Program-made: the position numbers and the translations under genes
Notes under the pieces: generated by a model
What the model saw: the letters and a program-made list of their open reading frames with translations, nothing else
Databases searched by the model: none
Told to the model about the DNA's origin: nothing
Source of the DNA: Mucilaginibacter sp. PAMB04168
GTDB taxonomy: Bacteria; Bacteroidota; Bacteroidia; Sphingobacteriales; Sphingobacteriaceae
Reading direction: 5' to 3'
Assembly (NCBI RefSeq): GCF_039634365.2
Contig: NZ_CP155079.2
Span: forward strand, 930,001 to 994,000
Length of the DNA stretch: 64,000 nt
In this document: one piece after another, positions 1 to 64,000 of the stretch
Layout: the number at the start of each line of letters is the position of its first letter
Position numbering within the stretch: position 1 is the stretch's first letter

Positions 1-82
1 TGACTTACAAAAAGCCTTATTGATTAAATTTTCAGATATTTTTGCGGTTAATTATCCGCCCACATTATAATGATCCGCTATT

Positions 83-670
83 ATGGCTTATGAATTACTT
101 TTCCACTACATCGAATCCAAATCTCATTTAACCCTTAGCAATAATGAAAAGCAGTTAATACAAGCTGCTTTTAAATTAAAGCACTTAAGAAAGCGGCAAT
201 ATCTTTTACAGGAGGGGGATGTTTGCAAATACATGGCATTTATTGTTAAAGGAGCCGGAAGGATGTATGCAGTTAAAGAAAACGGGCAGGAGTATGTTAT
301 ACGCTTTGCCATTGAATCCTGGTGGCTGGGTGATTATGAAAGTTATAATTTACAGACTGCATCTCTCTATAATATAGAGATGACTGAGGATTCTGATGTA
401 TTACTGGTTATGCGGGAACAGATACAGGAAGTTGCAGCGGCAGTTCAGGCCGTAGGCCTGATGATTAAGGAGATTGACCAGAAGGGAGCCATCGCCACTC
501 AAAAACGGATTCATTCAGCAATTAGCCTCAGTGCAGAAGAACGGTATGATGTGCTATCTAAAAGTTATCCGGATTTTCTAAAAAGGTTTCCTCAAAGTAT
601 GATTGCTTCTTATCTAGGCATTTCGCCGGAAACCTTAAGCAGGATCAGAAAAAATCTGTTATTTAAGTAA
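83..670 (+). CDS. Crp/Fnr family transcriptional regulator
   Basis: A 195-residue cytoplasmic regulator. Residues about 25-120 look like a cyclic-nucleotide-binding beta-barrel (QYLLQEGD, then IVKGAGRMY). The C-terminus carries a short helix-turn-helix (IASYLGISPETLSRIRK, about 174-190). The canonical cAMP-binding arginine motif is not visible, so the ligand is unknown. This small Crp/Fnr type is very common in Bacteroidota and often sits next to the gene it controls. The next gene is an NTF2-like protein 165 bp downstream. A paralogue with the same layout lies at 6482-7051. Family call is firm; target and effector are unknown. Confidence 0.9.
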   Translation: MAYELLFHYIESKSHLTLSNNEKQLIQAAFKLKHLRKRQYLLQEGDVCKYMAFIVKGAGRMYAVKENGQEYVIRFAIESWWLGDYESYNLQTASLYNIEMTEDSDVLLVMREQIQEVAAAVQAVGLMIKEIDQKGAIATQKRIHSAISLSAEERYDVLSKSYPDFLKRFPQSMIASYLGISPETLSRIRKNLLFK

Positions 671-806
671 GCTGCTCTCGCTTGATGATTCAGCTACTGT
701 TACCAGGCTTGCCGGCATTAACCCTCTACCACATCACTAAAAAGCAGTTGATAATAATCAAGGCGATTTAATGATAAAGCGCAAGATGCAGCCGCTCACA
801 AGCTGA

Positions 807-814
807 TACTTTTG
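807..814 (+). promoter_or_regulatory. Candidate -7 box (TACTTTTG)
   Basis: TACTTTTG fits the Bacteroidota -7 consensus TAnnTTTG and lies 20 bases before the ATG at 835. No clear TTTG -33 element is present at the expected distance. Confidence 0.4.
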
Positions 815-834
815 AGGGTATAAAAACAACAAAA

Positions 835-1206
835 ATGGAAAATTCGGCAAAACTTTTAGAAGACAGTTTATTAGTGATCTGGAACGACAGACAAGCAGAA
901 AGACGGTTAGAGGCAATGCAAGAGGTGTACGCTGCCGACATCATATTTTACGAGTCGAACGAGGGGCCTGCAATTATGGGTCATCAGGACATTAACGATT
1001 TGATTGCTAAACTGCAAGAACAATGGCCTGCTGAATTTAGGTTCGAGCTCAACCGTCCGTCATTGGCAAATCACCAGGTACAGCACATCTCATGGACGCT
1101 TGGCATACCTGGGCAAACACCCGTTGCCTCAGGAATGGACATTGCCGTTATTGAAGAAGGAAAAATTAAATCGCTGCATCTTTTCCTTGACCCAGTCGGA
1201 AAATAA
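835..1206 (+). CDS. NTF2-like (SnoaL/DUF4440-type) protein
   Basis: A 123-residue protein with the cone-shaped NTF2-like pattern: an N-terminal helix (LLEDSLLVIWND), a strand with YAADIIFYE, a GHQDINDLIAKL helix, then three or four strands ending SLHLFLDPVGK. Such proteins are small-molecule binding or isomerase-like domains, and their substrate cannot be read from sequence. No signal peptide is seen, so it is cytoplasmic. It is the first gene after the Crp/Fnr regulator at 83 and may be its target (inference). Confidence 0.75.
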   Translation: MENSAKLLEDSLLVIWNDRQAERRLEAMQEVYAADIIFYESNEGPAIMGHQDINDLIAKLQEQWPAEFRFELNRPSLANHQVQHISWTLGIPGQTPVASGMDIAVIEEGKIKSLHLFLDPVGK

Positions 1207-1397
1207 TAAGCTTCGCTACCACCAAATGACTGGATGATCATGAACTGGTCATCAAAATATTTACAGAAGCTTAACTGTAAAACATGTACGTTGAACTTCC
1301 ACACAAAAACTGAACTTTAAATTACAGCAGCATTATTAAAATAGCACCGTCAATCAAACCTTATGATTTTTAATGTGTCATAGTTTTAAATTTAAAG

Positions 1398-1889
1398 ATG
1401 ATACATAAAGCTATTAAATGGATTATTCCGGTTACTTTGATCTTTGCCGGTTGCTATACCCAAAAGTCAGGAAATAAAGAAAACGTTAATGCGGGTGCCG
1501 GAAAGCTGGTAACGCGTTTGCAAATAGCAGCAAGATCTGCCAGTACAGAATCTGCTTTTTTATTGTTCACCGTAGTTAACAATACAGATAAAGCTCAGCG
1601 GTTTTGCAAATGGGAAACCCCGTTCGAACCCAGGTTGGGAAAATATTTCGAGATAGTGGATAACCAGGGAAATGAAGCTACATTTAAAGGTGCAATGGCC
1701 AGACGAGTAATGCCACCTCCGCCCGAAGCCTATATGATAGTTCCGGCACATGGAAGTGTCAAGACGACCATCAACCTGGCTAATAATTATGAATTAAAGG
1801 CTAAAAAATATACGGTGAGCTATACAGGTGGAGGCGTAAGTGGGCTGAATGCAGGAAATTTAGTAAAGCTAAATTTGAAGCGTCTTTAA
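1398..1889 (+). CDS. Lipoprotein resembling the M35 N-terminal domain
   Basis: A 163-residue lipoprotein precursor. The signal ends in the lipobox IFAGC, with Cys19 as the lipidation site. The mature part reads like the beta-sandwich found in front of bacterial deuterolysin-like (M35) peptidases: FTVVNNTDKAQRFCKWETP, then EIVDNQGNEATFKGAMARR, IVPAHGSVKTTINL and YTVSYTGG. No HExxH peptidase domain follows, because the ORF stops at 1889. It may be a stand-alone binding or inhibitory domain. The resemblance is from memory of the family; function is unknown. Confidence 0.65.
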   Translation: MIHKAIKWIIPVTLIFAGCYTQKSGNKENVNAGAGKLVTRLQIAARSASTESAFLLFTVVNNTDKAQRFCKWETPFEPRLGKYFEIVDNQGNEATFKGAMARRVMPPPPEAYMIVPAHGSVKTTINLANNYELKAKKYTVSYTGGGVSGLNAGNLVKLNLKRL

Positions 1890-1953
1890 CATTACCGGCA
1901 GAGCCGACAGTTTATATTAAGCAAAATACGTTCTCCATATAAGAAGCGTAAAA

Positions 1954-1992
1954 GCACAAAAGAAGCTGCCTTAAGAGCGGCTTTTTTTGTGC
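1954..1992 (+). terminator. Intrinsic terminator
   Basis: A 16-bp stem (1954-1969 with 1977-1992, two G-T pairs) closes on a 7-base loop. It has an A-rich 5' side and a seven-T run on the 3' side. It ends the lipoprotein transcript at 1889. Confidence 0.75.
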
Positions 1993-2084
1993 AAAATATT
2001 TCGGACCATCGGTATGTTAGCGGCTCCTTGGCTTTGAAGCACTTTTATGCTTTTGCCGGTTTTGATCGAAATATTTATACACCC

Positions 2085-2110
2085 TGTAACATATCCTGAA
2101 GTGCCGTATC
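2085..2110 (+). promoter_or_regulatory. Candidate ECF-type promoter upstream of sigma gene
   Basis: TGTAAC (2085-2090) and CGTATC (2105-2110) resemble ECF -35/-10 elements, which often autoregulate ECF sigma genes. The 14-base spacer is shorter than the usual 16-17, so this is tentative. The sigma ATG is at 2156. Confidence 0.35.
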
Positions 2111-2155
2111 TAACCCGGCATAAATGAATAAAGGCCTTGTACCGGCCTGTTAACC

Positions 2156-2635
2156 ATGACCACGTTTGAGGAAATATATGATTGTTATGCCCCGCAAATT
2201 TTTCGGGTTTGTTTGGGGTATACCAATGATGCAGATCGGGCTAAAGATCTGGTGCAGGAAACTTTTATATCGGTTTGGAAAAATCTGCACAGCTTTCGTA
2301 ATCAGTCGCAGATAAGTACCTGGATATTCCGGATAGCTACTAATCATTGTTTGCGTGCCTTGGAAGTTGCCAAACGCATGCCTGCCGCAGAACTGCCATT
2401 TGATTTAGCCGAAACTAAGGAAGAGTCTCCGGAAGAAAAACTGAACTTTTTATACCGGTGCATTGCCGAATTGGACGAAACAGAGCGCATCATTATCTCG
2501 CTGGAGCTGGAGGGGTTGCCACAGGCCCAAATTGCAGAAGTGGTAGGGTTAAGTAATGGTAACGTAAGGGTGAAGGTTCATCGGATAAAAGAAAAGCTGG
2601 CTCAAAAATTTAAAGCAAATGGACAATTTAGATGA
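2156..2635 (+). CDS. ECF-type RNA polymerase sigma-70 factor
   Basis: A 159-residue ECF sigma factor. Region 2 spans about residues 5-70 (YAPQIFRVCLGYTNDADRA, DLVQETFISVWKNL, then STWIFRIATNHC). Region 4 spans about 100-150 (ISLELEGLPQAQIAEVVGLS with NVRVKVHRIKEKL as recognition helix). It overlaps the next gene by 17 bp, which suggests translational coupling to the membrane protein at 2619. That arrangement is typical of sigma factors held by a membrane partner. The regulon is unknown. Confidence 0.93.
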   Translation: MTTFEEIYDCYAPQIFRVCLGYTNDADRAKDLVQETFISVWKNLHSFRNQSQISTWIFRIATNHCLRALEVAKRMPAAELPFDLAETKEESPEEKLNFLYRCIAELDETERIIISLELEGLPQAQIAEVVGLSNGNVRVKVHRIKEKLAQKFKANGQFR

Positions 2636-3203
2636 TTTGAAAGCCATTTGGCATACGGCAAAAACAGAGAGTTTGCCTACATCAAAAGAGATGATGCAAC
2701 TGGTTGGGAAGTTTCGCGGCCAAAAGCTGAAAAGGAAGTGGTTGGTTATTGTAATAGCTGCGTTTATTGGCTGCTTAATGTTAGCAGTGTTGGTAGTAAC
2801 TCCCTTCAAGTTGTTTACCACTTATTTTGGCGGAGCATTAATAATTGCAGGCAGTGCTTTGCTGGCCGCTACCGAGATTAGGTCCCTAAAGCGTTTTAAT
2901 AAGTTGAATGATTGTAGTAATCTGGAATTTCTGGCATTTATTGAAAAGACCAGGCAAAACCAAATCTTCTATTACAAAAAAACAATGGTAGTTATTGTTC
3001 TGCTTTGCTCAGTTGGCTGGGCGTTGTACATGTATGAGCCTGTTCAAAAATATCCCTTTTGGCGTGTTGGTATCTACACCGTTATGGCTATTTACCTGGC
3101 CGTTATGTGGTTTGTTGTTCGGCCACGCGCTTTTAAAAAAGATGGAGAAAAATTAAATGCCATTAAACAACGACTGGAAAGTAAAACCAAACAACTTCAA
3201 TAA
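2619..3203 (+). CDS. Membrane protein, putative anti-sigma partner
   Basis: A 194-residue protein with a soluble N-terminus (DDLKAIWHTAKTESLPTSKE) followed by two pairs of hydrophobic helices, about residues 41-63, 67-86, 122-140 and 147-168. The DLKAIW start is common in Bacteroidota proteins encoded just after ECF sigma genes. The reading frame overlaps the sigma gene and is followed one base later by another small membrane ORF. A role in binding and inhibiting the sigma factor is inferred from position only. No zinc-binding anti-sigma motif is visible. Confidence 0.75.
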   Translation: MDNLDDLKAIWHTAKTESLPTSKEMMQLVGKFRGQKLKRKWLVIVIAAFIGCLMLAVLVVTPFKLFTTYFGGALIIAGSALLAATEIRSLKRFNKLNDCSNLEFLAFIEKTRQNQIFYYKKTMVVIVLLCSVGWALYMYEPVQKYPFWRVGIYTVMAIYLAVMWFVVRPRAFKKDGEKLNAIKQRLESKTKQLQ

Positions 3204-3204
3204 T

Positions 3205-3429
3205 ATGCAACATAGCGCCATTTCAAAACCTGCTATAGCCTACCTTGTTACAGGTTTGCTTATTGCAACACTTACGCCCTTAATTAGCCGTTATTTTCCA
3301 TTACCCGATTCTCTGAAAGGATTTTTAACCGGTTTAGGCCTCGCGCTTGAATTTATTGCATTGGTTAAAATACAACGCAGTAAAAAAGTAAGCAGATGCG
3401 TTGCATCAAATTCAGGTTCAAAAATTTAA
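3205..3429 (+). CDS. Small membrane protein in the ECF sigma operon
   Basis: The ATG at 3205, one base after the upstream stop, is preferred over an in-frame ATG 48 bp earlier inside the previous gene. The 74-residue product has two hydrophobic segments (AYLVTGLLIATLTPLI and FLTGLGLALEFIALVKI). The tight spacing makes it the third gene of the sigma operon. It resembles no family I can name. Its stop codon directly abuts the stop of the convergent AraC gene. Confidence 0.6.
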   Translation: MQHSAISKPAIAYLVTGLLIATLTPLISRYFPLPDSLKGFLTGLGLALEFIALVKIQRSKKVSRCVASNSGSKI

Positions 3430-4239
3430 TCAAATGTGCTCAGTAGGTGCTTTGCCAAACCTCTTTTTAAAGGAGTGCGAAAAGTGAGAAATACTTTCAA
3501 ATCCGAGGTCGAGGTAGAATGCAGATGGCCTCATGTTCTTTTTTTCAATAAGGTGGCGGGCCTCAGTTAGTCGTTTTTCCTGTAGCCAGTGCCGGGGCGA
3601 CATGCCAAAAGTCTTTTGAAAATCGCGCTTAAATCCGGCAAGGCTTCTTCCGGTGAGTTGCGCAAATTTTTCAACAGGAATGTTAAAGTGAAAATTGCTA
3701 AGCATAAATTTTTCGAGGTCTATTTTATACGGCTCTGAAAAATCGAATAGAAAGTCCTTCAGTTCGGGCATAATATGCAAAAGCAATAGTACAACTTCTT
3801 TCACCTTCAACATACCCACAGCGTTGGTTACCTTATCTTCAGAATGACGCACGTATGGCATTACCGATTGGAAAAACGCATGTAAAAAATCGTTTCCCGG
3901 AATTAGAATAGTTGGCGGGCCAACATATTTTTTTCCAGCTTGTATTTGCCCTTCCAACGCAATTTGCCTAAGCAAATCTTCTTTCAGGCATATGACTATA
4001 GTTTGGTAATCCTGGCCATCTAACGGCGTTTTGGTCAGTTCGCCCAGTTGGTTTCTTCGTATCAGTAGCATCTCACCCTGCTCCATAGAAAAACGTTCGG
4101 TAGCGGTTTCCATTGTAAACCGGCCCGAAACCTGCAATACCAGAGTGGTGTGTTCTAAAAAAGCAACCTTATCTTTTCGTACCGAAGCGTAGTACGAATA
4201 AAAGAGCACTCCCGGAATTATTTCGGTCGGATTTATCAT
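3430..4239 (-). CDS. AraC family transcriptional regulator
   Basis: A 269-residue regulator. The N-terminal about 120 residues form a cupin-like effector domain (LVLQVSGRFTMET, RFSMEQGEMLLIRR). The C-terminal about 100 residues hold two AraC helix-turn-helix units (IPVEKFAQLTGRSLAGFKRD and ASFYLDLG-like PSAFYLDLGFESISHFSHS, with FKKRFGKAPTEH). It lies 48 bp downstream of an aldo/keto reductase on the same strand, separated by a hairpin, so it may control that gene. The inducer is unknown. Confidence 0.9.
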   Translation of the reverse strand: MINPTEIIPGVLFYSYYASVRKDKVAFLEHTTLVLQVSGRFTMETATERFSMEQGEMLLIRRNQLGELTKTPLDGQDYQTIVICLKEDLLRQIALEGQIQAGKKYVGPPTILIPGNDFLHAFFQSVMPYVRHSEDKVTNAVGMLKVKEVVLLLLHIMPELKDFLFDFSEPYKIDLEKFMLSNFHFNIPVEKFAQLTGRSLAGFKRDFQKTFGMSPRHWLQEKRLTEARHLIEKKNMRPSAFYLDLGFESISHFSHSFKKRFGKAPTEHI

Positions 4240-4250
4240 TAGGTAAATAT

Positions 4251-4291
4251 ATAAAAGAGATGGGCCTTATGTAAAGCCCGTTCTCTTTTAT
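4251..4291 (-). terminator. Intrinsic terminator overlapping the AKR stop codon
   Basis: A 10-bp outer stem (4251-4260 with 4282-4291) and a GGGC/GCCC inner stem. The stem contains the stop codon of the aldo/keto reductase. Read on the minus strand it ends in a T-rich tract. It would limit read-through into the AraC gene. Confidence 0.6.
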
Positions 4292-5259
4292 CGCTGCAGG
4301 TATGTACCGCCAAGAATAGCGCCTGGCGCAAAGTTTGTGTTAAGGGCATTAATCTCTTCGGGAGTAAAAACAATTTCCATAGCCTGCATATTTTCGGGCA
4401 GACGCGATCTGCGACTCATACTCACCAATGGCATAATGTGATTACCTTGCGCATTTACCCAGGCTATGGCCAGCTGCGTTGGTGTAATTCCTTTATCTCT
4501 GGCTATTTGCTTTAACACTTCTACTTTTTCAAGATTTTTAACCAGGTTCTCGCCCTGAAAACGGGTGAAATGATTTTGATAAGCATCTGGTTCAAGAGGG
4601 GCTTTCATATCACCGCTGAGCAAGCCTTCGGCGGTGTTAGCAAAGGCCACAACACCTATACCCAATTCTTTAGCGGCAGGCAGCAAGTCGTTTTCTATCT
4701 GCCGATCAGCCAGCGAATAACCTATTTCTAATGCAGTTACCGGGTGTATTTCATTGGCCTTTCGCAGCTGGTCGGCTGTTATTTCAGAAACGCCCAGGTA
4801 ACGCACCTTGCCTTCCTTAATCAGGTCGGCCACTGTTCCAATAACATCTTCCATAGGTACACTGTTGTCTATCCGGCACGGCTGGTAAAGGTCAATAGTA
4901 TCAATGCCTAAACGCACTAATGAGTAGTTGATGAAGTTTTTAATGGCAACCGGGCGCAGGTCTAACCCCAGCATTTGGCTATTATAAAAAATAGCACCGA
5001 ACTTTACACTGATGAAGGCATCGTCTCTCCGGCCTTTAATGGCTTTGCCAACCAGCAGTTCGTTATGTCCGGCACCGTAAAAATCTCCGGTATTTAAAAA
5101 GTTGATTCCACTGTCGAGCGCCGCCTGTATGGTTGCAATGCTTTCTGTTTCGTCTCTCACCGGGCTTCCAAAAACCGGCGACATGCGCATACAGCCTAAG
5201 CCAAGTTTAGATACAAGCGGACCATTTTGGCCAAGGTTTATTTTTGTGATGTTTGTCAT
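4288..5259 (-). CDS. Aldo/keto reductase
   Basis: A 323-residue (beta/alpha)8 NADPH-dependent carbonyl reductase. It shows the family signatures GLGCMRMSP, NTGDFYGAGHNE, DLIKEGKVRYLGVSE and LAIAWVNAQ. The usual catalytic tetrad is Asp-Tyr-Lys-His. Here Tyr61 and Lys86 are present, but the Asp position reads Asn56 (NTGDFYG) and the His position reads Cys128 (YQPCRID). Some AKR subgroups naturally replace the His, so activity is still possible. The gene sits in a redox-regulated cluster with an AraC regulator downstream and an oxidoreductase upstream. Substrate unknown. Confidence 0.88.
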   Translation of the reverse strand: MTNITKINLGQNGPLVSKLGLGCMRMSPVFGSPVRDETESIATIQAALDSGINFLNTGDFYGAGHNELLVGKAIKGRRDDAFISVKFGAIFYNSQMLGLDLRPVAIKNFINYSLVRLGIDTIDLYQPCRIDNSVPMEDVIGTVADLIKEGKVRYLGVSEITADQLRKANEIHPVTALEIGYSLADRQIENDLLPAAKELGIGVVAFANTAEGLLSGDMKAPLEPDAYQNHFTRFQGENLVKNLEKVEVLKQIARDKGITPTQLAIAWVNAQGNHIMPLVSMSRRSRLPENMQAMEIVFTPEEINALNTNFAPGAILGGTYLQR

Positions 5260-5374
5260 AGCTGATTTGTTTTAACAATACAAAGATCGGCTTTATAGCT
5301 TGGGGCAGATTACGTTTACGGCTCAAATTGCTTGCCTGTATGGCTCAACTTTACGGTGCTTATTTAAGGTGTTT

Positions 5375-5905
5375 TCACAAGGAATTTAAGTAGTCGAGAT
5401 ATAAGGGAACACTTTTTTCAATCCATTCAGCAGAAGAATTGTATTCAATACCGTAGTAAGCAAACAGGGGCTTGTAATTGGCTTTCACGTACTCAAAAGA
5501 CAATTCGAATGGTCGGGTTAATTCTGCCAGGGTATATTTGTATCGTTCGCCTGGTAAATATTCACGTTCATCAACTCCTGCAGAAACAGCCAGCGCAATT
5601 TTCTTTCCCGAAACTTTATAACCGCTTTTACTGCCATAAGCCCAACCATGCGTTAAAACCTCGTCTAACCATTTCTTAAAAAGCGCAGGGCAATTGAACC
5701 AGTACAAAGGAAACTGAAAAACAATTTTATCGTATTGCTCTATCAGCTTTTGTTCTGCCGGCACGTTAATTTTCTCATCCGGGTATAATTCATACAATTG
5801 ATGAATAACGTATTTGTCGGGGAATTTTTGTAGTTCTTCAACCCATCTCTTGTTAACAGCTGAGCTTTTAATGTCGGGGTGGATAACAATTATCAATGTT
5901 TTCAT
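5375..5905 (-). CDS. NAD(P)H oxidoreductase, flavodoxin fold (KefF/YwrO type)
   Basis: A 176-residue flavoprotein with the flavodoxin-like fold of NQO1/MdaB/KefF enzymes. It starts with TLIIVIHPDIKSSAVNKRW and has the FMN/FAD-site strand IVFQFPLYWFNCPALFKKW followed by GWAYG. Such enzymes carry out two-electron reduction of quinones and related electrophiles. It is divergent from an HxlR regulator, with a 96-bp gap full of inverted repeats. That is the classic arrangement for HxlR-controlled quinone detoxification. The exact quinone substrate is not predictable. Confidence 0.88.
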   Translation of the reverse strand: MKTLIIVIHPDIKSSAVNKRWVEELQKFPDKYVIHQLYELYPDEKINVPAEQKLIEQYDKIVFQFPLYWFNCPALFKKWLDEVLTHGWAYGSKSGYKVSGKKIALAVSAGVDEREYLPGERYKYTLAELTRPFELSFEYVKANYKPLFAYYGIEYNSSAEWIEKSVPLYLDYLNSL

Positions 5906-5925
5906 CGCAATAATTCAAAAATTAT

Positions 5926-5984
5926 GTAACGAAAATAAAGCGCGTTACCTGAACTTTGTACATTGCCAACCCATTGTAATGTAC
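5926..5984. promoter_or_regulatory. Paired inverted repeats between oxidoreductase and hxlR
   Basis: Two perfect interrupted palindromes sit side by side in the divergent intergenic region. GTAACG (5926-5931) pairs with CGTTAC (5943-5948), spacer 11. GTACATT (5958-5964) pairs with AATGTAC (5978-5984), spacer 13. Dyads of this kind are expected for dimeric winged-helix HxlR proteins; that they bind this regulator is inference. Confidence 0.5.
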
Positions 5985-6001
5985 TATAAAAAATGTAAGT
6001 A

Positions 6002-6358
6002 ATGTCCAAGATCAAAGAAACATCAACCAATTTTGCCAACAAACAAGCCTTAGCCAATGAGTGTTCCGAAGTGCATGCTGCTAACATTATAGGCGGGCGA
6101 TGGGCTTTGGTTATCTGTTCCTGGTTAATAAATGGAAAACTTAGGTTTGGCGAATTGAAAAGGTTTTTGCCAAACATAACCGAACGGATGTTGACGTTGC
6201 AATTGCGGAAATTGGAGAAAGATAAAATTGTAAAAAGAACAGTTTATGCTGAAGTGCCGCCGCGGGTAGAATACGAACTTACTCCAATAGGTTATGAACT
6301 GAAACCTGTTATTCAGGAACTTGAAAAGTGGGGTGTGAAACATAAAGAGTTGGGGTAA
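6002..6358 (+). CDS. HxlR family transcriptional regulator
   Basis: A 118-residue winged-helix regulator of the HxlR/DUF24 type. The family core is clear: NIIGGRWALVICSWLINGKLRFGELKRFLPNITERMLTLQLRKLEKD, and then VPPRVEYELTPIGYELKP. A cysteine (Cys21, NECSEVHAA) precedes the helix-turn-helix, where HxlR-type redox sensors often carry their reactive thiol. A second cysteine lies in helix 2 (VICSWL). It is divergent from the NAD(P)H oxidoreductase at 5375 and probably controls it in response to quinones or aldehydes (inference). Confidence 0.93.
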   Translation: MSKIKETSTNFANKQALANECSEVHAANIIGGRWALVICSWLINGKLRFGELKRFLPNITERMLTLQLRKLEKDKIVKRTVYAEVPPRVEYELTPIGYELKPVIQELEKWGVKHKELG

Positions 6359-6481
6359 AAAAAGCCTGTTTAACAACTATAGCCCCGGTTTATAAAAATT
6401 CTAATAGTAGCCAGTAGTGCCAGGCAGCTTTATTAAAAACAATTTGCGTTGTGCCTGCTTATTTTGTGGTAAACAAAAGCT

Positions 6482-7051
6482 TTGACAGCAGAAATTCTAA
6501 GACAGCAGATAGAAAAGATTGTAAAACTCACAGACGATGAGTTTCACTTTGTGCTATCTCATTTTTCAGCTAAAAGCTTTAAAAAGCATCAGTATGTTGT
6601 ACAGGCAGGGTATGCTGCGCCGAATGACCATTTTGTTGTAAAAGGACTTTTAAGGTCTTTTTACCTTGATGAATCGGGCAAAACGCACATTTTGCAATTT
6701 GCTATGGAAGACTGGTGGATCTCCGATCCGCAGGCTTATCATAACAGCGAGGCCGCTACTTTAAACATCGACTGCCTGGAGGACACCCAGGTTTATGTCA
6801 TCTCTTTAGAGAACCGGGAGAAACTTTGTGCAGATTCCAGAAAGATGGAGTATTTCTTTAGGAAGAAAACCCAGGCTGGCTATATAGCTTTACAAAAACG
6901 TATCCAATCGTTAATGAGCCAGAGCGCCAAAGAACGGTACGATCAGTTCGTTCATTTGTACCCGCAGCTATCGCAGCGGCTACCTAAAGTTCAAATTGCT
7001 TCATATTTGGGTATTTCGCGTGAAACACTGAGCCGTATGGCCGATAGTTGA
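6482..7051 (+). CDS. Crp/Fnr family transcriptional regulator
   Basis: A 189-residue paralogue of the regulator at 83-670. It has a cNMP-binding-like barrel (QYVVQAGYAAPNDHFVVKG) and a C-terminal helix-turn-helix (IASYLGISRETLSRM). Translation appears to begin at TTG 6482: an in-frame stop lies 12 bases upstream and no Met codon occurs near the N-terminus. It is followed 95 bp later by a PRISE-type reductase, the likely target. Ligand unknown. Confidence 0.88.
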   Translation: MTAEILRQQIEKIVKLTDDEFHFVLSHFSAKSFKKHQYVVQAGYAAPNDHFVVKGLLRSFYLDESGKTHILQFAMEDWWISDPQAYHNSEAATLNIDCLEDTQVYVISLENREKLCADSRKMEYFFRKKTQAGYIALQKRIQSLMSQSAKERYDQFVHLYPQLSQRLPKVQIASYLGISRETLSRMADS

Positions 7052-7145
7052 GTGATTTACCTCACTTTATTTTTGTGAGCTATGTCCTATTTCCTCGCTG
7101 CGTAATGAACGAATTTTGTTGGCATAAAAATCTAAGATCATTACT

Positions 7146-8219
7146 ATGGAAAATATAGCATTAGTAGTTGGTGCAAGTGGCATCACAGGCAGTAATCTGG
7201 CCAAAAAACTAATCTCAAAAGGTTGGAAAACCTATGGCCTGGCCCGTAACCCCGACCATGAAATTAAAGACCTGCAGCCCGTTGCAGCCGATCTGCTGAA
7301 TGTAGACAGCCTCAAATCAGCCTTAGCCGAAGTAGCGCCAACGCATGTATATATTACCAGCTGGATGCGTAATGAAACCGAAGCGGAAAACATAAGAGTG
7401 AACAGCCTGATGGTTCGGAACCTTTTAGAGGTGCTTACCCAAAACGAAAAGCAGTCTGTACAGCACGTAGCGCTGGTAACCGGTTTAAAACATTACCTCG
7501 GGCCGTTTGAGGCTTATGCTAAAGAGGGCTTTTTACCCGAAACGCCTTTGAGGGAAGAGCACCCGAGGTTGGATATAGAAAACTTTTATTACGCCCAGGA
7601 AGACGAGGTTTACGCAGCCGCCGCGCGTGCTGGTTTTACCTGGAGCATACACCGCCCGCATACCGTTATAGGTAAGGCCGTAGGCAATATGATGAATTTG
7701 GGCACTACCTTAGCCGTATATGCCACTATTTGTAAAGAAACTGGCCGCCCATTCATCTGGCCCGGCTCTGCGGCACAATGGAACGGCCTGTCGGATGTTA
7801 CCGACGCCAGGGTATTGGCAGAACATCTCATTTGGGCATCAACCACAGAGGCCGCCCGTAATGAGGCATTTAATGTGGTTAATGGCGACGTGTTTCGTTG
7901 GAGCTGGTTGTGGAAACAACTGGCCGCTTATTTTGGAATAGATGCCGTGGGTTATGAAGGGACTATCCGCCCGTTGGAGGTAGAAATTGCTAACGACGGA
8001 CCGCTTTGGCTGCAAATTGCTGAACGGTATAATTTAAAAGAGCCTAACTTAGCACGGTTGGCATCAGCCTGGCACACCGATCTGGACCTGGGCCGGCCTA
8101 TTGAAGTCATGACAGATATGTCGAAAAGCCGAAAACTTGGATTTACCGTTTTTCAGAGGACGGACGAGTCGTTTTATGACTTATTTGCGCAATTACGCGC
8201 CGGGAAACTGATTCCTTAG
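7146..8219 (+). CDS. SDR family oxidoreductase, PRISE type
   Basis: A 357-residue short-chain dehydrogenase-like protein. It has an N-terminal NADP-binding loop (VVGASGITGSNLA) and the hallmarks of progesterone 5-beta-reductase/iridoid synthase-like (PRISE) enzymes: TGLKHYLGPFEAY, NFYYAQEDEVY and WSIHRPHTVIG. These enzymes reduce activated C=C bonds of enones using NADPH. The bacterial substrates are mostly unknown, so progesterone should not be assumed. The gene follows a Crp/Fnr regulator and ends at a strong terminator. It extends the redox character of the 3.4-8.2 kb cluster. Confidence 0.87.
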   Translation: MENIALVVGASGITGSNLAKKLISKGWKTYGLARNPDHEIKDLQPVAADLLNVDSLKSALAEVAPTHVYITSWMRNETEAENIRVNSLMVRNLLEVLTQNEKQSVQHVALVTGLKHYLGPFEAYAKEGFLPETPLREEHPRLDIENFYYAQEDEVYAAAARAGFTWSIHRPHTVIGKAVGNMMNLGTTLAVYATICKETGRPFIWPGSAAQWNGLSDVTDARVLAEHLIWASTTEAARNEAFNVVNGDVFRWSWLWKQLAAYFGIDAVGYEGTIRPLEVEIANDGPLWLQIAERYNLKEPNLARLASAWHTDLDLGRPIEVMTDMSKSRKLGFTVFQRTDESFYDLFAQLRAGKLIP

Positions 8220-8233
8220 TGAGCATTTCTAAT

Positions 8234-8273
8234 AAAAAGGAGCCTTTAAGTTGAAATTGAAGGCTCCTTTTTT
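8234..8273 (+). terminator. Intrinsic terminator
   Basis: Perfect 13-bp stem (8234-8246 with 8260-8272) with a 13-base loop and T-run, just after the PRISE reductase stop. Confidence 0.85.
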
Positions 8274-8339
8274 ATTCCATTATTGTCTGTAACGACGACG
8301 CCATATATTTAACCATCGGTTAATATTCTGTAAAACTTT

Positions 8340-8347
8340 TAAATTTG
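8340..8347 (+). promoter_or_regulatory. Candidate -7 box (TAAATTTG)
   Basis: TAAATTTG fits TAnnTTTG and lies 20 bases before the ATG of the histidine kinase at 8368. No obvious -33 TTTG. Confidence 0.4.
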
Positions 8348-8367
8348 CGCTCGGTTATACAAAAATA

Positions 8368-9975
8368 ATGATTGAGAAGCCGACCCCCTTTAATGATAAA
8401 TTGCTTTTGAATATTCTTGCTGTTTCGAACGAAGCTACAGCCATTTATACTACAGATGATATTGTTATTCAATTTGCTAATGATGCAATGCTTGGCTTTT
8501 GGGGAAAAGACAGAAGCGTTATTGGTTTACCTTTAGAAGAAGGTGTGCCTGAACTTAAAGGTCAGCCGTTTAAATATATGCTTCAGCAGGTGCTGCGTAC
8601 TGGTATTACCGATAATGGCATAATTTCTGCCGAAACCTTAATTAACGGTGAGCTTCAAACTAATTATTATGAATATGAGTACCGCGCCATACCCGATGAT
8701 AACGGCGTGCCTTATTGTGTTTTACATACCGCGGCTAACGTAACCGAAAGGGAGCGCAACAAAAGGGTTATAGCGCAGCAACAAGAGGAAGCTCAGGCCC
8801 TGACCGAAGAGCTGGAAGCATCAAACGAAGAGTTGCGGCTAATTAACGAGGAACTTATTATTTCAAACAATGAACTGGATAATGCCCAAACCCAACTCCA
8901 AGCTGCTTATAATTCGCTGGAAGAAAGTGAGATTGCGTTAAGACTGGCTATAGAGGCTGCTAACTTCGGTACCTGGCATATTAATTCAGTAACGAGAGCG
9001 TTCATCACCTCAGCAAGATTGAGGGAGCTTTTTGGCTACCGTGCTGATGAGGAGATTACCATAGAGGACACTTTGGCACAGATTACTGATGAATACCGGG
9101 GCTTAGTTTCAAAAAAGTTTGAGAATGCTATTTACAACGGAGACGATTTTGATGTGACTTACCAGGTGGTGGGTTACCATGACCAGGTGATACGCTGGCT
9201 AAGGGCAATTGGCAATTTAAAAGCCGACCCAAGTGGTGAGTTCTCGAATTTTACAGGTGTGGTGATGGACGTATCCGAGCTGAGAAGAGACGAGCAGCGC
9301 AAAAATGATTTTATAGGTATGGTAAGCCACGAGCTTAAAACGCCATTAACATCTATGAAAGGCTATGTGCAAATCTTAAAAAGCAAGGCTGACAAAAACC
9401 AGGACAAATTCAGTTCGGATGTATTAGACAAGGCCAACAACCAGGTCAGTAAGATGACCACACTCATCAACGGCTTTTTGAATGTTTCCCGGCTCGAATC
9501 AGGCAAGATCCAAATCGACAAACAAGTGTTTGACATGGCCTTACTGGTAAAGGAAGTAGAAGAGGAGTCTATAACAACGATTACAAGCCATAAAGTAGTG
9601 TTTGCACCTGTTGTGGAAACCATAGTAAAGGCCGATAGAGATAAAATTGGGCAGGTTATTAATAATTTTATCAGCAATGCCGTAAAGTATTCACCTGCAG
9701 GTAGTACTATTGAGGTTGCTTGTATAACTATAAATGGTAAAGCTTTAGTAAGTGTTAAAGACCAGGGCATGGGTATTGCCCCCAAGGATATTGATAAGTT
9801 GTTTGAACGCTATTACCGTGTTGAAAACAATAGTACCGCAACAATTGCAGGTTTTGGCATAGGTTTATATCTGTCGTCAGAGATTGTTGAGCGGCATAAC
9901 GGCAACATTGGCGTAGAAAGCGTTTTGGGCAAAGGCAGTACATTTTGGTTTACTTTGCCGGTTAATTTGGTTTAA
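8368..9975 (+). CDS. Soluble PAS-PAS sensor histidine kinase
   Basis: A 535-residue cytoplasmic kinase with no membrane segment. Order: PAS (about 12-130), a coiled coil with repeated NEEL motifs (about 137-188), a second PAS (about 190-305), HisKA with the phospho-accepting His321 in MVSHELKTPLTS, and HATPase_c (about 420-533). The ATPase shows its N box (NNFISNAVKYSP), G1 box (DQGMGIAP) and G2 region (GFGIGLYLSSEI). No response regulator is encoded nearby. It shares the NEEL coiled-coil design with the kinase at 10900. The stimulus is unknown. Confidence 0.93.
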   Translation: MIEKPTPFNDKLLLNILAVSNEATAIYTTDDIVIQFANDAMLGFWGKDRSVIGLPLEEGVPELKGQPFKYMLQQVLRTGITDNGIISAETLINGELQTNYYEYEYRAIPDDNGVPYCVLHTAANVTERERNKRVIAQQQEEAQALTEELEASNEELRLINEELIISNNELDNAQTQLQAAYNSLEESEIALRLAIEAANFGTWHINSVTRAFITSARLRELFGYRADEEITIEDTLAQITDEYRGLVSKKFENAIYNGDDFDVTYQVVGYHDQVIRWLRAIGNLKADPSGEFSNFTGVVMDVSELRRDEQRKNDFIGMVSHELKTPLTSMKGYVQILKSKADKNQDKFSSDVLDKANNQVSKMTTLINGFLNVSRLESGKIQIDKQVFDMALLVKEVEEESITTITSHKVVFAPVVETIVKADRDKIGQVINNFISNAVKYSPAGSTIEVACITINGKALVSVKDQGMGIAPKDIDKLFERYYRVENNSTATIAGFGIGLYLSSEIVERHNGNIGVESVLGKGSTFWFTLPVNLV

Positions 9976-9999
9976 GTTTCCGTCCAAGTTATAATATAG

Positions 10000-10581
10000 C
10001 TACCTGTACTTTCTTTTCCAGATTTTAAACCAAGCTTTGTTTTTGGGATAGCTGCGATGCGAAGTAGCGTTATTGCAAACCAGCGCTACCAGCAGTAAAA
10101 TAACTACGCCTGTAAATACTGGGCTTAATACATAAAAGTACCCAAGCGCCCTAATCTTATCCGACCCAATGTTGGCAATAAGCGCAGTTGCACCGCCCGG
10201 CGGGTGCAGTGTTTTGGTGATTTGCATAAGCACAATAGCTACAGATACCGACAACGCCGACGTTAACCACACCTCGCCCGGAATAAGCTTATGAATACTT
10301 ACGCCTACCAATGCACTGATAACATGTCCGCCTATTAAATTACGCGGTTGCGCCAGTGGGCTGTTAATAGCCCCGTAAATAAGCACAGAAGAAGCGCCGA
10401 ATGACCCGATCAGAAACAGGTTATCGTATGCGGTGAAATATTTACTATTTAAAAGTCCGATTATGCCGATACCGAGAAAAGAGCCTATAAAAGTCCATAA
10501 ATGCTCTTTGTAATCAACAAGGGTTTCTTTGTAAACAATATATCTGGCGTTCCTTACGTGTACCTTAATTCGTCTTCTCAT
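10000..10581 (-). CDS. HPP family integral membrane protein
   Basis: A 193-residue inner-membrane protein with a basic N-terminus and four or five hydrophobic segments. It carries the family signature LHPPGGATALIA together with GSFGASSVLIYG and the PRNLIGGHVISALVG segment. HPP proteins in plants and cyanobacteria have been linked to nitrite transport; for Bacteroidota this is only a family-level suggestion. The gene is convergent with the histidine kinase ending at 9975, with 24 bp between them. Confidence 0.88.
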   Translation of the reverse strand: MRRRIKVHVRNARYIVYKETLVDYKEHLWTFIGSFLGIGIIGLLNSKYFTAYDNLFLIGSFGASSVLIYGAINSPLAQPRNLIGGHVISALVGVSIHKLIPGEVWLTSALSVSVAIVLMQITKTLHPPGGATALIANIGSDKIRALGYFYVLSPVFTGVVILLLVALVCNNATSHRSYPKNKAWFKIWKRKYR

Positions 10582-10899
10582 AAATCAAAGCAAAAATAGC
10601 GTTCGTAAGAATATATAGCTATCTTAAAATAAGATTGAAAACATAACGTGTGTATGATGGGTGTAATATTACATCACATATTAAGTATTGCAGTACTGTC
10701 TCACAGGTAGAAGGGTGTACAGGCAATAGCTTACAATAACACCGTTACGAAAGTATATTTAGCCCGTCTGCTTGTGTTATTATAATCAGCCGATGGGTTA
10801 TGAGAGAGAATTCCACAGCAAACAAGGCATATTAACGGCATATATTTATAAAAGTCAAATTTTAATATATTTGGCAAATCTATCTAACCCTGCAATTTG
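10582..10899. other. Intergenic region between HPP gene and histidine kinase
   Basis: About 315 bp without a convincing gene. It must hold the promoters of two divergent genes. A 12-bp perfect palindrome (TGTAATATTACA, 10662-10673) lies about 90 bp upstream of the HPP start. A -7-like TATATTTG lies at 10866-10873. Confidence 0.5.
10866..10873 (+). promoter_or_regulatory. Candidate -7 box (TATATTTG)
   Basis: TATATTTG matches TAnnTTTG and lies 26 bases upstream of the kinase ATG at 10900. No clear -33 partner. Confidence 0.4.
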
Positions 10900-12561
10900 A
10901 TGAACGACGTTGTGAATGCACAAATGTTTGAAGCGTTATTTAACCAATCGCCCAGCCCGGTTTCGGTTGTACGGGCTGACGCCCCTGCATTCACCATAGT
11001 AGCTGTTAATGATGTTTATGTTAAGCGATCACACCTTAATAAAGACCAGATCTTAAACAAGCCATCTTTTGATGTTTACAGACCCTGGGATGAGGCCAGC
11101 GCCGAGCAGTTTAAACTACTGCGCGAAGGGCTTATGCAAGCCGTTTATGATAAACAGCAAGTAAATCTGCCCACGTTATCGTTTGATGCACCTGCTAAAG
11201 ACGGAGAGGCAGGCTCGCGAAGCTGGTGGCAAATACAGATTTCTCCTGTTTTAGACACTGCCGGTGAAGTAGAATACCTGATGTGCGTTACCCGCAATGT
11301 TACCGAGCAGGAACAGGTGAGGAAGCAGGCGGAAGAATCGCGCGAAAAGGAACAGGAGCTGAATGAGGAACTGCAGGTTATCAACGAAGAGCTTGCCGCT
11401 ACCAATGAGGAGCTAACCTCAACTATTGAAGAACTCAGTTACTCGCAGGAGAGGCTATCGAGGCTTAACAATGAGCTGGAGGAACGTATCACCGCACGTA
11501 CAGCTGCCCTGACTGCCAGTGAGCGGCGTTACAAAACCATATTGAATACGCTGCCGCAAATTGCATGGACTACCACCCTGCAAGGTGAAGTGAGCTTTTT
11601 TAACCAGCGCTGGTATGAGTACACTGGCCTCAGCGTAGAACAAAGTAAGGCAACCGGCTGGGAGGACGTAATTCACCCTGATGATTTGGAGTATAGTGTG
11701 AGAACCTACCGTGACATTGTGGCTACCAAACGCCCGGGCGAGTATGAGCTACGTGAAAAGGGAACCGACGGCATATACCGCTGGCACTTAATCCGCGTAC
11801 AGCCTATCCGCAATGAGTTTGGCGACATTGAGCATTGGATTGGTACCGCAACCGATATTGACTCCATAAAGCAGTTACAGCAACAAAAGGACGACTTCAT
11901 CAGCATTGCCAGCCATGAATTAAAAACGCCAATAACCAGTCTGAAAGCATCTTTGCAGCTAATGGATAAAGTAAAAGACAATCCAACGAGTGATATGATG
12001 CCGCGGCTCATCTTACAATCGCGCAAAAGTATACAGCGCGTGAGCGTGCTTATTGAAGATCTGCTTAATGTAAGCCGTTTACAGCAGGGCGAGGTACAGC
12101 TTAATAAAAGCACCTTTATAGTATCGCAGTTGCTTAATGCCTGTTGTAATCCCATTGCCATTATGGGTAAGCAAAAGATAAAAATAGATGGCGAGGTAGA
12201 GTTGCAAGTATGTGCAGACGAGCACCGTATTGACCAGGTGGTTACAAACTTGGTAAATAACGCCGTTAAGTATGCACCCGAGTCGGAGTATATTACGCTT
12301 TGCATCGAGAAAGATTTTGACATGGTAAAGGTATCGGTGAGCGACAACGGCCCCGGTGTGCCCGAAGATAAGATTCCGCACCTGTTTGACCGGTATTACC
12401 GGGTTGATTCCTCAGGCTACCATGCCTCCGGTTTAGGTTTAGGACTGTACATTAGCGCCGAAATTATTAAACGCCATGGAGGAGAAATAGGTGTGGATAG
12501 CAAAATAGGCAAGGGCAGTACCTTCTGGTTTACTCTGCCGCTTATAGAAGATTATGATTAA
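10900..12561 (+). CDS. Soluble PAS-PAS sensor histidine kinase
   Basis: A 553-residue cytoplasmic kinase. The ATG at 10900 is preferred to a TTG one codon earlier. Order: PAS (about 10-140, ending VTRNVTEQE), a long NEEL-repeat coiled coil (about 145-205), PAS with PAC (about 210-328, IAWTTTLQGEVSFFNQRWYEY, then GTATDIDSIKQ), HisKA with His339 (IASHELKTPIT), and HATPase_c (about 435-550) with NNAVKYAP and DNGPGVPE. It is an orphan kinase without an adjacent response regulator. The coiled coil resembles the linkers of PAS-containing chemotaxis and kinase hybrids. A terminator follows. Confidence 0.93.
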   Translation: MNDVVNAQMFEALFNQSPSPVSVVRADAPAFTIVAVNDVYVKRSHLNKDQILNKPSFDVYRPWDEASAEQFKLLREGLMQAVYDKQQVNLPTLSFDAPAKDGEAGSRSWWQIQISPVLDTAGEVEYLMCVTRNVTEQEQVRKQAEESREKEQELNEELQVINEELAATNEELTSTIEELSYSQERLSRLNNELEERITARTAALTASERRYKTILNTLPQIAWTTTLQGEVSFFNQRWYEYTGLSVEQSKATGWEDVIHPDDLEYSVRTYRDIVATKRPGEYELREKGTDGIYRWHLIRVQPIRNEFGDIEHWIGTATDIDSIKQLQQQKDDFISIASHELKTPITSLKASLQLMDKVKDNPTSDMMPRLILQSRKSIQRVSVLIEDLLNVSRLQQGEVQLNKSTFIVSQLLNACCNPIAIMGKQKIKIDGEVELQVCADEHRIDQVVTNLVNNAVKYAPESEYITLCIEKDFDMVKVSVSDNGPGVPEDKIPHLFDRYYRVDSSGYHASGLGLGLYISAEIIKRHGGEIGVDSKIGKGSTFWFTLPLIEDYD

Positions 12562-12590
12562 AAGTTGCTTTTTACATCTTTAAATACCAT

Positions 12591-12624
12591 AACGGCATGT
12601 GATGATAAATCATGTGCCGTTTTG
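12591..12624 (+). terminator. Intrinsic terminator
   Basis: A 13-bp stem (12591-12603 with 12609-12621, two G-T pairs), 5-base loop and T-rich tail after the histidine kinase. Confidence 0.75.
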
Positions 12625-12925
12625 TTATTTAAGCTTGTTTTGCTACAAGTAAGTCAGTTGTGTGTTTGTTAAGAGATAAGTATGCTATTAATAAACTTTT
12701 GTCTCATGTCATTTTAAACTCAATTGGGCGATACTACTGCGCTTAGTCTTTGGATACGATATTCAAGGTTAGTTTGAGTTTTATGTTCGTTTCTGAGATT
12801 GGGAAGCGTTATAAAGGTGTCATTGCGTAGACAGCAAGCCGGGGTAGGGCAGTACGTTCCAGTTTATATCATTTCTGCCGGTCATGAGGCATTGGTGAAC
12901 GTTATGCCAGCAACAATATCTCTGC

Positions 12926-12939
12926 AAATAGCGCTATTT
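12926..12939. promoter_or_regulatory. 14-bp perfect palindrome upstream of the M28 gene
   Basis: AAATAGCGCTATTT is self-complementary and ends 30 bases before the peptidase ATG. It could be an operator; no regulator is encoded next to it. Confidence 0.3.
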
Positions 12940-12969
12940 TTACTACATTGCATCCTAACCTTATTCACC

Positions 12970-14118
12970 ATGAAATTGAAGTTAACCCTACTCTGCTGCG
13001 TGTTTATAAACTGCGCCTTAGCCCAGGACTCCATTTTTGCCCGCCGCATGGTGGATACGCTCACCTCACCTTACTTTTGGGGACGTGGCTATACTAACGA
13101 TGGCATGGGTAGAGCCGGTAAATTTATCTCTGCGCAATTTAAAAGCTACGGCTTGCAGCCCATGAAGGGGAAGGATTATATGCAGGAGTTCAGCTTTAAC
13201 GTCAACACCTTTCCGGGCAAAATGGAAGTGGCTATCAATGGCCTTGCCTTACTGCCTGGTCGAGATTTTATTGTGGGTCCGGAAAGCCAGGGCGCTAAAG
13301 CACAAGGCAAGCTGGTACAGCAAGACAGCGTAACGTTTGTAAATGCGGAAAACCGCATCATTGTGTCATTACAAAACAAGCTTACCTGGTCTGTAGCCCA
13401 GGAGTTAGGCGATTATACGGTTATTCAAGTGGATAAGAAAGCGCTGAAGGGGCAACCATCAGCCGTTAGTGTAAATATAGAAAATAAGCTCATCAACAAT
13501 TTTAAAACGGGCAATATCTGTGCGCTGGTTAAAGGAACTGCCAAGCCCGATTCTATCGTAATGTTCACCGGTCATTATGATCACTTGGGCGGTATGGGCA
13601 GCAATACATACTTCCCCGGTGCAAACGATAATGCCAGCGGTATAACCATGCTGCTTAGCCTGGCTAAGTACTATGCTGCACATCCGCAGCCATATACTGT
13701 GGCGTTCATGTGCTTTGCCGGAGAGGAAGCAGGTATACTGGGGTCAAAGTACTTTACCGAACATCCGCTGGTGCCTTTATCCAGCATCAAGTTTCTGGTT
13801 AATATGGATATTATGGGTACCGGTAATGAAGGTATTACAGTGGTTAATGCATCGGTATATCCAAAGCAGTTCGAATTACTGAAACAAGTGAACGCACAAG
13901 GTAACTACCTGGTTAAAGTATACTCGCGTGGTAAAGCAGCCAACAGCGATCACTATTGGTTTACCGAAAAAGGTGTTCCCGCGTTTTTTATCTACACCAT
14001 GGGCGGCATCAAAGCTTATCATGACGTGTTCGACATCAGTAAAACGCTACCTTTAAACGAATATAATGACCTCTTTAAGCTGCTTGTTGATTTTAACACA
14101 CAGCTGCAAAAGCAATAA
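12970..14118 (+). CDS. M28 family zinc aminopeptidase, exported
   Basis: A 382-residue exported peptidase. The ATG at 12970 gives a proper signal peptide (MKLKLTLLCCVFINCALA, cleavage before QDS); an upstream in-frame start would add 57 unlikely residues. The M28 dinuclear zinc site is visible in order: GHYDHLGG, GANDNASG, FAGEEAGILGSKYF, NMDIMG and a distal His in KAYHDVFD. A PA-like insert may lie between residues 90 and 180. Such enzymes release amino acids from peptides in the periplasm or outside. It is followed 11 bp later by an SMR pump. Confidence 0.9.
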   Translation: MKLKLTLLCCVFINCALAQDSIFARRMVDTLTSPYFWGRGYTNDGMGRAGKFISAQFKSYGLQPMKGKDYMQEFSFNVNTFPGKMEVAINGLALLPGRDFIVGPESQGAKAQGKLVQQDSVTFVNAENRIIVSLQNKLTWSVAQELGDYTVIQVDKKALKGQPSAVSVNIENKLINNFKTGNICALVKGTAKPDSIVMFTGHYDHLGGMGSNTYFPGANDNASGITMLLSLAKYYAAHPQPYTVAFMCFAGEEAGILGSKYFTEHPLVPLSSIKFLVNMDIMGTGNEGITVVNASVYPKQFELLKQVNAQGNYLVKVYSRGKAANSDHYWFTEKGVPAFFIYTMGGIKAYHDVFDISKTLPLNEYNDLFKLLVDFNTQLQKQ

Positions 14119-14129
14119 ATATTAGTTTA

Positions 14130-14459
14130 ATGAAATACATCTACCTACTCATTGCCATACTATCAGAAGTAACGGCCACCAGTGCACTCAAAGCTTCTGA
14201 GCAGTTTACGCGTTTATGGCCGTCAGTTATTGTGGTGGTGGGTTATGCCTCTGCTTTTTACTTTATGAGCTTAACGCTCAAATCTATCCCGGTGGGTATA
14301 ACTTACGCCATATGGTCGGGGGTGGGTATTGTGTTAATTTCCATAAGTGGTTATTTCCTGTTTAAGCAAAAGCTTGATGTGCCTGCTATGTTAGGTATGG
14401 CGCTTATTGTGGCGGGCGTGCTCGTCATTAACCTGTTCTCCAAATCAACAGCAGCCTAA
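14130..14459 (+). CDS. SMR family multidrug efflux transporter (EmrE-like)
   Basis: A 109-residue, four-helix inner-membrane proton antiporter. It is strikingly like EmrE: the essential membrane glutamate is Glu13 (LLIAILSEVTAT), followed by FTRLWPSV, YAIWSGVGIVLIS and AGVLVINLFSKS. This pattern fits the quaternary-ammonium (Qac) branch rather than the guanidinium branch. Functional units are dimers. It starts 11 bp after the M28 stop and is probably co-transcribed. It ends two bases before the stop of the convergent TonB receptor. Confidence 0.93.
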   Translation: MKYIYLLIAILSEVTATSALKASEQFTRLWPSVIVVVGYASAFYFMSLTLKSIPVGITYAIWSGVGIVLISISGYFLFKQKLDVPAMLGMALIVAGVLVINLFSKSTAA

Positions 14460-14461
14460 GC

Positions 14462-16930
14462 CTACAAAGGCACAATTACCTTAAAGCTCATATTACGGCC
14501 TATATTATAAATACCCCTATACCCATTTTGCGATGCCTGGTAATACTCAAAGTATTTTAGCCGGTTTAAGTTAGATTGGTAGGCTTTATCCAAAACGTTG
14601 TCTACCTGCAAAAAAACGTCTAACAGCGTTCGGCCGCTTTTATTTTTGATACCTGTACCGCAGCCAATATTCCATAGTGTATAACCCGGGGTAGCAGTCT
14701 CCGTATCATCAAGCGCATAAAAATGGTTCTGGGCGGCATAAGCATCGGCCTCTAACTTTACATAAGGCTTTTGAAAGATTTTAGATGTTTTTTGAAAGTT
14801 GATGCGAAATTCTGACCGTGCATGTAATGGCGGTATAAAAGGCAGGTATTTAGCTGCATTACCCACGCGGGCCAGTAATTCAGTATTTTTATTAAGCCCC
14901 TCTACGTAAGCCAGGCTATTGTTCCAGCACAGCCATTTTAATTTTTCCGGATGCAGATTTAGCGTCAACTCTGCCCCATATAATCTGGCCTCCGACTGCT
15001 GGTATTGGTAGGTGCTGTTGCCGGGCACTATCACCACGGGCTCACCGTTAGCATCATTTAACCGGGCCTGGTAAATGTAGTTGTAAATGTTGTTGTTAAA
15101 TAGTTCAGCGCTTAAGTCAATGTCTTTCAGGTAAGCAATTACACCAATATCCTGCTGTACGTTAAATTCGGGCTTAAAAGTACGGTTACCCAGATAAACA
15201 ATGTGTGCACCCGGATCAAGGCCGTTAGAGCCAATTTCGGTTATGCTAGGTGCCCGGTACCCGCGTGCAATATTAGCTTTTAGTAATAGGCGCTCGCTTA
15301 CGTTGTAAGTTAAGCCTAAACTACCCGAAAGTCCGGTATAGCGTTTGTTAAAAGCAGGAAATTGCAGGTAAGTACCAATAGTGTCGGCCCCGCTCACCCG
15401 CTTCTGAAAGCCATTTTGCGGGTTGTTGGTTACAAAAAAATTCTCCCATTTAATGCTGCGGTTATCATAACGTATACCGCCGCTTATATCTATACGGCCA
15501 AAGGTTTTCTTGGCAAAGAGGAAAGTGCCTATATCGAAAAGATTATAGTCTGGAATGGGAAAGTCGGTAGCGTTTTTACTGCGATTAGTTTGATACATGC
15601 CATTCACACCTGCCGATGTTTCTATACCAGCCAATTGCGGCAAGTTGTATTTAACATCGTAATTTAAGGTATTTAAAACTACGTACAATCCGGCTTGCTG
15701 CGGCTGTGTAGGGTGATTGTACTCCCGCCTAACACTCTGCTGACCGCCCACTAACAAATTGATATTGCCCTCGCCCAACTTAAACTGGCTGCTGCTGTAA
15801 AGCCTGTAATGCTGAATATGCTGGTAAAGCGGATTCAGCCGGAAGGTCTTCAGTTCATGATCGGGTACAATGGGGCGGTTTTTAATATCATCGGCGTTGT
15901 CCAGAACTTGCCTGGTAAAACGTCGTGTGAGGGAATCCCTGCTGCCATCGGGAATTTCCTGTTTATTGTTAAACAACGTAGCAGCCATTTGGGTATATCC
16001 CCAGTTCTTGTCCACCCTTGCCATGGCCGATAAATTAAGTTCCCGGTAGGCTGTGCCGTACACCCGGCCATCAATATTGTTGGTGTAATTATGAGCCCAT
16101 TTGCCGGTTCCGCGTATGGTATAACGCCAATCGTTGTGTTTGTATGCCAAGCCTAATGATGTACCTATCAGGCCATTGTTGGTATGGTAATCTACCGTGT
16201 AATCGCCTTTTAAGGCGTTGTTGTTAAAGTTGGGCAGGTAAGGGATCATGTTAATTACCCCTGCCAAAGCATCAGAGCCATAAGATAAACTGGCCGGGCC
16301 CTTTACCACCTCGGCTCTGGCAATGCCGTACTGGTCAATCTCAATGCCGTGTTCATCACCCCATTGCTGACCTTCCTGCCGTATACCATCATACAAAGTA
16401 AGTACGCGGTTATACCCTAACCCACGAATAAAGGGTTTGGATACGTTTGGCCCTGTGGTTACCGCACTTACGCCCGGCACACCTTTAATTACGGCATCAA
16501 TAATATTATTATTTACATGCCTGTCCATGTCTTTTTTGCTCATCACGGCAACAGGTACTGGGTTTTTGCGCACCTCGGTAGCTCGGCTAACGCCGGTTAC
16601 AATAACATCACTCAACCTCGATTCGCTTTTGATAAGGGCCACATTTAATAGTACAACAGCATTAGATTTAACCTCTGTTACAAGCTGCTGCTTTTGGTAA
16701 CCTACCGATGAAAATATAACCGTGTAAGTGCCTGGAGGTATGTTGCGCAGTTCATACTGGCCATTAATGCCGGTTCGCGTACCTGTACTTTTATTCAAAA
16801 TGCTTACCGATGCATGACTTAATGGCCCGTCGGTTGCTGCTGTAACCTGGCCTTTTATAGTACCGTTTTGAGCTAATACACTGCTTGACTTTGTAATAAA
16901 CAGGATAAAAAGTATAATGGATTTTGGCAT
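14462..16930 (-). CDS. TonB-dependent receptor, likely metal-related
   Basis: An 822-residue outer-membrane receptor. The signal peptide ends at SSSVLAQ. A carboxypeptidase-like regulatory domain follows (about 23-110: TIKGQVTAATDG to YTVIFSSVGYQKQ). The plug (about 115-235) has VPVAVMSKKDMDRH, PFIRGLGYNRVLTLYDG and VVKGPASLSYGSDALAG. A 22-strand barrel makes up the rest, including ANIARGYRAPSITE. It is divergent from a DtxR/MntR-type regulator, and its -7 box lies inside a 36-bp palindrome. It probably imports a metal or metal chelate under that regulator's control (inference). No SusD partner is present. Confidence 0.92.
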   Translation of the reverse strand: MPKSIILFILFITKSSSVLAQNGTIKGQVTAATDGPLSHASVSILNKSTGTRTGINGQYELRNIPPGTYTVIFSSVGYQKQQLVTEVKSNAVVLLNVALIKSESRLSDVIVTGVSRATEVRKNPVPVAVMSKKDMDRHVNNNIIDAVIKGVPGVSAVTTGPNVSKPFIRGLGYNRVLTLYDGIRQEGQQWGDEHGIEIDQYGIARAEVVKGPASLSYGSDALAGVINMIPYLPNFNNNALKGDYTVDYHTNNGLIGTSLGLAYKHNDWRYTIRGTGKWAHNYTNNIDGRVYGTAYRELNLSAMARVDKNWGYTQMAATLFNNKQEIPDGSRDSLTRRFTRQVLDNADDIKNRPIVPDHELKTFRLNPLYQHIQHYRLYSSSQFKLGEGNINLLVGGQQSVRREYNHPTQPQQAGLYVVLNTLNYDVKYNLPQLAGIETSAGVNGMYQTNRSKNATDFPIPDYNLFDIGTFLFAKKTFGRIDISGGIRYDNRSIKWENFFVTNNPQNGFQKRVSGADTIGTYLQFPAFNKRYTGLSGSLGLTYNVSERLLLKANIARGYRAPSITEIGSNGLDPGAHIVYLGNRTFKPEFNVQQDIGVIAYLKDIDLSAELFNNNIYNYIYQARLNDANGEPVVIVPGNSTYQYQQSEARLYGAELTLNLHPEKLKWLCWNNSLAYVEGLNKNTELLARVGNAAKYLPFIPPLHARSEFRINFQKTSKIFQKPYVKLEADAYAAQNHFYALDDTETATPGYTLWNIGCGTGIKNKSGRTLLDVFLQVDNVLDKAYQSNLNRLKYFEYYQASQNGYRGIYNIGRNMSFKVIVPL

Positions 16931-16955
16931 ATCGATTTATAATATTTAACTAAAC

Positions 16956-16963
16956 CAAATATA
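16956..16963 (-). promoter_or_regulatory. Candidate -7 box of the TonB receptor
   Basis: On the minus strand this reads TATATTTG, a TAnnTTTG match 26 bases upstream of the receptor ATG. It overlaps the left arm of the palindrome at 16958-16993. Confidence 0.5.
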
Positions 16964-16993
16964 TAAAATTAGGTTTGCCTAATTTTATATATT
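16958..16993. promoter_or_regulatory. 36-bp perfect palindrome, putative DtxR/MntR operator
   Basis: Two 16-bp arms (16958-16973 and 16978-16993) are perfect inverted repeats around TTTG. The core TTAGG-TTTG-CCTAA resembles DtxR/IdeR half-sites. The left arm covers the receptor's -7 box. The right arm reaches the place where the -33 element of the regulator gene should lie, suggesting repression of both genes. Confidence 0.75.
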
Positions 16994-17009
16994 ATGTGTT
17001 TTATTTTCA

Positions 17010-17017
17010 TAAGTTTG
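17010..17017 (+). promoter_or_regulatory. Candidate -7 box of the DtxR-type regulator
   Basis: TAAGTTTG matches TAnnTTTG and lies 23 bases before the ATG at 17041. Confidence 0.5.
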
Positions 17018-17040
17018 ATTGAGCTAACTAGTCCAGCAGC

Positions 17041-17697
17041 ATGAATACCTTTTCAGAGGAGAATTATCTAAAATCCATTTTCCGGTTATCACAAATGCCT
17101 GACGGCAAAAAGATTTCCACCAGTGCCATTGCCGAATCATTGGGAAATAATCCGGCATCGGTGGTAGATATGATACGGAAACTCACCGACAAGCAGCTTA
17201 TTGAGTATGATAAAAAGAAGGGTGTAAAACTTACCCCGCAAGGGCAACAGGATGCCATACAAATTGTACGTAAGCACCGCCTTTGGGAAGTCTTTTTGTT
17301 GGAAAAGCTGGGTTACCGCTGGGACGAAATCCATGACATTGCCGAAGAGCTGGAACACATAAAGCATCATGATCTGGCCGATAGGTTGGAGAAGTTTTTA
17401 GAATACCCCGAGTATGACCCACATGGTGATCCTATACCCAAAGCAAATGGTAAGATGGCCAAATCTTTTTCGGTTACCCTGGCCGATGCCAAACCGGGCT
17501 CGACTTACCGGGTAGCTGCTGTGCGCGATACCAGCAGCGATTTTCTGCTTTATCTCCATAAGCTCGAAATAAATATTGGTACGCACATTAAATTAATAGA
17601 AAAGATTGCTTTTGATGGTTCGCTGGTGATCAGCATAAATGCTGCAGAACCAAGCACCGTATCTGCCAAGTTTGGCGAGAATATTTTAATCAGTTAA
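17041..17697 (+). CDS. Metal-dependent regulator, DtxR/MntR family
   Basis: A 218-residue regulator. Winged helix at about 1-65 (SAIAESLGNNPASVVDMIRK), metal-binding dimer domain at about 70-140, and a C-terminal FeoA/SH3-like domain (about 148-218). Putative metal ligands are His79, Glu102, Glu105 and His106. Glu102 stands where DtxR/IdeR have Cys102, as in MntR. Position 8, Asp in Bacillus MntR, is Asn here. This hints at Mn(II) or mixed Mn/Fe sensing rather than strict Fe sensing. It is divergent from a TonB receptor across a 36-bp palindrome. Confidence 0.92.
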   Translation: MNTFSEENYLKSIFRLSQMPDGKKISTSAIAESLGNNPASVVDMIRKLTDKQLIEYDKKKGVKLTPQGQQDAIQIVRKHRLWEVFLLEKLGYRWDEIHDIAEELEHIKHHDLADRLEKFLEYPEYDPHGDPIPKANGKMAKSFSVTLADAKPGSTYRVAAVRDTSSDFLLYLHKLEINIGTHIKLIEKIAFDGSLVISINAAEPSTVSAKFGENILIS

Positions 17698-17700
17698 TTT

Positions 17701-17708
17701 TATATTTG
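17701..17708 (+). promoter_or_regulatory. Candidate -7 box (TATATTTG)
   Basis: TATATTTG lies 20 bases before the sulfurtransferase ATG at 17729, suggesting its own promoter besides read-through from the regulator gene. Confidence 0.4.
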
Positions 17709-17728
17709 AATTTAAACGTCTACACACT

Positions 17729-18559
17729 ATGCTACCTTTAATTGAAGCTGAAGAACTAAAGAAACTTGATAAAGATACCTATGTGCTGATTGATGCCCGA
17801 GGCTTTGGTAACAGCCGCGAGCGGTATAAGCAAGGCCACCTGGAAGGAGCCGTGTATGTAGACCTGGAAGACCTGGCCGTCCATCCTGAAAATCCCGCCT
17901 ATGGTGGCAGGCATCCATTGCCAGGTGTGGAAGACTTTGCCAGGCTGTTGGGTAGCTTAGGTATTACGGAACAAACACACGTTGTTATTTATGACGATAA
18001 AGCCGGCGCCAACCCGGCTGCACGCCTGTGGTGGATGCTGCGTGCCGTTGGGCACGAGCAGGTACAAGTATTAAGCGGTGGTTTACAAGCAGCGGTTGAT
18101 GCAGGCTTAAACCTAACAACCATGATTCCGGTACCGCCCGTGGTAACACAATACATTACCAAGCACAATTACACGGGCACAGTTACGCTTGATGAGGTGG
18201 CCGAAGCCGCTAAAAACCCAAGCAAAATAGTAATAGATGTGAGAGAAACACCACGTTATCTTGGCCAAACCGAGCCTATAGATTTAATTGCCGGTCATAT
18301 ACCGGGTGCTATTAACGTACCTTATACCACTAATTTAAGTCCGGCTACTCGCTATTTACCGGGCAGCGAATTGAAAGCTAATTACCTGAACGTATTTGGC
18401 GAGGTACAACCCAATCAAGTTATTGTACACTGCGGCTCAGGCGTAACAGCTTGCCATACATTACTGGCGTTAGAACAGGCCGGACTGTTGGGCGCTCAGT
18501 TGTACGTAGGCTCATGGAGCGAGTGGTCGCGCCGGGATTTACCAATTGCAACTGAATAG
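17729..18559 (+). CDS. sseA: Sulfurtransferase, 3-mercaptopyruvate type
   Basis: A 276-residue tandem rhodanese protein. The inactive N-terminal rhodanese domain spans about 5-130 (YVLIDARGFGNSRERYKQGH). The active C-terminal domain spans about 150-272, with Cys235 in the loop CGSGVTAC. The CGSGVT loop is typical of 3-mercaptopyruvate sulfurtransferases; thiosulfate rhodaneses usually have CRKGVT. The product transfers sulfur to thiol acceptors in the cytoplasm. It begins 31 bp after the metal regulator and ends at a strong terminator. Confidence 0.9.
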   Translation: MLPLIEAEELKKLDKDTYVLIDARGFGNSRERYKQGHLEGAVYVDLEDLAVHPENPAYGGRHPLPGVEDFARLLGSLGITEQTHVVIYDDKAGANPAARLWWMLRAVGHEQVQVLSGGLQAAVDAGLNLTTMIPVPPVVTQYITKHNYTGTVTLDEVAEAAKNPSKIVIDVRETPRYLGQTEPIDLIAGHIPGAINVPYTTNLSPATRYLPGSELKANYLNVFGEVQPNQVIVHCGSGVTACHTLLALEQAGLLGAQLYVGSWSEWSRRDLPIATE

Positions 18560-18601
18560 AAGACATTGCTTAGCTGAGGAATATCATTCCAATATAACAT
18601 A

Positions 18602-18647
18602 AACAACAAACCCGGGATCAGTCAAAACCCGGGTTTGTTGTTTTTTT
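18602..18647 (+). terminator. Intrinsic terminator (probably bidirectional)
   Basis: A 15-bp perfect stem (18602-18616 with 18628-18642) followed by a T-run ending at 18647. The stop codon of the small minus-strand lipoprotein gene overlaps this T-run, so the hairpin likely ends both transcripts. Confidence 0.85.
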
Positions 18648-18819
18648 AGTGGCGGTAGCCGTTACTATCGTAAGGTCCGCGGTGGCCATCGCGATGATGA
18701 TCGCGGCCACGATAATTGTCGCGGTTATAACGGCCTCGCCTGTCTTGTGCTACCATGCAACTGGTTAATGAACTAGCCAGTGATGCTATTAACGCTATGC
18801 TTAAAATGGTCTTTTTCAT
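18646..18819 (-). CDS. 57-residue Arg/His/Asp-rich lipoprotein
   Basis: A short ORF of 57 residues. It starts with a lipoprotein signal (MKKTILSIALIASLASSLTSC, shown here up to Cys21) with lipobox LTSC. The mature part of about 36 residues is almost all Arg, His, Asp, Asn, Tyr and Gly (for example DRRGRYNRDNYRGRDHHRDG). It belongs to no family I know. A plausible start codon, a clean signal, a stop in the T-run of a terminator and divergence from a periplasmic gene support a real gene. Metal or nucleic-acid/polyanion binding is speculation. Confidence 0.7.
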   Translation of the reverse strand: MKKTILSIALIASLASSLTSCMVAQDRRGRYNRDNYRGRDHHRDGHRGPYDSNGYRH

Positions 18820-18998
18820 AATGTTTCTTGCATTTAATATGAATTAGAGGGGAGCGGAGGCTCAAAGATTAGTCGGTCATGTATTTGTTACTTAAGCAAG
18901 AACTGTTTACGCAACGCAGGCCTAAACCAGTAAGTTTCTATCCATAGTTAGATGTATTAATTAAAAAATTTAACACTTTTGAAATGTAAACATCACTT

Positions 18999-19496
18999 AT
19001 GTATAAAACTCTCCTCATTACATTACTAGCGGGTATTGGCTTAAACGTGGCTCAGGCGCAAACCGACAGCGCAATTACGCCATCAAGCATTAAAACCTTA
19101 ACGTTAAAACAGTATGCCGATTACCAGAAAGGCCCTACGCTCGAAAGTATGGCTTTGCCGGCTACCATGAACCGTTACCCTATGCCCGATGATGTATTGC
19201 GGTATAAAAAAGAACTGAAGCTTACGCCCGAACAGGTAACTAAAGTAACCGCCATCAGCAAGTATCTGCAGCTTAAAAAAACGGAGATAGGGCAATCGGT
19301 ACTGCGTAACGAGAAAAAGCTGGATGATATGTTCCGCAGCCAAAAGCTGGATGAGGGCAGCATTACCTTTTATGCTAACCGTTACGGCTTGTACGAGGGT
19401 GAATACCGTACATCTGTACTGCTGGCTTGCTACAATACCTACAATGTGCTTAATCCGCAGCAAACCACTAAGTTTTGGCAGCTGAAAAAACCATAA
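18999..19496 (+). CDS. Periplasmic protein, Spy/CpxP-like
   Basis: A 165-residue exported protein with a signal peptide ending NVAQAQ. The mature region is helical and hydrophilic. It holds the segment LRYKKELKLTPEQVTKVTAI, which resembles the LTxxQ motif of Spy/CpxP periplasmic chaperones, followed by a coiled region (KTEIGQSVLRNEKKLDDMF) and NRYGLYEGEYRTSVLLACYN. Divergent from the small lipoprotein gene. A chaperone or metal-stress role is a weak family-based suggestion. Confidence 0.65.
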   Translation: MYKTLLITLLAGIGLNVAQAQTDSAITPSSIKTLTLKQYADYQKGPTLESMALPATMNRYPMPDDVLRYKKELKLTPEQVTKVTAISKYLQLKKTEIGQSVLRNEKKLDDMFRSQKLDEGSITFYANRYGLYEGEYRTSVLLACYNTYNVLNPQQTTKFWQLKKP

Positions 19497-19548
19497 TTAG
19501 CATTTTGACGTTTGATTTAATTAACTTAGCGCCCCGTTACAGAGGATT

Positions 19549-20538
19549 ATGAAGATTACGTTTGATTTTGAAAAGCCGTTAGCCGATTTGCAGCATCAGA
19601 TCGATAAGATAGAACAGGTGCAGGAAAAGACCAAGGTGGACATGTCGGCCACGTTGAATGAGTTGCAGGAGAAGTTTGAGCAGGCTAAAAAGCAAGTGTA
19701 CACCAACCTGAGCGGCTGGCAAAAGGTACAGATATCACGCCACCCCGACAGGCCATATACCTTGCAGTATATTGAGTTGATGTGTGATGATTTTATTGAA
19801 TTGCACGGCGACCGTAATTTTGGCGATGATAAAGCCATTATTGGCGGCTGGGGCTCAATAGGCGGGCAAACTGCGATGTTTATTGGTCACCAAAAAGGGC
19901 GCAACACTAAAGACAGGCAATATCGTAATTTTGGTATGGCCAACCCCGAAGGTTACCGCAAGGCCCTGCGCCTGATGAAAATGGCGGAAAAGTTTAACAA
20001 GCCTATTATTACCCTGATTGATACGCCCGGAGCCTTTCCTGGCCTCGAAGCCGAAGAGCGCGGACAAGGCGAAGCCATTGCCCGTAACATTATGGAAATG
20101 TCGGTACTTAATGTGCCGGTTATTTGCGTAATTATTGGTGAAGGAGCGTCAGGCGGCGCCATTGGTATCGGTATCGGCGATAAAGTATACATGCTGGAGC
20201 ATACCTGGTATTCGGTTATTTCGCCCGAGTCTTGCTCGTCTATCTTATGGCGTAGCTGGGATTTTAAGGAGCGCGCCGCCGAGGTGTTGAAACTCACTTC
20301 AAGCGAAATGTTTAAGAACAAGCTGATTGACGGCATCATTAAAGAGCCGCTTGGTGGTGCCCACCAGGATCCGATTGTGATGGCTGCCGTTCTTAAAAAG
20401 CAATTAACAAAAGACCTGAAAACACTTAAAGACCGCAATATTGACGAACTGGTGCAAGAACGCATTGACAAGTTCTGCTCAATGGGCGTTGTGATAGAAG
20501 ACGAGCCCGCAGCTGCTCCGGCACCTGCGGCAGAGTAA
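19549..20538 (+). CDS. accA: Acetyl-CoA carboxylase carboxyltransferase subunit alpha
   Basis: A 329-residue cytoplasmic subunit that, with AccD, moves the carboxyl group from biotin to acetyl-CoA to form malonyl-CoA, the first step of fatty-acid synthesis. Clear AccA signatures: [60 protein letters not shown] and the oxyanion-hole glycines [14 protein letters not shown]. The C-terminus carries a short Pro/Ala-rich tail beyond the usual end. Downstream is a perfect terminator. accD and accBC are not in this window. Confidence 0.97.
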
Positions 20539-20557
20539 GCTTCAAAATATGCTATAA

Positions 20558-20595
20558 ACAAAAAAAGCCATGCTAAAAAGCATGGCTTTTTTTGT
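20558..20595 (+). terminator. Intrinsic terminator after accA
   Basis: Perfect 16-bp stem (20558-20573 with 20580-20595) with an A-tract and T-tract forming the stem base, so it could work in both directions. Confidence 0.85.
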
Positions 20596-20753
20596 TTGAT
20601 ATTGTATTCATAGTACATTAAACCTGTAGTTCTTTCTAAAATTTCTCATGTCATCCTGAACATCGTGAGGAAACTTTCAAATAAAAGGCCAACTATTTGA
20701 AAAAGTCTTGGTTAGCAATCAAAATGTCAAGTTGTTCTTTATTGAAAGCTCAT

Positions 20754-20784
20754 AAAAAAAGCCGGTGTTAAGAAACACCGGCTT
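20754..20784 (-). terminator. Intrinsic terminator of the glycosyltransferase gene
   Basis: Perfect 11-bp stem (20759-20769 with 20774-20784) and a 4-base loop. On the minus strand a run of seven T follows. It lies 20 bp after the stop of the gene at 20804. Confidence 0.85.
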
Positions 20785-20803
20785 ATAAAAATATTATATC
20801 CCC

Positions 20804-23800
20804 TTATTGCCCACCGCCACCAAGCACGTTGCCAAACTTGGCTTCGTAGCCTTTGTATTGAGCACTTAGCTTGCTGTGTAAGGCAGTTTGGTGATGAGTA
20901 TTGGTTAACTCAACTAAACCATTCAGCATATAAATGCCGAGCTGTATATCGCGCTGGTTTAATTCGCCGCCTTTTTGCATAGCATTATAGTTGAAGTCGA
21001 GCGAGTTTACGATGTATTTGTCCAGCTCCTCAGTCCATTTGTTGGCGAGTTGTGTTTGGTTCAGGTCGTAAGCGCTATTGTTTAAATAGAACTTGCGCAA
21101 AGCAACCTCACCAAACGGAATAGTTGATGGCATTACTTCGTCAAAGCGTTTTAGTGCATTAACAGCCAAATCGTTGTGGCCTTCTTTCATCAGATTTGAT
21201 ACCAGCGAGTTAAACTGCTTAATAATGATAGGGTAGAACATCGTAACTGACTCATGATCCAGGTATTTGGCCGTTTTCATGTTGCCCCATTTATACTTGG
21301 TCATCATGTTATTGTACATTACCATGGTGTTAACCGGTTCAGGTGCATTTGCTGCGGTATCGGCTTTTAAAGGTTGCAGGCGGTAAGCAAAGCCTTCATC
21401 ATGCATATACTTATCCAGGCCCATCATGTTCTCGTTACCTACGGTTATGGCAAAATAAACCGGACGCTTCCAGTTGTTGTGCGATAAGATATCCATCAGA
21501 GCCAGGTTATCCTTGGTTACATAATTAGAATTATATTTCCAGGTAATGGCAGGTACAATGTTATTTTTTTGGCTGGCTGGTACAGTACCTGTGCTAATAA
21601 CCTCATCAGGGTTAACAGATAGCTTAAAGTTTTTGGTGGGCAGGTAATTCATGGTCATGCCGTTTTCATACTGCACCTGGGTTTCCTTGTTATCAGAGGT
21701 GATAAAGTCGAAAACCTCTTTCAATTCGGTAGTATCGTTTACGTTCATCTGATCGCTCCAGTAGATCACGTCCCGTATACCTGCCGCAAACTTTTCATTA
21801 GGCATGGTAATAGGTAACGGTACCGACTCGTTCATCTTTTGCTTCATTTGGCGTATGTACCAATCGGTACCCAATAGGCTCAGGTTCACGATACGTACGT
21901 CCGGGCGTATGTTTTCCACTTCCTGCGCATACCATAGCGGGTAAGTGTCGTTATCGCCATAGGTGAACAAGATAGCGTTTGGCGCGCAGGAGTTAAGGTA
22001 GTTGGCTGCCATATCATGCGGTGTCATCTTGGTAGAGCGGTCGTGGTCATCCCATTCCTGAAAGCCCATCAGCACTGGTGCTGCAAGCAAACAGGCTACA
22101 GTTGCAACAGCCGCGCTCACTTTAGGGCTAAGCACTTTGCTCAGCAACTGCGCTATAAATAACACGCCCAAACCAATCCAAATAGCAAACACATAAAAAG
22201 AACCTACGTAAGCATAGTCACGCTCACGTGGCTGCAATGGGTTTTGGTTTAGGTAAAGTAAGATAGCTAAACCAGTAAAAAAGAATAATACAGCAACCAC
22301 ACCTGCATCGCGCTTGTTGCGCTGGAAATGATATATTAAACCCAGTATGCCAATAATAAGCGGCAGGCAGTAAAGGCGGTTATATGCATTGCTTTCAGTA
22401 ACCGTGCTTGGGAAAGCTTTAAACCAATCAAAAGGGCTCAGCCAGTTGCCATCAGTTCCTTTACTGTTGTTTTGTCCGTCCATATCATTGGTACGGCCGG
22501 CAAAGTTCCATAAAAAGTAACGGTTGTACATTTGGTGTACTTGCCAGCTAAAGAAGAAGCCCAGATTGTGCGACATGTTAGGCTGTTCTTCCGGGCCTAA
22601 TTGCAGCCACTCGCGGTAAAATGCCGATTTGTTACCATCCGTATCATATATACGCGGGAACAGCGTATTGCGGTCATAAACAGTACTCGATTTTTTACCG
22701 GCTATTTCATATTTAGTAGCTCCACGGCGGTATATGGTAGCACCTTCTTTTGATTCTTGTGGTTTCGAATCAAAGTACTGACCATATAACAAAGGTGTTT
22801 CGCCGTATTGGTCGCGGTTTAAGTAGCCGTTCAGGGCAAAAGCATCCTGAGGGTCGCTATTATTAAGGTTAGTGCCTGCTTTGGCACGTACCACAATCAT
22901 CACAAATGAGCTATAGCCCAGTAGAATGAACATAGTACAAAGCAATACCATATTTAAAGAGTAGCGCTTTTGACGTACTTTAAGCACATATTCCAGTAAA
23001 GCTAAAACAGCAACAGCGGCAATTAAGCCAACAATGCCGCCGCTTATGCTTAACGCAATAATAAAACTGGCCACCGCCACAATTAACGCGCCTTTTGATA
23101 ACGTAACCGAATAGTAAACGCCGGCTACCAGGGCAGCAACTACCAGCAGGTAAAATACAATAGCGCCACTGTTAAAGCTGAAGCCCAAGGTGTTTACAAA
23201 CCACAAATCGGCATAGGCAGCGCCTTTAACCGTAAACTGGATAATGCCCCAAAGCACCAATCCTAAAACCACAACACCGATTATAAACGACCAGATTGTA
23301 CCTGATGCCGTAACGTTTTTAGCGCGGCGGAAATACAGGATAAGGGCAATTACCGGTATAACCAGCAAGTTAAGTAAGTGTATACCTATTGATAAGCCCA
23401 TGATGTAAGCAATGAACACAATCCAGCGGTCTGCTCCTGGCTCATCGGCGTGAGCATCAAATTTTAATATAGCCCAAAAAACTACAGCCGTACACAATGA
23501 TGATTGCGCATAAACTTCAGACTCAACGGCCGAGAACCAGAAGGTATCAGAGAATGTATAAGCTAATGCACCTACCAAACCTGCACCTATAATAAGTATC
23601 GTATTGGTGATGTTTAAGTCCTCAGCTTTTTTAATCAGTATTTTTTTAGCCAGCATAGTAATGCTCCAAAAAAGAAACAAAATAGTGGCTGCACTAGCTA
23701 TAGCCGACGCCATATTGGTCCAGTAAGCTACCTTGGTTACATCACCGAACGACAGGAGCGAGAAAGCTTTGCCTATCATGGTAAACAGTGGCGCACCAGG

Positions 23801-23950
23801 TTGGTGGGCTACCTGTAAACGATAAATACAGGCAATAAACTCGCCGCAATCCCAAAAACTGGTAGAGGGCTCAAGGGTTAACGTATACGTAATGGCGGCA
23901 ATTAAAAAAGAAAGCCAGCCAAAAAGGTTATTAATCTTGTTGTAATTCAT
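20804..23950 (-). CDS. Family 117 glycosyltransferase (DUF2723, TMEM260-like)
   Basis: A 1048-residue polytopic membrane protein. The first about 620 residues hold roughly a dozen transmembrane helices and the DUF2723 signature at the first periplasmic loop (TLEPSTSFWDCGEFIACIYR). The acidic residues here match the catalytic Asp/Glu region of GT-C enzymes. The C-terminal about 400 residues are soluble and helical (TPHDMAANYLNSCAPNAILF, YGDNDTYPLWYAQEV). Human TMEM260, the same family, is an O-mannosyltransferase; the bacterial members are probably protein O-glycosyltransferases at the inner membrane (inference). Single-gene transcript. Confidence 0.88.
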   Translation of the reverse strand: MNYNKINNLFGWLSFLIAAITYTLTLEPSTSFWDCGEFIACIYRLQVAHQPGAPLFTMIGKAFSLLSFGDVTKVAYWTNMASAIASAATILFLFWSITMLAKKILIKKAEDLNITNTILIIGAGLVGALAYTFSDTFWFSAVESEVYAQSSLCTAVVFWAILKFDAHADEPGADRWIVFIAYIMGLSIGIHLLNLLVIPVIALILYFRRAKNVTASGTIWSFIIGVVVLGLVLWGIIQFTVKGAAYADLWFVNTLGFSFNSGAIVFYLLVVAALVAGVYYSVTLSKGALIVAVASFIIALSISGGIVGLIAAVAVLALLEYVLKVRQKRYSLNMVLLCTMFILLGYSSFVMIVVRAKAGTNLNNSDPQDAFALNGYLNRDQYGETPLLYGQYFDSKPQESKEGATIYRRGATKYEIAGKKSSTVYDRNTLFPRIYDTDGNKSAFYREWLQLGPEEQPNMSHNLGFFFSWQVHQMYNRYFLWNFAGRTNDMDGQNNSKGTDGNWLSPFDWFKAFPSTVTESNAYNRLYCLPLIIGILGLIYHFQRNKRDAGVVAVLFFFTGLAILLYLNQNPLQPRERDYAYVGSFYVFAIWIGLGVLFIAQLLSKVLSPKVSAAVATVACLLAAPVLMGFQEWDDHDRSTKMTPHDMAANYLNSCAPNAILFTYGDNDTYPLWYAQEVENIRPDVRIVNLSLLGTDWYIRQMKQKMNESVPLPITMPNEKFAAGIRDVIYWSDQMNVNDTTELKEVFDFITSDNKETQVQYENGMTMNYLPTKNFKLSVNPDEVISTGTVPASQKNNIVPAITWKYNSNYVTKDNLALMDILSHNNWKRPVYFAITVGNENMMGLDKYMHDEGFAYRLQPLKADTAANAPEPVNTMVMYNNMMTKYKWGNMKTAKYLDHESVTMFYPIIIKQFNSLVSNLMKEGHNDLAVNALKRFDEVMPSTIPFGEVALRKFYLNNSAYDLNQTQLANKWTEELDKYIVNSLDFNYNAMQKGGELNQRDIQLGIYMLNGLVELTNTHHQTALHSKLSAQYKGYEAKFGNVLGGGGQ

Positions 23951-24096
23951 ATTGGGTTATACAGTCTTCTGCTAAACTAAAAGCTGACGAAATTAATAAA
24001 TCTATAGATAGGTTGGGTTAATTAGTTGTGCTTTAACATAAATTAACAGTTACAAATGGCGTTATTGTGTAGGCATTAATTTTTTTGAAAAATATT

Positions 24097-24127
24097 TTTG
24101 CAGCTTCAATTTTTCGCCTTACATTTG
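24097..24127 (+). promoter_or_regulatory. Promoter of tRNA-Gln
   Basis: A -33 TTTG (24097-24100) and a -7 TACATTTG (24120-24127) are separated by 19 bases, as in the Bacteroidota primary sigma consensus. The tRNA begins 38 bases further on. Confidence 0.7.
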
Positions 24128-24165
24128 CATTCGATTTCGGAGAGGATAACAAACCGAAAGAGGAT

Positions 24166-24236
24166 TGTCCGATAGTATAAAGGTAGTACGACGGTTTTTG
24201 GTACCGTTTGTCTTGGTTCGAATCCAGGTCGGACAA
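24166..24236 (+). tRNA. tRNA-Gln (anticodon TTG)
   Basis: A full cloverleaf can be drawn. Acceptor stem TGTCCGA/TCGGACA, anticodon stem ACGGT/ACCGT around the loop TTTTGGT (anticodon TTG, reading CAA and CAG), and T arm CTTGG-TTCGAAT-CCAGG. Length is 71 bases including discriminator A; the 3' CCA is not encoded. A consensus promoter lies just upstream and a strong terminator 6 bases downstream, so it is a single-gene unit. Confidence 0.95.
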
Positions 24237-24242
24237 CAGAGA

Positions 24243-24282
24243 GAAAAATTCGAATTTCGGAATATCGAAATTCGAATTTTTC
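24243..24282 (+). terminator. Intrinsic terminator after tRNA-Gln
   Basis: Perfect 17-bp stem (24243-24259 with 24266-24282), 6-base loop and T-run. Confidence 0.85.
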
Positions 24283-24421
24283 GTTTTAGCCGGAACCATT
24301 GTTAAAAAACGATGGTTGGGCGGGTGAGCAGGAAGTAAATAAATTATTGAAGTCTTAAAGCCGGAAGGAGAGATCGAGCTGAAGTTCGAAATCAAACCGC
24401 CGAAATCCGAATCAAAAGAAG

Positions 24422-25366
24422 ATGCCTTTACAGTTCAATCCGGTTAAGTTGTTTTCGGGCTCAGGTTCAACAGATCTTGCAGCTAAAATTGCCAAGGTTT
24501 ACGGCCGCGAATTAGGTGATATGACCTTGTCGCGCTTTAGTGATGGCGAGTTTCAGCCATTCATTAACGAGTCGGTACGTGGATGTGATGTGTTTTTCAT
24601 CCAGAGTACTAATCCGCCAACCGATAACCTGATGGAGCTGCTCATGATGATTGACTGCGCCCGCCGTGCGTCAGCCCATTATGTAACTGCTGTAATTCCA
24701 TACTTCGGTTTGGCCCGTCAGGACCGTAAGGATAAGCCACGTGTGGCCATTGGTGCTAAACTGGTAGCTAACCTGCTTACGGCAGCTGGCGCAAACCGGG
24801 TAATGACCATGGATTTACATGCGGCCCAGATACAGGCTTTCTTTGACATACCGGTAGATCACCTTGATGCTTCAATCATATTTGTGCCCTATATTAAAAG
24901 TTTGGCTTTGCCTAACTTAACCATAGCCTCACCTGATATGGGCGGCTCATACCGGGCTCGTACCTTTGCCAAGTTTTTTAACGCCGAGGTGGTAATTTGC
25001 GATAAACGTCGTAAACGTGCCAACGAGATAGAAAGCATGACCATTATAGGTGATGTAACCGGACAGGACATTGTACTGATTGACGATATATGTGATACAG
25101 CCGGTACACTAGCTAAAGCAGCCGGTTTAATTATGGAGCGTGGCGCTAACAGTGTGCGTGCCGTATGTACGCACCCGGTATTATCGGGAAAAGCGTACGA
25201 AACTATCGAAAACTCGGCCCTAACAGAGCTGATTGTGACCGATACCATTCCTTTAAAACAGGAGTGCAGTAAAATAAAAGTATTATCAACTGCCGATCTT
25301 TTTGGTAAGGCCATTGCTAATGTAAATGAGCATGGTTCAATTAGTCAGTTGTTTAAGATAGATTGA
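24422..25366 (+). CDS. prs: Ribose-phosphate pyrophosphokinase
   Basis: A 314-residue cytoplasmic enzyme making PRPP from ribose 5-phosphate and ATP, feeding purine, pyrimidine, NAD, His and Trp synthesis. Diagnostic motifs are FSGSGSTDLAAKIA, RFSDGEFQPFINESVRG, PYFGLARQDRKDKPR with the flexible loop, the metal-binding TMDLHAAQIQAFF, and the PRPP-binding loop VLIDDICDTAGTL. The length is normal for class I enzymes. It starts about 140 bp after the tRNA terminator. An imperfect hairpin separates it from rplY. Confidence 0.97.
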   Translation: MPLQFNPVKLFSGSGSTDLAAKIAKVYGRELGDMTLSRFSDGEFQPFINESVRGCDVFFIQSTNPPTDNLMELLMMIDCARRASAHYVTAVIPYFGLARQDRKDKPRVAIGAKLVANLLTAAGANRVMTMDLHAAQIQAFFDIPVDHLDASIIFVPYIKSLALPNLTIASPDMGGSYRARTFAKFFNAEVVICDKRRKRANEIESMTIIGDVTGQDIVLIDDICDTAGTLAKAAGLIMERGANSVRAVCTHPVLSGKAYETIENSALTELIVTDTIPLKQECSKIKVLSTADLFGKAIANVNEHGSISQLFKID

Positions 25367-25380
25367 TAGTTGTTAGTTCA

Positions 25381-25448
25381 TGGCAGGTAGCCCATGGTTA
25401 TAAGCTAACAGATATATTATATAAGAACTATGGACCACGGGCTGCCAG
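25381..25448. repeat. Imperfect inverted repeat between prs and rplY
   Basis: AGCCCATGGT (25389-25398) pairs with ACCACGGGCT (25434-25443) with one mismatch. TGGC (25381-25384) can pair with GCCA (25444-25447) after a 4-base bulge. The loop is about 35 bases, AT-rich. It has no T-run, so it is not a standard terminator. It may be a remnant of an intergenic repeat or a leader structure of rplY. Confidence 0.45.
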
Positions 25449-25487
25449 CTCTGGTCTTTGTAGAACAAACAATTTAAAAACAAAAAA

Positions 25488-26069
25488 ATGAAATCAATTG
25501 CTATTAGCGGTTCTCCAAGAGAGAACGTAGGGAAACGTGATGCTAAGGAACTGCGTTACCAGGGTTTAGTACCTGCTGTTTTATACGGTGGTGCTACTCA
25601 AACGCATTTTTCAGTATCCGCAGCTGATTTGAAACCGGTGATTTATACACCAGTTGTTCAATTCATCGACTTAGACGTTGCCGGTACTACCAGCCAAGCT
25701 ATCATCAAAGACATGCAGTTTCATCCATTAACTGATGAGTTATTGCACGTTGACTTTTTGTTACTGGATGAAAGCAAACCGGTAACTATCGAAATTCCTA
25801 TCCTTTTAACTGGTACTTCGCCAGGTGTTAAAATGGGTGGTAAACTAGTACAAAAATTACGTAAACTGCGTGTTAAAGCTTTACCTAAAGATCACTTAGA
25901 TTCTATCGAAGTGAGCATTGAAGGTTTAGAAGTAGGTAAATCAGTACGTGTACGCGACATCAGCGTTCCTAACCTGACTATTACTAATACTCCGGAAGAT
26001 ACTATCTTATCTATCACTACTTCACGTGCCCTGCGTCAGGCAGAGCAAGAAGCAGCTAAAGGTAAATAA
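25488..26069 (+). CDS. rplY: 50S ribosomal protein L25 (general stress protein Ctc form)
   Basis: A 193-residue 5S rRNA-binding ribosomal protein. The N-terminal L25 domain (about 1-90) has SPRENVGKRDAKELRYQGLV, then PAVLYGG and MQFHPLTDELLHVDFLLLD. The C-terminal TL5/Ctc domain (about 95-185) has IPILLTGTSPGVKMGGKLVQ and VRDISVPNLTIT. This two-domain long form is normal outside gamma-proteobacteria. The order prs-rplY-pth seen here is a widely conserved bacterial arrangement. Confidence 0.95.
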   Translation: MKSIAISGSPRENVGKRDAKELRYQGLVPAVLYGGATQTHFSVSAADLKPVIYTPVVQFIDLDVAGTTSQAIIKDMQFHPLTDELLHVDFLLLDESKPVTIEIPILLTGTSPGVKMGGKLVQKLRKLRVKALPKDHLDSIEVSIEGLEVGKSVRVRDISVPNLTITNTPEDTILSITTSRALRQAEQEAAKGK

Positions 26070-26091
26070 GCTGTTTAGTAGTTATCAAAGT

Positions 26092-26134
26092 AAGGAAAAG
26101 CCGCCTCACCCATAAAGGGAGGCGGCTTTTCTTT
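26092..26134 (+). terminator. Intrinsic terminator after rplY
   Basis: GC-rich 12-bp stem (26096-26107 with 26119-26130) extended by an A-tract/T-tract base. Confidence 0.85.
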
Positions 26135-26310
26135 GCTATCCACTATTTAATTAACAACTTCATTTGTTTAACAGGGTTTGTTAGTTTTGCCACAACAAAC
26201 GGTACTTGGGGTACTAATGAGAAGTGTTGTTCATGAAAACATGTGTATAATAGAAAGTATTTCTTACTGTCGTTCGGGATTAAAGTTAGGTTGGTTAACA
26301 AAGCAATAAA

Positions 26311-26871
26311 ATGAAATACCTCATCGTAGGCCTGGGCAATATTGGTCCGGAATATAAAGATACCCGTCATAACATTGGCTTTATGATATTGGATGAACTG
26401 GCCAAGCAGGAGAGTGCCCAGTTTCATAACATGCGCCTGGCTTATTATACCGAGGTTAGCCACAAAGGCCGTATGCTGCATTTAATTAAACCAACCACCT
26501 TTATGAACTTAAGCGGCAAAGCGCTTAGTTATTGGATGCAGCAACTAAAAATACCGGTCGAAAATGTGTTGGTTTTGGTTGATGACCTGGCATTGCCATT
26601 AGGCACCCTGCGCCTTAAACCCAAAGGCAGTGCTGCCGGTCACAATGGATTAAAGCATATTGAACAAGTATTAGGCAATAATAACTATGCCCGTTTACGT
26701 TTTGGCATAAGCGATAATTACCCCAAAGGCCGCCAGGTTGACTATGTGCTAAGCGGCTTTGATGAGGATGAAAAACCGGAGCTTCCTGCCCTGATAGACC
26801 GCTCTATTGAAATGATAAAAAGCTTTGCCACTGCCGGTACTGAGCTTACCATGACCCGCTACAATAAATAG
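26311..26871 (+). CDS. pth: Peptidyl-tRNA hydrolase
   Basis: A 186-residue enzyme that frees tRNA from peptidyl-tRNA dropped by ribosomes. It has the family motifs VGLGNIGPEYKDTRHNIGF with catalytic His20, TFMNLSGKA, VLVDDLALPLGTLRLKPKGS with the active-site Asp, and AAGHNGLKHIEQVLG. Length is typical. It lies after rplY but behind a terminator, so it has its own promoter. Confidence 0.97.
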   Translation: MKYLIVGLGNIGPEYKDTRHNIGFMILDELAKQESAQFHNMRLAYYTEVSHKGRMLHLIKPTTFMNLSGKALSYWMQQLKIPVENVLVLVDDLALPLGTLRLKPKGSAAGHNGLKHIEQVLGNNNYARLRFGISDNYPKGRQVDYVLSGFDEDEKPELPALIDRSIEMIKSFATAGTELTMTRYNK

Positions 26872-27061
26872 CAGAAAAGGTATCATCTGTTAAATTTTAG
26901 TTAAATGTTGTTAATTAAAAGTTGTATTTGCGTTAGCTGTATTATTTTGCGAAATAATTAGAATGTGCTGTAACGTTTTGTTATAAAACTGCATCTATTG
27001 TGATGTAGACTGTTTACAACAAAAAATTGCAGATCTGCAACCGACTATTCTTATCGCATTG

Positions 27062-29476
27062 ATGAAAAAACTTTTACTGACCGCCGTATTTTCTTTCTGC
27101 CTTTTTGTTTTTGCAACCGCGCAAACTGCAACCGCACCAACTGCAACCATAAAAGGTTCAGTTATAGACTCTGTAAAAAAGGAACCGCTGAGTTATGTTA
27201 CCGTAGCCTTGGTAGATATGAACAACCAGCCGGTTAAAAGCACCTTTACTAAGGATGACGGTACGTTTACCCTAACAGGTCTCGCCATAAAGCCCTATAA
27301 ACTGGCACTGGTTTATGTAGGCTATAACGGCAAAACCATCAATATCAGCAACCCCGATAAGGCAAGCGATTTGGGCAAGTTGTTACTAAGCCCATCTACA
27401 AGCCAGTTAAAAGAAGTAACCATAACATCAGTTAAGCCATTAATGAAACGAGAGGTTGACCGCATAAGCTATGATGTACAGGCCGACCCGGAAAACAAAG
27501 TAATTACTGTGCTGGATATGATGCGCCGCGTTCCTTTGCTGTCGGTTGATGCGAGTGACAACATCAAGCTGCAAGGTAACACCAATTACAAGATACTGAT
27601 AAATGGTAAGCCATCGGCGTTAATGGCCCGCAGTCCGGCTGATGTTTTAAAATCCATGCCGGCCAGTAACATTCAAAAGATTGAAGTGATTACCACGCCG
27701 CCGGCTAAGTACGATGCGGAAGGTTTGGCTGGTATTATCAACATCATTACCAAGAAAGATGTTGACCAAGGTTATAACGGCAGTATTAATGGCCGGTACA
27801 GTAACTTGTGGGGACCGGGCATCAACTTAAACTTAACAGTTAAGCAAGGCAAGTTTGGTATTGGCGGATACACTGGTTATAACAAGCGAAATAACTTAAC
27901 TACGGGTTTTAGTAACCTGAACGACAACATTGGCCAGTCAACCTTAACCCAGCAGGGAACTAATAAAAACAGCGGCTACAGTGGTTATGGTAGTACTGAG
28001 TTAACTTACGAAGGCGATAGCTTAAACTTACTTACCGGCACATTTGAATGGTACAAGGGTAGTAACAACTCTGAACGTGGTTTGCTTTCAAATTTTGCAA
28101 GTACAACAGCAAGCCGGAACAATGCGTATCGTTCAATGAATATAGCTGATAATGGTTGGAATGGTTTTGGAGCGGGATTAAACTATCAGCTTGGCTTTAA
28201 GCGAAACAAAGAACAGTTGCTTACCGCATCTTACAAGTATAATTTACAAAAAAATACCCAGGCCAACGACGTTTTATTTACTGAACGGGTGAACTTTAGC
28301 AGTGATAATGCTCCAAATTACCGGCAGTATAATAACTCTGGCAACAAAGAACATACACTGCAATTAGACTATGTGCAGCCAGTCAAGAAACTGAACATTG
28401 AAGCCGGTGCCAAAGCTATATTTCGTAATAACTATAGCGAAGCCAATACTGAAAATCAAGTATCAGGTGGAGCATATATCATTGACCCTAATCAGATCAA
28501 CAATTTCGACTATCAACAAAACGTATACAGTTTGTATAACTCGTACCAGTTAAAGTTTAATGACAAATGGGTAGCTAAAGGTGGCCTTCGTTTAGAACAT
28601 ACTACGGTTAATGCTAATGAGGATGTTGATCAGCGGTATTCAAATCTTATTCCATCCATTTCGCTACAGCGCAGCTTCAAAACCAGCAGTATCAACATTG
28701 GCTATACCGACCGTATACAGCGCCCGGGTATATGGCAATTGAACCCCTTTGTTAACCGTTCAAATATCAATTTCATAAACGTTGGTAATCCTGATCTGCG
28801 CCCTGTAGTTAATCACAGTGTGGAATTGACGTACAGCAACTTTAAAAAAGGGTCATTCAATTTCGGGGTTAATTATAAGTTTGCTAACAATACGGTGGAG
28901 AACATAACTGTATTTGACCCTGCAACAGGTGTAAGCGTAAGTAGCTTTCAAAATGCCGGCAATAACAAACGCTTGGGTTTTGATTTTAATGCCAATTATC
29001 CTTTCACTACTAAACTTAACTTTAACATCAATAGTCAGATAGTGCACGTATGGCTGAAAGGATATGTTAATAATACTTTGTTTAATACCAAAGGTTATCA
29101 GGGCCATGCTTTTGCAGGCTTAAGCTACAAGTTTGACAACGGATACAGACTGGGTGCTAACTTTGATTACGACAGCCGTTATGTAATGCTGCAAGGCCGT
29201 GACAATTATTGGTTAGGCTATGCTTTCAGTGCCTCTAAAGATTTGTTAGATAAAAAGGCTACTATATCATTTTACGCCAATACGCCTTTCCAGAAGTTCA
29301 GGACCATTGATAATACCATCCGTACGCCAACTTCATATCAGTTAACGCTAAATGATATGTATGCCCGTACGTTTAACATTAGCTTCAATTATAAATTTGG
29401 TAAGCTAAGCGGCGAGCTTAAAAAGAACCAGCGTGGTATTAATAACGACGACGTAAGCGGAGGCAGCAGAAATTAA
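27062..29476 (+). CDS. Outer-membrane beta-barrel protein, TonB-receptor-like
   Basis: An 804-residue outer-membrane protein starting at ATG 27062 (a TTG one codon upstream is less likely). Signal peptide ends FVFATAQ. A carboxypeptidase-like domain spans about 27-115 (TIKGSVIDSVKKEPLSYVTV). A plug-like domain follows (SYDVQADPENKVITVLDMM, DNIKLQGNTNYKILINGKPS, IEVITTPPAKYDAEGLAGII). The rest is a large barrel (YTDRIQRPGIWQLNPFVNRS). It fits the OMP beta-barrel family 3 group, common in Bacteroidota, whose substrates are mostly unknown. The next gene begins 12 bp later. Confidence 0.88.
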   Translation: MKKLLLTAVFSFCLFVFATAQTATAPTATIKGSVIDSVKKEPLSYVTVALVDMNNQPVKSTFTKDDGTFTLTGLAIKPYKLALVYVGYNGKTINISNPDKASDLGKLLLSPSTSQLKEVTITSVKPLMKREVDRISYDVQADPENKVITVLDMMRRVPLLSVDASDNIKLQGNTNYKILINGKPSALMARSPADVLKSMPASNIQKIEVITTPPAKYDAEGLAGIINIITKKDVDQGYNGSINGRYSNLWGPGINLNLTVKQGKFGIGGYTGYNKRNNLTTGFSNLNDNIGQSTLTQQGTNKNSGYSGYGSTELTYEGDSLNLLTGTFEWYKGSNNSERGLLSNFASTTASRNNAYRSMNIADNGWNGFGAGLNYQLGFKRNKEQLLTASYKYNLQKNTQANDVLFTERVNFSSDNAPNYRQYNNSGNKEHTLQLDYVQPVKKLNIEAGAKAIFRNNYSEANTENQVSGGAYIIDPNQINNFDYQQNVYSLYNSYQLKFNDKWVAKGGLRLEHTTVNANEDVDQRYSNLIPSISLQRSFKTSSINIGYTDRIQRPGIWQLNPFVNRSNINFINVGNPDLRPVVNHSVELTYSNFKKGSFNFGVNYKFANNTVENITVFDPATGVSVSSFQNAGNNKRLGFDFNANYPFTTKLNFNINSQIVHVWLKGYVNNTLFNTKGYQGHAFAGLSYKFDNGYRLGANFDYDSRYVMLQGRDNYWLGYAFSASKDLLDKKATISFYANTPFQKFRTIDNTIRTPTSYQLTLNDMYARTFNISFNYKFGKLSGELKKNQRGINNDDVSGGSRN

Positions 29477-29488
29477 TAACTTTGCTGC

Positions 29489-29839
29489 ATGAAAGTATAT
29501 GGTATTACCAACTGCAACACGGTAAAGAAAGCGCTGGATTGGTTAAAGCAACATCAAATAGATTTTGAGTTTCATGATTTTAAGAAGCTGGGCGTTAGCA
29601 CCGAAAAGCTGGATGAATGGAATCAACAAGCCGGTTATGATAAATTTTTAAACAAGCAGGGACTTACCTGGAAAGGCTTGGACTCCGAAACAAAAGATAG
29701 TGTAAAAGGCGCTGCAGAAGCCCTCCCTTTACTGCAGCAAAAAACCAGTATGATTAAGAGGCCGGTAATTGAGGATAATGGCTTTTTGTACTTTGGCTTC
29801 GATGAAAAAGTGTATGAAGATCACTTTCAGGCAAAATAA
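29489..29839 (+). CDS. ArsC/Spx-family protein (YffB-like)
   Basis: A 116-residue thioredoxin-fold protein. The N-terminal motif GITNCNTVKKALDWL has a single cysteine (Cys9) and no CxxC partner, as in YffB. RPVIEDNGFLYFGFDEKVYE matches the conserved C-terminal part with the cis-Pro region. YffB-type proteins are glutathione- or thiol-dependent reductases of unsettled substrate, so arsenate reduction should not be assumed; no ars genes are nearby. It is co-transcribed with the preceding outer-membrane protein and ends at a hairpin terminator. Confidence 0.87.
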   Translation: MKVYGITNCNTVKKALDWLKQHQIDFEFHDFKKLGVSTEKLDEWNQQAGYDKFLNKQGLTWKGLDSETKDSVKGAAEALPLLQQKTSMIKRPVIEDNGFLYFGFDEKVYEDHFQAK

Positions 29840-29874
29840 AATTTGGTAACAATCAGCTTACTAGATTACACGGT

Positions 29875-29902
29875 AAAGCAATTATTCCTATAATTGCTTT
29901 TT
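29875..29902 (+). terminator. Intrinsic terminator
   Basis: Perfect 11-bp stem (29875-29885 with 29890-29900), 4-base loop, T-rich tail; AT-rich stem, so of medium strength. Confidence 0.65.
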
Positions 29903-29930
29903 AAATTTAACTACAACTATTTTCTTAACG

Positions 29931-31898
29931 ATGAGATACCATCTGATTGCCGGCTTTTCGCTGGCTTTTATGGCTATTACCGGTTTAAGCAAGGCACAGC
30001 AACAGCCAGCCGACCCTGCAGCACCGGTTAGCAAATACAGCTATTACGAGGCCTTTAACCCGTTGTTTTATAACAAAACTGGCAACGATTTCAGAGCTGC
30101 CAGCGGCGAGCCCGGAGCCCGTTACTGGCAAAATAAGGCCGATTACCAGTTAGCCGCCCGCCTAAACGACAAAACCAACGAAATTAGCGGAACAGAAATA
30201 TTAACCTACACCAACAACAGCCCGCAGAAGTTGGGCTTTTTGTGGATGCAGTTGGATCAAAATCTGTTTAAGCAAGATTCACGCGGTAGCGCCATTATTC
30301 CTTTAAGCGGTAGCCGTAACGGAACACGTGGCGGTTTTAACGGCGGGTATAACATTAAATCGGTAAAAGTAAATGATGTGGATGCCAAGTATATAATTAG
30401 TGACACCCGCATGCAGATCTATTTACCTAAAGAGGTTACGCCTAACGGTGGCCAGGTAAAGGTAAAAATTGAATATTCATTCATCACACCCGATTATGGA
30501 TCAGACCGTAACGGCGTGCAGCAAACCAAAAACGGTAAAATATTTAACGTAGCGCAGTGGTTTCCGCGCATGTGCGTGTTTGATGATGTGCAAGGATGGA
30601 ACACCGTACCTTATACCGGTCCGGGCGAGTTTTACCTCGAGTATGGCGATTTTGACTTAGCTATTACTGCACCGGCTAACCACATTGTGTTAGCATCGGG
30701 CGAGTTGCAAAATCCGCAGGAGGTGTACACTCCTGAGCAGCAAAAGCGCTGGGCACAAGCTGCACAGAGTGATAAAACCGTGTTGATACGCACCGCTGAG
30801 GAGGTTACCAATGCGGCGTCCCGCCCAGCTGGTAAGCAGGAGTTAACCTGGCGATTCAAGATCAAGAATGCACGTGATGCTGCCTTCGGTTCATCAGCTT
30901 CATTTATTGTTGATGCTGCCAAAATTAACCTGCCAAGTGGTAAAAAATGTATATCTGTATCAGCCTACCCTGTTGAGAGCGATGGCAACGCTGCCTGGGG
31001 TCGTTCAACCGAGTACACTAAAAAATCAATCGAGTTTAACTCACAAAAATGGTTCGAGTACCCTTACCCGGTGGCATCAACGGTAGCCGGTAATGTAGGT
31101 GGAATGGAATACCCCGGTATTGTATTTTGTAGCTACCGTAGTCGTGGTGCTGGCCTGTGGGGCGTAAACGACCACGAATTTGGCCATACCTGGTTCCCAA
31201 TGATTGTAGGATCTAATGAACGTTTATACGGCTGGATGGATGAAGGCTTCAATACCTTCATCAATACCCTATCAACCGATGCTTTTAACAACGGCGAGTA
31301 CAAAGAACGCCCGGTAGATATGCACCGTGTTGGTATAGCCTACACCCGTCCCGAAGTTGAACCCGTAATGACAACGCCTGCCGGTTTAAAGGAACGTAAC
31401 ACAGGTTTATTATTATACAACAAACCTGGTATAGGTTTAACCATGTTACGCGAGCAGATCTTAGGTCCGGAACGTTTTGATTTTGCCTTTAGGACTTACA
31501 TAGAGCGCTGGGCATTCAAACACCCAACCCCTGATGACTTTTTCCGTACAATGGAAAATGCAGGTGGCGAGAGTCTGCAATGGTTCTGGCGTGGCTGGTT
31601 CATCAACAACTGGCGTCTTGATGTGGCCGTGCGTGATGTGAAATACGTAGATAATGATGCCAGCAAAGGTGCTTTAATTACGTTGGATAATCTCGAAAAA
31701 ATGGCTATGCCGGTTATACTGGAAATAAAACAAAAAGGCGGTAAGGTTGACCGTATTAAGCTGCCTGTTGAGATATGGGAACGTAACACCAGCTGGACGT
31801 TTAAATACCCGTCAACAGCCGAAATTGAAACGGTAACGTACGACCCCGATAAGGTACTGCCCGATTATAACGAGGCTAATAACGTTTTCAAAAAATAA
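29931..31898 (+). CDS. M1 family metallopeptidase, exported
   Basis: A 655-residue exported gluzincin. A signal peptide (about 1-22, ending LSKAQ) precedes an N-terminal beta-domain, about 70-330. The zinc site is [10 protein letters not shown] (HExxH) followed 18 residues later by the Glu of WMDEGFNTF. The helical C-terminal domain contains [20 protein letters not shown]. The GxMEN exopeptidase loop reads [13 protein letters not shown], which is the variant seen in Bacteroidota M1 proteins of this length. It likely takes part in peptide degradation in the periplasm. Second M1 enzyme of the window is at 35974. Confidence 0.9.
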
Positions 31899-31900
31899 CG

Positions 31901-31932
31901 AAAAAGACCCGGCAATTTGGCCGGGTTTTTTT
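31901..31932 (+). terminator. Intrinsic terminator
   Basis: Stem ACCCGGC (31907-31913) with GCCGGGT (31920-31926) and an eight-T run, 8 bp after the M1 peptidase stop. Confidence 0.85.
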
Positions 31933-32011
31933 TATGCTTAACTTTAACGCTTCATAACCAAACCAAGCCGCTGCAATGCGGTTATTTATCATATAAACAG
32001 ATACAGGCTAC

Positions 32012-32698
32012 ATGATGAAACTAAGATACTACCTGATACTTTGCATAAGCCTGATAAGCTTAACCGTAAAAGCACAACAAAACGCCGTACGTGGGCAGGT
32101 GATTGAAGCTGGCACCAACAACAGGCTGGCCGATGTGCTGGTGCGCAATACCAATAACAATCAGGTTGCTCTAACTACCGCAAACGGCACTTTTGATATT
32201 AGGGCTGTGTTGGGAAATATATTGATATTTTCATCACCCGGCTATGTATCAGATACCTTGTACCTGGCCGATATGCGTTATAAAAGCATTACCATGACCC
32301 CACTGGGTATTGCCTTGCGCGAGGTAAATGTACGCGGTCAGCGTTTTGATCCAAGGGCTGAATATCCACAGGTATATCAAAAAAGTAAAGTGTATGTTCT
32401 GTCGCCTACTACCTGGTTTGGTAAGGAAGCTAAGGATGCGCGCCGGTTAAAACGCTACTTTGAGCATGAGGAAAAAGAACGCCGTATCGACTCTGTATTT
32501 ACAAAAGTATACGTAGGCAGCATTGTGCCGCTAAAGGGCCGCGACCTTGAGATATTTATGAATTTGTATAGGCCAACCTATGAGTTTGTGCGTAGCAACG
32601 CCGCCGAATCAATGGCTGTTTACATAAACGATTCGTACAAAAAATGGCTGGCATTACCACCCGAAAAACGCACCGTGCCCAAGTTAAGTGCGCAATAA
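32012..32698 (+). CDS. Exported protein with carboxypeptidase-like regulatory domain
   Basis: A 228-residue exported protein. The signal peptide ends LTVKAQQ. Residues about 25-105 form a single carboxypeptidase D regulatory-like beta-sandwich (VRGQVIEAGTNNRLADVLVR to LREVNVRGQRFDP). The C-terminal half is basic and helical (EAKDARRLKRYFEHEEKERR). This layout is common in Bacteroidota as a stand-alone periplasmic or outer-membrane associated protein of unknown role. Start could be either of two adjacent ATG codons (32012 or 32015). Confidence 0.75.
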   Translation: MMKLRYYLILCISLISLTVKAQQNAVRGQVIEAGTNNRLADVLVRNTNNNQVALTTANGTFDIRAVLGNILIFSSPGYVSDTLYLADMRYKSITMTPLGIALREVNVRGQRFDPRAEYPQVYQKSKVYVLSPTTWFGKEAKDARRLKRYFEHEEKERRIDSVFTKVYVGSIVPLKGRDLEIFMNLYRPTYEFVRSNAAESMAVYINDSYKKWLALPPEKRTVPKLSAQ

Positions 32699-32822
32699 AA
32701 TGTTTGTGAGTTGAAGGTTTTTTGCCGCAACATCGTTTGTTGAAAAACATATCATGGACATTTGATATCCGGGATCTGTAACCTGCAACTAAAATACTTA
32801 CCGAAATTACCTAACTTCGTTC

Positions 32823-33614
32823 ATGCAGTCCATCGACTTTAACCTGTTTAGGTTTAACCTGTTCGATATTTTAGATGTTTTACTGGTTGCCTTTCTGATT
32901 TACCAGCTGTATAACCTTATACGAGGTACCATTGCAGCTAATATTTTTATTGGCTTTGCCATGATCTGCCTGCTCTACTTTGTGGTAAGGGCGTTAAATA
33001 TGCGTTTGCTTACCGGTATACTGGGCAATTTCATGAACGTGGGCATTATTGCTGCCATTGTTGTTTTCCAGCAGGAAATAAGGCGGTTTTTGCTATTGGT
33101 AGGCCGTAACGCATCCCTGCAACGCAACCGGGCCTGGTGGAAGTATTTTTTGGGAAAATCTGACGTAGAGAAAGACAATTACAAGCGCATAAAACCTATT
33201 ATTGATGCCTGCAAAAGTATGAAGCAAACCCGCACCGGGGCATTAATTGTGTTTGTAAAGGATTATGACGAGCAGATTTACCAAACCAGCTGCGAAATGA
33301 TGGATGCCCGCATATCCAAGCGGCTCATTGAAAGCATTTTTCAAAAGAATGGCCCTTTGCACGATGGGGCCGTTATCATTTCGGGTAACAAAATTAAATC
33401 GGCAAGTTGTATTCTACCGCTTACTGATAATACGGATTTGCCTTCGCAATTTGGTTTGCGCCACCGCGCCGGTATAGGTGTTACGGAGGCTAATGAGGCC
33501 ACAGCCATCATTGTATCAGAAGAAACCGGAGAGATATCCTACGCTAAGCAGGGCAGGGTAAAAATGAACATTAGTTTTGCCGAACTTGAGAAGCTGCTGA
33601 ATAAAGACTTTTAG
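32823..33614 (+). CDS. cdaA: Diadenylate cyclase CdaA
   Basis: A 263-residue membrane-bound c-di-AMP synthase. Three hydrophobic helices (about 14-33, 38-58, 66-84) precede a DAC (DisA_N) domain. Catalytic motifs are DGA at 181-183 (GPLHDGAVIISG) and RHR at 213-215 (GLRHRAGIGV). c-di-AMP regulates potassium and turgor balance. In many Bacteroidota this gene follows folP; here the upstream gene is instead an exported protein. No c-di-AMP phosphodiesterase is in the window. Confidence 0.95.
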   Translation: MQSIDFNLFRFNLFDILDVLLVAFLIYQLYNLIRGTIAANIFIGFAMICLLYFVVRALNMRLLTGILGNFMNVGIIAAIVVFQQEIRRFLLLVGRNASLQRNRAWWKYFLGKSDVEKDNYKRIKPIIDACKSMKQTRTGALIVFVKDYDEQIYQTSCEMMDARISKRLIESIFQKNGPLHDGAVIISGNKIKSASCILPLTDNTDLPSQFGLRHRAGIGVTEANEATAIIVSEETGEISYAKQGRVKMNISFAELEKLLNKDF

Positions 33615-33732
33615 CATTTATTTTTCAATTATTGCGTTATAACGTACAGCGTTTCTAGAGTAGATAATCAAGTTACGAAGTAATTTCTTAAATTGATCTA
33701 ATGCCCGTAATGTAACTGTTGCGACAATAGAT

Positions 33733-33740
33733 TACCTTTG
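33733..33740 (+). promoter_or_regulatory. Candidate -7 box (TACCTTTG)
   Basis: TACCTTTG matches TAnnTTTG and lies 38 bases before the kinase ATG at 33779. The -33 element is unclear. Confidence 0.4.
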
Positions 33741-33778
33741 AAGTTACTTATCGTAATAATAAATAACACCAATATATA

Positions 33779-35386
33779 ATGTCTTTACCCGAATTCAACG
33801 CGCAAGTGGCAGAGCTTGAAAAGCTAAGGCAGGAAGTTGCCCGTTTAAAAGAAGAAAAGGAGAGACTTGCACTCGAAACTGCGGTACACAAGGCAATTCT
33901 GGAAACGAATGCCGATACACTGTTGTCTGGTTTAGAACAATTTAAGCTTATTGCCGACAATGTGCCTGCACAAGTATGGACGGCCGATGCTGAAGGTAGC
34001 GTTGATTATTACAACAAACGTTATTTTGAATATAGCGGTCTAACCTCAGAAGAATCAATAGGATGGGGGTGGCAGCCTATGCTGCATCCGGATGATTTGC
34101 AACGTACTATTGAAAATTGGACCAGGTCGGTCAAAAAAGGCGCACCTTATGAAATTCAATATCGCTTCAAGCGAGCTTCTGATGGTGCTTTCCGCTGGCA
34201 CCTTGGTAAGGCCATACCTCTAAAAGACAGTAATGGCAAGGTGATTAAATGGTTTGGTACCAACATGGATATCCATGAGCAAAAGGTGGCCGAAAAGCAA
34301 AAGGATGAGTTTTTGAGTATTGCCAGCCATGAATTAAAAACGCCGCTTACCTCTGTTAAGGCATTTTTGCAACTGGGCCAAAAAATGATTGCGCCTGATA
34401 CAAAAGCTTACAGTTTTGTGAGTAAAGCCTCTTCTCAGCTCATCCGGTTAGAAAGCCTGATATCAGACCTTTTGGATGTATCTAAGATTAACGCTGGCAA
34501 AATGGTTTATAACCTGGAGCCATTTGAGTTTGGTGCCGCCTTGCGTGAAGCTGTAGAAAGCGTGCAGCAGGCTAACGAAAAGCACCAGATCATTATTGAG
34601 CATAATGATGACGTAGTATACGATGGTGATAGGCTGCGGATAGAACAGGTTATCAACAACTTTTTGGTAAATGCCATAAAATACTCGCCTGATGCTGACA
34701 AGATAGTTGTCCGTTCAGAAGTTCAGCAAAATAACATTGTTGTATCCGTGCAGGATTTCGGGATAGGTATAGCGGCTGAAAACCTCACCAGGCTTTTTGA
34801 TCGTTATTACCGGGTAGATAATACTTCCATGCGCTTTCAAGGACTTGGATTAGGGCTATTTATTTCTTCAGAAATTATTAAACGGCATAATGGCAGTTTT
34901 TGGATTGAGAGTGAGCCGGGCAAAGGTTCAACCTTTTTCTTCCTGCTACCCATTAGTGGTAAGCATGAGCTGATTGATTTGGAGACAGATAACCAAACGT
35001 TTTACAAGGGCAACTTTATTGAAATGAAGTATGTGCCCGAACAGCAGTGGCTGGATGTAAACTGGCTGGGCTATCAAAACCTCGAGTCGGTGCAGAAAGG
35101 CTGCATGATTATGCTTGATCTGCTCCAAAAGAACAACTGCTCAAAAGTGTTGAATGACAATACCCATGTAGTAGGAAATTGGTCAGAAGCGGCAGACTGG
35201 GGCGGCGAATACTGGTTTCCGGCTATGCAGGATGCCGGCCTGAAGCATTTTGCCTGGATATACTCCCTCAGCACTTTCAGCCGCATGTCTGCCCATAAAA
35301 GCATTGATATCACTATGGGCAAAGTAACCGCACAATTTTTTACCGAAATTGAAGAAGCCAGGAGATGGCTAAGTGAGGCGGATTAA
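33779..35386 (+). CDS. Soluble PAS histidine kinase with C-terminal SpoIIAA/STAS-like domain
   Basis: A 535-residue cytoplasmic kinase. Order: coiled coil (about 5-42), PAS/PAC (about 52-172), HisKA with His184 (IASHELKTPLTS), HATPase_c (about 285-396, NFLVNAIKYSP, QDFGIGIA, GLGLGLFIS). Then comes an extra domain of about 135 residues (400-535). That tail (NFIEMKYVPEQQWLDVNWLG, SKVLNDNTHVVGNWSEAADW, EEARRWLSEAD) resembles small stand-alone Bacteroidota proteins that I associate with a STAS/SpoIIAA-like fold. Kinases normally end after the ATPase. No response regulator is adjacent. Confidence 0.9.
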   Translation: MSLPEFNAQVAELEKLRQEVARLKEEKERLALETAVHKAILETNADTLLSGLEQFKLIADNVPAQVWTADAEGSVDYYNKRYFEYSGLTSEESIGWGWQPMLHPDDLQRTIENWTRSVKKGAPYEIQYRFKRASDGAFRWHLGKAIPLKDSNGKVIKWFGTNMDIHEQKVAEKQKDEFLSIASHELKTPLTSVKAFLQLGQKMIAPDTKAYSFVSKASSQLIRLESLISDLLDVSKINAGKMVYNLEPFEFGAALREAVESVQQANEKHQIIIEHNDDVVYDGDRLRIEQVINNFLVNAIKYSPDADKIVVRSEVQQNNIVVSVQDFGIGIAAENLTRLFDRYYRVDNTSMRFQGLGLGLFISSEIIKRHNGSFWIESEPGKGSTFFFLLPISGKHELIDLETDNQTFYKGNFIEMKYVPEQQWLDVNWLGYQNLESVQKGCMIMLDLLQKNNCSKVLNDNTHVVGNWSEAADWGGEYWFPAMQDAGLKHFAWIYSLSTFSRMSAHKSIDITMGKVTAQFFTEIEEARRWLSEAD

Positions 35387-35438
35387 ACAATATTGAGTTG
35401 CCATGCTAAAAAGGCTTCGGCATTGCGTAAATGATCTT

Positions 35439-35831
35439 TTATGGCTTGGCAACTTCCGTTTTAGTCGGGTTTGCGATGGTAATACGTTTTACCAGCATAG
35501 TGTAGCGTGTATTCGGATCGCCAAGCTTTGCTATTGGCATACTGTCACTACGCGCGGCACCACGGCCGGCTACAGGCATGGTGCTGTAAACAATACTGCC
35601 ATAACGCTTATCTAACTTGGCAGCAATAACCGCATCAGATGGTGTTTCCCCAAGATATTTTAAAAGATCAGTTGCTTTAGGCTGTAACCCTCTCAGCGCT
35701 GCCACACTTGTGTCCGCTTCAGGCTTTAAGCCCTCACTGCTGCCAGTGTTAGGTAGGGTACGGTTAGATTGGGCTTTAACCGTAATTGCACAGGCAAAAA
35801 CAAGCAGGCTTAACATCAATATCTTTTTCAT
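35439..35831 (-). CDS. Exported protein of unknown function
   Basis: A 130-residue protein with a clear signal peptide (LMLSLLVFACAITVKAQ). The mature part is polar, with no recognised domain (for example ATDLLKYLGETPSDAVIAAK and YTMLVKRITIANPTKTEV). It is convergent with the kinase ending at 35386. I do not recognise the family; a periplasmic location is the only safe statement. Confidence 0.65.
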   Translation of the reverse strand: MKKILMLSLLVFACAITVKAQSNRTLPNTGSSEGLKPEADTSVAALRGLQPKATDLLKYLGETPSDAVIAAKLDKRYGSIVYSTMPVAGRGAARSDSMPIAKLGDPNTRYTMLVKRITIANPTKTEVAKP

Positions 35832-35926
35832 AAAGCAGTTGGTTTAATGCAAGTTAAACAACAGGTTGTAACCGTACAAACTATTTAACATATTTAACAA
35901 CTAATGGAGCTGATTGCTTGTGTGTT

Positions 35927-35959
35927 AAAAAAAAAGGCTGCCTATTTAGGCAGCCTTTT
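35927..35959 (-). terminator. Intrinsic terminator of the M1 peptidase gene
   Basis: Perfect 12-bp stem (35932-35943 with 35948-35959) with a nine-T run on the minus strand, 15 bp after the peptidase stop. Confidence 0.85.
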
Positions 35960-35973
35960 ACAAGTAAATGCTT

Positions 35974-38466
35974 TTATTGGAGTTGCTTAATAGCCGCATC
36001 TACAGCTTTTGCCGAAGCCTCGTCGTTTAATTTTGTACGTTGTGCCTTGATGTTTTCCAGCAAGGTAATAAGCGTTGGTGCAACGCCATATTGTTTGTAA
36101 CGTACGCCAACAGCTCTGATTTGCTCAATGCCTTCTTGTGCGTATTGTGAGCTTTGCAAGCGGCCAACATAAGCAGCATAGCTGCGCATTACAGTAAACT
36201 GACCTTGTGCTTCGGCTTCTTGAAACTTACGGTTTACATAAGGCCACTCGGCATCGGTACCATTGGCGGCATAAATGCCCAGAATGGTTTGGGCTAACTC
36301 GCCTTCGCTATCTTTCTCCAATGTTTTAGCGGTAGCTAAGCTGGCCGCCGGATCAATTTGGCCTAAGCCACTCAGTGCAGCAGCCTGTACCGCGTATGAT
36401 TGGCTGCTTAGCGCTTGTTTAAACAAATTGCTGTTTCCGGAAGCTTTTAGGGATGCTAAAGCATTCAGCGCGGCAGCTTTAACCAGATTGTTTTTATCAG
36501 TTTGTGCTAAGGATATCAGTACCGGCTGCGCCGCATTGCGCAAATCATCATTGGTTAACTTCAGTGCTTTAATGGCTTTAATCTGGATGCCGTAGTATTT
36601 GTCTTTTAATGCGGCAATTAAAATTTTGCGTGCATCGGCATTTTCAGGAGCTTGCGCTTCGGCGTAAGCTACGGCCTCATAACGGTCAAGATAAAGCGGT
36701 GCGTTGTTGTATTGGTATACAAACTCGGCAGCGGTTTTATTATCTGTTTTACGAACCAGCAATGCTTTATCGCCATCAACGTTAACCAGCTCTGGCTTGG
36801 CGGCCAGTTTAAAGGTTAAGGTATCGGCCTTGTTACGCATCCATACCATGTGGCGCTCTTTTTTGCCGCCTACATAAATATCAACTGCCATGGGCAATAC
36901 AAACGCGTTGCCGGTTTGGGTTTGCTGTAAGTAAACACTTTGCGTTTTAGTGGCCGCGTCCCAATTATAATTAATATTCAGGATAGGATGGCCCGAATTG
37001 TAATACCATTGGTTAAAGAACCAGTTCAGGTCTTTACCGCTGGCTTCCTCTAAAGCCAAGCGTAATTGTTGCGCCTCGCCGTTTTTAAGACCGTTGGTTT
37101 TCAGGTAAATGTTTAAGCCTTTGTAAAAAGCCTCGTTACCTAAGTAGTTACGGAGCATGTAAAGTATAGCGCCACCTTTTTGGTAGGTAACTACATCGAA
37201 TACATCTTCTTTATCATTGTAGTGAAAACGTACTAGGTTTTTAGCAGCAGCATCGGCCGAACCAAGGTATTGTCTTCTGTCGCCGGCAATGTGGGCATCA
37301 CCTTCGTCTTTGCCATATTTGTGTTCAGCCCAAAGGGTTTCGCTAAAATCGGCAAATGATTCGTTTACGGTTAAGTTGCTCCAGCTTTCGGCAGTTACGT
37401 AATCGCCAAACCACTGGTGAAACAGCTCATGCACTACGGTGCTTTCGCCCTGGCTGGTGTTGTAATAGCGGTCCAAAAACTGGCGTGGAGTACCTTGTAC
37501 ATACTCGCCATGCAGGGTTGCTGTAGTGTTTTCCATGGCACCGCTCACATAATCGCGCACCACAATTTGTGCGTACTTGTTCCATGGGTAATCCACACCT
37601 AAAGTTTTGGAGTAAAACTCCATTGCCTCCGGCGTGTAGCCAAATATTGTTTTCGCATACGGTGCATACTTGGGTTCCAGGTAATAATTCACCTCTTTAC
37701 CGCGCCAGGTATCCTTGTAAATTTTAAAGTTACCCACGGCCATCATAAACAGGTAAGGCGAGTGCGGTAAGTCCATTTTCCAGTAATCGGTACGGGTACC
37801 GTTGCCGTTGTTTTTTTGCGACACCAGTTTGCCGTTGGAAAGCGTTACGTACTTTGATGGTACGGTCATGTAAATCTCCTCGGTAGTTTTCTGATTGGGC
37901 TTATCAATAGTAGGGAACCATGCCGATGAGCTTTCGGTTTCACCTTGTGTCCATACCTGAACAGGCTTGTTCTTTGAAGCGCTATCGGGGTTGATAAAGT
38001 ACAAACCTTTAGCATCGCTGATTGCCGCGCTGCCTTGAGCTTTCAATTCGTCAGGCTTTGAGGTATAATCGATGTAAATGGTATAATTCTCACTGTTACG
38101 ATAAACTTTATCGAGTTTAATGGCCAGCGAAAGGCTGTCGTAAGTAAACTTTAACGGCGTGTTTTTGCCCGCTTTTACTACGGCCACCGTTTTAATATCC
38201 ATGCCTTTTGCATCCAGGCGCAGGCTGTCGGTAGGGTATTGGTGTGGCTTTAATGTAACCCATTCTTTGCCGTACAGGTAGCGTTTTTTGTAATCGAAAC
38301 GAACATCGAGCTTGGTATGCACCAGGTCGTTAATTTTTTCGGTTGTAGCCCGGTAAATCTTAAAATTGGGGTTTTCGGGCGCAGGTGCTTGTTGCGCTGA
38401 TGAAGATAGCGTAGCGGCACTTAGTAACAAAGTGCTTAACAAAGCTATGCGAGAATTTTTACTCAT
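35974..38466 (-). CDS. M1 family aminopeptidase with HEAT-like C-terminus
   Basis: An 830-residue exported aminopeptidase. The signal peptide ends LSSSAQQ. The beta-domain (about 40-240) leads into GAMENTTATLHG, the GxMEN substrate loop, and the zinc site VVHELFHQWFGDY, with the second Glu 18 residues after HExxH in TVNESFADF. The last about 250 residues are alpha-helical repeats (KAAALNALASLKASG, SYAVQAAALSGLGQI), as in ERAP-type M1 enzymes. It is likely periplasmic and acts on N-terminal residues of peptides. It is longer than the M1 protein at 29931 and, unlike it, has the canonical GAMEN loop. Confidence 0.93.
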   Translation of the reverse strand: MSKNSRIALLSTLLLSAATLSSSAQQAPAPENPNFKIYRATTEKINDLVHTKLDVRFDYKKRYLYGKEWVTLKPHQYPTDSLRLDAKGMDIKTVAVVKAGKNTPLKFTYDSLSLAIKLDKVYRNSENYTIYIDYTSKPDELKAQGSAAISDAKGLYFINPDSASKNKPVQVWTQGETESSSAWFPTIDKPNQKTTEEIYMTVPSKYVTLSNGKLVSQKNNGNGTRTDYWKMDLPHSPYLFMMAVGNFKIYKDTWRGKEVNYYLEPKYAPYAKTIFGYTPEAMEFYSKTLGVDYPWNKYAQIVVRDYVSGAMENTTATLHGEYVQGTPRQFLDRYYNTSQGESTVVHELFHQWFGDYVTAESWSNLTVNESFADFSETLWAEHKYGKDEGDAHIAGDRRQYLGSADAAAKNLVRFHYNDKEDVFDVVTYQKGGAILYMLRNYLGNEAFYKGLNIYLKTNGLKNGEAQQLRLALEEASGKDLNWFFNQWYYNSGHPILNINYNWDAATKTQSVYLQQTQTGNAFVLPMAVDIYVGGKKERHMVWMRNKADTLTFKLAAKPELVNVDGDKALLVRKTDNKTAAEFVYQYNNAPLYLDRYEAVAYAEAQAPENADARKILIAALKDKYYGIQIKAIKALKLTNDDLRNAAQPVLISLAQTDKNNLVKAAALNALASLKASGNSNLFKQALSSQSYAVQAAALSGLGQIDPAASLATAKTLEKDSEGELAQTILGIYAANGTDAEWPYVNRKFQEAEAQGQFTVMRSYAAYVGRLQSSQYAQEGIEQIRAVGVRYKQYGVAPTLITLLENIKAQRTKLNDEASAKAVDAAIKQLQ

Positions 38467-38523
38467 ACTTATTGATGGTGTTTAAAGCACGAATTTATAT
38501 TATTTTACTTATAAGATATAAAC

Positions 38524-38556
38524 AAAAAATCCGGCCCATTTTGGAGCCGGATTTTT
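38524..38556 (-). terminator. Intrinsic terminator of the bacilliredoxin gene
   Basis: Perfect 11-bp stem (38525-38535 with 38546-38556) with A- and T-tracts at its base. Confidence 0.8.
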
Positions 38557-38579
38557 ATTATCATTACTTAAGTATTTGC

Positions 38580-38990
38580 TTAGCAATACTGATCAAAAGC
38601 GTCCATCAGGTTATCGGCAATCATTTGTGCCGGGCGTCCTTCTATTTGGTGGCGTTCAATCATATGCACTAGTTTGCCGTCTTTAAACAAAGCCATAGCT
38701 GGCGATGATGGCGGATAAGGCAGCATGTAACGGCGAGCCTCATCAACAGCATCTTTTTCCATACCGGCAAATACAGTCACCAGTTTATCGGGGTGTTTGG
38801 TGTGTTGTGCAGCCATTTTAGCAGCAGGACGAGCCATGCCAGCGGCGCAACCGCAAACCGAGTTTACCATTACAAATACAGTGCCTTCGCTTTCCACTGC
38901 ATTTTTAACTTCTTGCGCGTCCTTTAATTCTACAAAGCCGGCGTTAGTCAAATCAGCCCGCATAGGAGCCACTAAATATTCTGGATACAT
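38580..38990 (-). CDS. BrxA/BrxB family bacilliredoxin
   Basis: A 136-residue thioredoxin-fold protein of the YphP/YqiW family. The defining CGC motif is present (MVNSVCGCAAGMARPA), together with FAGMEKDAVDEARRYM and PYPPSSPAMALFKDGKLVHM near the cis-proline. In Firmicutes these proteins remove bacillithiol from proteins. In Bacteroidota the low-molecular-weight thiol partner is less clear, so a general protein-disulfide or de-thiolation role is inferred. Single-gene unit ended by a terminator. Confidence 0.93.
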   Translation of the reverse strand: MYPEYLVAPMRADLTNAGFVELKDAQEVKNAVESEGTVFVMVNSVCGCAAGMARPAAKMAAQHTKHPDKLVTVFAGMEKDAVDEARRYMLPYPPSSPAMALFKDGKLVHMIERHQIEGRPAQMIADNLMDAFDQYC

Positions 38991-39166
38991 GGTTGTGTTT
39001 TAATTTATTAATTACAAAAATACCAAAACGGCTTTTAAAATTGCTAAACTGGTAAAATATTAACACTTAGCTGACGTTTACCCTGTAACATTTGGGTTGC
39101 GTGGCACCGTATAAAAGCGTGCAGCAAGCTTTTGTTGCCCCCCTGATTATAAAATAGAATTATTGC

Positions 39167-40054
39167 ATGAACTTAAAACAAGCAGATTTAGGTAGAGAAA
39201 GTGTTGTTGGAGCGCGTCAGCTTCGTGGTCGTACATTGCAAATCAGAGCCGCTTATATAAACCGTTTAAAGGCCTTAACCGCCGTTGCCTTTTTATTGAT
39301 TGTGGTATTGCTGGTAACGGTGTTTCAGCTAAACAAGCGCCATGACATACAGGCTGCTGAGAATAACCGGTTAAACGCACAAGTTGCACAACTGCAGGGC
39401 CAAATAAGTGATGAAGCAGCCAAAATGGAACTGGTTGCGGCCCAAAGCGACAGTACCAGCAGCAAAGCCTTAACCTATATTGAAGGCATACAAGCCAAGT
39501 TAGGTAAGATTAATACTTACCTGAATAAGCGTGGCCTGCATGGCATATCTTTTAAAGCGGCTAAAGCCGTTAAAAAAGCAGATAAAAAGAATGGTTATGT
39601 AGATTTGTATAAAAAGTATAACCGCTACCTGGATAAAATGGTTGATAACATAGCCATGATGCCTATGGGCTACCCTCGTGTAAGCGACTTTACTTCGTAC
39701 TTTGGCTATCGCAGCAACCCTTTTAATTTTGGCCGCAATGAATTTCACCCGGGGCTTGATTTTAAAGGACGTATGGGCGAGCCGGTTAAAAGTACGGCCA
39801 GTGGAAAGGTTGTGTTTGCCGGTCGTGCTGGTGGTTACGGCAACTGCGTACGCATACGTCATACCGATGGTATTGAAACCTGGTACGGTCACCTATCGCG
39901 CATGTTAGTTAGAGAAGGACAAAAGGTTAATGTTGGTCAGCTGATTGGCAAAGTAGGTTCAACAGGCCGTTCAACTGGTCCCCACCTTCATTATGAAGTG
40001 CGTCGTAACGGCAAGGCAGTTAATCCTAAACAATATTTAAGCTTAAACGAATAA
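39167..40054 (+). CDS. M23 family metallopeptidase (LytM-type)
   Basis: A 295-residue inner-membrane-anchored protein. Short basic cytoplasmic N-terminus, one transmembrane helix (about 38-58, AVAFLLIVVLLVTVF), a periplasmic coiled coil (about 62-110), then a LytM domain (about 185-290). The zinc ligands are visible in FHPGLDFKG (HxxxD) and PHLHYEV (HxH), so the domain appears active. Such enzymes cut peptidoglycan cross-bridges or help recruit amidases. A TGTAAC/CGTATA pair lies upstream (39084-39113). Confidence 0.92.
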   Translation: MNLKQADLGRESVVGARQLRGRTLQIRAAYINRLKALTAVAFLLIVVLLVTVFQLNKRHDIQAAENNRLNAQVAQLQGQISDEAAKMELVAAQSDSTSSKALTYIEGIQAKLGKINTYLNKRGLHGISFKAAKAVKKADKKNGYVDLYKKYNRYLDKMVDNIAMMPMGYPRVSDFTSYFGYRSNPFNFGRNEFHPGLDFKGRMGEPVKSTASGKVVFAGRAGGYGNCVRIRHTDGIETWYGHLSRMLVREGQKVNVGQLIGKVGSTGRSTGPHLHYEVRRNGKAVNPKQYLSLNE

Positions 40055-40063
40055 AATATAGCG

Positions 40064-40094
40064 GAGCGGGTTGCATTAGTAGCCTGCTCTTTCA
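40064..40094 (+). terminator. Possible terminator after the M23 gene
   Basis: GAGCGGG (40064-40070) can pair with CCTGCTC (40083-40089, one G-T pair) around a 12-base loop, followed by TTTCATTTC. Weak T-run. Confidence 0.45.
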
Positions 40095-40140
40095 TTTCTG
40101 GAAGCCACTATTCACAATAGTCTTTCTTCGGTTACTCTTC

Positions 40141-40917
40141 TCAATGCTGCGGCATTCCTTGGTGTTTCTTTATGGCACTGTCGGCATTGGCCGATATAGT
40201 GAACTGCCTGATCTCGCCTTTTTCCCAGGTATTGGCCATTGGGTCAACTTTGGGCATGGGTATATCTTCGCGGCTTTTTCGCTTCTCGGCCATTGATACG
40301 TTGAAGCGTTTGTCTCGTGCGGCTACAAGTTCAGGCTTTAGCTGGCCATCTTTTGTAAAGCCCATCATAATCATGGGCGAGCCTACAGGTAAAGAGCGTT
40401 GCTGGTCGGTATGCCAGGTATGTATGGTTTTGCCGTAGGTTGATACCAGCTTTTCCATCAGTTCATGCTCTGCAAGTTCAGGCAAGCCCGGTGCAATTAA
40501 TTCGCCCGATTTTACCTCGTAGTGGTGCGAGTGCCAGAGCTTCTTTTCTTCCGCATCTAAGGTTTTAAACAGCCGTTCAGATATTATATATTCAATGCCC
40601 ATAATCTTGGCATCATCGCCATTGCCATCAAAAATTATGGCCTGGTGCATATCTTCATTGAGTTGAGATACATAATGATGCGCTTCCATCTGGGCTTTAG
40701 GGTTGCCATTGTAAAAGTGGAAACCATCCAGGTAAGCGTTAAACTTTTTCAAGGGCGACTTGCTTTGTATGAGATCGGCGCCGGCCTCCAGGGTCTTGCT
40801 CTTGGCGTCCTTTTCGGCACCTGGTGTGCCCACGTTTGAGGGTGTGTTGTTTCCGCCACATGCTGAAAGCAGAGCAACCATGAAAACCACAGAAAGTAAG
40901 TAAGCGTTTTTCATCAT
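40141..40917 (-). CDS. DUF1264/OBAP family lipoprotein
   Basis: A 258-residue lipoprotein precursor; lipobox LLSACGG. The mature part is the DUF1264 domain known from plant oil-body-associated proteins (OBAP). It shows FNAYLDGFHFYNG, MEAHHYVSQLNEDMHQAIIF, MGIEYIISERLFKTL, KKLWHSHHYEVKSG and HTWHTDQQRSLPVGSP. The many conserved His residues suggest a metal or ligand site. Its bacterial function is not known. Either of two adjacent ATG codons could be the start (40917 or 40914). Confidence 0.85.
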   Translation of the reverse strand: MMKNAYLLSVVFMVALLSACGGNNTPSNVGTPGAEKDAKSKTLEAGADLIQSKSPLKKFNAYLDGFHFYNGNPKAQMEAHHYVSQLNEDMHQAIIFDGNGDDAKIMGIEYIISERLFKTLDAEEKKLWHSHHYEVKSGELIAPGLPELAEHELMEKLVSTYGKTIHTWHTDQQRSLPVGSPMIMMGFTKDGQLKPELVAARDKRFNVSMAEKRKSREDIPMPKVDPMANTWEKGEIRQFTISANADSAIKKHQGMPQH

Positions 40918-40972
40918 CAGATGTATGAAGTTTGATTTAAATAACTTCTATACCTCTAAAAATGTTTAACTA

Positions 40973-41965
40973 TTAGTTAGATGGCGTAATGATGCCGAAT
41001 TGCTTGTTACGGGCATCTATTACCAGAATATGGTTAATGAAAAGCTTATTACCTGTCATGCCGCCCATACCCATTTTCATCATCTGGTCAATCTGGCTGT
41101 TACTAACGCCGTCCATATAAGTAACCCTTTTAATCGGAAGCTTTTGGCTGGCTATTGTAATACTATCGCCGGTGGTATAAATGTTGGCTGTAAGCGTGCT
41201 GTTCCATGATTTTACCTGCTGTTGAACCGGTTTGGCATCAGCGGTAGCTAAAGCCAGGGCCGTGGCCTTGTTGGTTAAAAGCTCGTATGCGCTGGAGCCG
41301 GTATCAAAATAAAGCATTACGCGTTTTTTCTGAATTTCTACCGGCAGCAAAATACTATTGCTTACCAGCATAAACTTACTTAAAGTTAGTTTGGATTTTA
41401 ACTGGTTGGGTATCTCGCTTGTTAGCCAAATCTTTTTGCCGGGATAATCAAAAACAATAGTTCTGTTCTCTATAAAATCTGTACCAATGGTACCTATAAC
41501 ATTTATACTGTTCTTGTTTTTCCAGTCTATAGTTTTACCACTATATTTTTTAAGTCCTATCTCTTTAGCCAGCATATTTTTACCCGCTATAGTAATTTGC
41601 TGATTAATCAGTTTTTGGGTAGAATCTTCTTTTGCAACACTGGCAGGGTACTTTGCTCTGATGGCGCTTATCTTTTCGGCGTAAAGAATGCTTTGAGGTA
41701 CTCCGGTGTCAAACTGCATGTAAAACTGCTTGAGGCAATTGGGTAATTTAACTGGAATGAGTAGCGCTGCATGGGTTTCCAACTGGTTGTTTAAGGTATT
41801 GCTTTCCCATATAAAATCTGTTTTAAAATCATTAGCCGGTAAAACCAGTTGACTGGGGGTAGCCGGTGGCATCATTTGCGCCTGTGCAGATGAAATGTCT
41901 GCATAAGTAATGATTGTTAAAGCGGTAAAAAGTAGTTTGCGAAAGGTGAATAGTGCGTGTGTCAT
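40973..41965 (-). CDS. Exported aspartic protease-like protein with two DTG motifs
   Basis: A 330-residue exported protein (signal ending ISSAQAQ). Two retropepsin-type active-site motifs lie about 130 residues apart: FYMQFDTGVPQSILY (about 103-117) and VMLYFDTGSSAYELL (about 235-249). The strand GTIGTDFIENRTIVFDY lies between them. Bacterial retropepsin-like proteins usually have one DTG per chain and dimerise; two per chain recalls eukaryotic pepsins. It may act as a single-chain protease in the periplasm (inference). The upstream gene is an XRE regulator on the same strand. Confidence 0.75.
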   Translation of the reverse strand: MTHALFTFRKLLFTALTIITYADISSAQAQMMPPATPSQLVLPANDFKTDFIWESNTLNNQLETHAALLIPVKLPNCLKQFYMQFDTGVPQSILYAEKISAIRAKYPASVAKEDSTQKLINQQITIAGKNMLAKEIGLKKYSGKTIDWKNKNSINVIGTIGTDFIENRTIVFDYPGKKIWLTSEIPNQLKSKLTLSKFMLVSNSILLPVEIQKKRVMLYFDTGSSAYELLTNKATALALATADAKPVQQQVKSWNSTLTANIYTTGDSITIASQKLPIKRVTYMDGVSNSQIDQMMKMGMGGMTGNKLFINHILVIDARNKQFGIITPSN

Positions 41966-42014
41966 TTACATTTGGTTTGGTGTTCCAAAGGTATATCTGT
42001 CCTCCTTGCCAAAT

Positions 42015-42052
42015 GCCCGACATTAGCCCGACGTTCGCCTGAAGTTAACGTC
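42015..42052. promoter_or_regulatory. Direct and inverted repeats upstream of the aspartic protease gene
   Basis: GCCCGAC occurs twice, at 42015-42021 and 42026-42032, one helical turn (11 bp) apart. GACGTT (42030-42035) and AACGTC (42047-42052) form a perfect dyad. Together they could be an operator, possibly for the adjacent XRE protein (inference). Confidence 0.35.
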
Positions 42053-42073
42053 ACAAAGGGTTGGAAAACGCCG

Positions 42074-42703
42074 TTACTCGCCCAAAAAACGCTTATTGAT
42101 CTGGGTGAAGCTTTTTAAAATGAGAAAGGGATTGATGAAATACATTAAAAAAAATACGAGCAGGTAATTAGCCGGATATTGATTTTTAAGGTATGCTGCC
42201 TGCATAAAGTTATACCCCAGTGTAAGCAAAAATGCCGCCACTGTTGCAATAACCCAGTACACCTGATTTTGGATCACGTTCCGCGCAAAACGCAGAACAG
42301 CCGGGTCTTGTTCGTGCCGCCTCTTTAGCAGATAAGAAGGGATCAGGAAATGTACGTAGGGCACAAGCAAATAACTGAAACACGACAAGCAAAGCAACCT
42401 TAAAAAGTTTACCTTGTCTTCATTAGATGCCATCTTTACCCACAGGTCTTCGGAAACTTCTGTTTGATTGGAAACGGCTCCCGGCTCCGGAGCAACTACT
42501 ATTTCTTCGCCCATAGAATTCAACTCATCAAAAGGGATGTGAAGTGCCGCAGCAATCAGTTTCAGCGTAAATTTACGCGGTATGCTCTCGCCGCTTTCTA
42601 TACGCTGTATGGTTCTGGCCGTAACGTTGGCTTGGTTGGCTAACTCCTCCTGGGTAAGTCCCATTTGGTGTCTGGCCAAAGCAATTTTTTGATGGAGATT
42701 CAT
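42074..42703 (-). CDS. XRE family regulator with membrane C-terminus
   Basis: A 209-residue protein. Residues about 5-60 form a Cro/CI-type helix-turn-helix (ARHQMGLTQEELANQANVTARTIQRIESG). The C-terminal half has three hydrophobic segments (about 104-125, 148-170, 178-198), like the DUF4870-type membrane region found fused to such domains in Bacteroidota. A membrane-tethered regulator is suggested. It is divergent from ahcY and lies 108 bp upstream of the aspartic protease gene. Confidence 0.85.
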   Translation of the reverse strand: MNLHQKIALARHQMGLTQEELANQANVTARTIQRIESGESIPRKFTLKLIAAALHIPFDELNSMGEEIVVAPEPGAVSNQTEVSEDLWVKMASNEDKVNFLRLLCLSCFSYLLVPYVHFLIPSYLLKRRHEQDPAVLRFARNVIQNQVYWVIATVAAFLLTLGYNFMQAAYLKNQYPANYLLVFFLMYFINPFLILKSFTQINKRFLGE

Positions 42704-42774
42704 GTGCGGCTGTAAAGTTAAGATATTAAAACATTTACAGAAGTGTATGTCTGTACCAACGTGTGCGTACGGGC

Positions 42775-42805
42775 TTGTTTAACACGGGGTTATTACCTAC
42801 TTTTG
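42775..42805 (+). promoter_or_regulatory. Promoter of ahcY
   Basis: TTG (42775-42777, within CTTGTTT) and TACTTTTG (42798-42805) with 20 bases between fit the -33/-7 consensus. The ATG follows 18 bases later. Confidence 0.6.
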
Positions 42806-42823
42806 TATTCAAATTAAAAAAGT

Positions 42824-44140
42824 ATGTCATCAGTAGAAACCACCTACGTTAAATACAAAGTAAAAGACTTATCGCTGGCCGAGTGGGGCCGCAAAGAAAT
42901 AGAACTGGCCGAGGCCGAAATGCCTGGTTTAATGGCTTTGCGTGCCGAGTTTGGCGCATCAAAACCTTTGGCAGGCGCCCGTATTGCAGGCTGTTTGCAC
43001 ATGACCATTCAAACCGCCGTGTTAATTGAAACACTGGTTGAGTTGGGTGCCGAAGTTACTTGGTCATCATGTAACATCTTCTCAACGCAAGACCACGCCG
43101 CCGCTGCCATTGCTGCTGCCGGTATTTCGGTTTACGCTTGGAAAGGTTTAACCGAAGAAGAGTTTAACTGGTGTATTGAGCAAACCTTGTTCTTTGGCGA
43201 AGATCGCCAACCGTTAAACATGATTTTGGATGATGGCGGCGATTTAACCAACATGGTATTAGATCAATATCCTGAACTGATTTCGGCTATTAAAGGTCTA
43301 TCTGAAGAAACTACTACCGGCGTACACCGTTTGTACGAGCGCGTTAAAAATGGTACCCTGCCTATGCCGGCTATCAACGTTAACGACTCGGTAACCAAAT
43401 CTAAATTTGATAACAAATACGGCTGCCGCGAATCACTGGTTGACGCTATCCGCCGTGCTACCGACGTAATGATGGCTGGTAAAGTAGCCGTAGTTTGCGG
43501 TTATGGCGATGTGGGAAAAGGTTCGGCCGACTCTCTGCGTAACGCTGGTGTACGTGTTATTGTAACAGAAATTGACCCTATTTGTGCGCTGCAGGCTGCT
43601 ATGGAAGGCTTTGAAGTGAAAAAACTTGCAACTGCTATTGCTGAGGCCGATATCGTGGTAACCGCTACAGGTAACTGCAACATTGTACGCGAAGAACACT
43701 TCCGTGCCCTTAAGGATAAAGCCATTGTGTGCAACATTGGCCACTTTGATAACGAGATTGATATGGCCTGGTTAAACGGCACTTATGGCAATACCAAAAT
43801 TGAAATTAAACCACAGGTAGATAAATATACCATTGAAGGTAAAGACGTAATTGTATTGGCCGAAGGCCGTTTGGTTAACTTAGGTTGTGCAACCGGTCAC
43901 CCGAGCTTTGTAATGTCTAACTCGTTCACCAACCAAACCCTTGCCCAATTAGAGCTATGGACTAACGGTAGCGCTTACGAGAATAAAGTATACACCCTGC
44001 CTAAACACCTTGATGAAAAAGTTGCCCGTTTACACCTGGCTAAAATTGGTGTAGAGCTGGAAGTGCTTGATCAATCACAAGCCGACTATATTGGCGTGGC
44101 TGTTGAAGGTCCGTTTAAACCGGAGTACTACAGATATTAA
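42824..44140 (+). CDS. ahcY: Adenosylhomocysteinase
   Basis: A 438-residue cytoplasmic enzyme that splits S-adenosylhomocysteine into adenosine and homocysteine, completing the methylation cycle. Clear motifs: [34 protein letters not shown], the NAD-binding [28 protein letters not shown], and the conserved C-terminal KPEYYRY. Length is normal. It has its own consensus promoter and a strong terminator. Confidence 0.98.
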
Positions 44141-44157
44141 TATCGGGTACTTAATAT

Positions 44158-44198
44158 AAAAACTAAGGCATGACTGAGTAGGTCATGCCTTAGTTTTT
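44158..44198. terminator. Bidirectional terminator
   Basis: Perfect 17-bp stem (44158-44174 with 44182-44198) with A- and T-tracts at the base, between the convergent ahcY and dipeptidase genes. Confidence 0.85.
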
Positions 44199-44207
44199 AT
44201 AGACTCC

Positions 44208-44858
44208 TTACATTTTCTCAAACGGCACGTTACTAATGCGGTATTGTTTCCAATCCTTATAATCAAAGTGCCACCACTCCACGCTGTAAACTTTAAAGCC
44301 ATGAGCTTCCATTTTGCTTCGGAGCAAATCGCGCATCTGGCGTTGCTGTACAGTGCCGCCGGTATAGCTGGGGTACGAGCGTTCGCTCATCTCATCGTAA
44401 GCTCCGGTCATTTCAATTTCTTTTCCGGTTTTAAGGTCATATAATGATAAGTCAACCGCGCATCCCCGATTGTGGCGCGAGCCGTTTTTGGGGTTAGCTA
44501 CAAACTTCTTATTCTGGGCCGGAGTTACATCCCAAAATAGCTTAGTAACCTGCCAGGGGCGGTAACCGTCAAAAATAAGTAAGCCATAGCCTAATGGTTT
44601 TAGTTCCTGGTTAACCTGGGCCACTGCCATAGCTGCATCACGTTGCAGAAAGGCACGGGCTTGCCGGTAAACTGGCCGGCCGGCCAGGTTGTTTTTGGTA
44701 GCATAGCGTATGTCCAGCTTAAGCGTAGGGTCTGCTTTAATAAGTTCTACCAAATCTGTTGGCTTAAAGTCACCTCGTTCGCGCGGCATACGGGTAGCAC
44801 AGCTCACTAATAGTACACCAATTGCACATACCCTAAATAAAATAACAACTGCTTTCAT
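44208..44858 (-). CDS. D-alanyl-D-alanine dipeptidase (VanX/DdpX-like) lipoprotein
   Basis: A 216-residue M15D zinc dipeptidase with a lipoprotein signal (lipobox LLVSC, Cys19). Zinc-site motifs: SRHNRGCAVDLSLYD (SxHxxGxAxD, with Cys in place of a small residue) and EWWHFDYKDW, with the upstream arginine in FDGYRPW. Members hydrolyse D-Ala-D-Ala. Without vanHA genes nearby, a role in recycling or using D-Ala-D-Ala as nutrient is more likely than vancomycin resistance. Confidence 0.9.
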   Translation of the reverse strand: MKAVVILFRVCAIGVLLVSCATRMPRERGDFKPTDLVELIKADPTLKLDIRYATKNNLAGRPVYRQARAFLQRDAAMAVAQVNQELKPLGYGLLIFDGYRPWQVTKLFWDVTPAQNKKFVANPKNGSRHNRGCAVDLSLYDLKTGKEIEMTGAYDEMSERSYPSYTGGTVQQRQMRDLLRSKMEAHGFKVYSVEWWHFDYKDWKQYRISNVPFEKM

Positions 44859-44933
44859 TAAGCGTAAAATAATGGAATTAATGGGTTTTTACAATTAGGT
44901 AAAAACATTATCTTAGTAAAACAACCCATTCAT

Positions 44934-45998
44934 ATGTTTAACCTTTGCAATTACTTCAAAGCGGTCATTATATTGGCTGTTGTTTCTATTAATGCGTGCC
45001 GCAACACAGGAGCGGAGCAGCATTCGAACATCAGTTTAAGCAACTATTTCAAAGATACTACCTCGGGCGTTAAAACAGGCGGTGTACAAGTAGTAGCTAT
45101 TACAACGTCTAAAGGTAAATTCAATGTTTGGACTAAAAGGATTGGCAATAATCCTAAAATGAAACTGCTGTTATTAAACGGCGGCCCAGGCGCTACACAC
45201 GAATACTTTGAGTGTATGGAAAGCTTTTTACCTGCAGAAGGTGTAGAGCTTATTTACTATGATCAACTGGGGTGCGGCAACTCAGACAACCCTAAAGATA
45301 CCAGCATGTGGAGCCTGCCGCGTTATGTAGAGGAGGTTGAGCAGGTGCGTCAGGCGCTTAAGCTGGATAAGGAAAATTTGTATTTGTTGGGCCACTCATG
45401 GGGCGGCATATTAGCGCTTGAGTATGCTTTAAAATATCAGCAGCATTTAAAAGGCTTAATTATTTCGAACATGATGTCGAGTTGTCCCGACTATGGCAAA
45501 TATGCCGAGGATGTATTAAGTAAGCAAATGGATCCTAAGGTGCTGGCCAAAATACGTGCCATTGAAGCTAAAGGAGACTTTGATAACCCTGAATATATGC
45601 AATTGTTAATGCCTAACTTTTATACCAAGCACTTGTGCCGCTTTCCACTCGATCAGTGGCCCGAGCCGGTGAACAGATCGTTTGCTAAAATGAACCAATC
45701 GCTGTACGTAACCATACAGGGCCCAAGTGAGTTTGGTGTAGCAGGTAAATTGTTAAAATGGGACCGTAAAGCTGATTTACCCAAAGTTGCGGTTCCGGCG
45801 CTAAGTATTGGCGGGCGGTATGATACCATGGATCCCAAACACATGCAATGGATGGCCACGCAATTTGCTAATGGTACTTACCTTTATTGCGCTAAAGGCA
45901 GCCACCTGAGCATGTATGACGATCAGCAAACTTACATGACCGGCCTGATCAAGTTTATAAAAGGTGTTGATGAAGGTAATAAGAAAGTAAAGCTCTAA
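44934..45998 (+). CDS. Proline iminopeptidase-family alpha/beta hydrolase, lipoprotein
   Basis: A 354-residue S33-type hydrolase with a probable lipoprotein signal (VVSINAC, Cys22). The S33 fingerprint is present: oxyanion loop LLNGGPGATHEYFE, YYDQLGCGNSD, and nucleophile elbow LLGHSWGG. The catalytic Asp lies in GGRYDTMDP and the His in KGSHLSMYDD. It probably removes N-terminal Pro or other residues from short peptides in the periplasm. It ends at a terminator shared with convergent hsp20. Confidence 0.9.
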   Translation: MFNLCNYFKAVIILAVVSINACRNTGAEQHSNISLSNYFKDTTSGVKTGGVQVVAITTSKGKFNVWTKRIGNNPKMKLLLLNGGPGATHEYFECMESFLPAEGVELIYYDQLGCGNSDNPKDTSMWSLPRYVEEVEQVRQALKLDKENLYLLGHSWGGILALEYALKYQQHLKGLIISNMMSSCPDYGKYAEDVLSKQMDPKVLAKIRAIEAKGDFDNPEYMQLLMPNFYTKHLCRFPLDQWPEPVNRSFAKMNQSLYVTIQGPSEFGVAGKLLKWDRKADLPKVAVPALSIGGRYDTMDPKHMQWMATQFANGTYLYCAKGSHLSMYDDQQTYMTGLIKFIKGVDEGNKKVKL

Positions 45999-46010
45999 AT
46001 AAGTTTTTAA

Positions 46011-46048
46011 ACAATAAAGGCACCCGTAATAGAGAGTGCCTTTATTGT
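46011..46048. terminator. Terminator between S33 hydrolase and hsp20
   Basis: Perfect 13-bp stem (46011-46023 with 46036-46048) with a 12-base loop; both flanks are A/T-rich, allowing use in both directions. Confidence 0.7.
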
Positions 46049-46071
46049 AAAAGGAGAATTAAAAAAACAAC

Positions 46072-46512
46072 TTATTTAATCTCAATCTGACGGCTTATGC
46101 TTTTAGCTTCTTCTTTTTTAGCAATGTCAATTTGCAGTACGCCATCATTATAAACGGCTTCAATCTGGCTTTCATCAGCACTTTCGGGTAGGGTGAATGA
46201 ACGTACAAACGAGGTGTAACTAAACTCCCGCTTGTTATACTTTTTATTGTTTTCTGAATTCTCGTTGCGTTGTTCTACCGATACAGTTAAAATGCTGCGT
46301 TCTGTAGAAATTTTAAAATCTTGCTTTTTCAGTCCGGGCGCAGCCAGCTCAATGTGATACCTTTCGGGTGTTTCGCTGATGTTTACGGCTGGTACACGTG
46401 ATACCATGCGGTCAGACACAAAAGCATCGTTAAAGAATGATTCAAAAATGTCATTAAAGCCTGGCATTAATGCATTGTTGTTTTTCTCATTATTCCATTT
46501 AACCAAACTCAT
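46072..46512 (-). CDS. Hsp20/alpha-crystallin family small heat-shock protein
   Basis: A 146-residue ATP-independent holdase chaperone. The alpha-crystallin domain (about 38-130) has PAVNISETPERYHIELAAPG, then KISTERSILTVSVEQ and YNDGVLQIDIAKKE (the GVL motif). N-terminal arm FNDIFESFFNDAF. The gene has a perfect AGGAGG ribosome-binding site, rare in this phylum, and three TTGGCAY motifs upstream. High expression under stress is inferred. Confidence 0.95.
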   Translation of the reverse strand: MSLVKWNNEKNNNALMPGFNDIFESFFNDAFVSDRMVSRVPAVNISETPERYHIELAAPGLKKQDFKISTERSILTVSVEQRNENSENNKKYNKREFSYTSFVRSFTLPESADESQIEAVYNDGVLQIDIAKKEEAKSISRQIEIK

Positions 46513-46520
46513 AGTTTGTT

Positions 46521-46526
46521 CCTCCT
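46521..46526 (-). promoter_or_regulatory. Strong Shine-Dalgarno site of hsp20
   Basis: On the minus strand AGGAGG ends 8 bases before the ATG. Most genes in this window have no such site, so hsp20 translation appears specially boosted. Confidence 0.7.
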
Positions 46527-46594
46527 AAAAGATGTTTTTAAATTGAATGAACTATAATTTAATTAATATTAAGAACGTTTACATGAGCTATTTT

Positions 46595-46609
46595 ACAACC
46601 TGAATGCCA
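46595..46609 (-). promoter_or_regulatory. Sigma-54-like promoter element of hsp20
   Basis: Minus-strand TGGCAT-N5-TTGT resembles the -24/-12 consensus TGGCAC-N5-TTGC with two mismatches and correct GG-to-G(C) spacing. It lies about 85 bases upstream of the hsp20 ATG. Confidence 0.35.
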
Positions 46610-46859
46610 AACGCCTCTCAAAAGTGCCAACTGACATTTTTACTTTTTTAACGCTGTTTAACTGGTGAAAAATTTTCAGTTTGGATGCCAAAGTTTCGTT
46701 TTTGGAGTGTTTAGTACAAAGTACCTTAGGCAACATTTACCACTAGTATGATCAATTTTATATAAATTACGTTTATATATAAAATATCTTAACTTCGCGT
46801 TAATCGTCTATTTACAACAATTGAGAATGTTTTGCTAATACATCTACTTCGTATATATA

Positions 46860-49250
46860 ATGGGCACAGGCAGTTTAGATAGCAACTTGATATCAGCAAA
46901 CTTTGGTCAGGACGAAAATGCTTATCGTTTACCGTCGGCATTGTTTGACAGCTTACCGGTTGCTGTGTACACCTGCAACACACAGGGTTACATAACTGCC
47001 TACAATAAAGCTGCTGTCAACTTTTGGGAAGCCGCTCCTCAGGTTAATCAAAACCAATGGTTTCCATTTTTTAAGCTGTTAGACACAAATCAGCAATACC
47101 TCTCGCCAGACGTTAGTCCGATGGCTGTGTGCGTTAAAAACGCTGCAGTTACAGAAGCAGAACTAATGGTTGAAAAGCCCAACGGCAAAAAAATAAAAAT
47201 AAAGGCCTCATGTACGCCATTGTTTAATGGCGATTCAACGTCAGGCGTCATGGTTACGCTTATTCCCTTAAATAATTATTTAATTAACAATAACCAGCAG
47301 GCCTTGCTGGCTTCAATAGTCGATTCATCAGAAGATGCCATTGTTAGTAAAACCTTAGATGGTATAATCACCAGTTGGAATAAAGCTGCCGAAAAACTAT
47401 TTGGCTACAGTCCCAGCGAAATTATAGGCAAACATATATCTACACTAATTCCAAAGGCCAGGCTAGGTGAAGAAGATATTATTATTGGAAATGTTAGGCA
47501 GGGGAAAAGGATTGACCACTTTGAAACCATGAGGCTTACCAAAGCAGGTAAAGAAATTCCTATCTCGCTATCGGTATCACCTGTATTAAACGATGCTGGG
47601 GAGGTAATTGGTGCTTCTAAAATTGCACGTGATGTTTCTGAACGAAAAAAAGCTTATGAACACCAGGCCAGGCTGGCGGCTATTGTTGATACATCCGACG
47701 ATACCATATTAAGTAAAACGCTGGAAGGTATTATTACCAGCTGGAACAACGCGGCCGAGGCCATGTTTGGCTATACAGCAGACGAAGTGATAGGCAAACA
47801 CATTTCCATACTGATACCACAATCACGTTTAAAGGAAGAGGAATATATTATCGGCCAAATTGCTCAGAATAAAAGGGTCGATCATTTTGAAACTATACGG
47901 ATATCCAAATATGGGCGGGAAATTCCAATCTCGCTTTCAGTATCACCGATATTAGACCATAACGGGCAGGTTATAGGCGCCTCCAAAATTGCCCGCGATA
48001 TAAGCATCCAGAAGACGGTAGACGAAAACACCCGTAGTTATACCAGGCGGCTTGAGATTATTAATACCGTTATTAAGGTAATTGCCGAAGAACTTGACCT
48101 GAATAAGATCTTACAAAAAGTTACCGATATAACAACAGAGTTAACAGGGGCCGAGTTTGGTGCGTTCTTTTATAATGCTGTTGATGAAAGCGGTGAGTCG
48201 TACTTATTATATACTTTATCGGGCGCGCCGAGAGAAGCATTTGAAAGATTTGGAATGCCCCGAAATACGGCCGTTTTTCATGCAACTTTTTCGGGCGAAG
48301 GTGTGGTACGTGTAGATGATATTACCAAAGATCTGCGCTATGGGCATAACCCGCCGCATAATGGTATGCCAGAGGGGCATTTGCCTGTGGTGAGTTATTT
48401 AGCCGTACCGGTAATTTTAAGGTCAGGCGAGGTAATAGGAGGGTTATTCTTTGGGCACTCAAAAGCCGGCGTTTTTACCAGTGAGCACGAAAGTTTGGTT
48501 GGCCCTATCGCCGCTCAGGCTGCCATTGGACTTGATAATGCTAAGTTATACAAAGAGGTAAAGACACTTAACGAAAAGAAAGACGAGTTTATAGGTTTGG
48601 CCAGCCATGAGTTAAAAACACCTTTAACCAGCATAACCGGCTATCTGCAAATTTTGGAAAGGATGCCGGGCAGCGATAGCAGTAAAAAGTTTGTGAGCAA
48701 AACCGTGCAACAGGTTAAAAAGCTTTCGGCGTTGGTATCAGATCTGCTGGATGTATCAAAAATTGAGGCAGGCAAGCTGCAATTAACTAAGGAAAATTTC
48801 GATTTCAGGGTAATTGTTGATGATGCTGTTGAACTGATACAGCATTCTCATAACACACATCATATCAATGTGCATACTGATGTTAACACTTTGCAGGTAT
48901 ACGGCGATCCGCAAAGGATTGAGCAGGTGGTTATTAACCTGCTTACCAATGCTATCAAATATTCGCCCATGGCCAATGAGGTTGAGTTAATGCTAACTGC
49001 CAGTGCAAATGAGGTTAAGCTGAGTGTGAAAGATTTTGGTATTGGTATAGCTCCCGATAAGTTTTCGCAGTTGTTCTCGCGCTTTTACAGGGTTGAGGAA
49101 CTAAACCCCAATATTTCAGGGTTAGGAATCGGGTTATATATATCACATGAAATTATAAGCCGTCATGAAGGCAATTTATGGGTAGAGAGCGAGCCTGATA
49201 AAGGCAGTACCTTTTGGTTCACTCTGCCTTTAAAAAATAATCAGGAATAA
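46860..49250 (+). CDS. Soluble PAS3-GAF sensor histidine kinase
   Basis: A 796-residue cytoplasmic kinase. Order: degenerate PAS (about 24-136), two near-identical PAS/PAC units (about 151-262 and 273-384), GAF (about 405-555), HisKA with His583 (LASHELKTPLTS) and HATPase_c (about 680-793, NLLTNAIKYSP, KDFGIGIAP, GLGIGLYIS). The middle PAS units share SKTLxGIITSWN and EIPISLSVSP and arose by tandem duplication. No transmembrane segment and no adjacent response regulator. The GAF domain could bind a small ligand or chromophore; none is predicted. Confidence 0.94.
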   Translation: MGTGSLDSNLISANFGQDENAYRLPSALFDSLPVAVYTCNTQGYITAYNKAAVNFWEAAPQVNQNQWFPFFKLLDTNQQYLSPDVSPMAVCVKNAAVTEAELMVEKPNGKKIKIKASCTPLFNGDSTSGVMVTLIPLNNYLINNNQQALLASIVDSSEDAIVSKTLDGIITSWNKAAEKLFGYSPSEIIGKHISTLIPKARLGEEDIIIGNVRQGKRIDHFETMRLTKAGKEIPISLSVSPVLNDAGEVIGASKIARDVSERKKAYEHQARLAAIVDTSDDTILSKTLEGIITSWNNAAEAMFGYTADEVIGKHISILIPQSRLKEEEYIIGQIAQNKRVDHFETIRISKYGREIPISLSVSPILDHNGQVIGASKIARDISIQKTVDENTRSYTRRLEIINTVIKVIAEELDLNKILQKVTDITTELTGAEFGAFFYNAVDESGESYLLYTLSGAPREAFERFGMPRNTAVFHATFSGEGVVRVDDITKDLRYGHNPPHNGMPEGHLPVVSYLAVPVILRSGEVIGGLFFGHSKAGVFTSEHESLVGPIAAQAAIGLDNAKLYKEVKTLNEKKDEFIGLASHELKTPLTSITGYLQILERMPGSDSSKKFVSKTVQQVKKLSALVSDLLDVSKIEAGKLQLTKENFDFRVIVDDAVELIQHSHNTHHINVHTDVNTLQVYGDPQRIEQVVINLLTNAIKYSPMANEVELMLTASANEVKLSVKDFGIGIAPDKFSQLFSRFYRVEELNPNISGLGIGLYISHEIISRHEGNLWVESEPDKGSTFWFTLPLKNNQE
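47310..48011 (+). repeat. Tandem duplication of a PAS unit inside the kinase
   Basis: Codons 151-262 (47310-47645) and 273-384 (47676-48011) encode closely similar PAS/PAC units offset by 122 residues, for example GKHISTLIP versus GKHISILIP. Confidence 0.8.
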
Positions 49251-49253
49251 AAG

Positions 49254-49287
49254 AAAGAGGTAGTCAGTACTTCCTGACTACCTCTTT
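49254..49287. terminator. Bidirectional terminator
   Basis: Perfect 14-bp stem (49254-49267 with 49274-49287), 6-base loop, between the convergent kinase and ybjQ-family genes. Confidence 0.8.
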
Positions 49288-49303
49288 AAAAGTTATATAT
49301 TAC

Positions 49304-49633
49304 TTATTCTTTTTCTACTATCACAGCTGTGCCATAAGCCAGCACTTCGGTAATACCCTGCATTACTTCATTAGCATCATAACGCATATTAATAATGGCA
49401 TTGGCACCCAAAGCTGCGGCGTGTTGAATGAGTAATTGATAAGCTTCCTCGCGTGTACGTTCGCAAAGCTCAACGTAAATGGATAAGCGGCCGCCAAACA
49501 ATGATTGAAAGCCGCCGGCAATGTTGCCCAGTGCGCTACGGCTACGTACCGTTATTCCGCGTACCACACCTAAGTGCTTAACCACCTTGTAGCCATCCAG
49601 ACCGGTGCTTGTTGTAATTAATGAAGTATCCAT
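49304..49633 (-). CDS. YbjQ family (DUF74) protein
   Basis: A 109-residue protein of the YbjQ/UPF0145 family. It shows the expected run of motifs: LITTSTGLDGYKVVKHLGVV, GITVRSRS, FQSLFGGRLSIYVELCERTR and AAALGANAIINMRYD. These proteins form pentameric rings; a heavy-metal-binding role has been proposed but not settled. It lies 48 bp downstream of an M28 peptidase on the same strand and could be co-transcribed. Confidence 0.93.
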   Translation of the reverse strand: MDTSLITTSTGLDGYKVVKHLGVVRGITVRSRSALGNIAGGFQSLFGGRLSIYVELCERTREEAYQLLIQHAAALGANAIINMRYDANEVMQGITEVLAYGTAVIVEKE

Positions 49634-49681
49634 TTGTGATATTTTTAGTTTTAGATGATTGTTTTATCCGCTTGTTACAAA

Positions 49682-51031
49682 TTATCTTATTGGTTTTGGA
49701 TATACCGGTAAGCTTTCATGCCCATCGGCATCTACCGCCTGCACGGCAAAAAAGTAATTGTCTTTGGAGTAATCAGATGTGTACTCGTTACCGGTTACAA
49801 ATATTTTCTTTTCCCAATAAGGGTTAATGGTTTCGCGCATTAATATGTAGTAGCCGGCCGGCTTTTTACCTGCCACCGGTTCCTGCCATTTTAGTGTTGT
49901 TTTGTTCGTTAACCCGCTGGTGCTTACGCCCACATTTTGCGGCTGACCAGGAGCTGATGCCAGGTTAGCCAATACCGATAGATTCATGCGGGCCACTTTC
50001 TGAATATACTCATAATCAGCAAATTCGGGCAGGTCGCCATAATCTACACCTTTTTCTTTGCGAATATTTTGGTGCTGACGGTTAAAATCTTCGTTCATTT
50101 CGGTAAAGCGCACTGCGGTGAAGCCGTTCTGCAAAAAAGGTGTCTGATCACCGCCTCGCAAAAAGCGGTCGCGGCGATAAATCATTTTTACATCCAGGTG
50201 GCTTACATAACGTTCGCCTACCTCTTTGATGTAACGGGCCAGTTGTCTTGACGGGCTGTCGTTCTCGCCACCGTTGCCTATTAAGGCTATAATAGCCCGT
50301 GCATCGCCCGCTGCCGTTGAAGGTACACCCTCACTGAAGACTCGCACGCTGGTATTGTTTTTAATGCCGTTTTCCATGCCGTAGGTATTGCCTACAATAT
50401 CATTGTTCAGCATAGCATCAACGTTCCATTTTTCGGCCTTGGCGCGTTTGGCTACGTTGGTGGAACCGTTAAGCCCTTGCTCTTCGCCTGCTACCGCCAT
50501 GAAAATTATAGTAGCCGGAAAGGAATGCTTAGCCATTACACGTGCTATTTCCATAGACACTGCCGTGCCCGAAGCATCATCAACGGCGCCCGGCGCTACA
50601 GAAGCCGAATCCATCACATTGTTAACCCTGGAATCATAATGGCCCGATACCATATACACGCGGGTATCATTAGGGTCGGTGCCTTTCAGGATAGCCAGCA
50701 CGTTCTTTAAAACAGTAGGCTTGCCAATGCGGCCGCCGGCAGGTTGTGTGAATGTATCGAACTCCACTTTCATACGCCCACCGGATGCTGCTGCATAGCG
50801 TTCCATTTCAGCCTTTATCCAGTTGCGGGCAGCGCCAATACCTGTGGTTTTACTGGTTGTGTCGCTTAAGGTGTGGCGGGTTTTAAAGCTTACCAGCTTG
50901 CGTACTATGGTTTCAATATTTTGGGCCGATACCTCGTCGTTCATTTGCTTAATGGCAGCATCTTGCTTAACGGTTGTTTGCGCCATGGCCGGCACGGCAA
51001 ATAGTAAAGGGAGTAAAAGTTTAAACTTCAT
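49682..51031 (-). CDS. M28 family zinc peptidase with fibronectin-like C-terminus
   Basis: A 449-residue exported peptidase. Signal peptide MKFKLLLPLLFAVPAMAQ. The M28 domain (about 85-350) shows zinc-site motifs in order: MVSGHYDSR, GAVDDASGTAV, AVAGEEQGLNGS, LNNDIVG, and a distal His in NRQHQNIRKE. The last about 85 residues look like a fibronectin type III-like beta-sandwich (TTLKWQEPVAGKKPAGYYIL). It is a second M28 enzyme, larger than that at 12970. Likely periplasmic or secreted. Confidence 0.9.
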   Translation of the reverse strand: MKFKLLLPLLFAVPAMAQTTVKQDAAIKQMNDEVSAQNIETIVRKLVSFKTRHTLSDTTSKTTGIGAARNWIKAEMERYAAASGGRMKVEFDTFTQPAGGRIGKPTVLKNVLAILKGTDPNDTRVYMVSGHYDSRVNNVMDSASVAPGAVDDASGTAVSMEIARVMAKHSFPATIIFMAVAGEEQGLNGSTNVAKRAKAEKWNVDAMLNNDIVGNTYGMENGIKNNTSVRVFSEGVPSTAAGDARAIIALIGNGGENDSPSRQLARYIKEVGERYVSHLDVKMIYRRDRFLRGGDQTPFLQNGFTAVRFTEMNEDFNRQHQNIRKEKGVDYGDLPEFADYEYIQKVARMNLSVLANLASAPGQPQNVGVSTSGLTNKTTLKWQEPVAGKKPAGYYILMRETINPYWEKKIFVTGNEYTSDYSKDNYFFAVQAVDADGHESLPVYPKPIR

Positions 51032-51235
51032 GCAGTTTGCGGTTTATCAACAGCAAGATACAGATAGCACAGGGAACAAGCATAAGGAAACAAGATTTTT
51101 ACTTGTATTATCCGCCGGCATGAAAGAGGAATGCTGTCAATTCTTTAATTCCATAATTTTCATTCATAAAAACACCGCCGTTGCAACTCTCATAATAATC
51201 ACCTACTTTCACGGCAACCGTTATAAATCTGCTTT

Positions 51236-52696
51236 ATGTTTTCTAAAAAATGTGTTTGGCTTACTGGTCTGTTCCTTTTAGGATCAGGAGCGTTGTTTGC
51301 TCAGGTTAAACTGCCTAAAGTATTTGGCAGTAATATGGTTTTACAACGTAGTGAGTTTGTACCCGTTTGGGGATGGACTAAAGCCGGTAAAGCCGTTAAG
51401 GTAAAGTTTGGCGGACAGATCAAGACTGCCACTGCCGATACTGGCGGCTACTGGAAAGTTACTTTAAACCCCATGCCTGCCAACAGCAAGCCGCAGGATT
51501 TAACCATAACATCCGACACCTCAATCCTAAAGTTGACCAATATTTTGGTAGGTGAAGTTTGGTTGTGCTCGGGCCAATCCAACATGGAGTATACCATGAA
51601 ACTGAACCGGGGGTATGCCAAGCCGGCCAGAGGCGTAGATAGCGCCGAATTGGAACTAGCGGTAGCTAACCCAGCTATCCGCTTGTTTAAGGTAGAAAAG
51701 AAACTAAGCCTGCCCGACGTGACCACCACCGGCTGGAACGAAAGCAGAGGCGAGGCGCTGGAACAAATATCAGCAGCGGGTTATTATTTTGCCAAAAATT
51801 TGCAGGCAAAATTGAAGGTGCCTGTTGGCATCATCAGTTCATCATGGGGAGGCAGCCGCATCGAGCCCTGGACACCAGCTTCGGGATATGCAGCTTTGCC
51901 AGCCTTTACCAAAGAAGCAGCCCAGCCCAAAATGATGATTGACAGCATGGCGCCGGGTAAGTATTACGAGAGCATGATTAAACCACTGGCCCCTTTCGCA
52001 CTTCGTGGATTTTTATGGTACCAGGGCGAAAGTAATGCTATGCTGAACGAACCTGGTATGCGCTATGCCGATAAAATGCAGGCCTTGGTTGATAGCTGGC
52101 GTAAGCAATGGGGTAATGCTAAATTGCCGTTTTACTCGGTGTTGATAGCGCCTTACTACTACACCAAACGTAAGGATAAATTGCCCCATACACCGCAAAC
52201 TTTACCCGCTTTTTGGGAGCAGCAGGTACAATCTGCCCATATACCACATACCGCATTTATAACTGTTACGGATTTGGTTGATAACCTTGCCGACATTCAT
52301 CCGCCTTATAAATGGGAGGTTGGACGCCGCCTGGCCTTGGTGGCGCTGGCTAAAGATTACGGCGTTAAGAACATCACCTATAGCGGACCAGCCTACCAGC
52401 GGATGCAGGTTAAAGACAACAAAGTTGTGCTGTATTTTACCGATGCCAACGGCTTAAAAACCAACGACGGACAAGCGCCAACCTTTTTCACTATAGCCGG
52501 AGCCGATGGTAACTTTGTAGATGCCCAAGCCGAAATTTCGGGTAACACGATTATAGTATCCAGCCCGGCGGTAACTAAGCCTACGCAGGTACGCTTTGCA
52601 TGGACAGAGATTGCCCGGCCAAACCTGGTAAATGGTGCTGGCTTACCGGCTGTACCCTTCAGGACGGATAGCTTAGTTTGGAGTTATAAAAAATAG
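51236..52696 (+). CDS. Sialate O-acetylesterase family protein
   Basis: A 486-residue exported SGNH hydrolase. The signal ends SGALFAQ. A beta-domain (about 25-105) precedes the esterase domain. The nucleophile Ser is in WLCSGQSNMEYTM, block V-like WYQGESNAM follows, and the catalytic Asp/His pair is in NLADIHPPYKWEVGRRLA. Such enzymes remove acetyl groups from sialic acids or plant hemicelluloses. Without polysaccharide-use genes nearby, the substrate is open. Divergent from the M28 peptidase. Confidence 0.92.
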   Translation: MFSKKCVWLTGLFLLGSGALFAQVKLPKVFGSNMVLQRSEFVPVWGWTKAGKAVKVKFGGQIKTATADTGGYWKVTLNPMPANSKPQDLTITSDTSILKLTNILVGEVWLCSGQSNMEYTMKLNRGYAKPARGVDSAELELAVANPAIRLFKVEKKLSLPDVTTTGWNESRGEALEQISAAGYYFAKNLQAKLKVPVGIISSSWGGSRIEPWTPASGYAALPAFTKEAAQPKMMIDSMAPGKYYESMIKPLAPFALRGFLWYQGESNAMLNEPGMRYADKMQALVDSWRKQWGNAKLPFYSVLIAPYYYTKRKDKLPHTPQTLPAFWEQQVQSAHIPHTAFITVTDLVDNLADIHPPYKWEVGRRLALVALAKDYGVKNITYSGPAYQRMQVKDNKVVLYFTDANGLKTNDGQAPTFFTIAGADGNFVDAQAEISGNTIIVSSPAVTKPTQVRFAWTEIARPNLVNGAGLPAVPFRTDSLVWSYKK

Positions 52697-52864
52697 TGCC
52701 GTATAAATGTGACCGCTGAACACGCCAGCTTACTTACTATTTTAGACCTATTACAAGTGTTCCATTTGAAATACGCCTCTTATAAACGCATTGTGTGTGA
52801 TATAAAAGTATATAGCCTTCATGTTATCGTAGTTGAAGACTGTTAACAGTAAAAGTAGTTGCGA

Positions 52865-53506
52865 TTAATTGCTAAACTTAGCTTTGAATACACCCTCGGT
52901 AATTTGAACAGGCACACCATTGTTTATAAAAGTGCCATTAAATGTACCTGCAATTGTTCCTCCATTAGTATAAGATACATCGGTAAGAAAGGCATATATC
53001 TCATTTTTAGCATTCATGGTAGAATAGGCCTCATTAGCGCTACTAGTGTATTCAACATAGGTGGTGGGATAGCTGTATTCTTTCATCCAAATATTTATGC
53101 CTTTTTCAAAGCCAATGGATGTTTCTTCCATAAAGAATTTAAATTTTGGCACCGAACCATTCTTTCCGCTACCGGTAACGGTCAAAGTTCTGGGGTTGGT
53201 TGCAGTTCCACGCGTTGCAGAAACATCCGTAAATGAAACAACTGTGCCATTAGCTTTAAAAGTAATGCTATACTGAGCCGCCGATGGATCTGTTGGCGTA
53301 GTTGGGTTGGTTGGCGTAGTAGGTGTGGTCGGATCTGTTGGCGCAGGAGGCGTGGTTGGGTTGGTTGGATTTGTTGGCGTAGTAGGCGTGATGGTTCCGG
53401 TAATAGGTGTGGAGCTAACCTGCGGTACAATAACCCCCGAATCATCTGAACAACCGTTAACGGCAACTACAATAAAGAATATTATGGTATAGGCTAAGTG
53501 TCTCAT
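52865..53506 (-). CDS. Surface lipoprotein with Pro/Thr-rich linker
   Basis: A 213-residue lipoprotein precursor, lipobox VVAVNGC (Cys19). The residues after Cys19 are SDDS, which resembles the SDD-type lipoprotein export signal that directs lipoproteins to the cell surface in Bacteroidota. A Pro/Thr/Asn linker (about 39-74) leads to a beta-rich domain of about 135 residues (YSITFKANGTVVSFTDVSAT, GTIAGTFNGTFINNGVPVQI). That domain resembles the DUF6252-type lipoproteins common in the phylum (tentative). Surface exposure is inferred. Confidence 0.75.
   Translation of the reverse strand: MRHLAYTIIFFIVVAVNGCSDDSGVIVPQVSSTPITGTITPTTPTNPTNPTTPPAPTDPTTPTTPTNPTTPTDPSAAQYSITFKANGTVVSFTDVSATRGTATNPRTLTVTGSGKNGSVPKFKFFMEETSIGFEKGINIWMKEYSYPTTYVEYTSSANEAYSTMNAKNEIYAFLTDVSYTNGGTIAGTFNGTFINNGVPVQITEGVFKAKFSN
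53285..53392 (-). repeat. Pro/Thr-rich repeat tract
   Basis: Short degenerate units encoding PTTPTN/PTDPTT repeats in the lipoprotein linker. Such a tract can change in copy number between strains. Confidence 0.7.
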
Positions 53507-53548
53507 TCTATGCGCTGTAATTTCGTATAAATATAATAATTGAATTGG

Positions 53549-53570
53549 TGCTTTATATAATTAAAGCACG
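53549..53570. repeat. Short hairpin between helicase and lipoprotein genes
   Basis: GTGCTTTA (53549-53556) and TAAAGCAC (53563-53570) form a perfect 8-bp stem with a 6-base loop. No T-run; function unclear. Confidence 0.4.
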
Positions 53571-53660
53571 ACGTAAGCTTATACGGTAATTCGACAAGGT
53601 TTGTTTAAACAGTGCTTCCTTGTAAAGGCTTCTTTATTTATACTTGCTACATCCTCCAAA

Positions 53661-56600
53661 CTACTCCTCAACACCCTCTAATATCTTACCTGGCTGTTTA
53701 AAGTTGCTGCGCACAAAGTGGCACCAGTCGCAATCGGGTTTGCCGCAACCGGTGGCAAAATCATGGGCCATAATTTTATGGTAGGTTTCGGTAAGCTGGC
53801 GGGTTACGGTTTCTACGTCTTGTGGCATCACCAGTATTTTTTCTTTGTGGTATTGTCCGTCAATAGGTTCTATAAATTCAAAAACGGTGCCGGTTGCTTC
53901 CCAGCCTTTGCGGTCGTTATCCACCAGCATTTTATAAAATACAGCCTGGCGCCAGTAGTCGCCCCCGTTGGGGTTATCGGTGGTTGGGCGCAACAGTTTT
54001 TCTTTAGCGTATTTAAGCTTGCCGGTTTTATAGTCTACAATGGTGGCCTGGTTGCCATTAAACTCAATTTTATCCAGGTGGCCTTTTACCGGTACTCCGT
54101 TAATGGTTAAGTTGCGCATAGCGTGTTCCACGCGTACTATCTTGTTCCATTGGTAAACGTTTTGCTCGTAAAAAGCTGGTAGTATCTTTTCGCCGTAGTC
54201 CATCCGCAATTTAAATTCTTCGCTGGTAAAGGCATCGCGGTTGCGGTACATAAACCATTTAAACTCGCGCATAAAATCATCTACCGGCCCAAAGCGGTTA
54301 TCGTTTTTGGTCATTCTGTCAAACACCTTATACAAGGCATGGTGCACTGCCGATCCAAATGCCATAGCCGGACTTTTACCCGCCGGAACGCGTATGAGGT
54401 TCTGGAAATAGAACTTCAGCGGGCAATCCAGGTAGCTGTTGAGGTGCGTAACCGATAATACGTAGTTTTGCAGCAGCTGGTTAATGTAGTTCTTATCCAG
54501 CAATTGTACCACAGGCTTGTCGGCCTCGCTAAACTGGGTGGCAAAGTACGCCATCAGCGCATCCTCATTTACCTGTGGGTGCTGTACCTGCAGGTGGCTT
54601 GCGGCCAATATTTCGCCTACAAACTGCGATGCTTCCTGGTCCTTATCATTACGGTCTTTAATAGGGTAGGAGATGTGCAGGCATTGCTTAGCACGGGTAA
54701 GGGCCACATAAAACAACCGGCGCGATTCTTCCTGCTGGGCGTTCTCATCGCCAGAGGCCTGCATGAGCGTATCAGGAAAGCTAAAGCCCATATTGCGACC
54801 TTTTGAATCCCATATCCTTTTGGTGCAGCCAACTAAAAATACATACTCATACTCCAGTCCTTTTGAGCCGTGGGCGGTTACAAAGTTTACGCCATTTTCG
54901 GCATGTATTACCTGGTGCAGCTCCAGCCTGATGTTGTTGCGCTTCATCAAATCAATGGTATTGACGATGTGCTTTAATTTCATTTCAGGGCTTTTGCGGG
55001 CTTCATCGCGTACAAAATTAAACAGGCTGGTGAGTACCTCCATGTGCCAGCCCTTATCGGGCTGTTGCATTACATACTTTAAAATGCCCAAAGCAGTAAT
55101 AACCTGCTGAAACAGCTGTTGCAGGCTTAAACTTACCGACGCCTTAAGCAGGAAGTTTATATCGGCAACTATTTGCTTCATCTCCACATTTTCGGGCTGC
55201 TCAAACAAGCTGGCCTGGCGGTTAGGCTTTAGTTCGCTTACATAACGGCGTATGGAGGTTTTGGGCTCATCGGCATTCATGCTAAAGTTGGCTTTGGATA
55301 CCGCAATGCTCACCTTGGCAATCTCAATAGGCGGAATATCAAAAAAATCATAATGCAGGATCTCGAAAAGTAATTCATCTCCGCTGTAAGGCGAGTCCAT
55401 TTCCATAGCCAGGTACTGCATTATGTTGATGATCTTTTCGCCAAAGGGCAGCGTCAGAATATCAATCTTTCGCCGGGTGTTCACCGCTACTTTTTTAGCG
55501 TCGAGGTAATGAATGAGCTGCTCCACCTGGTTGTGGTTGCGGTAGATCACGGCAATTTCGGCCGGATCGGTACCGCGGGCAATAAGCCGCTCTATCTGGT
55601 GGGCTACGTCAACCAGTTCCTGGTCGGTGTTGGCATACTCATTAATCACCGGTTCAACCATCTCTGCCTGAAAGCGGGGATGAGCGGCCAGCAAATTTTT
55701 ATCTAACCGCAGCTGACTGGTTAAGCGCTCGCGGTTGTTGCCAATGAGCACGCGCGATATGTCTAAGATGGTTTGGTTAGAGCGGTAGTTTTGTTTAAGT
55801 ACTACCGTATGCAGTGTGCTTACATAATCGTCGGCAAAATCCAGTATGTTCTTCATGTTAGCACCCTGGAAACGGAAGATGGACTGGTCATCATCGCCCA
55901 CTACAAACACGTTGGGCGTATCCCAATAAGTAAGCAAAAATTTCAACAACTCATTTTGTGAACCGCTGGTATCCTGAAACTCATCCACCAGAATATACTG
56001 GTAGCGTTCCTGGTAACGGCGCAGCAAGTCTTCATTCTCGCGGAAGGCACGCAGCACCCAAATAATCATGTCATCATAATCATACATGCCACGCGTTTTG
56101 AGCTTGCCTTCGTAATTCGCAAATTCGTTTACGGCACAAATCAGCTTGGCCATTATTTCTTTGGCGGCATCAACATCCTTTTGTTTTATATCGCCTTTTT
56201 GTATGCCTTTGGCGGCATTGGGCCTTTTGTAGATGAATTCGTCGCGGTTGGACAGGTCGTCAATATATTCCTGCACGGCGCGCTCAATCATGGCCAGTTC
56301 CCAGTTCTCGCGTTTCATGGTGCTGAACAGGCTTTTCAGCCGGGGAACATCGTAGTAAATATCGCCGGTAAAGCGTTTGAGCAGGTGGTCTTTATCAAAC
56401 TCGTCCACCAGTTCCCTAAACAACATGGCCGATTCCAGGTCGTTCAGAGGCTCCAGGCTCAGCTTGCCGAAATAGTCCAGGTTTTCCTGAATAATGTCAT
56501 TACAAAAAGCGTGGAACGTATAAATGTTAATGCGATAAGCATCGGGACCTATAAAATCGAACAAACGCTTGCGCATGGCTACCGCGCCGGCATCCGTATA

Positions 56601-56813
56601 GGTTAAACATAAAATCTCATTGGGCTGGGCATCGGTTTCGAGCAGTATCTTACCAATGCGGGCGGCCAGTATCTGTGTTTTGCCTGTACCCGGGCCGGCC
56701 ACCACCAAAACCGGACCGTCAACCTTATTCACGGCGGCAAGTTGCTCAGCATTCAGTTGGGCCAGTATATCTTTAAATTTCTGATTATAACGTTCGGAAG
56801 GAGATTGTATCAT
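53661..56813 (-). CDS. UvrD/Rep-type helicase fused to an AddB-like nuclease
   Basis: A 1050-residue DNA repair protein. The ATG at 56813 is chosen over a TTG seven codons upstream. Superfamily 1A helicase motifs: GPGTGKT at 40-46, DEFQDTSGSQ (motif II), GDDDQSIFRFQGA (III), KQNYRSNQ (IV), TAHGSKGLEYEYVFL (V) and FYVALTRAK (VI). The last about 250 residues are a PD-(D/E)xK nuclease (AFGSAVHHALYKVFDRM, VDYKTGK). Four cysteines, Cys797, Cys1023, Cys1028 and Cys1031, match the 4Fe-4S arrangement of AddB-type nucleases. Likely acts in double-strand break end processing. No addA partner is adjacent. Confidence 0.93.
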   Translation of the reverse strand: MIQSPSERYNQKFKDILAQLNAEQLAAVNKVDGPVLVVAGPGTGKTQILAARIGKILLETDAQPNEILCLTYTDAGAVAMRKRLFDFIGPDAYRINIYTFHAFCNDIIQENLDYFGKLSLEPLNDLESAMLFRELVDEFDKDHLLKRFTGDIYYDVPRLKSLFSTMKRENWELAMIERAVQEYIDDLSNRDEFIYKRPNAAKGIQKGDIKQKDVDAAKEIMAKLICAVNEFANYEGKLKTRGMYDYDDMIIWVLRAFRENEDLLRRYQERYQYILVDEFQDTSGSQNELLKFLLTYWDTPNVFVVGDDDQSIFRFQGANMKNILDFADDYVSTLHTVVLKQNYRSNQTILDISRVLIGNNRERLTSQLRLDKNLLAAHPRFQAEMVEPVINEYANTDQELVDVAHQIERLIARGTDPAEIAVIYRNHNQVEQLIHYLDAKKVAVNTRRKIDILTLPFGEKIINIMQYLAMEMDSPYSGDELLFEILHYDFFDIPPIEIAKVSIAVSKANFSMNADEPKTSIRRYVSELKPNRQASLFEQPENVEMKQIVADINFLLKASVSLSLQQLFQQVITALGILKYVMQQPDKGWHMEVLTSLFNFVRDEARKSPEMKLKHIVNTIDLMKRNNIRLELHQVIHAENGVNFVTAHGSKGLEYEYVFLVGCTKRIWDSKGRNMGFSFPDTLMQASGDENAQQEESRRLFYVALTRAKQCLHISYPIKDRNDKDQEASQFVGEILAASHLQVQHPQVNEDALMAYFATQFSEADKPVVQLLDKNYINQLLQNYVLSVTHLNSYLDCPLKFYFQNLIRVPAGKSPAMAFGSAVHHALYKVFDRMTKNDNRFGPVDDFMREFKWFMYRNRDAFTSEEFKLRMDYGEKILPAFYEQNVYQWNKIVRVEHAMRNLTINGVPVKGHLDKIEFNGNQATIVDYKTGKLKYAKEKLLRPTTDNPNGGDYWRQAVFYKMLVDNDRKGWEATGTVFEFIEPIDGQYHKEKILVMPQDVETVTRQLTETYHKIMAHDFATGCGKPDCDWCHFVRSNFKQPGKILEGVEE

Positions 56814-57138
56814 CACAATTGTAAAGATAAGCAAAGAGCGGTGATTTTAGAATCGGGAACGGAGCTGTGTTACTTGGTGCAATGTCAAAAAAAAGCCGAA
56901 GCTGTAACCATACTTAATGTATCAGACTAAATTTTAGCTGGCAGTGCTGATGATATGTATTAAGAAGAGAATAACGGTGAAGCACTGAGATGATAGCCGG
57001 ATTTATATTAAACGCCAGATTACAATCTATGCTGTAGGAATGAGTAAACAATCCATTAAGCATCAAACATTTTAAGCCTGCTTTGTATTTAAAACATGGC
57101 CGGTGTTGTAACATCAAGCCACTTTCATATATTTCGGA
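56814..57138. other. Intergenic region between helicase and GDSL esterase
   Basis: About 325 bp carrying the promoters of two divergent genes. I see short open frames but none with a plausible start, signal peptide or family resemblance, and no hairpin with a T-run. Confidence 0.45.
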
Positions 57139-57726
57139 ATGTATTGGTACGAGGATGAGGTAAAGCGCCTGGAAAAGGATAGTTTAAAGATTGGTTACGC
57201 ACCGGAAACGCTTTTTTACGGCAGTTCGAGTATGCGTATGTGGACAAGCTTGTATGATGATTTTAAAGATTTGAAACCTATAAACCTGGGTTTTGGAGGT
57301 TCTACTATTGCAGCATGCGTTTGGTTTTTTGACCGTATAATGATGCCTTTTCACCCTAAAAGATTGGTAATTTACGCTGGTGATAACGACCTGGGCGATG
57401 GCCGGTTGCCCGAAGAGGTTTTTATATTTTTTCAGCAACTGATGTTTAGGGTAAACGAGCGTTTTGGCAATATACCCTGCTACTATGTTTCGCTGAAACC
57501 AAGCCCGGCCCGCTGGAGTATGGCCGATCAGTTTAAGTATGCTAATAATTTAATTGAGAGCGAGATTATTAAAAAGCAGAACAATTGGCGTTTCGTAAAC
57601 ATTTTCAAAGCAATGCTGGATAGTAGCGGTGCACCAAAAAAGGAATATTTTGCTGATGACGGTTTGCACCTAAGCGTAAAGGGATATAGTGTTTGGAAAG
57701 AAGTAATAGGCAGTAGCATAGTTTAA
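57139..57726 (+). CDS. GDSL/SGNH-type esterase
   Basis: A 195-residue cytoplasmic SGNH hydrolase. Blocks: I YGSSSMRMW with the nucleophile Ser, II LGFGGSTI, III YAGDNDLGDG, and V DDGLHLSVKGY with the catalytic Asp and His. The single-domain size fits YrhL/TesA-like lipases. It has no signal peptide. The next gene, another esterase-like protein, starts 43 bp downstream, so the two may form a unit. Substrate unknown. Confidence 0.88.
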   Translation: MYWYEDEVKRLEKDSLKIGYAPETLFYGSSSMRMWTSLYDDFKDLKPINLGFGGSTIAACVWFFDRIMMPFHPKRLVIYAGDNDLGDGRLPEEVFIFFQQLMFRVNERFGNIPCYYVSLKPSPARWSMADQFKYANNLIESEIIKKQNNWRFVNIFKAMLDSSGAPKKEYFADDGLHLSVKGYSVWKEVIGSSIV

Positions 57727-57769
57727 TGAGAATTTAAGAGCTAATACAAATACACCAATACCCTATTAG

Positions 57770-58498
57770 ATGAACAGGGAGTATCACAAGTGGTTTAGCA
57801 ACGTGTTGCAGCGCGACATGGAACTTTTGGTGTTTGGCCATGGGGGCCGTGCGGTGCTTTTTTTTCCAACGCGTATGGCTCGGTTTTATGATTATGAAAA
57901 CTGGGGCGTAGTTGGTGCTCTGTTCGAGAAACTGGAAAATGGTGAGCTCCAGCTTTTTTGTGTGGACAGCATCGATGCCGAAAGTTTTTACAACAAGACT
58001 ATTGAGCCCAGAGCGCGCATTGAACGCCATTTGCAGTATGAAGAATACATACTGGGCGAGGTATTGCCTTTCATGCACCAGCATAATAGCGGCCGGCCCA
58101 TTGAAGTAGCTGGTTGTAGCATGGGTGCTTACCATGCAGTTAACCTTGCCTTACGGCATGCCGAAAAGTTTGTAAAAGTGGTGGGCATGAGCGGGCGTTA
58201 TGATCTTACTGTGCAAATGGAAAATTATAACGATCTGTTTGATGGTTACCGGGACGAAGACATTTACTTTAACATGCCCCAGGAGTTTATGGCTAACTTA
58301 AGCGATGAAAATATCCTGAACAGAATAAAACAGCTCGATATGATAATAGCTGTTGGTGAAGCCGATCCTTTTTTACACAGTAACCAGGAACTGAGTAGGA
58401 AACTATTGGCACATGATATACAGCACGAGTTTTACATATGGGATGGTAACGGGCATCGGCCCCGTTACTGGCGGCAAATGGTGCAACTGTACCTGTAA
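57770..58498 (+). CDS. Esterase family alpha/beta hydrolase
   Basis: A 242-residue esterase D-like alpha/beta hydrolase. The nucleophile elbow is VAGCSMGAYHAVNLALRH (GxSxG). An acidic residue in VGEADPFL and His in DGNGHRPRYWRQM complete the probable triad. N-terminal strand FGHGGRAVLFFPTRMARFYD. No signal peptide, so cytoplasmic. The family includes mycolyl-transferase-like and S-formylglutathione-hydrolase-like folds; specificity is unknown. Confidence 0.87.
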   Translation: MNREYHKWFSNVLQRDMELLVFGHGGRAVLFFPTRMARFYDYENWGVVGALFEKLENGELQLFCVDSIDAESFYNKTIEPRARIERHLQYEEYILGEVLPFMHQHNSGRPIEVAGCSMGAYHAVNLALRHAEKFVKVVGMSGRYDLTVQMENYNDLFDGYRDEDIYFNMPQEFMANLSDENILNRIKQLDMIIAVGEADPFLHSNQELSRKLLAHDIQHEFYIWDGNGHRPRYWRQMVQLYL

Positions 58499-58510
58499 AG
58501 CATTGCACAT

Positions 58511-58540
58511 AAAAAAAGAGACGCCTGCTTAGGCGCCTCT
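58511..58540 (-). terminator. Intrinsic terminator of the ABC transporter operon
   Basis: 10-bp stem (58517-58526 with 58531-58540, one mismatch), 4-base loop and a run of seven T on the minus strand. Confidence 0.75.
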
Positions 58541-58564
58541 TATGGTTGTATGATAAGGTTGAAA

Positions 58565-59356
58565 TTATTTAATGCTTTTGCGTTTTACAACAAAATAGCC
58601 GGCTACAAATATTACAGCAGCGGTAATCAGGCTTAGCTGTACTTCCTTGGTAAGCAGCTCAAATTGGGCCTGGCCGTTTAAAGTTTTGCTCCGGCCCATT
58701 ATAGATTGCAGCGGCTGTGAGTAGGGTATAGTGTAAGCATACTCCCAGTGTACGGTAGCTACCAATATAATACCCATAATGGCTCCTATAAAGCCAATAC
58801 CCATAGGTTTTAAAAAGTCCTTCCAAACCAGGCTCATCAAAAACTGGAGCGAAAGCGTGCCCAATGAAGCCAGGAAGAGCTTGCTGTAAATCTGGAACAA
58901 CTCTTTTTCCATATGGTAGCCGCTAAACTTAAGCTTTGGCTGTATGGCGCCCAGCAGGTTGCCAAATAAAATGGTAAACCCCGGGAAGAGCAAAAGTGAT
59001 ATCAGCAGCAACAGAACAGCATAAACAAACTTAGCGCTGTAAATTGACCATTTTTGTATAGGTAAGGTAAACAGCGTTTTCCAGGTATCAGACCGATGTT
59101 CAATGTTATTTACCGAGTAGGCTAAAAATATAATGAACATGGGTAACAGCAGCGAACCCATTACACCCATAGGTATGCCTGCAAAGTTGCCCCATACTTT
59201 TTCGGGGGTATATGCGGCCAGCTTATCAGCTTTTATGTAAAAGCCAATCGTAACTAAAAACATTAATATAAATGGCAGCAGTATGGCGCTCCAAAAGCCC
59301 AGCGTTTTACGGCTCTTATAAAATTCAGATTGCAGTGATAGTAAAAATCCTTTCAT
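58565..59356 (-). CDS. ABC-2 type transporter permease
   Basis: A 263-residue membrane subunit with six hydrophobic segments (about 18-40, 68-86, 108-132, 158-178, 188-208, 238-256). The N-terminus FLLSLQSEFYKSRKTLGFW is typical of ABC-2 permeases of the lantibiotic-immunity/bacitracin type. It begins 8 bp after the ATPase stop, forming an operon. Substrate unknown; the linked LytS/LytTR system suggests response to an envelope signal or peptide (inference). Confidence 0.9.
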   Translation of the reverse strand: MKGFLLSLQSEFYKSRKTLGFWSAILLPFILMFLVTIGFYIKADKLAAYTPEKVWGNFAGIPMGVMGSLLLPMFIIFLAYSVNNIEHRSDTWKTLFTLPIQKWSIYSAKFVYAVLLLLISLLLFPGFTILFGNLLGAIQPKLKFSGYHMEKELFQIYSKLFLASLGTLSLQFLMSLVWKDFLKPMGIGFIGAIMGIILVATVHWEYAYTIPYSQPLQSIMGRSKTLNGQAQFELLTKEVQLSLITAAVIFVAGYFVVKRKSIK

Positions 59357-59364
59357 GGCTCAGG

Positions 59365-60264
59365 TTAGGCTTTTTGGGTTATGTTCAAAAACAGTTCTTC
59401 CAGGTCTTTTTGTATTTTACCAATACTGTAAACCTTGTGGCCATTATGGTGCAGGCTGGCATTAATAGCTGCAGTATCTTCTTTTGATGAGAAAGGTAGC
59501 GTTAAATAGGTATCGGTTACGTGAGTAATCTCATAGCCTTGGCTCTTGAGGTAATTGGCAGCATCAGCGGTTTCGGTGGTTTCGACCTGCACAACCGGCT
59601 GGCTTAGGTTTTCCAGGTCTTGTATACTACCCTGAAACATCATGGCGCCATCGTTAATAATACCCACGTGGGTAGCCATACGCTCAATTTCGGCTAGTAA
59701 GTGGCTCGATACAAAAACGGTTTTGTTATGCTCTTTGGTTAGTTTAACCAATAGCTCACGTATTTCAATAATGCCGTTAGGGTCAAGTCCGTTAGTTGGC
59801 TCATCCAGTATGAGTAGTTTAGGGTCGGCCAGCATAGCCAGGGCAATACCCAGCCGTTGTTTCATACCCAGCGAGTAGTTGCCGGCCTTTTTATGCGCGG
59901 CATCGTTAAGATGAACCAGGGCCAGCATATCATTGGCACGGTTAGCCGGAACCTGCAGCAGGCGGGCGCGGTTAATAAGGTTCTCTTTACCGGTAAGATG
60001 AGCGTATATAGCAGGCTGCTCAATAAGCGAACCCACTTGCGAGAGTATCTTGATGCGGTTGCTTTGCAGCTCCTGCCCAAAAATATGAATGCTGCCCTCT
60101 TGTATTTGTAACAAGCTGAGCAGCAATTTTATAGTTGTTGTTTTACCCGCCCCGTTAGGGCCTAGGAAGCCAAATATGCTGCCTTCGGGTACTTGTAATG
60201 ATAATGATTTTACAACAGGCTGTTTGCCAAAGTAAAAGTTCAAATCCTGTGTTTGAATTACCAT
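59365..60264 (-). CDS. ABC transporter ATP-binding protein
   Basis: A 299-residue ATPase. The ATG at 60264 is preferred over a TTG eight codons upstream. Walker A GPNGAGKTTT, signature NYSLGMKQRLGIALAM, Walker B LLILDEPTNGLDP, and switch His in VFVSSHLLAEIE. The C-terminal about 80 residues form the extra domain common in BcrA-type ATPases. Its ATG overlaps by 7 bp the end of a small membrane-protein gene, suggesting translational coupling. It works with the permease at 58565. Confidence 0.95.
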   Translation of the reverse strand: MVIQTQDLNFYFGKQPVVKSLSLQVPEGSIFGFLGPNGAGKTTTIKLLLSLLQIQEGSIHIFGQELQSNRIKILSQVGSLIEQPAIYAHLTGKENLINRARLLQVPANRANDMLALVHLNDAAHKKAGNYSLGMKQRLGIALAMLADPKLLILDEPTNGLDPNGIIEIRELLVKLTKEHNKTVFVSSHLLAEIERMATHVGIINDGAMMFQGSIQDLENLSQPVVQVETTETADAANYLKSQGYEITHVTDTYLTLPFSSKEDTAAINASLHHNGHKVYSIGKIQKDLEELFLNITQKA

Positions 60265-60473
60265 GCTTTTTCGGTTGATACAGCGCAAACAACTTTAACT
60301 AAACGAACCCCTTTTGTAAATAAAGAAGTGGTTTGTTTAACTGATGCTATGCTGTTATCACCGTTTAAGCTTTTAGCGTGCTCAAACTGGTAACCTACAC
60401 CCAGTACCAAAGCAAATAGTACAGGCAACATTAACAGTATAAAGGGATTCAGGTTTGATAATAACTTTTTCAT
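60258..60473 (-). CDS. Small single-pass membrane protein leading the ABC operon
   Basis: A 71-residue protein from the ATG at 60473. One hydrophobic segment (about 10-30, PFILLMLPVLFALVLGVGY) is followed by a hydrophilic tail of about 40 residues. Its stop overlaps the ATPase start, and its 5' side holds the LytTR-like repeats, so it is the first gene of the operon. No family recognised. A role as a small regulator or accessory subunit of the transporter is speculation. Confidence 0.6.
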   Translation of the reverse strand: MKKLLSNLNPFILLMLPVLFALVLGVGYQFEHAKSLNGDNSIASVKQTTSLFTKGVRLVKVVCAVSTEKAW

Positions 60474-60532
60474 TGTGACTGATTTGATGATACAAAGTAA
60501 ATTCAAAAAAACAACCTGCTAAACTAATTTAG

Positions 60533-60608
60533 ACCAACTGCTGAATATTATAGATGAACTGCCCTTTCTATCTACCAACCAGTTCATCGATAATTATAGG
60601 CTGTTTAT
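60533..60608. promoter_or_regulatory. Four LytTR-like 9-mers in two 21-bp-phased pairs
   Basis: Minus strand: GCAGTTCAT (60554-60562) and GCAGTTGGT (60533-60541) separated by 12 bases. Plus strand: CCAGTTCAT (60579-60587) and GCTGTTTAT (60600-60608) also separated by 12 bases. They fit the published LytTR pattern of 9-bp direct repeats at 7 or 8 of 9 positions. One pair faces the ABC operon and the other the LytS/LytTR genes. Confidence 0.6.
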
Positions 60609-60674
60609 CGGCAAATTGCCAGCATGTATATAAATAAGCAGGTAGCTTTACCGCTTTAACTATATATTAGGGCA

Positions 60675-61688
60675 ATGAAAAAAAGCTGGCAAATCTTCTG
60701 GCATTCCTTTTTTTGGATAAGCGTCATCTCATTCTTTATGTATATAGCGCACACCAACGCTAAAATAAAGATGGTTGACCTGCTGGTTACGTTTGTAGGT
60801 TATGGCCTTATTAATATTGGCCTGTTTTACTCTAATTACCTGTTATTTATACCCAATTACCTGAACAATAAGCGGTATGGCAGGTACCTGCTTATGCTGC
60901 TTGTAACAGTTTTGGCAGTTGGGTTTATTAAATATGGCTTGGGGCGCATATTTCATGAGCATATACTTACAGGCCGGAACGGCAAAACCATTAGTTTTAT
61001 ATCCTACTACATCAGCGCTTGTTTTACCAGTGTTATATTTGTGCTGTTAAGCTTGCTGCTGCATTTTACAGTCGATTGGTTTTTGAACGAGCGCATACAG
61101 CGAGATTTGGAAAACCAACGCCTTCAGGCCGAACTGGCATTGCTAAAGTCGCAAATCAACCCGCATTTCTTGTTCAACTCTTTAAACAGTATATACTCAC
61201 TAGCCTACCAACGGGCCGAAAACACCCCCGAGGCTATCCTGAAGCTTTCGGAAATTATGCGTTACATGCTGTACGAGTGTAATGATAACAAGGTTGATTT
61301 GGCTAATGAGCTGCAGTACCTGCAAAATTTTATCGATCTGCAAAAGATTCGTTTCGGCGACAACTCTTATGTAAACTTTGAGGTAGATGGTATTATTACC
61401 AACCAGCGCATAGTGCCTTTGCTGCTTATATCGTTTATTGAAAATGCATTTAAACACGGCGTAGCCAATGATCCGGCAGCACCCATACAGCTAAAAATTA
61501 CGGTAGATGACGGTCACCTCGACTTTTATATGCACAATAAAAAGCATTTGCATAATCGCGATGCAGCCGGTGGTATTGGCTTAAACAATGTAAAGCGCCG
61601 TTTAAAATTGCTGTACCCAAACCAGTATCATTTAAATATTAATGATACTGCCGACACCTATACTTGTGAATTATCATTAATTTTATAA
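60675..61688 (+). CDS. LytS-family sensor histidine kinase
   Basis: A 337-residue kinase with four transmembrane helices (about 10-28, 35-58, 70-92, 110-130) and no large extracellular domain. The His_kinase box is SQINPHFLFNSLNSIYSLAY with phospho-accepting His164. The ATPase shows SFIENAFKHGV (N box) and GGIGLNNVKRRL (G box). The response regulator starts one base after the stop. Intramembrane sensing of envelope stress or of the state of the adjacent ABC transporter is likely (inference). Confidence 0.95.
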   Translation: MKKSWQIFWHSFFWISVISFFMYIAHTNAKIKMVDLLVTFVGYGLINIGLFYSNYLLFIPNYLNNKRYGRYLLMLLVTVLAVGFIKYGLGRIFHEHILTGRNGKTISFISYYISACFTSVIFVLLSLLLHFTVDWFLNERIQRDLENQRLQAELALLKSQINPHFLFNSLNSIYSLAYQRAENTPEAILKLSEIMRYMLYECNDNKVDLANELQYLQNFIDLQKIRFGDNSYVNFEVDGIITNQRIVPLLLISFIENAFKHGVANDPAAPIQLKITVDDGHLDFYMHNKKHLHNRDAAGGIGLNNVKRRLKLLYPNQYHLNINDTADTYTCELSLIL

Positions 61689-61689
61689 C

Positions 61690-62418
61690 ATGATCCGATG
61701 TCTGGTTGTTGATGATGAGCCTTTGGCTCTGCACGTTGTAGAAGACTACATTTCAAAAATTCCGTTTTTGCAATTAGTTAAGGCTACCACCAGTGCTATC
61801 GAAGCACTTACCCTGGTGCAGGATGGCGGCATTGATCTGGTTTTTTTGGATGTGCAGATGCCCGAGCTTACCGGCATTCAGTTTCTGCGTATATCAAACG
61901 GTAAAGCCCGTGTTATTTTAACCACTGCCTACCCGCAATATGCCCTGCAAGGTTATGAGCTGGATGCTGCCGACTACTTGTTAAAACCCATTGCCTTTGA
62001 TCGTTTTTACAAAGCGGCTCAAAAAGTGCATGCTGTTATGTTTCCCTCCAATAAGCCGGTTGAAAAGGAGGAGGCACCCCAGCCGCAGTCTGATATATCG
62101 AACGATTTTATTTTTGTGAAAACTGAGCATAAAATTCAGAAAGTATATTTGAACAATATTCTTTTTATTGAAGGCTTAAAAGATTATATATCCATATTTA
62201 CGCCGGCTGAACGTATTATTACGCTACAGAATATGAAAAAGGTGGAGGATGCCCTGCCCGAGCGCCATTTCATTCGCGTGCACCGCTCGTATATTGTTGC
62301 CCTTAATAAGATAGACAGTATCGAGCGTAGCCGCATCTTCATTGGCGACAAAATTATTCCCATAGGTGATACCTACCGCGACGAGTTTTTCAGAATGGTA
62401 GAGGAAAAGAATATTTGA
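61690..62418 (+). CDS. LytTR family response regulator
   Basis: A 242-residue DNA-binding response regulator. Receiver domain (about 1-115) with the acidic pocket VVDDEP, phospho-acceptor Asp54 (VFLDVQMPE), and Lys in DYLLKPIAFDRF. LytTR domain (about 135-238) with FVKTEHKIQKVYLNNILFIE, then FIRVHRSYIVALNKI and IPIGDTYRDEF. It is the only response regulator in the window and is the partner of the kinase at 60675. It probably binds the repeats at 60533-60608. Confidence 0.96.
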   Translation: MIRCLVVDDEPLALHVVEDYISKIPFLQLVKATTSAIEALTLVQDGGIDLVFLDVQMPELTGIQFLRISNGKARVILTTAYPQYALQGYELDAADYLLKPIAFDRFYKAAQKVHAVMFPSNKPVEKEEAPQPQSDISNDFIFVKTEHKIQKVYLNNILFIEGLKDYISIFTPAERIITLQNMKKVEDALPERHFIRVHRSYIVALNKIDSIERSRIFIGDKIIPIGDTYRDEFFRMVEEKNI

Positions 62419-62427
62419 TATTAAATA

Positions 62428-62503
62428 AAGAGACGAGAGCCAGGAGGAAATACTCGGTTGATGAGTGTCTACCTTGTCTCTTGCTTTTTGTTTCTTGGCT
62501 CTA
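62428..62503. repeat. Purine-rich repeat element downstream of plsC
   Basis: AAGAGAC..AGAGCCA units on the plus strand (about 62428-62447) face complementary units (62474-62503) that read AGAGCCAAGAAACAA on the minus strand. The two parts can pair (AAGAGAC with GTCTCTT, or AGAGCCA with TGGCTCT). The minus-strand part encodes the C-terminal residues of PlsC. A related unit lies at 63262-63288. Confidence 0.5.
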
Positions 62504-63233
62504 CTATAACCCCTGCTTTAATCACTTCCTCCACTTCTTTTACCAGTTCATCGGCGGGGCGGCCATTGGGTTCTATAGGGGGAAGGACCTCGAAGGTCAG
62601 ATGCTCGAACGTGCTGAGCGGGTAGATACCGTATTGCACCATTTTCCAGGCATTGTTGATAACGATAGGCACTAGTAACGCATTAGGGCATTTTTTTAGA
62701 ATGGTGGCAATACCGGCCGATTGGAACGGGCGCATGTGCCCATCTTTAGAGCGGGTGCCTTCCGGAAAAATAACCGTAGACCAGGTATTGTTCTTCATCC
62801 GGTTGCCCAGGTTTACCAACTCGGTTATAGACTGTCGCGGATCTTTGCGGTCTATATTGGCGCCACCACCTACCTTTAAGTTGTAGGAAATGGATAGGAT
62901 GCCTTTAGTGAGTTCGACTTTGGAGATAAACTTGGCATGGTGCCTACGCAAATAATAGATAAGCGGAGGCACATCATACATACTCTGGTGATTGGCAATA
63001 AAAATAAGGGGCCTGTTTACAGGGAGCTGTTGTTTGTTGGTAAAGCTTACCCGGTTGCCTAATAAATAATAGGTTTTAGTTAAAAAGAAGTTTAATACAT
63101 CTACAGATTTCTTGTGTGCGCTGTATCCAAAAACCGTATAGCAAAACCATTGTATGGGCTGAAAAATTAACAATAGCAGTCCAAAAGCCGGGTAATGAAT
63201 GGCCGATAAAATGTATCCAAAAAGTCTCCTCAT
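62469..63233 (-). CDS. plsC: 1-acyl-sn-glycerol-3-phosphate acyltransferase
   Basis: A 254-residue membrane-associated acyltransferase making phosphatidic acid. N-terminal hydrophobic segment (about 8-30). Acyltransferase blocks: FIANHQSMYDVPPLIYYL (HX4D), ISKVELTKGIL, FPEGTRSKDGHMRPF and VPIVINNAWKMV. The final residues (VEPRNKKQETR) are encoded by a purine-rich repeat, so the true family end is probably about ten residues earlier. Confidence 0.92.
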   Translation of the reverse strand: MRRLFGYILSAIHYPAFGLLLLIFQPIQWFCYTVFGYSAHKKSVDVLNFFLTKTYYLLGNRVSFTNKQQLPVNRPLIFIANHQSMYDVPPLIYYLRRHHAKFISKVELTKGILSISYNLKVGGGANIDRKDPRQSITELVNLGNRMKNNTWSTVIFPEGTRSKDGHMRPFQSAGIATILKKCPNALLVPIVINNAWKMVQYGIYPLSTFEHLTFEVLPPIEPNGRPADELVKEVEEVIKAGVIVEPRNKKQETR

Positions 63234-63261
63234 AACAGAAGCCTCAAAGGTAATAATTTAT

Positions 63262-63288
63262 CAGAGACAAGAAACAAGAGCCAAGATA
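63262..63288 (+). repeat. Purine-rich repeat unit upstream of plsC
   Basis: AGAGACAAGAAACAAGAGCC and following bases match the units at 62428-62503. The copies therefore bracket plsC. Confidence 0.45.
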
Positions 63289-63328
63289 GAACCCAAGCCT
63301 TTTGTCTTATTTATAAGCTCATTTCCCT

Positions 63329-63889
63329 TTACAGCTTTCCCTCTAAAATTAATAATTGTACGCGGAGCACGGCAGCAACGGTTATTGAGTCGGTTATTTC
63401 GCTGTTGCAAACCATGCGGTAAACTTCACTGAAAGGCAGTTTACGTATCACTAATTGTTCGGTTTCCTCAGGCTCGGCCTCATGTTGCTCCAAGTCTTGC
63501 GCCAGGTAAATGTGTCCAAATTCGTCACCAACGGAATTAGATAGGTGGAAGTCGTTTACCTTAGTCCAACGGTTGGCTTTGAGGCCTGTTTCTTCTAATA
63601 GTTCGCGCTTGGCAGCATCAAGTGGGTCTGTACCTAAGGGGCCACCTCCTTCGGGTATTTCCCAACTGTAGGCATTTAAAGTAAAGCGGTACTGGCCAAC
63701 TAAATAAGTATTCATTTCCTCATCAAGCGGCAATATGCCAATAGCCCGGTTTTTATAATGCACCTTACCGTAAATGCCAGCATTGCCTGATGGATTAATG
63801 ACTTCAAAATGCGTTAAACTGATCCAGGGATTACTGTAAACTTCTGTTTCGGAGGTTACTTGCCAGGGGTTATGTTCGGGGTTGTGCAT
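63329..63889 (-). CDS. NUDIX hydrolase
   Basis: A 186-residue hydrolase of the ADP-ribose pyrophosphatase-like group. The Nudix box is GGPLGTDPLDAAKRELLEET followed by GL; the metal-binding REXXEE core is intact. The Glu that normally ends the GX5E part reads Thr (LGTDP instead of GEDP). An N-terminal beta-domain (WISLTHFEVINPSGNAGIYG) precedes it. Probably cleaves nucleoside diphosphate-linked compounds; substrate unproven. Confidence 0.9.
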   Translation of the reverse strand: MHNPEHNPWQVTSETEVYSNPWISLTHFEVINPSGNAGIYGKVHYKNRAIGILPLDEEMNTYLVGQYRFTLNAYSWEIPEGGGPLGTDPLDAAKRELLEETGLKANRWTKVNDFHLSNSVGDEFGHIYLAQDLEQHEAEPEETEQLVIRKLPFSEVYRMVCNSEITDSITVAAVLRVQLLILEGKL

Positions 63890-64000
63890 GTAAAGTGTTA
63901 TTTTGCTAAAATAGTTATTCGAAGGTGATTTTGCTCGATGTGCTGTTCTTTAGCTCTTTGTTAAAACCACAATTAAGCTAAGGAGTATGTTTTAGTAAAT

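Follow-up and report, generated by a model that had tools for sequence, protein, structure and literature searches.

An ABC transporter operon and a LytS/LytTR two-component operon of Mucilaginibacter sp. PAMB04168 are transcribed away from each other, and the intergenic region between them carries two inverted pairs of LytTR-like boxes. This arrangement raises the question of which protein binds the boxes, which genes they serve, and whether the two pairs act separately or together. The window referred to below is the whole stretch of DNA analyzed, 64,000 nucleotides of contig NZ_CP155079.2, and all coordinates without a locus label are window positions. The original prediction was a closed circuit in which the two-component system controls itself and a transporter with a small membrane protein, with one pair of boxes directed to each operon.

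Four LytTR-type boxes between two divergent operons

The features of the locus are as follows (coordinates, strand, description).

58565..59356, minus strand: ABC-2 type permease (PF12730)
59365..60264, minus strand: ABC ATPase gene (PF00005), its start overlapping the end of the small gene
60258..60473, minus strand: 71-aa single-pass membrane protein with the motif [SN]PF[LI][LM]LLxPV, predicted conserved primary target, no Pfam match above cut-off
60493..60500, minus strand: probable -7 element TTACTTTG of the small-protein promoter, placed by the TTTG offset across orthologous promoters
60519..60524, minus strand: probable -33 element GTTTAG of the small-protein promoter, placed by the TTT offsets across orthologous promoters
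60530..60562, minus strand: LytTR box pair of the small-protein/ABC promoter, 12-bp half-sites GCAGTTCATCTA and GCAGTTGGTCTA, 21 bp start to start
60579..60611, plus strand: second LytTR box pair, upstream of the kinase, half-sites CCAGTTCATCGA and GCTGTTTATCGG, inverted relative to the minus pair
60663..60670, plus strand: probable -7 element TATATTAG of the kinase promoter, placed by the TAnnTT[TA] offsets across loci
60675..61688, plus strand: membrane histidine kinase of LytS type, H164 in NPHFLFN (PF06580, E 2e-27)
61690..62418, plus strand: response regulator with a receiver (D54) and a LytTR DNA-binding domain (PF00072, PF04397), proposed binder of the boxes

Reading frames and Pfam matches agree with the predicted layout, in which a small-protein/ABC operon on the minus strand diverges from a kinase–regulator operon on the plus strand. 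The regulator is a LytTR response regulator (PF00072 at 62.9 bits, cut-off 30.2; PF04397 at 64.5 bits, cut-off 22.6; D54 present). The kinase is of LytS type (PF06580 at 95.5 bits, cut-off 25.2), with hydrophobic stretches within residues 7–140 in a simple hydropathy scan, and its H164 and ENAFKHG region are conserved across eight sequences from eight genera. Both pairs of 9-mers are present letter for letter as predicted, GCAGTTCAT-N12-GCAGTTGGT on the minus strand at 60562–60533 and CCAGTTCAT-N12-GCTGTTTAT on the plus strand at 60579–60608.

Conservation of the boxes and their spacing

Kinase relatives were traced in 151 Sphingobacteriaceae genomes, 147 of which gave a match. Counts rest on 130 loci from 130 genomes, 50 from the window's genus and 80 from 14 other genera; a stretch without a kinase (L049, G009), same-genome duplicate loci and the paralogue locus L044 were left out before counting. 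A pair was called present at 12 bits or more with a weight matrix, a score reached by 4 of 2422 control windows. Regulator orthologues at 76% identity or more occurred in the window's own genome and 36 congeneric genomes.

LytTR operators are described as pairs of 9-bp direct repeats 10–13 bp apart (PMC11347149, excerpt), and the spacing in the window is 12 bp. The departures of the boxes from the consensus [TA][AC][CA]GTTN[AG][TG] are as originally reported: position 1 is G or C in all four 9-mers and the last one also deviates at position 3, with positions 4–9 fitting throughout. Iterative modelling of 480 half-sites from the family loci gave the 12-bp consensus [CG]CNGTT[CG][AG]TC[TG]A, in tandem at 21 bp. 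Since C and G dominate position 1 in most of these half-sites as well, the first-base "deviation" is the family's own rule.

When the orthologous intergenic regions were aligned and scored, the predicted LytTR-type boxes proved to be conserved in a strict 21-bp phase. With a matrix from the other genera, 91 of 100 Mucilaginibacter strand-loci reached at least 16 bits at spacing 21, and at most 10 of 100 did so at any one other spacing from 12 to 35. Aligned within the genus, the boxes stand out as islands of conservation within a drifting spacer. With a matrix trained only on other genera, the two pairs were the top two sites of the 64-kb window, at 27.3 and 19.8 bits, and the next site scored 11.7. 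The largest score in 60 Markov-random windows was 22.0 bits (mean maximum 12.2), so the minus pair alone exceeds all of them and the plus pair alone does not. Given the out-of-genus ranking and the control windows, chance was rejected as the origin of the boxes. A composite pattern allowing up to three mismatches, itself written from the two sites, matched the window seven times versus 2.0 expected in shuffles, with only the two pairs exact.

A wider regulon in the own genome was considered and rejected in scans that used patterns and not the matrix. The 33-base consensus had no other place at one mismatch or fewer, and 16 matches versus 19 for the reversed-pattern control at three or fewer; a looser pattern was exact only at the two pairs and had 18 matches versus 19 in the control at one mismatch or fewer. 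No second target is claimed, because neither scan gave an excess over the control.

The conserved predicted target is a small membrane protein

A profile search placed the small gene divergent from the kinase in 117 of the 130 loci, and it was present somewhere in 114 of the 151 family genomes. The small-side pair reached 12 bits in 115 of the 117 loci with the gene and in none of the 13 kinase upstream regions without it, a contrast that is weak alone because the small gene left only three to four times and its DNA left too. These independent losses beside the kinase on the tree are too few for a significant sign test. The kinase-side pair was retained in 7 of the 13 loci. Exceptions to the presence of the pair were L116 (G097, g40), which has kinase, regulator and small gene and neither pair, and L090, which at 10.0 bits falls below the threshold.

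An ABC ATPase (at least 45% identity) stood behind the small gene in 61 of the 117 linked loci and was absent from 43, the remaining 13 being unjudged owing to a short stretch. The 43 ABC-free loci comprise all judged loci of g25, g27, g38, g40, g41 and g42, together with 6 of 14 in g44, 1 of 19 in g37 and 4 of 37 in Mucilaginibacter. The transporter was rejected as the core target, with 43 of 104 judged linked loci having the small gene and no ABC genes behind it. The expected control of a transporter together with a small membrane protein is upheld for the small protein, which is conserved, and not for the ABC genes, which are optional. The conserved target is thus predicted to be the small membrane protein.

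The protein has one hydrophobic span (peak residues 8–26) and a conserved [SN]PF..LL.P motif. It had no Pfam match above cut-off, the best being DUF4013 (E 0.0033, 17.7 bits versus a cut-off of 26.9). Across 295 genomes of the class, matches better than 1e-9 were all within the family, and the weaker ones mostly contained stops or lay inside long frames. A role as a mere kinase accessory is weakened by six g29 genomes that keep the small protein without a kinase or regulator orthologue; for this reason, the protein is probably an effector in its own right and not a kinase accessory alone.

Second small-protein copies in g26 (L294, L310, L311; G061, G086, G102) are divergent in sequence and carry no boxes. 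They follow an ABC-permease-like gene, a short GntR-like regulator and a 239–260 aa protein (names assigned by eye), and are a second link of the small-protein family to transport-like genes.

The predicted operator stays with the small gene

Most of the 13 genomes without a small gene beside the kinase still have one at another place, G002 among them. Up to 350 bp upstream of small genes were scanned with the unchanged matrix at loci outside the training set. Where the small gene lies apart from the kinase and a regulator orthologue is present, a pair was found in 14 of 14 genomes (13.4 to 26.1 bits), beginning 87–96 bp before the small-gene ATG and at the same distance to the -33/-7 promoter as in linked loci. 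This unlinked set consists of G065, G090, G106, G070, G093, G079, G099, G113, G123, G133, G142, G179, the second copy of G147, and G002. It excludes fragment L309 and the second small copies of G061, G086, G102 and G142, at which no pair was found. G184 was also left out (small-gene pair 26.7 bits), since its kinase and small gene each lie within 310 bp of a contig end and may be neighbours. Behind the small gene of G002 and G147 come ABC ATPase and permease genes, with the G002 permease truncated at the end of the stretch.

The pair was found in none of the six g29 genomes (L301–L306; best score 1.3), in which relatives of the regulator are 28–32% identical or missing. These genomes are reduced (1.0–1.8 Mb) and 60–99% complete, and the missing regulator is less sure in the three with completeness below 90% (60, 87 and 88). 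G076 has no close regulator (46% identity) and no pair. In G068 (L307) the small gene and the regulator gene, of which 63 residues precede the contig end, diverge directly and flank the pair. G081 (L308) has the same arrangement and keeps the pair; its regulator carries stops, and the search for a kinase found none. In three g26 genomes the pairs at the small gene are weak (13.9–16.8 bits), and the regulators are only 42–57% identical, possibly non-orthologues. Across these genomes, the operator appears to stay with the small gene when the gene moves away from the kinase.

In g35 (L284/L334 of G070 and L285/L335 of G093), kinase, regulator and small gene are at three places, and both strong pairs remain only at the small gene.

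The two pairs are spaced in steps of about one helical turn

Both pairs reached 12 bits in 114 of the 130 loci, so that pairs stand at both divergent promoters, as in agr. Start-to-start distances between the pairs in these 114 linked loci were 38–39 bp (2 loci), 48–50 (49), 58–60 (17), 68–71 (45) and 79 (1), and no intermediate distances or half-turn offsets occurred among them. All 114 lie within 1.5 bp of 39, 49, 59.5, 69.5 or 79.5, and a drift of 1–2 bp is tolerated. The best period was 10.2 bp with a resultant length of 0.97 over 13 genus clusters, which are not fully independent, against 0 of 20,000 uniform draws with the period scanned. The steps of about 10 bp imply helical phasing.

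Within Mucilaginibacter, the distance is 49 bp in 42 of the 49 loci with both pairs and 48–50 bp in all 49. The two g27 distances (38 and 39) come from picking the best among overlapping half-sites. On the kinase tree, a quick FastTree with many weak branches, the exact distance changed at least 31 times and the class 7 times, or 4 times after merging 21-bp register shifts. A figure of 1e-4 that depends on hand-listed switch sizes carries no weight here. The 49 and 39 classes may be the 70 and 60 classes minus one 21-bp half-site register, as in Mucilaginibacter the distance from the pair to the kinase -7 box exceeds that of other genera by 21 bp, one such register.

An inverted second pair of at least 12 bits also occurs at seven of the 14 unlinked small genes (G065, G090, G106, G070, G093, G147 and G002), with pair-to-pair distances of 59, 59, 68, 69, 69, 70 and 49 bp. 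At these seven the next upstream gene runs in the same direction and there is no start of a divergent frame of at least 90 aa. The second pair therefore does not belong to the kinase alone. It has been lost at the other seven (six g43 genomes and G179). The view that one pair belongs to each operon describes the window, where a pair precedes each operon, and is too simple for the unlinked genes, at half of which the second pair persists.

On the simplest reading, dimers on both pairs would have to keep one relative DNA face, via direct contact or within one bent complex; AgrA is described as bending DNA (PMC4227749, excerpt). We infer that the four boxes are probably one composite operator of the adjacent LytTR regulator, which would activate the small gene and feed back on the kinase–regulator operon, and we give this reading a probability of about 0.78. 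In the proposed sequence of events, the kinase would sense a signal and phosphorylate the regulator at D54, and each pair of 12-bp half-sites would then take up one dimer of the phosphorylated regulator. From its position just upstream of the -33 element, the pair at 60530–60562 would activate the small gene together with the ABC exporter that is co-transcribed with it here. The inverted pair at 60579–60611, in helical register with the first, would assist it and, where a kinase is divergent, would also drive kinase–regulator transcription in a feedback loop.

The strongest alternative, which we consider rather unlikely, is that the pairs work independently, one per divergent operon with no interplay, and that their close spacing reflects a short intergenic region. 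This fits the single pair before each operon in the window and most relatives, the kinases without an adjacent small gene that keep a kinase-side pair of at least 12 bits (three of three loci in g30, three of five in g43), and the six g43 small genes that retain only their own pair. It accounts poorly, however, for the second pair at seven of 14 unlinked small genes that have no divergent gene, and for the ladder of distances, which has stayed free of intermediates in 114 loci despite the many changes of exact distance on the tree.

The self-control foreseen for the regulator would, under the composite-operator reading, act through the kinase-side boxes. It appears common and not universal: neither pair is left at the G002 kinase, and there is no pair at the regulator genes of G070 and G093 (g35), which stand apart. 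Since G002 and some others no longer have a kinase-side pair, the feedback seems dispensable. In five Mucilaginibacter loci (L046, L047, L048, L050 and L051), kinase and regulator lie about 0.5 to 4.6 kb apart, and the kinase boxes remain.

Position of the pairs relative to the promoters

As predicted, a pair lies upstream of each operon, one just before the -33/-7 elements of the small-protein/ABC operon and the other before the kinase–regulator operon. Counting from the pair start, 113 of 115 small-gene promoters have TTTG, the end of the Bacteroidota -7 box, at exactly offset 66, and TTT of the -33 element is at offset 38 in 105 of 115 and at 39 in 103 of 115. Between the minus pair and the -33 element are 5 bp if the box is counted as 12 bp, or 8 bp if it is counted as 9 bp. 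On the kinase side, TAnnTT[TA] occurs at offset 83 (29 loci) or 84 (16 loci) in the 49 Mucilaginibacter loci, and a -7-like box in the other genera gave 61 matches at offsets 61–63 among 73 loci. In the window 4 nt separate the kinase -7 box from the ATG, which predicts a leaderless or nearly leaderless kinase mRNA, and the layout is similar in other genera (e.g., L085, L087 and L093).

This geometry bears on whether the regulator represses through the boxes instead of activating, which we regard as improbable. CoxC, a LytTR protein, offers a precedent, as it represses from boxes overlapping -35 (PMC11347149, excerpt), and in Mucilaginibacter the outer plus half-site would lie over the -33 region if the TATATAA that follows the plus pair is a -7 element, as it could be. 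The small-promoter pair, however, lies 5 or 8 bp before -33, the activator position of the LytTR systems treated in the excerpted part of PMC6193735.

The adjacent regulator as the likely binder

Another LytTR protein of the genome might be the chief binder of the boxes in place of the product of the adjacent gene, an option that we rate slightly lower still. The genome has 24 matches to the regulator, itself included, a paralogous kinase locus has a similar direct repeat, and the weak g26 pairs persist without a clear orthologue. Against another binder, presence of the pair follows the orthologue of the adjacent regulator, being absent in 6 of 6 g29 genomes without it and present at 14 of 14 unlinked small genes with it, and in G068 the regulator and small gene adjoin with the pair between them.

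The paralogue locus (L044, G000) is a second kinase–regulator copy with 36% and 49–52% identity. Some 110 bp upstream of its kinase is a similar direct-repeat pair (L044 5145–5177, 16.2 bits), and each paralogous LytTR system may therefore have an operator of its own.

Chance, composition or an RNA structure acting without a DNA-bound protein has a negligible probability: the inverted pairs could fold into an RNA hairpin, but the boxes are conserved across genera at a fixed promoter offset, one pair persists without its inverted partner at seven of 14 unlinked small genes, and a search of Rfam for an RNA element returned only sub-threshold microRNA matches, one of them over the boxes.

Comparison with known LytTR systems

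In Bacillus subtilis, the LytTR two-component system NatK-NatR lies beside the ABC-2 type exporter operon natAB, which is under its control. To our knowledge, no small membrane protein is encoded by the first gene at natAB, and, unlike natAB, the ABC genes are optional at the locus described here.

The closest parallel in promoter arrangement is the agr P2–P3 region of Staphylococcus aureus, where AgrA binds direct repeats upstream of two divergent promoters, one of them that of its own operon (PMC4227749, excerpt). The locus here likewise has LytTR-type repeats at two divergent promoters, one for the regulator's own operon, with binding predicted. The two differ in that the other agr target is a regulatory RNA, which is activated, and SarA sites lie between the agr repeats (same excerpt), whereas here the other target would be a small membrane protein, either alone or together with an ABC exporter, and the pairs lie on a ladder of about 10 bp.

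The LRS of Streptococcus mutans has 9-bp direct repeats about 12 bp apart that end 4–11 bp (mostly 8–11) before the promoter, and LRS-like operons of Bacteroides have 11-bp repeats, 11 bp apart, with a promoter of the form TGTA/TGTG-19 bp-TATCTTTG (PMC6193735, excerpt), a layout that the small-gene promoter resembles. LRS and the present locus share the repeats and their spacing, feedback (predicted here), a membrane protein and sometimes ABC genes nearby. As described in the same excerpt, however, LRS are set apart from two-component systems, and the gene for their membrane protein, an inhibitor, is part of the regulator's operon. The present locus has a kinase and a receiver domain and is not an LRS by that description; its small protein has no Pfam match to the LRS domains DUF3021 and DUF2154, and the small gene lies on the strand opposite the regulator and is kept in genomes that lack the regulator.

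LytTR boxes in pairs with a 12-bp gap are already known, as are feedback and divergent pairs. As far as the open-licence PMC literature shows, the target family, the mobile four-box operator and the helical ladder are new, and no paper joining LytTR with Mucilaginibacter or LytTR with Pedobacter was found there. The locus is thus a LytTR operator of known type in a new composite architecture, with an undescribed target family.

A possible regulatory module of the Sphingobacteriaceae

Taking the comparisons together, we lean, with modest confidence, towards a module of the Sphingobacteriaceae in which a LytTR two-component system has as its conserved target an undescribed single-pass membrane protein of about 55–71 aa. 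In such a module, the regulator would bind cooperatively to a four-box operator whose two inverted pairs have to share one helical face, the operator would move with the small gene, and ABC genes would have been added downstream in some lineages.

For one LytTR system, this gives a base-level prediction of the operator with its promoter across a bacterial family, and the genomes in which the small gene has moved away, along with those that lack the regulator, form a natural test set for it. The helical-phasing rule is testable, and an uncharacterized small membrane protein is indicated as the main output of the system.
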